NCBI GenBank assembly: GCA_012729455.1 | Contig: JAAYDC010000023.1 | Location: forward strand, 1 to 33,812 | Length of the DNA stretch: 33,812 bases | Reading direction: 5' to 3' | Source: Chloroflexota bacterium | Lineage (GTDB): Bacteria > Chloroflexota > Anaerolineae > UBA1429 | In this document: piece after piece, positions 1-33,812 of the stretch | How positions within the stretch are numbered: the stretch's first letter is position 1 | How the letters are laid out: each line of letters begins with the position of its first letter | Notes under the pieces: model-generated | Databases searched by the model: none | Told to the model about the DNA's origin: nothing | The model's input: the letters and a program-made list of their open reading frames with translations, nothing else | Made by a program: the position numbers and the translations under genes

Positions 1-126
1 GGTGATAACGCCAACCTGACGATCAAGCTGATCACCCCTGTGGCGCTAGAAGTCGGTCTGCACTTTGCCATCCGCGAGGGCGGCCGCACGGTGGGCGCTG
101 GCGTCATCACGTCGTTGATTTCGTAA
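1..126 (+). CDS. tuf: Elongation factor Tu, C-terminal fragment
   Basis: The first 41 codons read in frame 1 as the end of EF-Tu domain 3, including the typical stretch [19 protein letters not shown] followed by RTVGAGVIT, and stop at TAA 124-126. EF-Tu delivers aminoacyl-tRNA to the ribosome as a GTP complex. Only the C-terminal beta-barrel is present; the GTPase domain lies left of the window. It heads the usual bacterial order tuf-rpmG-tRNA-Trp-secE-nusG, and the 43-base gap to rpmG suggests co-transcription. Confidence 0.96.
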
Positions 127-169
127 CGACCGGCAGCCCATGTGCCGTGCGTCTGAAGGAACATAAAGA

Positions 170-334
170 ATGGCAAAGAAAGAAAATCGTCTGGTCGTAA
201 CCATGGCTTGCGGCGAGTGCAAAGAGCGCAACTATACGACCGAGAAAAACCGCAAGAACGATACGGGGCGTATTAGCTTTAACAAGTATTGCCCCAAGTG
301 CCGCAAGCACACCGAGCATCGCGAAGAGAAATAA
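170..334 (+). CDS. rpmG: 50S ribosomal protein L33 (zinc-ribbon form)
   Basis: This 54-residue protein, too short for many gene finders, begins MAKKENRLVVTMACGECKERN and ends at TAA 332-334. Two CxxC pairs (Cys14/Cys17 and Cys41/Cys44) identify the zinc-binding C+ form of L33, a component of the large ribosomal subunit near the E site. The ATG at 170 follows an AAGGAA Shine-Dalgarno sequence. Position between tuf and tRNA-Trp is the standard arrangement in many bacteria. The zinc-binding form implies a zinc-replete expression state; no zinc-free paralogue is visible in this window. Confidence 0.96.
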   Translation: MAKKENRLVVTMACGECKERNYTTEKNRKNDTGRISFNKYCPKCRKHTEHREEK

Positions 335-363
335 GTTCAGGGTGGCTTGAGCCGCCCTCACGT

Positions 364-436
364 AGGTGAGTAGCTCAATTGGCAGAGCGATGGTCTCCAA
401 AACCATAGGCTGCGGGTTCGATTCCTGCCTCACCTG
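364..436 (+). tRNA. tRNA-Trp (anticodon CCA)
   Basis: A 73-nt cloverleaf can be drawn. The acceptor stem is AGGTGAG/CTCACCT (perfect 7 bp), the anticodon stem ATGGT/ACCAT encloses loop CTCCAAA with anticodon CCA, and the T arm is GCGGG-TTCGATT-CCTGC. Discriminator base is G436; no CCA is encoded. It lies between rpmG and secE and is probably processed from the same transcript, a common bacterial arrangement. Confidence 0.96.
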
Positions 437-463
437 TAGATAGTCTCCCTAGTCGAGGAAATC

Positions 464-766
464 GTGCTGTTCAAAAAATCTGCCGTTGCAGAGCCTAAAA
501 CCAAAAAAGCCGCTCCAGACAGCCGGCGCAAGCCGGCCGGTGCGGCAGCCAAACGTCCGGCCGAGCAATCCATCAAAAAAGAAAACAAGCTGGTGCGCTA
601 TTTCAAAGAAGTGCGCGCCGAGCTGCGCAAGGTCATCTGGCCAACGCGCCAGACCACCCTGCGCCTGACGGGAATTGTGCTTTCCGTTACCTTGGCAACC
701 AGCGTATTCCTGGGGGCGGTCGATTTTCTGTTCAGCAAACTCATCAGCCTGATCCTCAGCATCTAG
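464..766 (+). CDS. secE: Preprotein translocase subunit SecE
   Basis: SecE clamps SecY in the SecYEG protein-export channel. The 100-residue product has a lysine- and alanine-rich N-terminal extension (about residues 1-42), the conserved amphipathic segment with YFKEVRAELRKVIWPTRQ (about 46-63), and one C-terminal membrane helix (about 70-95). This is the short single-helix SecE of most bacteria. The start is GTG at 464, eight bases after the GAGGAA (455-460) ribosome-binding site. It sits 28 bases after tRNA-Trp and 16 bases before nusG, as in the classical secE-nusG operon. Confidence 0.95.
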   Translation: MLFKKSAVAEPKTKKAAPDSRRKPAGAAAKRPAEQSIKKENKLVRYFKEVRAELRKVIWPTRQTTLRLTGIVLSVTLATSVFLGAVDFLFSKLISLILSI

Positions 767-782
767 GAACGAGGAAGGCGGC

Positions 783-1463
783 ATGTCTGAAGACGACCTG
801 ACCCAAATCGAGCTGGAAGACGAGACCAGCGAACCCCTGGCGACCGAGGCGTCCGCGCCCAAGCGCGCTCGCAAGAGTACGCGGCGTGACGACGACGGCT
901 ATGTCGAGGAAGACCTCGAGACCGCCCATCGCGGCAGCGGCAACATCGAGTGGTTTGTAGTCCACAGCTATTCGGGTTACGAAAACAAGGTGCGCACCAA
1001 CCTGGAGCAGCGCATCGCTTCGATGGGGATGGAAGACAAGATTTTCAAGGTCGTGGTCCCCACCGAAGAAGAGGTCGAGATCCGAGACGGCCAAAAGCGT
1101 ACCAGCCGCAAACGCGTCTTTCCGGGGTATATCCTCGTGCAGATGATCATGGAAGACGAATCTTGGTTTGTGGTGCGCAACACCCCCGGCGTGACCGGTT
1201 TTGTCGGGGCGGGTGCTCGCCCCAGCCCACTTACGGACGAAGAGGTCGGCAAGATCCTTAACCGCATGGAAGCCGAACAGCCTCGCATCAAGGTCAGCTT
1301 CCGGGTGGGTGAGACGGTGCGCATCGTCGATGGACCCTTTGCCGATTTCATGGCAATCGTCGACGAGCTTTACCCCGACCGCGGCAAGGTCAGGGTACTG
1401 GTATCGTTCTTTGGGCGTGAAACGCCCGTCGAAATGGACTTTATGCAGGTCGAGCGCATCTAG
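783..1463 (+). CDS. nusG: Transcription termination/antitermination factor NusG
   Basis: NusG binds RNA polymerase during elongation and couples it to ribosomes or Rho. Residues about 57-160 form the NGN domain, with WFVVHSYSGYENKV at its start and the FPGYILVQM motif. Residues about 173-226 form the KOW domain (VGETVRIVDGPFADF). At 226 residues it is longer than the usual ~180 because of a ~55-residue acidic and basic N-terminal extension. The ATG at 783 follows GAGGAAGG closely. No other in-frame start lies nearer the NGN domain with a comparable ribosome-binding site, so the extension seems real. It is followed 36 bases later by rplK. Confidence 0.96.
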   Translation: MSEDDLTQIELEDETSEPLATEASAPKRARKSTRRDDDGYVEEDLETAHRGSGNIEWFVVHSYSGYENKVRTNLEQRIASMGMEDKIFKVVVPTEEEVEIRDGQKRTSRKRVFPGYILVQMIMEDESWFVVRNTPGVTGFVGAGARPSPLTDEEVGKILNRMEAEQPRIKVSFRVGETVRIVDGPFADFMAIVDELYPDRGKVRVLVSFFGRETPVEMDFMQVERI

Positions 1464-1499
1464 CGGCGGCCTTTAAGCTGAACAAGAGGTAGCATATCC

Positions 1500-1922
1500 A
1501 TGGCCAAAAAAGTAATCGCGATCGTCAAGCTGCAGCTGCCCGCCGGCAAGGCCAATCCGGCGCCGCCGGTCGGCCCGGCGCTTGGTCAGCACGGTGTCAA
1601 CATCATGGGGTTCTGCAAGGAATACAACGCCCGCACGCAGGGGCAGAGCGGCACAATCCCCGTTGAGATCACTATTTATGGCGACCGGTCGTTCGCTTTT
1701 ATCCTCAAAACCCCGCCCGCCAAGGACCTGTTGCTCAAGGCCGCTGGTGTGGCCAAGGGTTCGGCGAACCCGTTCTCAACCAAGGTTGGCCGTGTGACCA
1801 AAGCCCAGGTGCGCGAGATCGCCCAGATCAAGATGCCCGACCTCAACGCGGTGGATATCGAAGGGGCCATGGAAATGGTCGAAGGCACCGCCCGCAGCAT
1901 GGGCATCACGGTCGTCGAATAA
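1500..1922 (+). CDS. rplK: 50S ribosomal protein L11
   Basis: L11 binds 23S rRNA helices 43-44 and, with L10-L12, forms the factor-binding stalk base. The 140-residue length is typical. The N-terminal domain carries the proline-rich switch [20 protein letters not shown] followed by [13 protein letters not shown]. The C-terminal RNA-binding domain (about 72-140) includes KGSANPF and ends in MGITVVE. The ATG at 1500 is preceded by AAGAGGT. It is co-directional with rplA 80 bases downstream, forming the rplKA unit normally autoregulated by L1 binding its own mRNA. I did not identify the L1 site. Confidence 0.97.
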
Positions 1923-2002
1923 GTATCAGCCCGGCCAACGTGCCGGTTTAGCGTGGGAGGGAGGTCCAAGCTTCCCGCCATCACCACAAGGAGTAATATC
2001 GT

Positions 2003-2719
2003 ATGGCAAAACCAGGTAAACGTTTCCGCGCCCTCGCCGAGCAGGTCGATCGCGACATCAAGTACCAACCCGCTGAGGCGGTTGCGCTTGTCAAAGAGAC
2101 CTCCAAGGCCAAGTTTGATGAGACGGTCGAGGTACACATGCGCCTGAACGTCGACCCGCGCAAGGCCGACCAGCAGGTACGCAGCACCGTGACCTTGCCC
2201 GCCGGTACCGGCAAGACTTTGCGCATCCTCGTGTTTGCCGAAGGAGATGGCGCGCGCCTGGCTACCGAAGCGGGCGCTGATTTTGTCGGCACGGACGACA
2301 TGATCGCCAAGATCACCGAGGGGTGGACTGATTTTGACGTGGCGGTGGCAGTGCCGCAGGTGATGGGCAAGATCGGCCGGCTCGGGCGTGTACTCGGCCC
2401 GCGCGGCCTGATGCCCAGCCCCAAGGCAGGCACGGTGGTGCAGCCCGAAGAGATCCCGCAAACCATCCAGCAGCTGCGCCAGGGACGCGTCGAGTTCCGT
2501 GTCGACCGCAACGCCAACCTGCATATACCGATCGGCAAGAGCAGCTTTACCCCCGAACAGCTCACCATGAACTGGGCGGCGGTGATGGATGCTGTCGTGC
2601 GGGCGCGCCCGACGACGGTAAAGGGGCAGTATATCCGCAGCGTCACGCTCTCCAGCACAATGGGTCCTGGCATCCGCGTGGATGTGCCCAGCGCGCAGGC
2701 TATCAAGGTTACCGCATAG
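2003..2719 (+). CDS. rplA: 50S ribosomal protein L1
   Basis: L1 forms the mobile stalk that moves deacylated tRNA through the E site, and in many bacteria it represses rplKA translation. The 238-residue protein has the expected two-domain content. Visible motifs are the N-terminal MAKPGKRFRALAEQVDR, the VMGKIGRLGRVLGPRGLMP stretch and PSPKAGTV (about residues 119-143), and a C-terminus ending in the conserved SSTMGPGIRVD region. The ATG at 2003 follows AAGGAG (about 1989). The 164-base gap to rplJ carries the L10 leader. Confidence 0.97.
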   Translation: MAKPGKRFRALAEQVDRDIKYQPAEAVALVKETSKAKFDETVEVHMRLNVDPRKADQQVRSTVTLPAGTGKTLRILVFAEGDGARLATEAGADFVGTDDMIAKITEGWTDFDVAVAVPQVMGKIGRLGRVLGPRGLMPSPKAGTVVQPEEIPQTIQQLRQGRVEFRVDRNANLHIPIGKSSFTPEQLTMNWAAVMDAVVRARPTTVKGQYIRSVTLSSTMGPGIRVDVPSAQAIKVTA

Positions 2720-2744
2720 CTCATTTATAACTGAATACGTTTCC

Positions 2745-2860
2745 AGAGCCCAAGACAGCAGGTGCTAGCAGCTTAATCTGGCCTGCCGAGGCAAAGAACC
2801 GCGCTGTATCCGTGATCACGGAGGGTCTTTGTGTCGGCATGGCACAAGACCCTTTTTTAT
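2745..2860 (+). promoter_or_regulatory. L10-type ribosomal-protein mRNA leader before rplJL
   Basis: The rplA-rplJ gap carries the recognisable CCTGCCGAGGC core (about 2781-2791) of the L10 leader, flanked by GCAGGTGCTAGCAGC. This leader family binds the L10(L12) complex and lets it repress its own operon. It is followed by a 14-base perfect palindrome TCCGTGATCACGGA (2809-2822) and an intrinsic terminator, so control here is probably premature termination, as in Bacillus, rather than purely translational. Boundaries are approximate because I could not fold the RNA. Confidence 0.8.
2823..2858 (+). terminator. Intrinsic terminator (attenuator) in the rplJ leader
   Basis: GGGTCTTTGTG (2823-2833) pairs with CACAAGACCC (2843-2852) with one bulged T and a 9-base loop, directly followed by six T residues (2853-2858). 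It lies only 10 bases upstream of the rplJ Shine-Dalgarno sequence AAGGAGGTGA (about 2868-2877). Its location inside the L10 leader marks it as a conditional attenuator between rplKA and rplJL. Confidence 0.8.
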
Positions 2861-2883
2861 GTCTTATAAGGAGGTGAATATCC

Positions 2884-3423
2884 TTGGCAATTCCGCGTGA
2901 AATCAAGTCTACCATTCTCGAGGGCTATCAGAGCAAGCTTTCTAAAGCCGAAGTGGTCGTGTGGGCCCAATACAAAGGGCTTACTGTGGCACAGACCCAG
3001 GATCTGCGCCGTCGTCTGCGCGCCGTCAACGCCGAAGCCGTCGTGGTCAAGAACTCGCTCATGCGCATCGCTCTGGAAAGTGCGCAGATGGATTACGACC
3101 ACGATCTGATGAGCGGTGCGTCCATGGTGACCTTTGTCAACGGCGAAATTCCGCCGGCCATCAAGACGCTCTCAGATTTCAGCCGCGAACGCGACACCGC
3201 TTTTGTGCTCAAAGGCGGGTTGTTGGACGGCAAGCTGGTCTCGCTTGAGCAGGTCAAAGACCTGATCAACCTGCCGCCGCGCGATGTGATGCTCGCTCGT
3301 GTGGTCGGCACCATTCAGGCGCCCATCAGTGGCTTTGTCAACGTTCTGGCTGGCGTGCTGCGCGGCCTGCCGAACGTGCTCAACGCCTACAGTGCCAAGC
3401 TCGAAGAAGGCTCCACCAGTTAA
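2884..3423 (+). CDS. rplJ: 50S ribosomal protein L10
   Basis: L10 anchors L12 dimers to the ribosome and acts with them as autogenous repressor. The 179-residue product has the L10 N-terminal rRNA-binding domain (MAIPREIKSTILEGYQSKL, then YKGLTVAQTQDLRRRLR and VVKNSLMRIAL) and a helical C-terminal tail (about 135-179) that binds L12 dimers. The start codon is TTG at 2884, chosen because the near-perfect Shine-Dalgarno AAGGAGGTGA lies 6-7 bases upstream and the translation begins with the family's usual AxPREIK. A rare start on a highly expressed gene fits translational control by the leader. Confidence 0.95.
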   Translation: MAIPREIKSTILEGYQSKLSKAEVVVWAQYKGLTVAQTQDLRRRLRAVNAEAVVVKNSLMRIALESAQMDYDHDLMSGASMVTFVNGEIPPAIKTLSDFSRERDTAFVLKGGLLDGKLVSLEQVKDLINLPPRDVMLARVVGTIQAPISGFVNVLAGVLRGLPNVLNAYSAKLEEGSTS

Positions 3424-3474
3424 CTGACCGGTGGTTTGTTACTCTACTAGACAAATCATATCAGGAGGATTCTC

Positions 3475-3864
3475 GTGACCAAGCAGGAAATTATCGATGC
3501 CATCGGCCAGATGACTGTGCTGGAGTTGGCTGAACTGGTCAAGGCGCTCGAAGAGAAATTCGGCGTCTCGGCCGCCGCCCCTATGGCGATGGTAGCCAGC
3601 CCCGTGGCTGCCGCCCCGGGTGCTGCTGAAGCCCCCGTCGCTGCCGAAGAGCAGACCGAATTCGACGTCGTGATCAAGAGCGTTGGCGAGCAGAAAATCC
3701 AGGTGATCAAGGTGGTGCGCGAGCTCACCAGCCTGGGCCTGCGCGAGGCCAAGGAAGCCGTCGAGGCTGCCCCTGCCGAGTTGCTGAAGGCTGTCACAAA
3801 GGAACAAGCCCAGTCAGCCAAAGAAAAGCTCGAGGCCGTCGGCGCTGCTGTCGAAATCAAGTAA
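3475..3864 (+). CDS. rplL: 50S ribosomal protein L7/L12
   Basis: L7/L12 is the flexible multi-copy stalk protein that recruits translation GTPases. The 129-residue protein has the N-terminal dimerisation helices (about 1-32, [18 protein letters not shown]), an alanine/proline-rich hinge (about 33-58), and the globular C-terminal domain (about 62-129) with [20 protein letters not shown] and the [19 protein letters not shown] helix. The start is GTG at 3475 after AGGAGG (about 3463-3468). It is the last gene of the cluster, with a strong terminator 17 bases downstream. Unusually for the textbook order, rpoB does not follow. Confidence 0.97.
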
Positions 3865-3880
3865 CCTGTTTCCAACAAAA

Positions 3881-3908
3881 AGAGGGCAGGCGTGCTTGCC
3901 CTCTTTTT
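3881..3908 (+). terminator. Bidirectional intrinsic terminator after rplL
   Basis: A 10-bp stem (3881-3890 pairs with 3895-3904, one G-T pair) with a 4-base loop is followed by a T run to 3908. It is preceded by AACAAAAA, so the opposite strand also reads hairpin plus T run. It can end both the ribosomal-protein operon and the converging tRNA-Val transcript. Confidence 0.88.
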
Positions 3909-3921
3909 CATTGCCAACTTG

Positions 3922-3995
3922 TGGGCAGGATAGGATTCGAACCTACGGCCTCCACGATGTCAACGTGGCGCTCTAACCAACTGGGCTACCTGCCC
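3922..3995 (-). tRNA. tRNA-Val (anticodon GAC)
   Basis: On the minus strand a 74-nt cloverleaf reads acceptor GGGCAGG/CCTGCCC (perfect 7 bp), anticodon stem CCACG/CGTGG with loop TTGACAT (anticodon GAC, decoding GUC/GUU valine), and T arm GTAGG-TTCGAAT-CCTAT. The discriminator is A (T at 3922 on the plus strand); CCA is not encoded. It runs toward the rplL terminator and has its own promoter just upstream. Confidence 0.94.
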
Positions 3996-4006
3996 CAGTG
4001 ACGGGT

Positions 4007-4034
4007 ATTATAGCAAAATGACCCCCAATTGCAA
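4007..4034 (-). promoter_or_regulatory. Sigma70-type promoter for tRNA-Val
   Basis: On the minus strand TTGCAA (4034-4029) and TATAAT (4012-4007) are separated by 16 bases. The predicted start lies at about 4000, a few bases before the mature tRNA 5' end at 3995. Confidence 0.7.
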
Positions 4035-4067
4035 GCTGCCTCAAATGAATGCTTGCACTTTGAGGCA
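4030..4067. repeat. Two interleaved inverted repeats between divergent promoters
   Basis: Arm A TGCAAGC (4030-4036) abuts arm B TGCCTCAAA (4037-4045). After TGAAT comes A' GCTTGCA (4051-4057), one base, then B' TTTGAGGCA (4059-4067). Both repeats are perfect (7 and 9 bp) and cross each other. A and A' coincide with the -35 boxes of the leftward and rightward promoters; B' covers the rightward -35/-10 spacer. This looks like an operator region able to control both directions. Confidence 0.65.
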
Positions 4068-4080
4068 TCATTTATATAAT
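4053..4080 (+). promoter_or_regulatory. Sigma70-type promoter, rightward
   Basis: TTGCAC (4053-4058) and a consensus TATAAT (4075-4080) are separated by 16 bases; the predicted start is about 4087. It lies 435 bases before murE with no protein gene between. It may drive a short RNA, murE by read-through, or both. Confidence 0.65.
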
Positions 4081-4086
4081 TGATAC

Positions 4087-4157
4087 GAGCCTAATGGCTC
4101 GCTGAAGATTTGAGACTGCCACTTCCAGCGCCATGCCTGGGGCTGGGTTTCTTTTTT
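4087..4157 (+). ncRNA. Candidate short RNA or attenuated leader
   Basis: The predicted transcript starts essentially at a 6-bp hairpin with a tetraloop (CGAGCC-TAAT-GGCTCG, 4086-4101). It runs to a second hairpin (CCAGC 4125-4129 with GCTGG 4142-4146, plus an inner CCA/TGG) followed by TTTCTTTTTT (4148-4157), which resembles an intrinsic terminator. No family is recognised. The terminator stem is short with a central mismatch, so this could equally be leader sequence of murE. Confidence 0.3.
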
Positions 4158-4205
4158 GGTCCGCAATTATTGATAGTGAAACACATACGGAAGCAGTGAT
4201 GCTGC

Positions 4206-4515
4206 AAGTCGATACTGGTCGGCACGGTCGAGGCGCCGCGCGGCACCCTCACGCATCACTATGTGACGGATTCCAACGGCATGATCCAACGCGTGAATAT
4301 GATCGTGGGTACCACCAACAAACACGCCGCGATCTGCATGTCGGTAAAAAGACGGCCCAGGCACTGATCGGCGGCGGCAAGGCCATCACCGAGAGGCTGC
4401 TCAACCAGGTTGAGATGGCCTTTTGGGCTTACGACCCCTGCTGTGGCTGCGCCACACACGCGCTGCCCGGCACCCGGCGCGATCGTGGCCGAAGTCGGCC
4501 GACTAAGGAGCGGAA
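4206..4515 (+). pseudogene. [NiFe]-hydrogenase large subunit, decayed C-terminal remnant
   Basis: Reading frame 3 from about 4206 gives VGTVEAPRGTLTHHYV, then TDSNGMIQRVNMIVGTTN, ending MSVK. The match then continues in frame 2 as KTAQALIGGGKAITERLLNQ and AYDPCCGCATHALPG. The DPCxxCxxH motif is the C-terminal nickel-ligand signature of [NiFe]-hydrogenase large subunits; EAPRG and the HHY strand also fit, most like group 3 enzymes. The frames join only through a one-base deletion in the A5 run 4346-4350. A second lesion near 4475 probably removes the PL-containing segment. Everything upstream (small-subunit contacts, first CxxC pair) is absent. No hydrogenase accessory gene is in the window. 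This is a relic, now lying in the murE leader. Confidence 0.82.
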
Positions 4516-4521
4516 TAGACG

Positions 4522-6024
4522 ATGAACAGCCGTGAACTGCTCGAGGCATTGCCGGCAGCCCAGGCCTTGCGCTGGGGCGATTTCGAGATCAGACAGGTTA
4601 CCAGCGATTCGCGCCGGGTAAAGCCTGGCGACCTCTTTGTGGCGATCCCGGGGGTAGCGGTGGATGGCCACTGCTACATCGGCGCAGCCCTGGCGGCTGG
4701 TGCGGTCGGCTGCATCGTCGAGCGCGAAACGCCCGAACTGGTCCAACAGCCTACACTGGTGGTGCCCAACGCCCGCCAGGCCTATGCCCATGCCCAGGCA
4801 GCCTACTATGGCAACCCCTCGCACGAGATGGTGGTGATCGGCGTAACTGGCACCGACGGCAAGACCACCACCACGCGCCTGTTGAGCGCCATCCTGCGCG
4901 CGGCTGGCAAAGCGGTTGGCAGCATCAATACCATCAGCGCCGAGATTGCCGGCAGCGATTACCCGCTCTCTTTTCACACCACCACACCGGATGCCGCTCA
5001 GGTGCAGGCCTATCTGCGCCAAATCCGTGATACCGGTGCCGAATACACTGTGCTGGAAACGACCTCGCACGGTCTGGCACAATACCGCGTGGCGGCATGC
5101 GAATACGACGTGGCCGTCGTCACCAACATCACCCACGAGCACCTGGATTTCCATGGCTCGTACGAGGCCTACCGCGATGCCAAGGCCATGCTTTTTACCG
5201 GGCTGCAGCACAGCGTGCGCAAGCCAGGGGTACCCAAGGTAGCGGTACTGAACCGCGACGACCCCTCCTTCCCGATTCTGGCGGCTTTTCCGGCTGACGT
5301 GCAGATGATCTATGGCCTGCAGCCAGGTGCTCCGATCACCGCCGGCAACATCACCGTCTCGCCGGAAGGGTTGCGCTTTACGCTGCGTTGGCAAAGCCGG
5401 CTTGAGGAGATTCAGTCACCGCTCCTAGGGCGTTACAACATCGAGAACATTTTGGCAGCCGCATCGGCGGCGCTTGGGCTGGGGATCGAGGTCAGCGCCA
5501 TCCAGCGGGGCATTGCCTCGGTAGAGACCATCGAGGGGCGCATGCAGCGCATCGACCAGGGGCAACCCTTCACGGCGATAATCGACTTTGCCCACACCCC
5601 CAACGCCCTCGAACGGGCCCTCAGCACGGTGCGCGAACTGACCAACGGACGCGTGATTGTGGTGTTTGGCAGCGCCGGCCTGCGTGACCGCGCCAAGCGT
5701 GCCTGGATGGGGCGGGTAGCCGGCCGCCTGGCCGATTACGCCGTCTTGACCGCCGAAGACCCGCGCACCGAACCGCTGGACGCCATCATCGAAGAGATCG
5801 CAAAGGGCTGCCGCGAATCGGGAATGCTAGAGGGCGAGCAGTTCGAACGCGTCGAGGACCGCGCCGCAGCCATCCAGGCCGCCCTGGAGCTGGCGCGCCC
5901 GGGCGACCTGGTATTGACAGCCGGCAAGGGGCATGAGCGTTCAATGTGCCTTGGCACTGTCGAATACCCCTGGAGCGAGCACCAGGCCATGCGCGATGGC
6001 CTGGCTAGCCTCGGATACCGCTAG
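4522..6024 (+). CDS. murE: Mur ligase, UDP-MurNAc-tripeptide synthetase type (MurE)
   Basis: MurE adds the third stem-peptide amino acid to UDP-MurNAc-L-Ala-D-Glu using ATP in the cytoplasm. The 500-residue length fits. Visible features: SDSRRVKPGDLFVAIPG (28-44), the P-loop VTGTDGKTTTTRL (108-120), TTPD (153-156), the THEHLDFHGS block (204-213) followed by the lysine expected to be carbamylated (Lys221), and the C-terminal LTAGKGHE. Two motifs are atypical. The amino-acid-recognition motif DNPR reads EDPR (412-415), and the block usually GDRDxxKRPxM reads GLRDRAKRAWM (386-396). The third residue (mDAP, Lys or Orn) cannot be assigned. AAGGAG precedes the ATG. The gene is not in a mur/fts cluster, and its stop shares CTAG with the convergent lipoprotein gene. 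Confidence 0.85.
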   Translation: MNSRELLEALPAAQALRWGDFEIRQVTSDSRRVKPGDLFVAIPGVAVDGHCYIGAALAAGAVGCIVERETPELVQQPTLVVPNARQAYAHAQAAYYGNPSHEMVVIGVTGTDGKTTTTRLLSAILRAAGKAVGSINTISAEIAGSDYPLSFHTTTPDAAQVQAYLRQIRDTGAEYTVLETTSHGLAQYRVAACEYDVAVVTNITHEHLDFHGSYEAYRDAKAMLFTGLQHSVRKPGVPKVAVLNRDDPSFPILAAFPADVQMIYGLQPGAPITAGNITVSPEGLRFTLRWQSRLEEIQSPLLGRYNIENILAAASAALGLGIEVSAIQRGIASVETIEGRMQRIDQGQPFTAIIDFAHTPNALERALSTVRELTNGRVIVVFGSAGLRDRAKRAWMGRVAGRLADYAVLTAEDPRTEPLDAIIEEIAKGCRESGMLEGEQFERVEDRAAAIQAALELARPGDLVLTAGKGHERSMCLGTVEYPWSEHQAMRDGLASLGYR

Positions 6025-6620
6025 TTGGTGCGGCCGCTGGCGTAAACCGCGCCCTGACGCAGCTCAACCCTGTCGACATACACAGACACACCATTGATGG
6101 GAATCGGGATGCCGCGGTTGGCATTGGCAGAATCCAGATAGCCGCGCACCAACGTCTTGGCCGCCAGGCGCGTCCAGCCCTCCAGAGACGGGTCGATCTC
6201 GTAGCCCAGCACCTGAATAAAGAGCTGGCCTTCTTTCGCCACCGGCAAGCCCCGCACCGTCACATCAAAGGTTTTATTGAGCTCTTGAGCCGAAACTCGA
6301 AGCTTGGCGATGATCTCCTGCTGTGTCACCTGGACGGATATATCCTGCACATAGCCATCCGACTTGGGGATGATCTTTTCGCACAGCAGGGCTTCCAGCT
6401 GCGCTTCGCTGTAGGTCGCCTCAAAGGTGTTATCATGCGGGTTAATAGTGATCACCGGTGCTGCCGTGGCAACCCGCGTGGGGGGGCGCACCAGCGTCGG
6501 CAGCAAAGTTGCAGTCGGCGTAACCAGACGTTCAGTCCAGCGGCTGAACCACGAACAAGCCGTCACGCTGCTCAGCAGCCACAAGACTACAGCAACTAGA
6601 ATCCACTTAGAGCGTCGCAT
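6021..6620 (-). CDS. Putative lipoprotein of unknown function
   Basis: The 199-residue product starts at ATG 6620 (MRRSKWILVAVVLWLLSS), a basic then hydrophobic signal peptide ending in VTAC, a lipobox. The mature N-terminal cysteine predicts a membrane-anchored extracytoplasmic protein. A threonine/proline-rich linker (about residues 35-55) precedes a soluble domain with alternating hydrophobic residues, probably beta-rich. I do not recognise the family. An upstream in-frame ATG at 6695 is rejected because AAGGAAGG lies just before 6620 and the signal peptide begins there. It is the last gene of the gatC-gatA-nucleotidyltransferase operon (37-base gap). Its TAG stop overlaps the murE stop. 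Confidence 0.78.
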   Translation of the reverse strand: MRRSKWILVAVVLWLLSSVTACSWFSRWTERLVTPTATLLPTLVRPPTRVATAAPVITINPHDNTFEATYSEAQLEALLCEKIIPKSDGYVQDISVQVTQQEIIAKLRVSAQELNKTFDVTVRGLPVAKEGQLFIQVLGYEIDPSLEGWTRLAAKTLVRGYLDSANANRGIPIPINGVSVYVDRVELRQGAVYASGRTN

Positions 6621-6657
6621 AAGGGATCCTTCCTTGCAAAGCTCTGTGTGGGCGCGC

Positions 6658-7656
6658 TCAGAGGTCGTTTGCTGCAGATGAAGACATATCGACAACTACG
6701 TCGTCGCCGATATTGAGCGAGGCTGTCATGCCGAGGGCCTGAGCATTTTGCCCCACCAGGGCGTTGGCCACAATCATATTCCGGATCGAGGCACCTTCCT
6801 CGACAATGGCGTCGCGTATGACCGTGTTGCTGATGTGTGCATTTGCGCCCACCGTCACATACGGGCCCACCACGCTGCGTTCGATCTGGGCGCTCGCGGC
6901 AATATATACCGGCTCGATTACCACTGATTCGCTCACCTCGCCGGCCTGGGCGTGCCCGTTCGCCAGCAGGTAGCGGTTGGTGTGCAAGAGCGCCTCGGGA
7001 GTACCGCAGTCTTCCCAGACCCCCACCTGGCACGTGCCAAAGCGCGCACCGTCCTCAATCATCACCTGCAGGGCATCCGCCAGGTAAAACTCACCCTTGG
7101 TTTGGCGGTTGTCTTTGATCAACGTCTCGATCGCCCGCACGAGATCAAGTCCCTCTCGCACATAATATAACCCTACCATCACGTTGCGGTACGTGTCATC
7201 CTCGGGCTTTTCGATCAGTTGGGTTACGCGGCCGGCCTCTTCAACCACCACGCCAAAACGGCGCGGATCGGGCACCTCTTTGACATAGAGCACGCCATCC
7301 AGCCCTGATTCCACCAGACCCGTCAGATCCGCCTCAAAGAGGGTATCGACAAAGACGATGATGCACGGGCCGCTGAGGAATTCGCGCGCCAGGTAGATGG
7401 CGTGTGCCTGGCCCTTGAGCTCAGTTTGCTCGACATAATGCGCCGGCAGATCATAGTTGGCGCTCACATAATCAGTAATCTGATCGCCCAGCCAGCCGGT
7501 GATAAAGATCACTTCGCTGGGTTTGATCGGCAGGAACTTGTCGAGCACGTGGCCCAGGACGGGTTTTCCAGCCACCTGCAGCAGGGGCTTGGGTTTTGAC
7601 CAGGTATGTGGGCGCATGCGCTTGCCTAGCCCGGCCAGCGGGATAATAACCTTCAT
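6658..7656 (-). CDS. Sugar-phosphate nucleotidyltransferase with left-handed beta-helix
   Basis: The 332-residue protein opens with the nucleotidyltransferase signature MKVIIPLAGLGKRMRPHT followed by KPKPLLQVAGKP. It has the internal GQAHAIYLA and VFVDTLFEADL metal-binding region and the EKP motif (LIEKPEDD). The C-terminal ~90 residues have hexapeptide-repeat character (VIEPVYIAASAQIERSVVG, then VTVGANAHISNTVI). The family makes NDP-sugars from sugar-1-phosphate and NTP; the substrate could be glucose-1-phosphate with dTTP or UTP. Start ATG 7656 is preferred because GGAGG lies 8 bases upstream; ATG 7662 would be only 2 bases away. It follows gatA by 22 bases. It could supply the dTDP-glucose used by the dehydratase at 10966-12000. 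Confidence 0.82.
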   Translation of the reverse strand: MKVIIPLAGLGKRMRPHTWSKPKPLLQVAGKPVLGHVLDKFLPIKPSEVIFITGWLGDQITDYVSANYDLPAHYVEQTELKGQAHAIYLAREFLSGPCIIVFVDTLFEADLTGLVESGLDGVLYVKEVPDPRRFGVVVEEAGRVTQLIEKPEDDTYRNVMVGLYYVREGLDLVRAIETLIKDNRQTKGEFYLADALQVMIEDGARFGTCQVGVWEDCGTPEALLHTNRYLLANGHAQAGEVSESVVIEPVYIAASAQIERSVVGPYVTVGANAHISNTVIRDAIVEEGASIRNMIVANALVGQNAQALGMTASLNIGDDVVVDMSSSAANDL

Positions 7657-7678
7657 TACCATGGCCTCCGATTGGTTC

Positions 7679-9133
7679 CTAGAGCACCGGCCTGGCACGG
7701 TGCCAATCTGTAACCTGCTGATACACGCGTGCCATCTTTAGGATGGCAGCTTCGTCATAGGTGTTGCCCAGGATCTGCAACCCTACCGGCAAGCCGTCGG
7801 CGCTGCCGCACGGCACCGAGATGCCGCAGTTGCCCGCAAGATTGAGCGAGAGGGTGCACAGGTCACCCAGATACATCGCCAGCGGATCGTCGATGCGCTC
7901 TCCGAGTTTGAAAGCAGTCGTCGGCGAAGTGGGGGTCAGCAGCGCAGTGCAGGTCTCAAATGCGCGGTCGTAATCCTGCTTGATCAGCGTGCGCACCTGC
8001 TGCGCTTTTTTGTAATAAGCATCGTAATAGCCCGCCGAGAGGGCATAAGTGCCCAACATGATGCGGCGCTTTACCTCGGGACCAAACCTTTCGGAACGTG
8101 TGCGGCGGAAAACCTCCCAGATGTCGTCGGCCTTTTCGGCACTCTTGCCGTAACGGATGCCGTCAAAGCGCGCCAAGTTGGCAGATGCTTCAGCTGTGCT
8201 GATCAGATAATAGGTCGGCACGGCATAACGCGTGTGCGGCAGCGAGACTTTGACGATCTCGGCACCCAACTCACTAAATGTCTCGATGGCGCAGCGCACC
8301 GCCTGCTCGACGCCGGGCTGTAAGCCAGCGGCAAAGAATTCCTTTGGCAGACCCAACGTCATGCCGCGCAGGTTCGGTTCGAGAGACTCTTCGCTGGCAG
8401 GAAGAGGCAGCTGACTGGAGGTAGCGTCGTTCGGGTCGTAACCGCCGATCACGCTCAGGAGCAGCTCACAATCTTGGGCATCCTGCGCCAGAGTGCCAAC
8501 CTGGTCGAGTGAGGAGGCATACGCCACTACACCCCAGCGTGAAACGCGCCCATAAGTGGGCTTGAGACCCGTCACCCCGCAAAAGGCCGCCGGTTGGCGC
8601 ACACTGCCGCCCGTATCCGAGCCCAGTGCGCCCAGGCATTCGCCCGCCGCCACCGCCGCGGCACTGCCGCCGCTGGATCCGCCCGGCACGCGCGTCAGAT
8701 CCCACGGGTTGTGCGTCAGCTGGTAGGCCGAAGCCTCCGTGGAGGAGCCCATGGCGAACTCGTCGGTATTGGTCTTGCCCAGGATGATCGCCCCCGCCTT
8801 CCGCAGCCGGCTGATCACGGTGGCGTCGTAAGGGGTCATAAAGCCCTCGAGGATGCGCGACCCGCAGGTGGTGGGCATGTCCTGGGTGCAGATCAGGTCC
8901 TTGATCGCCAGCGGGATCCCCAAGAGCGCCCCGTCCTGGCCATCCGCGCGAGCCTGGTCAGCCCTGGCGGCGACTTGCAGCGCCGCTTGAGGCGCCAGGT
9001 GCAGATAAGCACCCGTGGCGCTTTCGACATGCTCGATGCGCTCGAGAACCGCCTGGGTCAGCTCGACGGCGCTAAAGCTGCCGGCGCGCAACCCGGCCAG
9101 AGCCTCATGGATAGTCAGTTCGTATAGCTGCAC
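7679..9133 (-). CDS. gatA: Asp-tRNA(Asn)/Glu-tRNA(Gln) amidotransferase subunit A
   Basis: GatA is the glutaminase of the GatCAB complex, which converts mischarged Glu-tRNA(Gln) or Asp-tRNA(Asn) to the amide form. At 484 residues it is full length. The amidase catalytic triad is visible: Lys78 in GIPLAIKDL, the cis-Ser Ser153 in [12 protein letters not shown], and the nucleophile Ser177 in [14 protein letters not shown]. The start is GTG at 9133 with AAGGA about 8 bases upstream, and it follows gatC by 21 bases. gatB is not in this window, so the tRNA-binding kinase subunit must be encoded elsewhere. Confidence 0.96.
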
Positions 9134-9154
9134 AGTTGGGTCCTTGTCGGGGGT

Positions 9155-9445
9155 TCACGATTCGAGGATCGCCTTGACGGCGACATGCTCGCCGTGGGCG
9201 TGCGGCGCCTGATCCATCACTACCTCGGCGGGCAGCGATTCGCCAGCAACATCCTCGCGCAGCACATTGCGCTGCTCGATCACCATAGCCGTCGGCAAAA
9301 TCTCCGAAGTATCGAGCTCGTCCAGCAGAGTAAAATACTCCAAAATAGCCGAGAGCTGCTCGCTAAAGAGGGTGGTTTCCCCGTCGCTCAGGGTGAGCTT
9401 GGCCAGCTCGGCAATGTGCAGGATCTGTTCGCGTGCCAGTTGCAT
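9155..9445 (-). CDS. gatC: Asp-tRNA(Asn)/Glu-tRNA(Gln) amidotransferase subunit C
   Basis: GatC is the small protein that wraps and stabilises the GatA-GatB interface. The 96-residue product has the family pattern: N-terminal helix with ILHIAELAKLTLSDGE, then LSAILEYFTLLDELDTSEI and the conserved C-terminal LREDV element. The ATG at 9445 follows GAGGTAA. It is the first gene of a leftward operon with gatA, a nucleotidyltransferase and a lipoprotein, driven by the promoter at 9466-9494. Confidence 0.94.
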   Translation of the reverse strand: MQLAREQILHIAELAKLTLSDGETTLFSEQLSAILEYFTLLDELDTSEILPTAMVIEQRNVLREDVAGESLPAEVVMDQAPHAHGEHVAVKAILES

Positions 9446-9465
9446 GGGTTACCTCACTCGGGCTG

Positions 9466-9494
9466 ATTATATCATTGCAGCCTGCGGTTGCCAA
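9466..9494 (-). promoter_or_regulatory. Sigma70-type promoter for the gatCA operon
   Basis: On the minus strand TTGGCA (9494-9489) and TATAAT (9471-9466) are separated by 17 bases. The predicted start is about 9459, giving a leader of about 14 bases before gatC. Confidence 0.72.
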
Positions 9495-9499
9495 GAACT

Positions 9500-9528
9500 T
9501 TGGTGCCGGCGCGTTTGGCGGCTATAAT
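9500..9528 (+). promoter_or_regulatory. Sigma70-type promoter for the radical SAM gene
   Basis: TTGGTG (9500-9505) and TATAAT (9523-9528) are separated by 17 bases. It is back to back with the gatC promoter: the two -35 boxes are only 5 bases apart. The predicted start is near 9535. Confidence 0.68.
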
Positions 9529-9568
9529 GGCGCTAACAAAATGGCGTTTCGCCCTAACGGAGCACAGC

Positions 9569-10969
9569 ATGAAGGTCTGCTTGATCTATCCTGGCATTGT
9601 CGGCAAGGGGTTCGACAGCATCGGGCAGGGTATGGATTCTGGTTGGATCAGCCACGGGTTGGCGATCCTCTCGGCGTGTGCTAAAAAAGCCGGTCATAAC
9701 GTCAGCCTGATCGACCTGCGAGCCATGAAGGGCTGGGAGCACTTTGAGCGAGAGCTGGCCGCGCGCGCCCCGGACGCGGTGGCTGTCACAATCATGTCGG
9801 CCGATTATAACCCGGCGATGCGCTGCCTGGAGCTGGCCAAGCAGGTTAATCCGCAGGTCGTCACCATGGTGGGCGGCGCACACGCCACTATCATGCCGCA
9901 TGAGCTGGCCGATAACCCCATTATTGACCACATTATTATCGGCGAGGGCGAAAACGTCTTCCCCGAGGCGCTCGACAAACTCGCGCGCGGCGAGGCGGTG
10001 GAGCAGATTATCACCGGCGACCATCCCGACCTGGACGCGATCCCCTACGCCGACCACAATCTGTTCATCGACGAGTGGCGTGCCCAGGGCTATGCCGTGA
10101 CCTCGCCGGAGGCACCCTTTGTGCAGGAACTGCCGCCGCCCTTTGTGACGATGATTGCCGGGCGCGGCTGTATGTACAACTGCAGCTACTGCCAGCCGGC
10201 TGAACGCCACATCTTTGGTCGCAAGGTACGCCGCCGCAGCGTAGCGAACGTGATCGGCGAGCTCGAAATGCTGCGCGATCAGTTCAACTTTGCCAGCATG
10301 ATGTTCCATGACGACTGTCTGACCGAAGACCGCGAGTGGGTGATCGAGTTCTGCCAAGCTTACCGCGCGGCCGGCTTTACGCAGCCCTTTTTCTGCCAAA
10401 GCCGTGCCGATATCATCGTCAAAAACGATGATATGGTGGCGTTGATGGCCAAGGTGGGCTTGCGCGGCTATTTCATTGGCTTTGAATCGGGCTCCGACCG
10501 CGTGCTGCGTTTTATCCGCAAGGGCACCAAGCGCGCCCAGAACCTGGCGGCAGCGCGCATCTGTAAGAAATATGGCATCGCCATTTGGGCTAACTATATG
10601 CTGGGGCTGCCTACCGAGACCAAGGAAGAGGTGCTGGAGACGATCTCGATGCTCAAAGAGATCGACCCGGATTATTACAGCCCGGCCTTTTACACACCGC
10701 ACCCCGGTTCTGACCTGTATGACTATTGCATGGAAAACGACCTGTCACTGATCACCGACCACGACAGTTTTCGGCGCAACCCCGACGAAGCCAAGATCAA
10801 GGGCGTCGACTATGAGTGGCTCAACTGGGCGCTGGGCGAATCGCAGGTGCGCACGCCCACCAACCGCCTGAAGCGCGCCACGCGCAGAATCTGGCGGCGC
10901 TACGCCCAACCCAAGAAAATCATCCGCAAGCTGCGGCGCATGATCCTGCCTGAAAGGAATCCGGCATGA
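9569..10969 (+). CDS. B12-binding-domain radical SAM protein
   Basis: The 466-residue product has an N-terminal cobalamin-binding-like Rossmann domain (about 1-150, with VGGAHATIMPHE and IIIGEGE) but lacks the DxHxxG cobalamin-ligand motif. It has a radical SAM core with CMYNCSYC (Cys201, Cys205, Cys208), the CxxxCxxC ligands for the 4Fe-4S cluster. Downstream are FIGFESGSDRVL and the GLPTETKEE motif typical of the family. The C-terminus is very basic. Start ATG 9569 is preferred over an upstream in-frame ATG at 9488 because GGAG (9559-9562) fits and the promoter overlaps the longer version. It overlaps the next gene by ATGA, so translation is probably coupled. The neighbouring dTDP-glucose dehydratase suggests a role in modified-sugar or cell-surface metabolism. 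The reaction is unknown. Confidence 0.88.
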   Translation: MKVCLIYPGIVGKGFDSIGQGMDSGWISHGLAILSACAKKAGHNVSLIDLRAMKGWEHFERELAARAPDAVAVTIMSADYNPAMRCLELAKQVNPQVVTMVGGAHATIMPHELADNPIIDHIIIGEGENVFPEALDKLARGEAVEQIITGDHPDLDAIPYADHNLFIDEWRAQGYAVTSPEAPFVQELPPPFVTMIAGRGCMYNCSYCQPAERHIFGRKVRRRSVANVIGELEMLRDQFNFASMMFHDDCLTEDREWVIEFCQAYRAAGFTQPFFCQSRADIIVKNDDMVALMAKVGLRGYFIGFESGSDRVLRFIRKGTKRAQNLAAARICKKYGIAIWANYMLGLPTETKEEVLETISMLKEIDPDYYSPAFYTPHPGSDLYDYCMENDLSLITDHDSFRRNPDEAKIKGVDYEWLNWALGESQVRTPTNRLKRATRRIWRRYAQPKKIIRKLRRMILPERNPA

Positions 10970-12000
10970 AAAACTATCTCGTCACTGGCGGTGCCGGTTT
11001 TATCGGCTCGAACTTTGTCACCTGGCTGCTTGAGCACCACGACGACTGCCGCGTGGTGGTCTATGACAAGCTCACCTATGCCGGCAACCTCAACAACCTG
11101 CTCTCCCATCGTGATGACCCGCGCTATGCCTTTGTGCAGGGCGATATCTGCGATGCAAAGCGTGTGCGCGACACTCTAAAGACGCACGCTATCGACACGA
11201 TCGTCAACTTTGCGGCTGAGACGCATGTTGACCGATCGCTTACGGATGCCGGCAGCTTTATCAATACTGACGTCTTTGGCACCTATGTGCTGCTCGAGGC
11301 TGCCAAAGAGCTGGGGCTTGAGCGCTACCACCAGGTCTCGACCGACGAGGTCTATGGCGAGGTGCTGGAAGGCGCTGCCGACGAGCAGTATCCGATCCAC
11401 ACGCGCAGCCCCTATTCAGCCAGCAAGGCCGGCGGTGATCTGATGGTGCTGGCCTACCACACCAGCTTTGGACTGCCCGTCACGATCACACGCGGATCCA
11501 ACAGCATCGGCCCCTATCAATACCCCGAAAAGGTCGTGCCGCTCTTTGTAACCAACGCCATCGACGACAAGCCTCTGCCGATCTATGGAGATGGCCTGCA
11601 GGCGCGCGATTATCAGTATGTTGTTGATCATTGCGAGGGAATCAACACGGTGCTGCAAAAGGGGCAGATCGGCGAGATCTATAACCTCGGCACCGGAACC
11701 GAGACGCGCAACATCGACATGGCCAATCTGCTACTTGAGCTGGTAGGCAAACCCAAGTCGCTGCTGCAATACATCACCGACCGCCCCGGGCACGACCGGC
11801 GTTATGCCTTAGATGTGAGCAAGATCCGCGCGTTGGGATGGCAATCGCGCCACAGCTTTAGCCAGGCGCTCGAAAAGACGGTGCGCTGGTACTGCGATAA
11901 CGAATGGTGGTGGCGCGAGATTAAAAACGGGACGCGTTACCAGGCTTATTACCAGACGCACTACAGCGGCCGCGAGGTGGCTCCCCCTCCGGAGAACTGA
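10966..12000 (+). CDS. rfbB: dTDP-glucose 4,6-dehydratase
   Basis: An extended short-chain dehydrogenase of 344 residues. The NAD-binding motif TGGAGFIGSN is at 7-16, the catalytic loop VSTDEVYGE at 124-132 (Thr126/Asp127/Glu128), and the YxxxK pair Tyr150/Lys154 in SPYSASKAGGD. FAAETHVDRSL and YGDGLQARDY are further family motifs. It converts dTDP-glucose to dTDP-4-keto-6-deoxyglucose, the branch point for rhamnose and other deoxysugars. The usual SNNYGPYQ substrate-loop motif reads SNSIGPYQYPEK, so substrate or subfamily may differ. No rfbA, rfbC or rfbD lies beside it. It is translationally coupled to the radical SAM gene. Its last 80 bases overlap the convergent MFS gene. Confidence 0.9.
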   Translation: MKNYLVTGGAGFIGSNFVTWLLEHHDDCRVVVYDKLTYAGNLNNLLSHRDDPRYAFVQGDICDAKRVRDTLKTHAIDTIVNFAAETHVDRSLTDAGSFINTDVFGTYVLLEAAKELGLERYHQVSTDEVYGEVLEGAADEQYPIHTRSPYSASKAGGDLMVLAYHTSFGLPVTITRGSNSIGPYQYPEKVVPLFVTNAIDDKPLPIYGDGLQARDYQYVVDHCEGINTVLQKGQIGEIYNLGTGTETRNIDMANLLLELVGKPKSLLQYITDRPGHDRRYALDVSKIRALGWQSRHSFSQALEKTVRWYCDNEWWWREIKNGTRYQAYYQTHYSGREVAPPPEN

Positions 12001-13144
12001 TCGCCGGTTCGCGCAGCGCACCGCTGAAATAGGCTCCCGCCAGGATCAGCGCACATGGCACCGCCAGCAGGATGCCAATGTCCAGCCTTCCGCGATGAGC
12101 CAGACTGCCGATTGCCAACGGCAGCAGCCACTTGCCCATACCGCTGGAAGCGCTCACCAGCGACGAGACGGCCCCTTCCAGGCCCACAGCACGGTGGCTG
12201 GCATCCGCAAAGACCGTCAGCAAAATCGGTGATAAACCGATGCCGGCCAGGGCGACAGCCACCCACGGCCAAATCATCCCCGGCAGCACCACCAGGAGCC
12301 CAAAGCCCAGGACTGCCACCAGCGCGCCGGCCACGATCAACCGGCTGGCCCCGATACGTTGAACCATTCGTGCGCTTGCCAGGCGCCCAATAAGCAGCAT
12401 GGCTCCAAAGAGCGCAATCGGCAGTGCGGCTAGCTCGGTGGTTGCCCCGCGCACCTTGACCAGATAGAGCGCCGTCCACGAGAGCATGATCACCTCGAGC
12501 CCGCCATACATAGCCGAAGCCACCACCCCGCGCCAGAACCATCCCGCCCTGAGTACCTGCCATAGCGAGATAGGTTGGCGCTCTTGCTTTGGAGGAGCGG
12601 GCACGCGTAGCGCCGCAACCAACACCACGCCGGCGAGCACCGCTACCAGGCCAAAGATCCAGCGCCACAGAAGGCCGCGTGCCATCAGAAACGCTATCAC
12701 CAGCGGCCCCCCGATGACGCCCGCCCCGAAAAAGGCGTGTACGCGGTTGAGGATTGCGGCGGATTTATCTCCCAGCAGGCGCACGAACAGGGGGTTGATC
12801 GAGCCATCAAAAAAGCCCGGCACCATCCCGAGAGCGATAGCAGCTGCCAGCGCCACACCAAAGGTGGGCGCCAATGCCAGACCCGTAAAGGCCAGAACGC
12901 CCATCAGACCGCCCAGGCGCCAAAAGTGCAGGTAACCGAGGCGATCCCCCAGAAAACCCGCCAGCAAAACACCGACCAGGTAGCCAAAACCGGGCGCACC
13001 CGTCAGCAGACCGGTCTGCATCTCGCCGAGGGCAAAAGCTTCGACGATGTGCGGCAGCATGGAGCCGATCAGGATCAGGCTTACGCCCGTCAGACCGGTG
13101 GAAAGCGAAGCGGCAGCAACCGGAGAGCGTTGTGTTTCAGACAA
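11921..13144 (-). CDS. MFS transporter
   Basis: About 407 residues forming roughly 12 hydrophobic helices in two halves. The N-half begins AAASLSTGLTGVSLILIGSM and carries the loop GFLGDRLGYLHFWRLGG, the MFS A-motif between helices 2 and 3. The start is uncertain. TTG at 13144 overlaps the galK stop with GGAAGG 7-9 bases upstream; GTG 13156 is possible. The ATG at 13282 would add ~46 residues lying over galK and is unlikely. Downstream of galactokinase and a HAD phosphatase, it may carry a sugar, but MFS substrate cannot be read from sequence. The C-terminal tail (about 25 polar residues) overlaps the dehydratase gene. Confidence 0.82.
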   Translation of the reverse strand: MSETQRSPVAAASLSTGLTGVSLILIGSMLPHIVEAFALGEMQTGLLTGAPGFGYLVGVLLAGFLGDRLGYLHFWRLGGLMGVLAFTGLALAPTFGVALAAAIALGMVPGFFDGSINPLFVRLLGDKSAAILNRVHAFFGAGVIGGPLVIAFLMARGLLWRWIFGLVAVLAGVVLVAALRVPAPPKQERQPISLWQVLRAGWFWRGVVASAMYGGLEVIMLSWTALYLVKVRGATTELAALPIALFGAMLLIGRLASARMVQRIGASRLIVAGALVAVLGFGLLVVLPGMIWPWVAVALAGIGLSPILLTVFADASHRAVGLEGAVSSLVSASSGMGKWLLPLAIGSLAHRGRLDIGILLAVPCALILAGAYFSGALREPAISSPEGEPPRGRCSASGNKPGNASRF

Positions 13145-14303
13145 CCTGATGCGCACCTTCCACAGCTGTGCAGATGTAAATATCGGGCTGTAAGCCGGTT
13201 GCCAACTGATACGCCGAACTGACCTGGCTGAGGAACGCCTCAGCGTGCTCATCTTCCACAAGGTTGACGGTGCAGCCGCCAAAACCGGCGCCCGTCATGC
13301 GCGCACCCAACACCCCCGGCTGGCGCCAGGCGATCTCGGTCATGATGTCGAGTTCGGTGCAAGACACTTCATAGTCATCACGCAGAGAGGCGTGCGATTC
13401 GTTCAGCAGCCTGCCCAGGGTCGTCAGATCGCCGACGCGCATGGCGGCTACGGCGTCCAGCACACGCTGGTTTTCGGTAATGACGTGCCGGCAGCGCTTG
13501 CGCACGGTTGTATCGAGCTTTAACTCGTACTCGGTGAATTGCTCGGGCGAGATATCGCGCAGTGCCTTAACCCCCATAGCCGCGGCGCCCGCCTCGCACT
13601 CAGCACGGCGGGTGTTATAAGCCGAATCGACCAAGCCTCGACGCTTTTTGGTATCACAGATGACCACCTTGACGCCTTGCGGGAGCGGTACAGCCTGGTA
13701 GCTCAGGTCGCGGCAATCGATCAGCAGGGCGTGCTGAGCTTGCCCCAGCGAGATAATGTACTGATCCATGATGCCGCAGCGCATGCCGACGAACTCGTTC
13801 TCAGCCTTTTGGCACAGGAGCGCTCGCGTCACGCCGTCCAGGTCGATATCCGCCAGTTTCTGCAAGGTCTGGCAGGTGGCCAGCTCGATGGCCGCCGACG
13901 ACGACAACCCCGAGCCAATCGGCACGTCGCTGGTAAAGACGGCGTTGAACCCCGGCACCTCGTATCCAGCCTCCTGCAGCGCCCAGATCACGGCGCGCTG
14001 ATAGTTGCTCCACTTGCTGACGGTTGAGCGTCGCTGGTTCGCCACGTGAAACTCGACGGCATCGTCGAAATCGAGCGCGCGCAGACCTACTTGGCCATCG
14101 TCGCGCCGCCCGGCCGCCATGACCACCTGACGATCGATAGCCGCCGGCAGGACAAAGCCGTCGTTATAATCGGTGTGCTCGCCGATCAGGTTGACCCTGC
14201 CGGGTGCGGTCACGATCAGCTCGGGCGTCTTACCATAAGCCTGGATATAAGCCCGACGTGTGCGCTCGACCATTTCGGCACAGGCACTGTTTTCAGACGA
14301 CAT
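13137..14303 (-). CDS. galK: Galactokinase
   Basis: A GHMP kinase of 388 residues. The galactokinase signature GRVNLIGEHTDYNDGFVLP lies at about 35-53, the ATP-binding loop PIGSGLSSSAAIELA in the middle, the catalytic aspartate in CGIMDQYI, and the C-terminal motif GARMTGAGFGGCTVNL. It phosphorylates galactose at C1, the first Leloir step. galT and galE are not adjacent. ATG 14303 is chosen because the GGAGGG at 14307-14312 then sits at workable distance; ATG 14306 or 14315 remain possible. The 5' end overlaps the HAD gene (coupled translation), whose product might act on a sugar phosphate in the same pathway. Confidence 0.92.
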   Translation of the reverse strand: MSSENSACAEMVERTRRAYIQAYGKTPELIVTAPGRVNLIGEHTDYNDGFVLPAAIDRQVVMAAGRRDDGQVGLRALDFDDAVEFHVANQRRSTVSKWSNYQRAVIWALQEAGYEVPGFNAVFTSDVPIGSGLSSSAAIELATCQTLQKLADIDLDGVTRALLCQKAENEFVGMRCGIMDQYIISLGQAQHALLIDCRDLSYQAVPLPQGVKVVICDTKKRRGLVDSAYNTRRAECEAGAAAMGVKALRDISPEQFTEYELKLDTTVRKRCRHVITENQRVLDAVAAMRVGDLTTLGRLLNESHASLRDDYEVSCTELDIMTEIAWRQPGVLGARMTGAGFGGCTVNLVEDEHAEAFLSQVSSAYQLATGLQPDIYICTAVEGAHQVV

Positions 14304-15015
14304 CATTCCCTCCATGTTCCAGCCAATAGATCAGATGATCCAGCGTACCGCGCCCGTTGGCTGCCACCCGATCGGTGATACGCTCCAGATCGCGCACGAC
14401 CCAATATGTGCGCATGCCCACCTCGCCAGCCGGCAGGTCGGCCTCAACACTGTCTCCGACCATGCAGCACTGGTCAACATCGAGCTGCAGACTGGCTGCC
14501 ACATGGCGAAAGTAGAGCGGGTGCGGCTTGCAGGTGCGCATCACTTCATAGGAAGTGATCAGGTCATAGTGGAACTCGTCGGCGCTCACCCCCGCCCAGC
14601 GCAGGCGCGTCAGAATAGCCTCCAGCGGGAAAAGCGGCTGGGTAGCGACTGCCAGTTTGAGACCGCGCGAAATGGCCCACTCCACCAGGCGACGTGCGGC
14701 CGGGTCGCGTTCGGTATAGATATCCAGATCCTGAAAGGTAGTCTGGTAAAACTCGTTAAGGGCTGGCATGATCACGGCCGGGTCGGCCTGGGTAAGCTCG
14801 AAAAAGTGCGCCTGAAAGACCTCGACATTGGTGCCGCCGCGCCCATCATTTTGATACATGGCCTCGGTGCTCGACATCAGTGCCGACATGAACAAGTCCG
14901 GGTCCAACAAGCTGGCCATGTGTTTGGCGATGGCTTTGAAATAGAACCGCCCAAAGGTGTCCATATCGTTGATCAACAGGGTGCCGTCCAGGTCAAGCAG
15001 TAAGCCTTGAATCAT
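14293..15015 (-). CDS. HAD-superfamily hydrolase
   Basis: A 240-residue HAD phosphatase. Motif I is DLDGTLL (Asp8 nucleophile, Asp10 acid/base), followed by a helical C1 cap (about 16-110). Motif II threonine is in LAVATQP, motif III lysine in CKPHP, and motif IV in VGDSVEADL. The family removes phosphate from small metabolites; the substrate is unknown. Placement between the SEC-C gene (15-base gap) and galK (overlap) suggests a sugar-phosphate role, but this is inference. ATG 15015 is preceded by GAGGATGGG. The antisense strand is open over much of the gene, an effect of high GC. Confidence 0.86.
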   Translation of the reverse strand: MIQGLLLDLDGTLLINDMDTFGRFYFKAIAKHMASLLDPDLFMSALMSSTEAMYQNDGRGGTNVEVFQAHFFELTQADPAVIMPALNEFYQTTFQDLDIYTERDPAARRLVEWAISRGLKLAVATQPLFPLEAILTRLRWAGVSADEFHYDLITSYEVMRTCKPHPLYFRHVAASLQLDVDQCCMVGDSVEADLPAGEVGMRTYWVVRDLERITDRVAANGRGTLDHLIYWLEHGGNDVV

Positions 15016-15030
15016 CCCATCCTCGCACTG

Positions 15031-16017
15031 TTAGTCATCACGCCCTGGGATCAGGATCGTGCTGGGGCGTTCGGGAACGGGTGCCTCCTCCGGCGGCGCG
15101 GGCGGCGCGCCTGGCAGGATAATGCCGCTGGCGGTGCGTTGCGTGCCGGCCTGCCCCTGACGTCGAGCGGCCTCGGCCTGACGGCGTGCATTGGCCAGTC
15201 TGGCGGATTCCTCGACCAGTTTGTCGCGCCCGATGGCCGGGTCGGCATAGGGGCTGCCGGGCCCAATGTTGCGGCGCAGATGGGTGCTGCGCTCCGAAAG
15301 CAGAAAGGCGCTGAACAGCATGCTGTGAGCACGCAAAAAGGTGTCCCAGCTTGCCTCGGTGCCGGCTTCGCCGCTATAGTTGCGATAAGCGTTTACCAGG
15401 TAGGCACTCAGCTCGGCCTCGTAGGCTGCCGGCAGTGCCATGGTCATGTGCGAGAGGCGCGGCTGATCATTCAGGGTATATACGCGCCCTATTAAAAGAT
15501 CACCCACCACAGCGTTACGCTGGTATACCGCATCGGTCACCGTCAGCTCGGTGCCGCGCAACACGTCGATTAGCAGCAGGTTGTCATCCGGTTCTTTGGC
15601 AGCCACGCGGTAGAGCCCCATCGTTGAGGCGCGCCAGGCATCCAGCAGCTGTTGATAGTCGGGCTCCAAGCGGCCTTCGGCCATCTCGGCATACAGGTCG
15701 ATGACGAAACGTCGGTCCGCCAGAGTGGGATAGTCATGCACGAACCACTCAAAATAACGGCGCATATTCTCGGGACCGATGGCGTTGGCCGCCGCCGGAT
15801 CATAGGCGCCGCCCCAATAGGCGTTAAAAGCCTCGACCATCTCCTGGTTAAAGCGCGGCTGGCGCGCATAGTTAAACAGATAGGTCAGCAGGGCTGCCTC
15901 GCTCTTGCCTATCGCCAGATCACGTTGTTCGGTGATGCGGTCATGGATCAGACAGCAGCTCTTGTATTTTCTGCCGCTGCCGCAGGGGCAGGGATCGTTA
16001 CGCCCGATCTGTGGCAT
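15031..16017 (-). CDS. SEC-C motif protein of unknown function
   Basis: The 328-residue product starts with a SEC-C zinc-binding motif, [18 protein letters not shown] (ligands Cys10, Cys12, Cys21, Cys22), the motif also found at the SecA C-terminus but here N-terminal and not attached to a SecA ATPase. Residues about 30-270 are a helix-rich region rich in aromatic and acidic residues with no family I recognise. The last ~50 residues are low-complexity proline/alanine-rich with a basic stretch. SEC-C motifs mediate zinc-dependent protein contacts. It is in the middle of a leftward operon, 46 bases after the flavoprotein and 15 bases before the HAD gene. Confidence 0.83.
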
Positions 16018-16063
16018 GCATACTCCCTCTGATGAATCGAGCCATTATGGTAGCATGCTGCGT

Positions 16064-17857
16064 TCAGCGCGTCAATGTGCGCGGCGCTACGCTGCGCACA
16101 CGCACCTCGTCACCGGCCTTGTCCAGCACCAGATATCGGCGCCAGCGCTGCTGGTCGCCAGGGAGGGGGTTATCCGGATCGTCAGCGCCAAAACGCAGAT
16201 GAGGACCGCGGCTTTCGTCGCGTGCCAGGGCGGCCGTCAGCACCAGCTCGGCCACCGTGAGCAGGCTGCGCGCGCGCCAGGCGGTGTTCATTCCGTCTTT
16301 GTCCATTCGAATGCCCTGGTTGCGCCAGGCCACCACCTGAGCGAGCGCTTCGCGCAAGCCCGCTTCGCTGCGCACCACCGCGCAGTTGCGGTCCATCAGT
16401 TTCGGCAGCTCCGTCAGCACCACCAAAGGCGACAATATGCCATCGGCATACTCGGGGGGCAGCGGCATGATGTCCGCCGAGGCAGGATGGTTACGGCAGT
16501 AGCGCGCAGCCTGCTCGCCGGCGATCTCGCCAAACACCTGGGTATCCAAAAGCGCATTACCGCCCGGACGGTTGGCGCCGTGCTGGGCACCAGCCGCCTC
16601 GCCGGCGGTGTACAAGCCCGGCAGGCTGGTCTCGGCTTGCGCATTAATGCGCACCCCGCCCTGAAAGTGCTGTGCCGCTGGCGCAATCTCGAGCTGGTCG
16701 CCGCGCTCGAGGTCAATGCCGCGCTCGCGCAGCCAGCCGATTACCGGCGCGTTGATGTGCCGGAGGCGTTCCAACGGGCTGTTCGCCGATTGCCATGCGT
16801 CCGTCTCGGCTCCGCGCATAGCCCCCAGGGTAGCCTGCCAGGCGGGACTATCAAACCCCCCGGCGATGCCTGCCGGGTCATGCGCATAGTCGAGATACAC
16901 TCGCCGGCCAGCGACCCGTTCGCGCGTGACGGCGATATCGATACGCGCAGTAGGATGCTCGCTGGAGACCGGCCAACTTGCGCCTTTGGCATACAGAAGC
17001 TGTAGGCGTTCGGCCGGCGCCAGCCCGGACAGGTAACGCGCCAGCAAATCGTCGCCAGTGTCGTTCATCAGCCTCGGCAGGGCGCGCATCATGCTGCCGG
17101 AACAGGCCAGTTTGGTAGCAACCGAACACAGCCCAAATTGGATGAACTCCATATTGACGAGTTCGGCGCCGGCATGATACGCCAGGGCATAGCCATCACC
17201 GCTGCAATCGGGCGGATACACGTTCACGCCATATACCTGCCCGGCACCGCCGGTGGCGAGTATGACCGCACCGCACGCCACATACTCGAGTGCAGTGCTC
17301 GATTCGTCGAGCAGCCAGGCGCCAGTTACGGCTCCCAGATCGCCGTTTGTGGCCAGCTGGATGACCATACAGTTTTCACGCACACGCACACGGGTCTTGG
17401 CGAGCTGACGCAGCAGGGCTAGCTCCATTTGGCGGGCAGTGTCTGGGCCGGTGTAGCAGCCGCGCGCATAGGCGGAACCATCGGTAACGAACTGGTCAAT
17501 CAGGCCATCCGCGCGGCGCACCCACGGCACTCCCAGGCGCTCGAGGTAACGAAAAGCCCCGCCTGAGCCCTGTGCCAGGATCTCGGCCAGGTCGCCATCG
17601 GATACATAGCCGCCCAGGCGGTAGATATCCTCGGCGTGCAAGCGCCAGGCATCCGACCCGCCCGGCTCGGTCTGCGGTAAGGTAGCATGAAAGGTCATGC
17701 GGTCGGAAAACGCTGTGGCAGTAACCCCACTCTCACCCAGACGGCCCTTGGTTACCAGCAGGATATCGAGCGAGGCATCCTGTTCGGCCGCCGCGCAGGC
17801 AGCGCGCAGTGCGGCTGCTCCTCCGCCGATCACCAGTACATTACAATGCTCCAACAT
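16064..17857 (-). CDS. FAD-dependent oxidoreductase (succinate dehydrogenase/fumarate reductase flavoprotein superfamily)
   Basis: A 597-residue flavoprotein. The FAD dinucleotide-binding motif VLVIGGGAAALRAACAA is at 7-23. Further superfamily motifs are the middle GAVILATGGAGQVYG and, in the C-half, HFQGGVRIN followed by GLYTAGEAAGAQHGANRPGG. A C-terminal helical domain resembles that of SdhA/FrdA, AprA and L-aspartate oxidase. The usual HYTMGG is altered to HFQGGV, so the substrate is not assigned. No iron-sulfur or membrane-anchor partner gene is adjacent. Start ATG 17857 has AGGAGG just upstream, so the ATG at 17893 is rejected. It is first in a five-gene leftward run, with a promoter overlapping that of the ZIP gene. 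Confidence 0.86.
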   Translation of the reverse strand: MLEHCNVLVIGGGAAALRAACAAAEQDASLDILLVTKGRLGESGVTATAFSDRMTFHATLPQTEPGGSDAWRLHAEDIYRLGGYVSDGDLAEILAQGSGGAFRYLERLGVPWVRRADGLIDQFVTDGSAYARGCYTGPDTARQMELALLRQLAKTRVRVRENCMVIQLATNGDLGAVTGAWLLDESSTALEYVACGAVILATGGAGQVYGVNVYPPDCSGDGYALAYHAGAELVNMEFIQFGLCSVATKLACSGSMMRALPRLMNDTGDDLLARYLSGLAPAERLQLLYAKGASWPVSSEHPTARIDIAVTRERVAGRRVYLDYAHDPAGIAGGFDSPAWQATLGAMRGAETDAWQSANSPLERLRHINAPVIGWLRERGIDLERGDQLEIAPAAQHFQGGVRINAQAETSLPGLYTAGEAAGAQHGANRPGGNALLDTQVFGEIAGEQAARYCRNHPASADIMPLPPEYADGILSPLVVLTELPKLMDRNCAVVRSEAGLREALAQVVAWRNQGIRMDKDGMNTAWRARSLLTVAELVLTAALARDESRGPHLRFGADDPDNPLPGDQQRWRRYLVLDKAGDEVRVRSVAPRTLTR

Positions 17858-17879
17858 ACCCGCCTCCTGGCATCTCTTA

Positions 17880-17908
17880 TTGTCGGTGCGCAATGCCTAG
17901 CATATAAT
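17880..17908 (+). promoter_or_regulatory. Sigma70-type promoter for ZIP transporter 1
   Basis: TTGTCG (17880-17885) and TATAAT (17903-17908) are separated by 17 bases; the predicted start is about 17915. The -10 box shares two bases with the opposing promoter's -10 box. Confidence 0.62.
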
Positions 17909-17927
17909 CGCTCTAGTCGGTTCGCAA
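17899..17927 (-). promoter_or_regulatory. Sigma70-type promoter for the flavoprotein operon
   Basis: On the minus strand TTGCGA (17927-17922) and TATGCT (17904-17899) are separated by 17 bases; the predicted start is near 17892. It faces and overlaps the ZIP promoter, so the two are likely mutually exclusive. Confidence 0.55.
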
Positions 17928-17949
17928 TTCAGTCAGCAACGGGGGAAGT

Positions 17950-18768
17950 GTGGTATACGACTGGTTTGTCTCGCTCAGCCCTACCTGCCAAGCCCTCATC
18001 GGCACATTGTTTACCTATGGGATGACCGCTCTGGGTGCCGGCACGGTGTTTTTCTTTAAATCGGTTGATCGCCGTGTCCTGGATGGCATGCTGGGTTTTG
18101 CCGCGGGCGTGATGATCGCAGCCAGCTTTTGGTCGCTGTTGGCCCCCGCCATCGCCCTTTCCGAGGGCGGCCCGTTGCCCAAATGGCTGCCGGCAGTGGG
18201 CGGATTCCTGCTGGGCGGCGCCTTTCTGCGCCTAGTTGACCTCGTGCTGCCGCACATGCATCCTGGCCTGAGCGACGAAAACCAGCGCGAAGGTATCCCC
18301 ACCCAATGGCGCAAGTCCGTTCTGCTGGTGCTGGCGATCACCCTGCACAACTTTCCGGAAGGCCTGGCAGTTGGAGTAGCTTTTGGCGCCCTGGCAGCCG
18401 GCCTGCCCGAAGCCAGTCTAGCTGGAGCGATCGCCCTGGCAATGGGCATCGGCATTCAGAACCTGCCTGAGGGCGCAGCCGTGGCACTCCCCCTGCGGCG
18501 CGAGGGTATCAGCCGCAGGAAGGCCTTTTTCATGGGGCAGCTCTCCGGTATTGTCGAACCGATCGCCGGCGTGTTGGGGGCCTTTGCAGTGATAATCGCC
18601 AAGCCAATCCTGCCATGGGCATTGGCTTTTGCCGCCGGCGCAATGATCTTTGTGGTCGCCGAAGAGGTCATCCCCGAGTCGCAGTCAGAGGGCAACAGCC
18701 ACGTCGCTACATTTGGCGTGATGCTGGGCTTTGCGATTATGATGCTCTTGGATGTGGCGCTGGGCTAG
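17950..18768 (+). CDS. ZIP-family metal transporter (GufA-like), copy 1
   Basis: A 272-residue membrane protein with about eight hydrophobic helices. Metal-site motifs of ZIP transporters are visible: [11 protein letters not shown] (His133, Asn134, Glu137) in helix 4, [14 protein letters not shown] (Gln170, Asn171, Glu174) in helix 5, and VAEEVIPE (238-243) near the C-terminus. The LPHMHPG histidines (102, 104) lie in the central loop. It probably moves Zn(II) or another divalent metal into the cytoplasm. The start is GTG 17950 with GGGGGAAG immediately upstream. It is closely similar to the second ZIP gene at 27861-28661. Its stop is the CTAG shared with the convergent hydratase gene. Confidence 0.9.
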
Positions 18769-19538
18769 ACAAAGCGCTTGTCGAGCGTTCCGAGCGAACT
18801 GTACACCGCCTGGTAACGGCTGCCCTTTTCAATCGGCAGGATCGGCGTGAGCGTGCCGGTCATCACCAGCTGACCAGCCTGCAGCGACTGGCCGCGCTCT
18901 GCCAACCGATCCGCCAACCAGGCGACTGCCTTTGCCGGATGCCCCAGCGCGTTCTCGCCCACTCCGCGGGCGATCTCTTTACCATCCTGCGAGAGCACCA
19001 CTTCCTCGCCCAACAGGTCGAGAGCATCCACCGGCAGCCACTTGTCACCCAGCACAATGCGTGCTGAAAAGCCGTTATCGGCAAAAAAGTCGCTATAGGG
19101 GCACTTCCAGTCGCGGATGCGGGCATCACATATCTCGTAGGCAGCGATCACGCCATCAACACTGCCCAGCACCTGGTCGATGCTGGCACCTGCCGGGATG
19201 CTCTCACCCACCCGCAGACACAGCTCGCACTCGAGCTTGGGGGCGATCAGTTCGTTGAGGTCGAAATCGCCTCCATTACCCAGCACCATGCGGTCTGTCA
19301 GGTAGCCATAGGTCGAATCGGGCAGCCCCATCTTGGTGCGCACGGCGATGTTGGTAAAGCCTATCTTATAGCCGACCAGCACTTCGCCGGCTTTATAGCG
19401 CGCCGCCATGGCTACTTCGCACAGGCGATGAGCTTCGCCCAGGCTCAGGCCGCCCTCCACCAGGTCGCTGACAGGGCCGATCGGTTGGCGGCTGCGCTCA
19501 GCTTCCAGCAGGGCTTGCAGGATATGTTCGTTTGCCAT
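18765..19538 (-). CDS. 2-oxopent-4-enoate hydratase-like enzyme (fumarylacetoacetase-fold family)
   Basis: A 257-residue protein matching the MhpD/HpcG hydratase and oxalocrotonate decarboxylase family. GYKIGFTN supplies the conserved lysine, LECELCLRV gives the ExE metal ligands, and [10 protein letters not shown] and VMTGTLTPI are typical. These enzymes act on 2-hydroxydienoates in meta-cleavage degradation of aromatics using Mg or Mn. No ring-cleavage dioxygenase or aldolase is nearby, so the physiological substrate is open. The start is ATG 19538 or 19541 directly after AAGGAG; the tandem ATGATG overlaps the stop of the upstream cyclophilin-like gene, implying coupled translation. Confidence 0.87.
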
Positions 19539-19918
19539 CATGCTCCTTGTTCTGCGCGTGCCAGGGTGATCGACGCGCCATCCTTGATCTTGGCGAGAAC
19601 CCGCGGGTCGCCCTCGATGCGGCCAAACACGTTTACGGCACTGGCCGGGCGAATTTCGTTGCCGTTGCTCATGGGCGTGCGCCCAAAAAAGGCGCAAAAG
19701 GCGTGACCTGGCGGCCAGTAAGCCAGGTCGCCCAGATCAACCACTTCCTGAGCATCCTCTGCCTCATCGAGATGCACAGGGATGCCAAAGTAGATCTCGT
19801 CGCCCCAGGTGTTGACGCGCGCACTGATCGGCAAAGCCTGCCAGATCGCCTGCGCGGTTGAGTTATCGTTTAGCTGCGCCGAGACAGTCACGTCGCCGGC
19901 GGTTATGGTGATGCGCAT
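19538..19918 (-). CDS. Cyclophilin-like fold protein (TM1367/DUF369 type)
   Basis: A 126-residue protein starting MRITITAGDVTVSAQLNDN. Its motifs WGDEIYFGIPV and LGDLAYWPPGHAFCAFFGRTP are characteristic of the small cyclophilin-like family typified by Thermotoga TM1367, which lacks the prolyl-isomerase active site of true cyclophilins. Function is unknown. Start ATG 19918 has GGAGGATC at good distance; the longer reading from 20032 would run through the divergent promoter and is rejected. It is the first gene of a two-gene leftward operon with the hydratase. Confidence 0.82.
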   Translation of the reverse strand: MRITITAGDVTVSAQLNDNSTAQAIWQALPISARVNTWGDEIYFGIPVHLDEAEDAQEVVDLGDLAYWPPGHAFCAFFGRTPMSNGNEIRPASAVNVFGRIEGDPRVLAKIKDGASITLARAEQGA

Positions 19919-19943
19919 GCACAGATCCTCCGCTGGTGGGGGC

Positions 19944-19972
19944 AGTATAGCTGGCTGGGAGGCGCTGGTCAA
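19944..19972 (-). promoter_or_regulatory. Sigma70-type promoter for the cyclophilin-like/hydratase pair
   Basis: On the minus strand TTGACC (19972-19967) and TATACT (19949-19944) are separated by 17 bases; the predicted start is near 19937, just before the GGAGG of the first gene. Confidence 0.75.
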
Positions 19973-19976
19973 GCCT

Positions 19977-20004
19977 TTGACACTGGCAGGTGCCAGCCTA
20001 TACT
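19977..20004 (+). promoter_or_regulatory. Sigma70-type promoter for argJ
   Basis: Consensus TTGACA (19977-19982) and TATACT (19999-20004) are separated by 16 bases; the predicted start is about 20011, 15 bases before the argJ ATG. Its -35 box is 4 bases from the -35 box of the divergent promoter. Confidence 0.78.
19983..19996. promoter_or_regulatory. Perfect dyad in the argJ promoter spacer, possible operator
   Basis: CTGGCA (19983-19988) and TGCCAG (19991-19996) are perfect inverted arms around GG. They exactly fill the space between the argJ -35 and -10 boxes, a position where a bound repressor would block polymerase. It does not resemble an ArgR box (AT-rich TGAAT..ATTCA). Confidence 0.45.
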
Positions 20005-20025
20005 TGGCTCGAAATGGAGGCTGGC

Positions 20026-21258
20026 ATGGCATATTGGGTTAGCAAACACATCAAAGAAGGCGGCGTCACCAGTCCACAGGGCTTTAAGGCCAGCGGTGTG
20101 GCGTGTGGGCTCAAGCCCAACGAGGCGCTCGATCTGTCGCTGGTGACCAGCGACACGCTGTGTGCGGCGGCGGGCGTCTTTACCACCAACGTCTTTCAGG
20201 CGGCGCCGGTGGCGTATGACCGCGCGCTGATCGAATCTCGCCGTGGCGTCCAGGCCGTGGTGATCAACACCGGCAGTGCCAACGCCTGCACTGGCAACCA
20301 GGGCAAGGCCGATGTCCTCACTACCGTCAAAGCCGCCGGCGAGCTGCTGGGGATCGACCCAGAAACCGTGCTGGTCATGTCGACGGGTGTGATCGGTAAA
20401 CCCCTACCGATGGACAAGCTTATCCCGGGCTTGCGCCAGGCCGCTCAACAGCTGGCTGCCACCGACGACGCTGCACTGCAGGCGGCGCGCGCCATCATGA
20501 CCACCGACACGCACCCCAAACAAGCCGCGCTCAAAGTGACGGGCCCCACCGGCGATTACACCATCGCTGGCATGGTCAAAGGCGCCGGCATGATCGAACC
20601 GCACGTGGCTACCATGTTGTGCCTCATCACCACGGATGCCCCCGTCACTCAGCCGCTCCTGCAAATTGCCCTAGCAGAGGCTGCCGGACGTACTTTTAAC
20701 TGTATCACCATCGATGGCGACATGAGCACCAACGATACCGTGCTGGTGCTGGCCAACGGTGCATCGGGTATCTCCCCAATCGACGACCCACAGCAAGAAG
20801 CCTATGATGTGTTTGCTGACGCCTTGGAAACCCTGATGCTCGAACTCGCCCAGGCGGTGGTGCGCGATGGTGAAGGCGCCACGCGCTTTATCACGATCGA
20901 GGTACAGGGCGCGCGCGACCGCGCTCAGGCGCACCAGGTGGGTAAGGCTGTCGCCAACTCCAAGCTGGTCAAGACGGCTATATATGGCCAGGATGCCAAC
21001 TGGGGACGCATCGTCTGTGCGGCGGGTTACAGCCAAGCCGGTATCGCGCCCGAAACGGTCAGCGTCTGGCTGGGCGATCAGCAGTTGGTGCGCGAGGGTG
21101 CCCCCTACGAGATCGACGAAGAGCGCTCAAGCGCGCTGCTGGCCAAGACAGATATTGACATCACGATCGACCTGGGACAGGGTGAGGAGCGCGCCACTAT
21201 CTGGACCTGCGACCTGACACATCGCTACATCGATATAAACGCGCACTATCGCAGCTAG
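20026..21258 (+). CDS. argJ: Glutamate N-acetyltransferase / amino-acid N-acetyltransferase ArgJ
   Basis: ArgJ transfers acetyl from N-acetylornithine to glutamate in the cyclic arginine pathway; bifunctional forms also use acetyl-CoA. The 410-residue product has AGVFTTNVFQAAPV (49-62), INTGSANACTGNQG (80-93), MSTGVIGKPLP (118-128) and the self-cleavage site EPHVATMLC, where Thr196 becomes the nucleophile of the beta chain. Mono- versus bifunctional character is not decidable from sequence alone. Start ATG 20026 is preferred over 20014 because GGAGG (20016-20020) sits 5 bases before it. No other arg gene is adjacent. Its stop shares CTAG with the convergent sugar transferase. Confidence 0.95.
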   Translation: MAYWVSKHIKEGGVTSPQGFKASGVACGLKPNEALDLSLVTSDTLCAAAGVFTTNVFQAAPVAYDRALIESRRGVQAVVINTGSANACTGNQGKADVLTTVKAAGELLGIDPETVLVMSTGVIGKPLPMDKLIPGLRQAAQQLAATDDAALQAARAIMTTDTHPKQAALKVTGPTGDYTIAGMVKGAGMIEPHVATMLCLITTDAPVTQPLLQIALAEAAGRTFNCITIDGDMSTNDTVLVLANGASGISPIDDPQQEAYDVFADALETLMLELAQAVVRDGEGATRFITIEVQGARDRAQAHQVGKAVANSKLVKTAIYGQDANWGRIVCAAGYSQAGIAPETVSVWLGDQQLVREGAPYEIDEERSSALLAKTDIDITIDLGQGEERATIWTCDLTHRYIDINAHYRS

Positions 21259-22676
21259 TAAGCGCCCGAACCCATCAACACGGTGGGAATGGTCTTGGCG
21301 AGGATCACCAGGTCGGTAGCCAACGACCAGTTTTCGATATAGTACACGTCCAGCAGCACCATCTCATCAAAGGTCAGGTCGCTGCGGCCGCTCACCTGCC
21401 ACAAGCCGGTGATGCCCGGGGCGATCTCCAGGCGCTGCAGATGCCAGGGCTCGTACATTGCCACTTCGCTGGGCAGGGCTGGGCGCGGGCCGACCACACT
21501 CATCTCACCCTTTAAGACGTTCCAGAATTGGGGCAGTTCGTCGATGCTCACGCGCCGGATAAAGGCTCCCACCCTTGTGCGGCGCGGGTCGTTGCGCATT
21601 TTAAAGAGCGGCCCGCTGGCCTCGTTCTGATCCTTTAATTCCTGAACGCGCTGCTCGGCATCCTCGTACATCGAGCGGAACTTGATTAGATCAAACAGCT
21701 CGCCATCCTGGCCGACGCGTTGCTGCCTGAAGAATATCGGCCCTGGCGAATCAAGGCGGATTGCCAGAGCTGTCAGCAGCATTATCGGCAGCGAGATTCC
21801 CAGCACCAGCACCGACATCGCCACATCCATGATGCGCTTGAGCACGCTCTGCCATTCACGCAAAGAGGGTTGCTTGAGCGTGATCAGCGGGATGCCGTTG
21901 AGCGTATCCATGGCCACGCGCGACAGGCTCATCTGGTAGAGATCCGGCACGACCCGCACCAAAACCTCATAGTGGTTGCACAGCTCGATCATGCGTACTG
22001 TCTTGCTGTGCGCGCTCCAAGGCAGCGTGATGATCACCTCACCCACGTCCCCTTCGGCGAGCAAGCCCTCTAACAGGTCGGTGGTGCCCAGGGCCTGAAA
22101 ACGGCCAATATCGGTTTGTGAACGGGTCGGGTCGTCATCCAGCAGGCCAACCACAGCATAACCCAGCTCGGGACGGGCACAAATGGTGCGCAATAGTGAA
22201 CGAGCCAGCTCGCCGGCGCCCACAAACAGCACGCGGGTAACGCCCTTACCGCGGCGATGCTGCCAGATCGTGATGATGCGTTCGATGGCGCGCCCGATGC
22301 TCAGGAACAGTACCATCAGCACGCCGGCGTAACCAAATATCAGGCGGGAATAATAGCCCGGGTAAGCCAAAAAGACCACGAAAATCGTCAGGGTGATGCC
22401 GATTAACGAGGCGCGTCCTGCGGTAACGATCTCGCCGGTCAGCGGGCGGTCGCGTTTGTAGCGGTAGGCGCCCTCAATCCACAAAGAGAGCACCGTCACC
22501 ACGGTGAGGCCCAGCAGACTCGGCAGATAGACGCTGAACGGCACGCGGTAAGCCAGTTCGACTTCGCGGAACCACTGCTTTTCGTAGCGCAGGTAATAGG
22601 CCAGCCCAAAGGCCATCACGATCAGCAGGGCGTCCAGGATCGGCTTGATCGTGCGCGAGGTGCGCTGCTTGTTCAT
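21255..22676 (-). CDS. Polyprenyl-phosphate sugar-1-phosphate transferase (WbaP/ExoY type)
   Basis: A 473-residue membrane enzyme that starts exopolysaccharide or O-antigen units by loading sugar-1-phosphate on undecaprenyl phosphate. The N-terminal ~125 residues hold four or five hydrophobic helices. A Rossmann-like CoA-binding-type domain follows (VLFVGAGELARSLLRTI, about 145-240). The C-terminal bacterial sugar transferase domain starts near KRIMDVAMS with a re-entrant hydrophobic helix, then FFRQQRVGQDGELFDLIKFR, SIDELPQFWNVLKGEMS, VGPRP and PGITGLWQVSGR. Its ATG overlaps the stop of the preceding glycosyltransferase by ATGA. Together with the two upstream glycosyltransferases it forms a small envelope-polysaccharide operon. 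Confidence 0.93.
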   Translation of the reverse strand: MNKQRTSRTIKPILDALLIVMAFGLAYYLRYEKQWFREVELAYRVPFSVYLPSLLGLTVVTVLSLWIEGAYRYKRDRPLTGEIVTAGRASLIGITLTIFVVFLAYPGYYSRLIFGYAGVLMVLFLSIGRAIERIITIWQHRRGKGVTRVLFVGAGELARSLLRTICARPELGYAVVGLLDDDPTRSQTDIGRFQALGTTDLLEGLLAEGDVGEVIITLPWSAHSKTVRMIELCNHYEVLVRVVPDLYQMSLSRVAMDTLNGIPLITLKQPSLREWQSVLKRIMDVAMSVLVLGISLPIMLLTALAIRLDSPGPIFFRQQRVGQDGELFDLIKFRSMYEDAEQRVQELKDQNEASGPLFKMRNDPRRTRVGAFIRRVSIDELPQFWNVLKGEMSVVGPRPALPSEVAMYEPWHLQRLEIAPGITGLWQVSGRSDLTFDEMVLLDVYYIENWSLATDLVILAKTIPTVLMGSGAY

Positions 22677-23821
22677 CTGGCATCCAACGCAGCGCGATAC
22701 ACGGCTGCTGTCTGACGGGCACTCTGTTCCCAGCTAAAGTGGGCGGCCCGCTCCAACCCGCGCTGCGCCATGCTGCGGTGCAGCTGGGGATCTCTCAGCA
22801 CATGGTCAAGCGCCACGGCCAGCTCATCTGGCGAATGGGCGTCTACCATCATCCCAGCATCCTCCACAACTTCTGGTAGTGCTGACGTATTCGACGTTAT
22901 TACCGGCACCCCACATGCCATCGCCTCCAGCGGTGGGATACCAAATCCTTCATAAAGAGACGGAAAAATAAACACCTTGGCGCCATTATACCACAAGGCG
23001 AGCTCTTCCTGCGGGATATATCCCACCAGCCGCACATGGTCACCCAGCGCTAAATCGCTGATGAGCTCCTCAATGGCACTATAATACCAGCCTTTGCCTC
23101 CGCCAACCAGCAGCGGCGGCAGCGCGCGCCCAGCCTGCAGGAGCACATAATAAGCGCGCAGCAGCAGCGGGATGTTCTTACGCGGCTCGAGGGTGCCCAC
23201 ATACAGGAGGTATTCCTCGGGCAGACCGCGTTTGACGCGAAAGGCATCGACCTCGGCACGTGGCAGCGGCTTCATCGCCGGCTCAACCCCCACTGGCACC
23301 ACATGTACCTTGTCGGGCGAGATGCCCAATATGCGCAGCACGTCGCGCCGAGTAGATTCCGAGATGCAGATCACCGCGGCAGACCGGCGCGCCGAAAGGG
23401 CCACGATGCGCCGCAGATAGGCGCGTTTGGCAGGGCGCAGCATCTCGGGATACACAAAGGGCACCATATCGTGCAGGGTGACGACAAATGGGCAACGCGA
23501 ACCGAGCGGTGCAGCATACACTGGCGCATGCACCAAGTCGAGGTGTGCTTTGCGGATAGCCGCGGGCTGGGCAAATTGCTCCCACAGGATGCGCCTGATG
23601 GGATGGCCAACGGCACCCGGTTGCGGCAGATATTGCCAGCCCGGATACTGGCTGATGCCCGGCTCGGTAAAAGCAGTATAGTCGGCATCCGGGTCGACTT
23701 GCGGCAGGCTATTGAGTAAGCCGCCGATATAATGGCTGACGCCCGCCGCGCGGTAGGAGCGCGCCTCGCTGTAGAGCAGGGCATTCAGCCCGATGCGCAA
23801 CCGTTCCGCGTTAGCAGTCAA
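22673..23821 (-). CDS. Glycosyltransferase family 4
   Basis: A 382-residue GT-B enzyme. The N-domain (about 1-195) contains HAPVYAAPLGSRCPFVVTLHD; the C-domain starts at YLLYVGTLEPRKN, carries the nucleotide-sugar site FIFPSLYEGFGIPPLEAMAC (the E-x7-E motif), and ends GVPVITSNTSALPEVV. Retaining family 4 enzymes often transfer mannose or related sugars to lipid-linked glycans; the donor is not predictable. The start is TTG 23821 with GGAG about 8 bases upstream; it overlaps the end of the preceding glycosyltransferase by 11 bases. Cytoplasmic or peripheral at the inner membrane. Confidence 0.9.
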   Translation of the reverse strand: MTANAERLRIGLNALLYSEARSYRAAGVSHYIGGLLNSLPQVDPDADYTAFTEPGISQYPGWQYLPQPGAVGHPIRRILWEQFAQPAAIRKAHLDLVHAPVYAAPLGSRCPFVVTLHDMVPFVYPEMLRPAKRAYLRRIVALSARRSAAVICISESTRRDVLRILGISPDKVHVVPVGVEPAMKPLPRAEVDAFRVKRGLPEEYLLYVGTLEPRKNIPLLLRAYYVLLQAGRALPPLLVGGGKGWYYSAIEELISDLALGDHVRLVGYIPQEELALWYNGAKVFIFPSLYEGFGIPPLEAMACGVPVITSNTSALPEVVEDAGMMVDAHSPDELAVALDHVLRDPQLHRSMAQRGLERAAHFSWEQSARQTAAVYRAALDAR

Positions 23822-24950
23822 GCGTCGGCTCCGTGGTGGGGAACTCGCTCAGTTCGCCCGCCAGCCAACGATATACCGCTATGGTTTTGGCGGCAATCTG
23901 CTGGTGCGTAAAGTGCGCCAGCACGCGCTGGCGGCCTGCCTCGCCGAGTGCACTCACCAGTTGCAGATCGCCCTGCAGGCGTTCGATGGCGGCACAAAGG
24001 GCATCCGCCTCGCCTTCGGGCACGATCAGCCCGCCGTCATCCACCACGGCAGGGATCTCGCCGGAATCCGAGCCAATCACTGGCACGCCCGAGGCCATCG
24101 CCTCGATCAGCACGCGGCCGAACTGCTCCTTCCAGTTGGGCGTGCTCAATGAGGGCAGCACCAGGGCATCCAACTGGCGGTAGAAATCTGGCATGGCATG
24201 CGAGGGGATATAATCCAGGAATGTCACCCGCTCGCTGAGGGCGTGGCTGGCGATAAACGCCTCCATCCTAGCGCGCAGGGGGCCCGAACCGCTGATCTTG
24301 AGCTGCCATTCGCCGCGCACCTGCGCCAGGGCCTCCAACAGAACCATTAACCCCTTTTGCAGAACGAGCCGGCCGGCGTATCCCAGGGTAAAGGGGCGCT
24401 CGGCGGGGCGTTCCGCAGGGCTAAAGGCCACTGGATCGACCCCAAACTGGGCGATCACGGCGATCTCTCCGCGGTAGCCCTTGTGGCGCAGCACTGCGGC
24501 TGCCTCGCGGTTGCCGGCGATGGCAGCCCGGCATTGGCGGTAGGCAGCCTGTTCCATGGCACGGAACGGCCAGGGGTAATTTCTCAGCAGGTTTTGCCAG
24601 GTGAAAAAGAGCGGTTCGGCGCCGATTCGCCGCGCGTTGCGCAACGCCAGATAGGTTGCCAGATTATAGGGCTCTTCGTCGATGTGCAGGATCTCGGGGC
24701 GGGCATCACGCAAAAGCGACCCCAGGCGCCGATAGTGGTGCAAATGAAAGCTGCCGTTCAACGCCAGGGGTGCAACCAGCAGCTGATAGCCCGTGGTATA
24801 GACCGGCTCAAGGAACTGTTCGTGCTCGGCTTCGCGCCAGGATGTCGGCACGAGCGCCGTCAGTTCGATATCCGGCAAAGCCGCTAGGGCTTCAAGCTTG
24901 CGCTGATACGCGCCCACAACAAATGCTTTAGAAATCAATGTCACGCGCAT
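23811..24950 (-). CDS. Glycosyltransferase family 4, likely leaderless
   Basis: A 379-residue GT-B enzyme beginning MRVTLISKAFVVGAYQRKLE. The C-domain contains LGYAGRLVLQKGL, ISGSGPLRARME, and the donor-binding region QFGRVLIEAMASGVPVIGS with SGEIPAVV. It is the first gene of the polysaccharide operon. No Shine-Dalgarno sequence precedes ATG 24950 (upstream bases are GATACTATC), and the best promoter places transcription start on the A of the ATG. Donor and acceptor are unknown. Roughly 70 bases separate it from the divergent tRNA-Leu gene. Confidence 0.88.
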   Translation of the reverse strand: MRVTLISKAFVVGAYQRKLEALAALPDIELTALVPTSWREAEHEQFLEPVYTTGYQLLVAPLALNGSFHLHHYRRLGSLLRDARPEILHIDEEPYNLATYLALRNARRIGAEPLFFTWQNLLRNYPWPFRAMEQAAYRQCRAAIAGNREAAAVLRHKGYRGEIAVIAQFGVDPVAFSPAERPAERPFTLGYAGRLVLQKGLMVLLEALAQVRGEWQLKISGSGPLRARMEAFIASHALSERVTFLDYIPSHAMPDFYRQLDALVLPSLSTPNWKEQFGRVLIEAMASGVPVIGSDSGEIPAVVDDGGLIVPEGEADALCAAIERLQGDLQLVSALGEAGRQRVLAHFTHQQIAAKTIAVYRWLAGELSEFPTTEPTLDC

Positions 24951-24956
24951 GATAGT

Positions 24957-24985
24957 ATCTTATACGCTTTGACACGATTATCCAA
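24957..24985 (-). promoter_or_regulatory. Promoter for the glycosyltransferase operon (leaderless start)
   Basis: On the minus strand TTGGAT (24985-24980) and TAAGAT (24962-24957) are separated by 17 bases. Seven bases downstream of the -10 is 24950, the A of the start codon. The element interlocks with the tRNA-Leu promoter. Confidence 0.55.
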
Positions 24986-24997
24986 TAAGATTAAGAT
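24969..24997 (+). promoter_or_regulatory. Sigma70-type promoter for tRNA-Leu
   Basis: TTGACA (24969-24974) and TAAGAT (24992-24997) are separated by 17 bases; the predicted start is near 25004, five bases before the mature tRNA. Confidence 0.72.
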
Positions 24998-25008
24998 CGG
25001 AATTCGCT

Positions 25009-25091
25009 GGGGCGGTGGCGGAATGGCATACGCTGTGGACTTAAAATCCACTGGGGGCAACCCCATGAGGGTTCGAAACCCTCCCGCCCCA
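25009..25091 (+). tRNA. tRNA-Leu (anticodon TAA)
   Basis: An 83-nt class II tRNA. The acceptor is GGGGCGG/CCGCCCC (perfect), the anticodon stem GTGGA/TCCAC encloses CTTAAAA (anticodon TAA, read UAA), a long variable arm TGGGGGCAACCCCATG follows, and the T arm is GAGGG-TTCGAAA-CCCTC. The discriminator is A; CCA is not encoded. Confidence 0.95.
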
Positions 25092-25103
25092 CTGTATTCC
25101 CCC

Positions 25104-25132
25104 TTGCCGGTTCGCCTCTGTGTGGCTATACT
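25104..25132 (+). promoter_or_regulatory. Sigma70-type promoter for the hydrolase operon
   Basis: TTGCCG (25104-25109) and TATACT (25127-25132) are separated by 17 bases; the predicted start is about 25139, with AGGAGCGAGC before ATG 25161. It probably drives the hydrolase, the 602-residue protein and ZIP transporter 2. Confidence 0.7.
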
Positions 25133-25160
25133 CGCCGCATCCTGAGCTGTAGGAGCGAGC

Positions 25161-26060
25161 ATGCCAACCTTTGAGCTGACTTTCGAATCCGCCAACTATG
25201 CAACTTCCAACAAGCTGATCACAGCCTTGGTGATCACACCGCCTGAAATGACGCCCGAGACTGGCGCGATGCTCTTTACCCACGGATGGGGCTGCAACCG
25301 ATACCAATATCGCGAGCTCATGGAAGCCACCTGCGCGCGCGACAACCTGGTGGGCATCAGCGTCGAGTTCCGCCAGTCGGGCTATGACTTTAGCCCGTCC
25401 GGATACGGCTGGATGATACCTTATGACCTGAGTTTTATGCAGGTGGTGGACGTACTCAACGGCATGCGCAGCATCCTCGAGATACTGCCCGCGCTCAACC
25501 GCCGGCGGCTGTATCATTATGGCGGCAGCCAGGGCGGACACATTGCCCTGCTTTCGGCGATCTATGCCCCCCGTACATGGGCTTGGGTGTATGCCGCCAG
25601 CCCGATGACGCATCTCTCTCCCAACCATGTGCCATCCTCCGGCCGCTGTCTGGCACCGCACGAAGCCGCCGTGCGCGATGTGGCGGGTCTGGCCGGCTAC
25701 ATCGGCTGCCGGGTGATCCTCGAGCACGGCACTGCCGATACCACCGTCGATTGCGACACTCACACCCGTGCGCTGCAAACCCGCCTTGAAGAGCTCGGCA
25801 AGCCGGTAGAGGCTCACTACTACGAGGGTGGCGGCCATGACCTCGAGCCCGTCACAACCCGGCTCGATTCGTTCGAGCTGCACGCCGCGCCCTGGCTGCA
25901 TGCGCTGCGCCCCGAGGAGGGGCCCGACGACTTTGCCGCTGGCAGCCGCATCGAACTGGATTGTGCCGGCCGGCGCCTGACGATCGACTGGTCCAAACCT
26001 GTATCTGATGCTACGATCCTCACCTGGGACGATACCGCCAAGGAGCCCAACCATGCCTGA
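25161..26060 (+). CDS. Alpha/beta hydrolase
   Basis: A 299-residue serine hydrolase of the alpha/beta fold. The oxyanion strand MLFTHGWGCNR (37-47) is followed by the nucleophile elbow GGSQGGH (Ser123). A candidate acid is in GTADTTVDCD (Asp193 or Asp197), and the catalytic histidine is in GGGHDLEP (His226). The GxSxGG elbow is peptidase/esterase-like. About 55 residues after the fold end in a beta-like extension (GSRIELDCAGRRLTIDW). There is no signal peptide, so it is cytoplasmic. Substrate is unknown. The stop overlaps the start of the next gene by 8 bases, implying coupled expression with the 602-residue protein. Confidence 0.85.
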   Translation: MPTFELTFESANYATSNKLITALVITPPEMTPETGAMLFTHGWGCNRYQYRELMEATCARDNLVGISVEFRQSGYDFSPSGYGWMIPYDLSFMQVVDVLNGMRSILEILPALNRRRLYHYGGSQGGHIALLSAIYAPRTWAWVYAASPMTHLSPNHVPSSGRCLAPHEAAVRDVAGLAGYIGCRVILEHGTADTTVDCDTHTRALQTRLEELGKPVEAHYYEGGGHDLEPVTTRLDSFELHAAPWLHALRPEEGPDDFAAGSRIELDCAGRRLTIDWSKPVSDATILTWDDTAKEPNHA

Positions 26061-27861
26061 GCCCCTCCTGACCAGCCAACTCGGCGCCCCACCGCCCGAC
26101 TGGGCCCTCATGGAGCGCGCCCTGATTACCGAGATGAATACCAACGCGCTACGCTACCAGGAACACTATACCCGCCGCGATGGTAGTTTTATCTGGCGTG
26201 ACGAGTGGCCCGGCTTTGATGGCTCGGATGACGGGTACGAATCGTACCATAACTGGCCGCTCTTTTACGCCCTGGGCGGCGACAGCGAGCTGCACGAACG
26301 CTCGCGCTGGCTGTGGGAGACCGTCACGCGCCAGTTTACCGAATATGGGCAAGTCTACCGCGAGTTCGATGCCAACTATGACTGGATGCATCACGGCGAG
26401 AGCTCGATCTACCTTTACTATTTTGGCCTGGCTGACCCGACCCGCGCACGCGACCGAGCCCGCACGCTGCGCTTTGCGCGCATGTACATGGGTGAGGATC
26501 CCCTTGCGCCCAACTGGGACGCCGACAAGCGCATGATGCGCTCGCCCATCACCGGCAGCCGCGGGCCGCGCCTGGTCAACACTTGGGATGACTGGGCCAC
26601 CCACCGTGCCGTTCTGGCGCTGTATCCGCCGCCCTTTGACGATCTGCCGGGCGTGCCGGGCCCCCTGGCTAACTGGAACGACGACCAGGTCTATAGCACC
26701 ATCCTGCAGGCCCTCAACGCGCGCATGATGCGCTGCGATGTGCCGCTCAACCTCACCAGCACCAGCCTTATCACACATGCCTACCTGTATACCGGCGACG
26801 ATAAATACCGCACCTGGGTGCTGGATTACCTGCAGGTGTGGGCAGAACGCATTCAGGCCAACGGCGGCATCTGCCCCGATAACGTGGGGCCTAACGGCGT
26901 GGTAGGAGAGACTAACGACGGCAAGTGGTGGGGCGGTTACTATGGCTGGCGCTGGCCGCATGGCTTTATGACCATTATCCAGCCATTGACGATCGCGGCC
27001 ATGAACGCGGTGCTGCTCACCGGCGACCAGAGTTACCTGGATATCCCGCGCGGGCAGATCGACCGCATCATCGAGCTGGGGCATGTGGAGGGCGAGGCAC
27101 TGATGGTGCCCAACCGCCACCTCGATTCTGGCTGGGCCGATTTCCGCCAACTGCGTCCCGAGTATCCCCTGCAGATCTGGTTCATGTCGCAGGATGAACG
27201 CGACCGTGCACGCCTGGAGCGCTTCCCCGAGCGCCTCACCGAATGGAGCAAGGTGGCGCCCGGCCGCGGCAAGGGCGATGATATCCACATCGCGCCCTAC
27301 TATCGCTTCCTGGAGGGTGCTAACCCGGGCTATCCGCAGGCGCTGCTGGATGCCCAGTGGAACGAGGTGGCGCGCCGCATGGCACGCATGGCCAGCGACG
27401 ACAGCGACCCCGAGTCCTGGGACGTGCATCATTGGCAGGATATCAACCCAGTACACACCGAGGCACTGCTGCAGCTTACCTGCGGAGGTCCGCAGATCAT
27501 CTACCACGGCGGGCTGCTTCATGTGCGTTTGCGTTATTACGACGCTATCGCCGCTCGCCCAGGCCTGCCGCCCGATGTGGGCGCGTTGGTCACCGGACTG
27601 GATGGCTCAAGCATCCGCGTGCGCATCGCCAACATCAGCACGCTGGAGCCGCGCGAGCTGTTAATCCAGGCCGGAGCCTTTGGCGAGCATCGCTTCACCA
27701 GCGTGCAGGATCTGGCAGCCGGCGAATCCGCCCCGCAGGATGCGGGCAAGTATGTGCGTGTGCGCCTGGCGCCCGGCGGGCAAGTTGAGCTGCAGCTGAA
27801 CATGCAGCGCTATGTCAACAAGCCCTCCTACGAACAGCCCGTTTTCGGCAGCCGCGCCTGA
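26053..27861 (+). CDS. Large protein of unknown family, possibly an alpha/alpha-barrel carbohydrate-active enzyme
   Basis: 602 residues, translated from ATG 26053 with AAGGAG upstream; a longer frame from 26008 lies over the hydrolase gene and is rejected. The body (about 1-500) is helix-rich with many Trp, Tyr, His and Asp residues and repeated helix-loop patterns. Examples are YHNWPLFYALGGDSELHERS, YDWMHHGESSIYLYYFGLAD and GGYYGWRWPHGFMTI, resembling the (alpha/alpha) barrels of glycoside hydrolases, lyases and related enzymes. The C-terminal ~90 residues (LLHVRLRYYDAIA onward) look like a beta domain. No signal peptide is seen. I do not recognise the family; the catalytic call is inference from composition and layout. 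It sits between the alpha/beta hydrolase (8-base overlap) and ZIP transporter 2 (TGATG overlap). Confidence 0.72.
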   Translation: MPEPLLTSQLGAPPPDWALMERALITEMNTNALRYQEHYTRRDGSFIWRDEWPGFDGSDDGYESYHNWPLFYALGGDSELHERSRWLWETVTRQFTEYGQVYREFDANYDWMHHGESSIYLYYFGLADPTRARDRARTLRFARMYMGEDPLAPNWDADKRMMRSPITGSRGPRLVNTWDDWATHRAVLALYPPPFDDLPGVPGPLANWNDDQVYSTILQALNARMMRCDVPLNLTSTSLITHAYLYTGDDKYRTWVLDYLQVWAERIQANGGICPDNVGPNGVVGETNDGKWWGGYYGWRWPHGFMTIIQPLTIAAMNAVLLTGDQSYLDIPRGQIDRIIELGHVEGEALMVPNRHLDSGWADFRQLRPEYPLQIWFMSQDERDRARLERFPERLTEWSKVAPGRGKGDDIHIAPYYRFLEGANPGYPQALLDAQWNEVARRMARMASDDSDPESWDVHHWQDINPVHTEALLQLTCGGPQIIYHGGLLHVRLRYYDAIAARPGLPPDVGALVTGLDGSSIRVRIANISTLEPRELLIQAGAFGEHRFTSVQDLAAGESAPQDAGKYVRVRLAPGGQVELQLNMQRYVNKPSYEQPVFGSRA

Positions 27862-28661
27862 TGCTGGAGAGTTTTGCTGCGCTGGCAGTCCCTCTGCAGG
27901 CACTCCTGGCAGGCCTCTTTACGGCTGCCATGACGGCGATCGGTTCGGCGCCCGTGTTTTTCACCCGGCAGGTTCACCCGCGCCTGATGGCGGTGATGCT
28001 GGGGAGTGCTGCTGGCATCATGTTGGCTGCCAGCTACTGGTCGTTGTTGGCGCCGGCCATCCGCATCACGGGCGGCAACTGGATGCAGCCGGCAATCGGG
28101 TTTCTGCTGGGCGGCGGTGTGCTGCTGCTGATCGATGCCATCCTGCCGCACATCCACCCGGCTCTGCGCGATTGCCCTTCCGAGGGCGTACCCACCAACT
28201 GGCGCCGCAGTGTCCTTCTGGTGCTGGCGGTGATGCTGCACAACATCCCGGAAGGGCTTACCATCGGAGTCGCCTTTGGAGCAGCAGCGTCCGGTATCCC
28301 CGAGGCATCGCTGACCGGCGCACTGGTGCTGGCGTTGGGCATCGGCCTGCAGAACCTGCCAGAAGGACTGGCGGTAGCCATGCCGCTGCGCTGCGAGGGC
28401 CTGAGCCCGCTCAAATCGTTTCTGCTGGGGATCCTTTCAGGGATTGTCGAACCGTTGGCCGCCTTGGCAGGCGCTCTGCTATCGCTTTCGATGGACAGCG
28501 CTATGCCCTATGCGCTCTCGTTCGCGGCCGGGGCGATGATCTATGTGGTCTTTGAGGAGCTTATCCCCGAGGCTGTTGCGGGCTCGGACGGCCACTATGC
28601 CACCATCAGCTCGATGGTGGGCTTTACTCTGATGATGGTGCTGGAGGTAGCCCTGGGCTAG
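27861..28661 (+). CDS. ZIP-family metal transporter (GufA-like), copy 2
   Basis: A 266-residue membrane protein with ZIP metal motifs LHNIPEGLTIGVAFG (His127, Asn128, Glu131), LQNLPEGLAVAMPLR (Gln164, Asn165, Glu168) and VFEELIPE (Glu232, Glu233, Glu237). It has a similar helix pattern to the 17950-18768 gene and the shared LPHxHP loop. Sequence identity over the core looks about half or more by eye. It starts at ATG 27861, overlapping the previous stop as TGATG, so it is translated with the hydrolase/602-residue pair. Metal specificity is unknown. The 3' end overlaps the convergent MFS gene by 38 bases. Confidence 0.9.
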   Translation: MLESFAALAVPLQALLAGLFTAAMTAIGSAPVFFTRQVHPRLMAVMLGSAAGIMLAASYWSLLAPAIRITGGNWMQPAIGFLLGGGVLLLIDAILPHIHPALRDCPSEGVPTNWRRSVLLVLAVMLHNIPEGLTIGVAFGAAASGIPEASLTGALVLALGIGLQNLPEGLAVAMPLRCEGLSPLKSFLLGILSGIVEPLAALAGALLSLSMDSAMPYALSFAAGAMIYVVFEELIPEAVAGSDGHYATISSMVGFTLMMVLEVALG

Positions 28662-29949
28662 ACTGCAGATGGGTGCCTGGTTCGGGCAGTTTGAGTGTCA
28701 AGAATAGGGTCAGCGCGGCAAAGCCGATCGAGGCGATAAACACCGCCTGATAACCCAAGGCTGAGGCGATCCAGCCTCCCAGCGGCGGGGCCAGCATGGT
28801 CAGGGCTCCCAGGGTGTTGCTCACCCCGATATAGATCGGGCGCTGGCGCTCTTGGGCGTGCTCGAGAATCCATCCAAAGGTGGGCCAGCCGATCGAGTTG
28901 ATATAGATGCCCAAGATCACAAAGATCAGCAAGTAAAGGATCGTCGCCAAAGACCCCAGCTGGCGCGCAAAGATACCTATCAGGAGCGCCAACAGCGGCG
29001 GAAGCGCTCCTACGCCGGTTACCAGACGCATATAAAAGAGCACGCCGCGCTTATCTTGCAGCCAGCTCAGCAACAAGCCCGATACCAACGCGCCAACTAC
29101 CTGCGCCGAGATAAACAATCCGGTCGTAGAGGTGGGCATGCCCAGCTCATTGGTGGCATGGATCACATAAAAAGCAGTCGCCAGCGAGATAAAGCCTGTC
29201 ATCACACGCGTCAATAGCAGGTGCGCAAAGGGCTTGTCGGTTCTGATCAGGGTCGGGATGGATGCCAATACTTTTGCCATCCCCGGCGAGGCTCCCTCCA
29301 GTTCCTGGGGCGGATCTTCCTTGATCATCCAGAGCATCGCCACCCCAAGCATCATGATGGTGCCGGCCGCCAGAAACAGGACCCCATAATCCCAGGGATA
29401 GACAATCGGGCTCTGGTCGCTCAGGATATAGCGCACAGCAATCCCCACCAGGATGCCGCCAATCCCTCCGGTGATCTGCGCGATGCCCATCACCCGGCCA
29501 CGCCGCCGCGGCGGGATAGTGCGTGCCAGCAGGTCAAACCACGGGATGCTGGCGACCGCGTCGCCAAAGTAAAACAGGATCTGCCCGACCAGCAAAGAGG
29601 CCAGCGCCAAGCCTGGGTTGGTGGCGCCAAAGAAGCCAATCGCCAGACCGATGAGTAGAAACATCGGGCGCGAGAGCAGGCACGACCACGCCAGGATCGG
29701 TTTCTTGAGCGGGAAGCGATGTGTCCAGGCTGCCACAAAGAGCTGCGGCAAGAGCCAAGCGCCGTTGGGCAAACCAGCCACCAGTCCCACCATCACGGGT
29801 GAGCTCGTCAGGCGCGTCACCAGGGTAGGGATAACTGTACTAGCCGAAATAAAGGCGATCGCAATGTTGAATGTGGTCGACTCTCCGCTGATGCAAAAGG
29901 CATTGTGTTTATAGTTGGCGTACTGCTGCTGTTCGGTCAACGGTATCAT
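28624..29949 (-). CDS. MFS transporter
   Basis: A 441-residue permease with about 12 hydrophobic helices. It has an MFS-like loop PRRRGRVMGIAQITGGIGG, and the N-terminus TTFNIAIAFISASTVIPTLV precedes helix 1. A central polar loop (about 205-235) separates the halves. Substrate cannot be predicted. ATG 29949 is followed by MIPLTEQQQYANYKHNAF; the Shine-Dalgarno is weak (CAGG directly upstream). It is transcribed alone from the promoter at 29968-29996 and converges on ZIP transporter 2. It is not clearly homologous to the first MFS gene beyond family level. Confidence 0.84.
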   Translation of the reverse strand: MIPLTEQQQYANYKHNAFCISGESTTFNIAIAFISASTVIPTLVTRLTSSPVMVGLVAGLPNGAWLLPQLFVAAWTHRFPLKKPILAWSCLLSRPMFLLIGLAIGFFGATNPGLALASLLVGQILFYFGDAVASIPWFDLLARTIPPRRRGRVMGIAQITGGIGGILVGIAVRYILSDQSPIVYPWDYGVLFLAAGTIMMLGVAMLWMIKEDPPQELEGASPGMAKVLASIPTLIRTDKPFAHLLLTRVMTGFISLATAFYVIHATNELGMPTSTTGLFISAQVVGALVSGLLLSWLQDKRGVLFYMRLVTGVGALPPLLALLIGIFARQLGSLATILYLLIFVILGIYINSIGWPTFGWILEHAQERQRPIYIGVSNTLGALTMLAPPLGGWIASALGYQAVFIASIGFAALTLFLTLKLPEPGTHLQSSPGLPPAPSSE

Positions 29950-29967
29950 CCTGAGGGTAATTGTGCT

Positions 29968-29996
29968 AATGTAAGGGTTCGGGCGGATTTCGTCAA
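29968..29996 (-). promoter_or_regulatory. Sigma70-type promoter for the second MFS gene
   Basis: On the minus strand TTGACG (29996-29991) and TACATT (29973-29968) are separated by 17 bases; the predicted start is near 29961. A 6-bp inverted repeat GGCGGA (29982-29987)/TCCGCC (30003-30008) flanks the -35 box. Confidence 0.6.
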
Positions 29997-30032
29997 GCCG
30001 GGTCCGCCTGACATGCTATGAGGTGCATCAAC

Positions 30033-30497
30033 ATGATCCCTGCAGCAGAAAACCTGAATGGCTGGTGGCACGCTTACTTGGATGCCTCAAACCCCTGGAA
30101 GCCCGAGCAAGACGCGTTATCCAGCCCACTGCCGCACCCGACGGGCGGTTGGGAAGCGCTCGAGACCCGCAAACGCTCGCTGAGCGTGCCCGGGATATGG
30201 CGCGACCACATCGCCGGCTACGTAGGGATTATCTGGTATGAACGACCACTGTGGTTGGAAGCTGACTGGAAAGGCGTGGAAGGAGTGCTGGAGATCGCCC
30301 GGTTTTGCGAATGGCTGCAGGTATTCCTGAATGGCAAGCCTGTCGGGCAGAGTGTCCGGGCACACCAGGGGTTGGCGCTCGCGCTGGGAGTGCTGCGCCC
30401 AGAATGCCGTTACAGCCTGGGAGTGTGCTTATGGGCGCCCGACGATCGCGGCGGTATCGCCTCCGACGTGATCCTGCGGCCAGCCGCAAACGATTGA
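30033..30497 (+). CDS. Stand-alone GH2-type sugar-binding (jelly-roll) domain protein
   Basis: A 154-residue protein. The central stretch SVPGIWRDHIAGYVGIIWYE, then EIARFCEWLQVFLNGKPVG and a segment ending in a short acidic loop, matches the N-terminal galactose-binding-like jelly-roll of beta-galactosidases and beta-glucuronidases (VPxxW...GxxWYxR...VxLNGxxVG). It stops there: no immunoglobulin-like or TIM-barrel catalytic domain follows, so it probably binds rather than cuts sugar. No signal peptide. Start ATG 30033 is preferred over 30018 because GAGGTG lies 8 bases upstream. It is just upstream of the PadR-GH57 fusion and in the same orientation. Domain assignment is by motif reading. Confidence 0.62.
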   Translation: MIPAAENLNGWWHAYLDASNPWKPEQDALSSPLPHPTGGWEALETRKRSLSVPGIWRDHIAGYVGIIWYERPLWLEADWKGVEGVLEIARFCEWLQVFLNGKPVGQSVRAHQGLALALGVLRPECRYSLGVCLWAPDDRGGIASDVILRPAAND

Positions 30498-30521
30498 CAG
30501 AAGGCCAGAGCAGCTTAGAAT
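30494..30521 (+). promoter_or_regulatory. Sigma70-type promoter for the PadR-GH57 fusion
   Basis: Consensus TTGACA (30494-30499) overlaps the previous stop codon; TAGAAT (30516-30521) follows after 16 bases. The predicted start is near 30528, with GAGGAGG (30537-30543) before ATG 30548. The fusion can therefore be transcribed on its own. Confidence 0.68.
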
Positions 30522-30547
30522 GAGACAAGGTTGCCTGAGGAGGCTGA

Positions 30548-32842
30548 ATGAACGAAATCCGTCTAGCTTTACTGGGATTGCTGCATCAGAGCAGCCTGGA
30601 CGCCTTTCAAATTCGACGCCTTGAAAGCGAACAGCAGGGCCTGTGGGCCGAGGTGCCGCTCTCGAGCATCTATCACGAGCTGGCCCGCCTGATCGACGAA
30701 GGCCTGGTCGAGCGCGAAGTGGTCGCACCCGCCACCCCTGAGCAGGCGCCCAGCAAACGCTACCGCCTGACGGCCGCCGGCAGCCAGGCTCTGCGCAGCC
30801 TGCTCTCCCAGGCCTGGTCAGAAGCGGGCTCTTCCAGTGCCGTGCAAGACCTCACGTTGCTCAACCCCGAGTTGATCTCGGCAGATGGCCTGGTCAGCGC
30901 CCTCACCAAACGCATCGATAACCTCGAGCGCGAGCTGGAGCGCGCCGATAACCGCTGCAAGGAACTGTCCGAATCAGATGACAACTGGCCGCTGGTCCGC
31001 ACCGTGCACGACCGCCTGCGTGAGCGCCAAACCAGCGAGCTGGCCTGGGTACGCTCCCTGCTGGAACAGATAAAGGCCGGCCACTGGCGCATGCGCCCCC
31101 GCCCGGATAGCAGCGGGCGACTGAACCTGGCACAGCGCATTGCCGACAAGCGCGTGGGGGCCTTTACCTTTGTGCTGCATTCGCATCTGCCTTATTGCCG
31201 CATGTCGGGGCGCTGGCCGCACGGCGAGGAATGGCTGCACGAAGCCCTGGCCGAGACCTATGTCCCGCTGCTCGAGACGCTCTTTGATATGGCCGAAGAC
31301 CAGGTGCCCTTCCAGCTGACCATCGGCCTGACACCGGTGCTCACCGAACAGCTTGCCGATATGGACGTGCGCGAGCACTTTATAATCTACCTCGAGGAAA
31401 AGATCGACGCCGCTTCGGCCGATATCGAGCGTTTTGAAGCATCCGGCGAAGAGCAGTTAAAGACCCTGGCGATTTTCTACCACGACTATTACACGCACGT
31501 GGGCAATGTCTACAACGAGCGCCTGGGCGGCGATGTGATCGGCGCCTTTAAGAGGTTACAAGATGCCGGGTTGATCGAGCTGATCACCTCGGCCGCCACG
31601 CACGGCTACCTGCCGCTCCTGGTGCGCGACTCGTCGATCTATGGGCAGATTCAGGCTGGCATCGAGAGCTACCGGCGCCACTTTGGACGCTCACCGCGTA
31701 CCATTTGGCTGCCCGAATGTGCCTACCGCCCGGCCTACCGCGATGAAAACGGTTTGATCCGCCCCGGGCTGGAAGAGTTCCTGGCGGGCGCGGGCCTGAG
31801 CGCCTTCCTGGTCGAGACGCACGCCATCGAGGGCGGCCAGCCGGTGGGCAAGGCCGCCGACGAGGTCAGCATCGGCCCTTACGGCGCCGTCATGCGCGAC
31901 TATTTGGTCGCGCCGCGCAAGGACTTTGAGGGCGGCGGCACCACCTATCGGGCCTACTATACCGCCAGCCAGAACGGGTTGACGGATCCGCCCGTCGCCG
32001 TGATCGGGCGCAACAACCGCACTGGCCAACAGGTCTGGTCGGCCCAGTTCGGTTATCCTGGCGACGGCCAGTACCGAGAGTTCCACCGCAAAGACTCCGA
32101 GTCGGGCCTGCAGTATTGGCGCATCACCGGCTCGCAGACCGACCTGGGCAACAAGGAGATCTACCAGCCCTGGGAGGCCGACCAGCGCATCGACGAGCAT
32201 GCCTGGCACTATGCCGGGCTGGTGCACGACCTGCTGCTTGACTACGCCAACCACACTGGCGACTATGGGCTGATCAGTTCAAACTATGATACCGAGCTGT
32301 TTGGGCACTGGTGGTTCGAAGGGGTGCGCTGGCTGGGCAAGGTGCTGCGCATTCTGGCAGCCAGTGAGCAGGTTGAGCTCACCACCATCAGCAAGTTTGT
32401 GACGGTACGTGAACCCACTCAGATGCTGGCTGTGCCGGAAAGCTCGTGGGGCAGCGGCGGATATCACTGGACATGGGATAACGACGACACCAGGTGGATG
32501 TGGGCGCCGATCCATGCCGCCGAAAAACGCATGGAAGCGCTGGTGGAACGCTTCCCGAACGCGGAAGGCGAGGTACTACGAGCCCTCAACCAAGCCGCTC
32601 GCGAGCTGTTGCTGCTGCAATCCAGCGACTGGCCTTTTTTGGTGACCACCAGCCAGGCGCATGCCTATGCTATCAAGCGCTTTAACGGCCATGTCGAGCG
32701 CTTTAACCAGCTGGCCGATCTGCTGCAAGGGGGAGCCTATTCCGAGGCGGGTCATGTGGCCGACACCCTTTACGAACAGGACAAGGTCTTTAGCACCATC
32801 GACTACCGCTGGTTCGCCGAGCGTCAGGGCAAAGCGAAATAA
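30548..32842 (+). CDS. PadR-type regulator fused to a GH57 glucan-branching-type enzyme
   Basis: A 764-residue protein with two complete modules. Residues about 1-85 form a PadR winged helix (LALLGLLHQSSLDAFQIRR, SIYHELARLIDEGLVERE, SKRYRLTAAGSQAL). About 105-180 form the helical dimerisation tail of long PadR proteins (ISADGLVSALTKRIDNLERE, SELAWVRSLLEQIKAG). A short linker leads to a GH57 catalytic domain from about 203: FTFVLHSHLPYCR (His211, His213), WLPECAYRPAY with the presumed nucleophile Glu390, and SSNYDTELFGHWWFEG with the presumed acid Asp581. A DUF1957-type C-terminal domain (about 640-745) includes RELLLLQSSDWPFLVT. GH57 members of this layout are 1,4-alpha-glucan branching enzymes. 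The reading frame is unbroken and no good internal start lies at the junction. The enzyme half may carry glucan synthesis, and the regulator half may bind DNA; both are inferred. Confidence 0.88.
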   Translation: MNEIRLALLGLLHQSSLDAFQIRRLESEQQGLWAEVPLSSIYHELARLIDEGLVEREVVAPATPEQAPSKRYRLTAAGSQALRSLLSQAWSEAGSSSAVQDLTLLNPELISADGLVSALTKRIDNLERELERADNRCKELSESDDNWPLVRTVHDRLRERQTSELAWVRSLLEQIKAGHWRMRPRPDSSGRLNLAQRIADKRVGAFTFVLHSHLPYCRMSGRWPHGEEWLHEALAETYVPLLETLFDMAEDQVPFQLTIGLTPVLTEQLADMDVREHFIIYLEEKIDAASADIERFEASGEEQLKTLAIFYHDYYTHVGNVYNERLGGDVIGAFKRLQDAGLIELITSAATHGYLPLLVRDSSIYGQIQAGIESYRRHFGRSPRTIWLPECAYRPAYRDENGLIRPGLEEFLAGAGLSAFLVETHAIEGGQPVGKAADEVSIGPYGAVMRDYLVAPRKDFEGGGTTYRAYYTASQNGLTDPPVAVIGRNNRTGQQVWSAQFGYPGDGQYREFHRKDSESGLQYWRITGSQTDLGNKEIYQPWEADQRIDEHAWHYAGLVHDLLLDYANHTGDYGLISSNYDTELFGHWWFEGVRWLGKVLRILAASEQVELTTISKFVTVREPTQMLAVPESSWGSGGYHWTWDNDDTRWMWAPIHAAEKRMEALVERFPNAEGEVLRALNQAARELLLLQSSDWPFLVTTSQAHAYAIKRFNGHVERFNQLADLLQGGAYSEAGHVADTLYEQDKVFSTIDYRWFAERQGKAK

Positions 32843-33215
32843 CGCTACGGTTAAAGCAAGAGCCCGCTCTGTCACGAAGCACTTTGTAGAGGACAAATAG
32901 CCGTTTTGGGGGCAGGTGATAGATAACCTTGGCATCGAAAAACAAGGGATTGTAGCGGAATTAAAAAAACCGTATTCATGCGGATTTCCATTGCACATTA
33001 ACGTCTATTCTGTTCTTTGGGAGAGGCCAAGGGCGAGGGGCGTGTAGCCTCGCAAAACGCTGCCCAGTTTCCTGCTATCGTTACAGTGCGAATTGAAGTG
33101 TACCCGATAAATCAAAAAACGCCCTGCATGGATAAGCCATGTGGGGCGTTGGATTTAGTTGCCAGTATCTGGATATCACACCTGATTTGTCCTTCTTAAT
33201 TTCCCTGTCACATAC
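32843..33215. other. AT-richer intergenic stretch, no gene recognised
   Basis: After the fusion gene base composition falls visibly toward AT and no convincing gene or ribosome-binding site is seen. There is a weak AGAGC/GCTCT hairpin near 32870 without a T run, and a long hairpin at 33114-33150 described separately. Short open frames here have no family match I can recognise. Confidence 0.6.
33114..33150 (-). terminator. Intrinsic terminator for the leftward ABC-2 permease
   Basis: A 14-bp stem (33118-33131 pairs with 33137-33150, two G-T pairs) with a 5-base loop is flanked on its left by an A run (33114-33119). On the minus strand this reads hairpin then T run. It lies about 65 bases downstream of the permease stop. 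Confidence 0.8.
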
Positions 33216-33812
33216 TTAATTGGATTTTTCTTTATGCAAAAGCATTACACATACGATGCATGCTATAAAAAAGACAAGGATTAGATACCATAGATTTTCA
33301 AGACAAAAGCCATTATCCAGCATCAATTGGTATCCCCAAGATGCGGGGAAAATACGGCCTACGATTCTTAGGGAGTCAGGCAACAAGTCAATGGGAAACA
33401 TGATTCCAGATAGCATAATTGAAGGTATAAATAGCAGTTGCGCCATCATCGTCACCCTTGCCTGATTTTTAATAACCAGTCCCAATATACTGCCGATGCT
33501 CTGCGATACAAGAATAAATATAACAAGTGCAAGAATAAAGAATGAAATACTAATTGGAGATGCCGCCTCAAACAGATATGGTGCTGACAGTAATATAATC
33601 AAACAAGAAATCAACGTATGAAAGAATGTTGAAAGATACACTGTCAACAGGCCGACATATATAGGAACTCTGTTTGCCTTATATACCTTTTTTACATCAC
33701 TTCCATAGTTTCAATCAGCGAAGGCGGCATTCCTATAAACGCTCCCATCGATACAGTCATCACAATCATGGATGGTATGAGCGTGCTTTTCATTTCCGGC
33801 ATAATTGAAGTA
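33216..33812 (-). pseudogene. ABC-2 type transporter permease, frameshifted and cut by the window edge
   Basis: Minus-strand translation from the right edge gives PEMKSTLIPSMIVMTVSMG, then LIETMEVM and a TAA at 33692-33694. Shifting one base, the protein resumes as DVKKVYKANRVPIYVGLLTV and continues through four hydrophobic segments to HKEKSN and TAA 33216-33218. The late part (LFIPSIMLSGIMFPIDLLP) is the ABC-2 permease core, with the usual final two helices. A one-base deletion near 33699-33704 (expected ES-DVKK) breaks the frame; it could be real decay or a sequencing error. Codons are AT-rich, unlike all other genes here. No ATP-binding partner is in the window. It would export drug, polysaccharide or peptide. 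Confidence 0.78.

Follow-up and report, generated by a model that had tools for sequence, protein, structure and literature searches.

A PadR-type regulator module fused to a GH57 branching enzyme in one family of Chloroflexota

The window analysed here, a 33,812-nucleotide stretch of the genome that we labelled G000, carries on the plus strand an open frame whose 764 codons run from an ATG at position 30548 to a stop ending at position 32842 (Table 1). The encoded protein joins a PadR subfamily-1 module (residues ~1 to 178), a 25-residue linker, and a GH57 branching enzyme (residues 204 to 756). A first-pass annotation made from the sequence alone had described an uninterrupted PadR-GH57 frame with a TTGACA-type promoter and a strong ribosome-binding site. 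The frame is indeed unbroken over all its codons, and the same architecture recurs in six further genera. Both expression signals were found as well: the promoter-like site agrees with the consensus at 11 of 12 positions, where 1.7 promoter-like sites are expected per 3.8 kb, and AGGAGG stands 4 nt from the ATG. Elsewhere in these 34 kb we noted two similar ZIP-type metal transporter genes (17950 to 18768 and 27861 to 28661). Toward the contig end (33000 to 33812) GC drops from ~0.60-0.67 to 0.39-0.44, and this region, which holds an ABC-2 permease gene on the minus strand, is perhaps recently acquired DNA.

Table 1. Features of the fused gene in the window and of related loci in other genomes
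Feature	Location	Strand	Remark
Upstream gene, 159 aa	30018..30497	+	No Pfam match; by eye like a GH2 sugar-binding fragment
Promoter-like TTGACA-16 nt-TAGAAT	30494..30521	+	Consensus match only; overlaps end of upstream gene
Ribosome-binding site AGGAGG	30538..30543	+	4 nt 5' of ATG
Fused gene, 764 codons plus stop	30548..32842	+	
PadR winged helix, residues 1-88	30548..30811	+	
Codons 18-20, Asp-Ala-Phe replacing Tyr/His-Gly-Tyr	30599..30607	+	DNA-backbone contact in PadR structures
Codon 42, helix-3 (recognition) Tyr	30671..30673	+	Kept in window
PadR subfamily-1 C-terminal helices, residues 97-178	30836..31081	+	Conserved Glu164 and Trp167
Variable linker, residues 179-203	31082..31156	+	Low predicted confidence at 183-198
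GH57 catalytic domain, residues 204-629	31157..32434	+	
Glu390 (nucleophile) and Cys391	31715..31720	+	Cys391: branching-enzyme marker, region CSR-3
Tyr445, catalytic loop	31880..31882	+	Aligns with Tyr236/Tyr233 of T. thermophilus/T. kodakarensis branching enzymes
Asp581, acid/base	32288..32290	+	
Branching-enzyme C-terminal domain PF09210, residues 655-756	32510..32815	+	Pfam
GntR with sugar-binding-protein domain, after GH57	L049:10255-11334		
GntR with sugar-binding-protein domain, after GH57	L050:2908-4002		
GntR with sugar-binding-protein domain, after GH57	L051:10538-11725		
GntR with sugar-binding-protein domain, after GH57	L052:5116-6282		
GntR with sugar-binding-protein domain, after GH57	L053, about 5400-6468		
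GntR with sugar-binding-protein domain, after GH57	L065:9238-10305		
GntR with sugar-binding-protein domain, after GH57	L087:9761-10867		
AT-rich inverted repeat, free-standing PadR relative	L128:3046-3078		
AT-rich inverted repeat, free-standing PadR relative	L129:1770-1803		
AT-rich inverted repeat, free-standing PadR relative	L131, upstream of 3775		
PadR-DUF4388 (PATAN-like), ~490-540 aa	L132:2432-3925		Frequent in class; recognition motifs intact
PadR-DUF4388 (PATAN-like)	L133:1757-3343		One chain
PadR-DUF4388 (PATAN-like)	L134, L135, L186, L189-L191		One chain
PadR-GyrI-like small-molecule-binding domain, ~385 aa	L136:2459-3604		
PadR-GyrI-like small-molecule-binding domain, ~385 aa	L137:1892-3055		

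The structure prediction that the first-pass annotation had proposed places a winged helix, the long C-terminal helices of PadR, and a GH57 fold in one chain (AlphaFold2, mean pLDDT 83), with residues 183 to 198, between the PadR helices and the GH57 fold, poorly defined. The enzyme half was recognized by Pfam as GH57 (PF03065, residues 207 to 629, E 2e-32) followed by PF09210, formerly DUF1957 and now BE_C (residues 655 to 756, E 9e-31), and NCBIfam groups residues 204 to 753 with GH57 1,4-alpha-glucan branching proteins (E 9e-164). The NCBIfam equivalog cut-off, which was set for Thermococcales at 1000 bits while the models cover other lineages, was missed at 546 bits. A Foldseek search with the whole chain matched GH57 branching enzymes with E values down to 1.5e-40. 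Glu390 and Asp581, already read from the sequence as the catalytic pair of a GH57 domain with a DUF1957 tail, show no variation in 37 homologues, and both domain matches lie over the cut-off.

Branching enzymes of this family are marked by a cysteine in CSR-3 and a long loop with a tyrosine at its tip (PMC6616209); the flexible loop sets them apart from AmyC-like enzymes. Accordingly placed residues are found in the window protein: Cys391 and Tyr445 are invariant or nearly so among the 37 homologues, and Tyr445 sits in a long loop with low pLDDT at 430 to 446. All four residues (E390, C391, Y445, and D581) are retained in each of the seven fused proteins described below. T. kodakarensis TK1436, T. 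thermophilus TT1467, and P. horikoshii PH1386 fold like residues 204 to 756 (Foldseek E ~1e-39 to 1e-40) and have in common with the window protein the catalytic Glu/Asp, the CSR-3 cysteine, the long tyrosine loop, and BE_C; unlike it, they are without an N-terminal PadR module, and TK1436 has been reported to form a tetramer on its own (PMC6616209). The enzyme half thus looks intact, and to judge from its residues it would have branching activity. Among the long CBM48-domain proteins of the window genome we found no GH13 branching enzyme, the only other such protein being the debranching enzyme GlgX, by equivalog match; the fused protein is therefore probably the only branching enzyme there. 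A 397-aa GlgA-like glycosyltransferase is also present.

The N-terminal half scored close to the limit of the PadR model (PF03551, residues 9 to 83, E 1.2e-6, 28.9 bits against a cut-off of 27). This is the lowest score among the seven fused proteins, of which G006 reached 29.9, G004 34.2, and the others 45 to 58 bits, compared to 58 to 66 bits for free-standing relatives. A profile built from the seven fused N-terminal halves nevertheless spans B. subtilis PadR over its full length (residues 1 to 176 of the window protein, E 1.6e-17). For the N-terminal half, Foldseek returned PadR structures (E 7e-7), among them the operator complex 5x11. TM-scores were 0.60 to 0.70 against 8jxk and low against 5x11, because the angle between the two sub-domains differs. 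PadR subfamily 1 comprises proteins of ~180 aa with a winged helix and a multi-helix C-terminal domain of 80 to 90 residues (PMC3506622). The window module agrees with this definition in length and fold, as do the free-standing B. subtilis PadR (5x11), M. tuberculosis Rv0047c (8jxk), and V. cholerae AphA (1yg2), but it is tied to an enzyme instead of free-standing and, unlike these three, is without the Gly-Tyr DNA-contact motif. The earlier description of the PadR half as complete was therefore borne out for length and fold and not for the DNA-contact signature, where Ala19-Phe20 stand for Gly-Tyr.

We then looked at how widely the fusion occurs. It is present in 7 of 15 genomes examined from one uncultured Chloroflexota family, in seven species of seven genera, and the fused proteins are 52 to 61% identical over their whole length. 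Outside this family, no PadR-GH57 fusion was found either in the class (396 genomes) or in the phylum (~300 genomes). A scan of ~85,000 named genomes, which depends on the peptide WPHGEEW or GAFTFVLH and could miss divergent fusions elsewhere, returned six full-length fusions, all in Chloroflexota/Anaerolineae metagenome-assembled genomes (the window's own genome may be absent from the set); the next matches were unfused GH57 genes. All the genomes being metagenome-assembled, an assembly or sequencing artefact had to be considered, and it is ruled out by the same junction in seven independently assembled genera. An apparent eighth fusion with a frame break, in G007, was rejected, as this gene begins directly before GH57. 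The unfused GH57 gene of G007 (L054:3573-5000 onward) is itself split over two frames, with the change near residue 590. Long frames upstream of GH57 in G042 and G102 were not PadR by profile search and were taken as spurious frames of GC-rich DNA.

In a tree of the enzyme domains, a branch with full support sets the whole family apart, and the seven fused proteins form one group (support 93/86) that also contains the unfused G007, a partial query whose placement is weakly supported. By parsimony, a GH57 branching enzyme gained its PadR module once, in an ancestor of about half the family, and one probable loss followed in G007. No PadR gene adjoins GH57 in the flanks of 73 unfused loci, nor did any homologue carry the two halves as adjacent genes, an arrangement that, like absence of the architecture from all other genomes, would have spoken against a genuine fusion. 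None of the 15 family genomes holds another subfamily-1 PadR of similar type at good score; the nearest free-standing relatives of the PadR half belong to other families of the class.

Directly 3' of GH57, five fused loci and the unfused loci of G003 and G010 carry a gene for a GntR-type regulator that also has a sugar-binding-protein domain. Since this neighbour is common to fused and unfused loci, the PadR module was placed before an existing GH57-GntR pair, and the GntR protein is a candidate for regulating the branching enzyme. This gene is absent from the window and from G001, the fused relative closest to it, which share a similar short gene directly upstream of the fusion.

PadR proteins contact DNA through a Y-G-Y-E motif in helix 2 (Gly25 and Tyr26), Tyr46 in helix 3, and basic residues of the wing (PMC3506622). 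By motif, Gly25/Tyr26 and Tyr46 of bcPadR are the equivalents of columns 19/20 and 42 in window numbering. The seven fused N-terminal halves were aligned with PadR modules from the class that are not joined to GH57; in all 31 of these, Gly19, Tyr20, and Tyr42 are invariant. In the window protein, columns 18 to 20 read Asp18-Ala19-Phe20, so that the Y/H-G-Y motif present in the six other fused proteins is absent. The recognition-helix Tyr42 is kept in the window and replaced by Leu in G006 and Trp in G004. Departures at columns 19, 20, or 42 thus occur in 3 of 7 fused proteins and in none of the 31 others (Fisher p 0.004), through two independent events, in a test to which only seven fused sequences lend little power. 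Fourteen columns are conserved in at least 29 of the 31. Non-conservative departures of the fused set fall on columns 18, 19, and 42, which belong to the DNA-contact motifs, and on column 6, while columns 9, 45, 52, 72, 75, 78, 119, 164, and 167 are unchanged. The dimer-helix signatures Glu164 and Trp167 and the core signatures are retained in all seven. The winged helix is net positive in one fused protein; net charge proved uninformative as a test of DNA binding, free-standing PadRs scattering equally widely. From the contact residues we infer that DNA binding by the window protein may be weakened or lost. Against this count the retention of Tyr42 and the merely conservative change of Tyr20 to Phe.

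We also searched for operators. Neither an inverted repeat nor a PadR-type ATGT/ACAT operator was found in the 200 bp preceding the window gene, and none of the fused genes has ATGT/ACAT in its upstream region. Imperfect inverted repeats in these regions are mostly at chance level (1.1 to 2.1 expected per region after shuffling), and those regions in G000, G002, and G011 show no shared or inverted repeat beyond chance. In G001, the upstream region contains CATTACAAGGTTGTAATG, with a perfect 8+2+8 palindrome, CATTACAA-GG-TTGTAATG, between promoter and start codon. Its core occurs exactly only once in the G001 genome, where one other site has 1 mismatch, and a regulon search found no site in the other six fused genomes. 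Immediately 5' of the start codon, an AT-rich inverted repeat around AGAATATT is common to three of the free-standing PadR relatives and is likely their operator.

These data bear on whether the protein is a trigger enzyme, in which the PadR half would bind an operator, probably in its own promoter, and glucan held by the GH57 half would alter that binding, so that the supply of branching enzyme would follow the glycogen state. PadR repressors are often autoregulatory, and all DNA-contact signatures are kept in four of the seven fused proteins, which would be expected were DNA binding still of importance in them. The position of the G001 palindrome just before the start would suit autoregulation, and the GntR/sugar-binding regulator after the fused gene in five relatives fits as well. 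However, contact residues differ in the window protein and have been lost from G006 and G004, a single palindrome in seven promoters exceeds chance only weakly, three of the other upstream regions yielded nothing, and a variable linker speaks against rigid allosteric coupling. We regard this explanation as possible but rather doubtful. The coupling of glucan occupancy to transcription suggested in the first-pass annotation thus gained no positive support, the linker being variable and the window gene lacking an inverted repeat in its upstream region; its alternative, that the PadR half dimerizes or localizes the enzyme, fits better. An unlikely compromise is that the branching enzyme doubles as its own transcription factor in those lineages whose motifs are intact, the PadR half being a dimerizer elsewhere in the clade: in G001, the PadR half would bind the promoter palindrome, and the glucan loading of GH57 would set repression.

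The linker is conserved neither in sequence nor in length (21 to 38 aa in the seven fused proteins). The PadR half evolves 2 to 5 times faster than the enzyme half in non-synonymous change and is still under constraint, with dN ~0.4 to 0.7 against a saturated dS, for which reason dN/dS was rejected as an absolute measure and relative dN alone was used. The fast evolution and the probable loss in G007 would suit a functionless fusion, arisen by chance read-through and carried along by the enzyme. Such drift is very improbable: in all seven genera the frame is open over its whole length, dN stays far under dS, and the core and dimer signatures are invariant. The constraint on the winged-helix core, maintained while contact residues vary, would also be compatible with a PadR half that binds DNA (specifically or non-specifically) or a partner and so positions the enzyme, for example on the nucleoid or on another protein, without controlling transcription; with no partner or target found and a net positive winged helix in only one of the seven proteins, we consider this quite improbable.

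The explanation we favour, with a probability of roughly 55%, is that the PadR half now serves, by way of a flexible linker, to bring two enzyme domains together and that DNA binding has been weakened or lost in the window protein. The module would act mainly in dimerization, with the linker tethering the two enzyme domains; that the fused protein forms a dimer is inferred from what is known of the family. DNA binding may have been an earlier property of the PadR half. Fused relatives whose motifs are intact may have kept it, and in them a role as enzyme-regulator is possible; in the window species, as in the pair G006 and G004, DNA binding would be eroding or gone, an uneven erosion across the fused set. 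The full set of contact signatures in four fused proteins counts against a module that only dimerizes, and the G001 palindrome likewise counts against the pairing explanation.

Within the class, fusion of PadR to another domain is in itself nothing unusual. PadR-DUF4388 proteins, chains of ~490-540 aa that are frequent there, and PadR-GyrI-like proteins place another domain after a subfamily-1 module, as in the window, but that domain is no glycoside hydrolase and, unlike in the window, all DNA-contact residues are kept; the GyrI-like fusion is plausibly a one-chain sensor-regulator. BirA, PutA, and NadR also combine an enzyme with a DNA-binding-type fold in one chain. DNA binding is proven for them, whereas it is doubtful in three of the seven fused PadR proteins. 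Both halves of the window protein belong to described families, and their combination appears undescribed, as the first-pass annotation had supposed: a literature search found no publication on a PadR-GH57 fusion or on PadR attached to a glycoside hydrolase, and the available portion of a 2024 review of prokaryotic glucan enzymes mentions neither PadR nor Chloroflexi.

With fused and unfused orthologues in one family, and intact and damaged contact motifs in one clade, the fused set offers a natural experiment in which an enzyme takes in a DNA-binding module and keeps or strips its first role. If our reading is true, this would be the first branching enzyme in which a regulator domain determines the quaternary structure or the supply.
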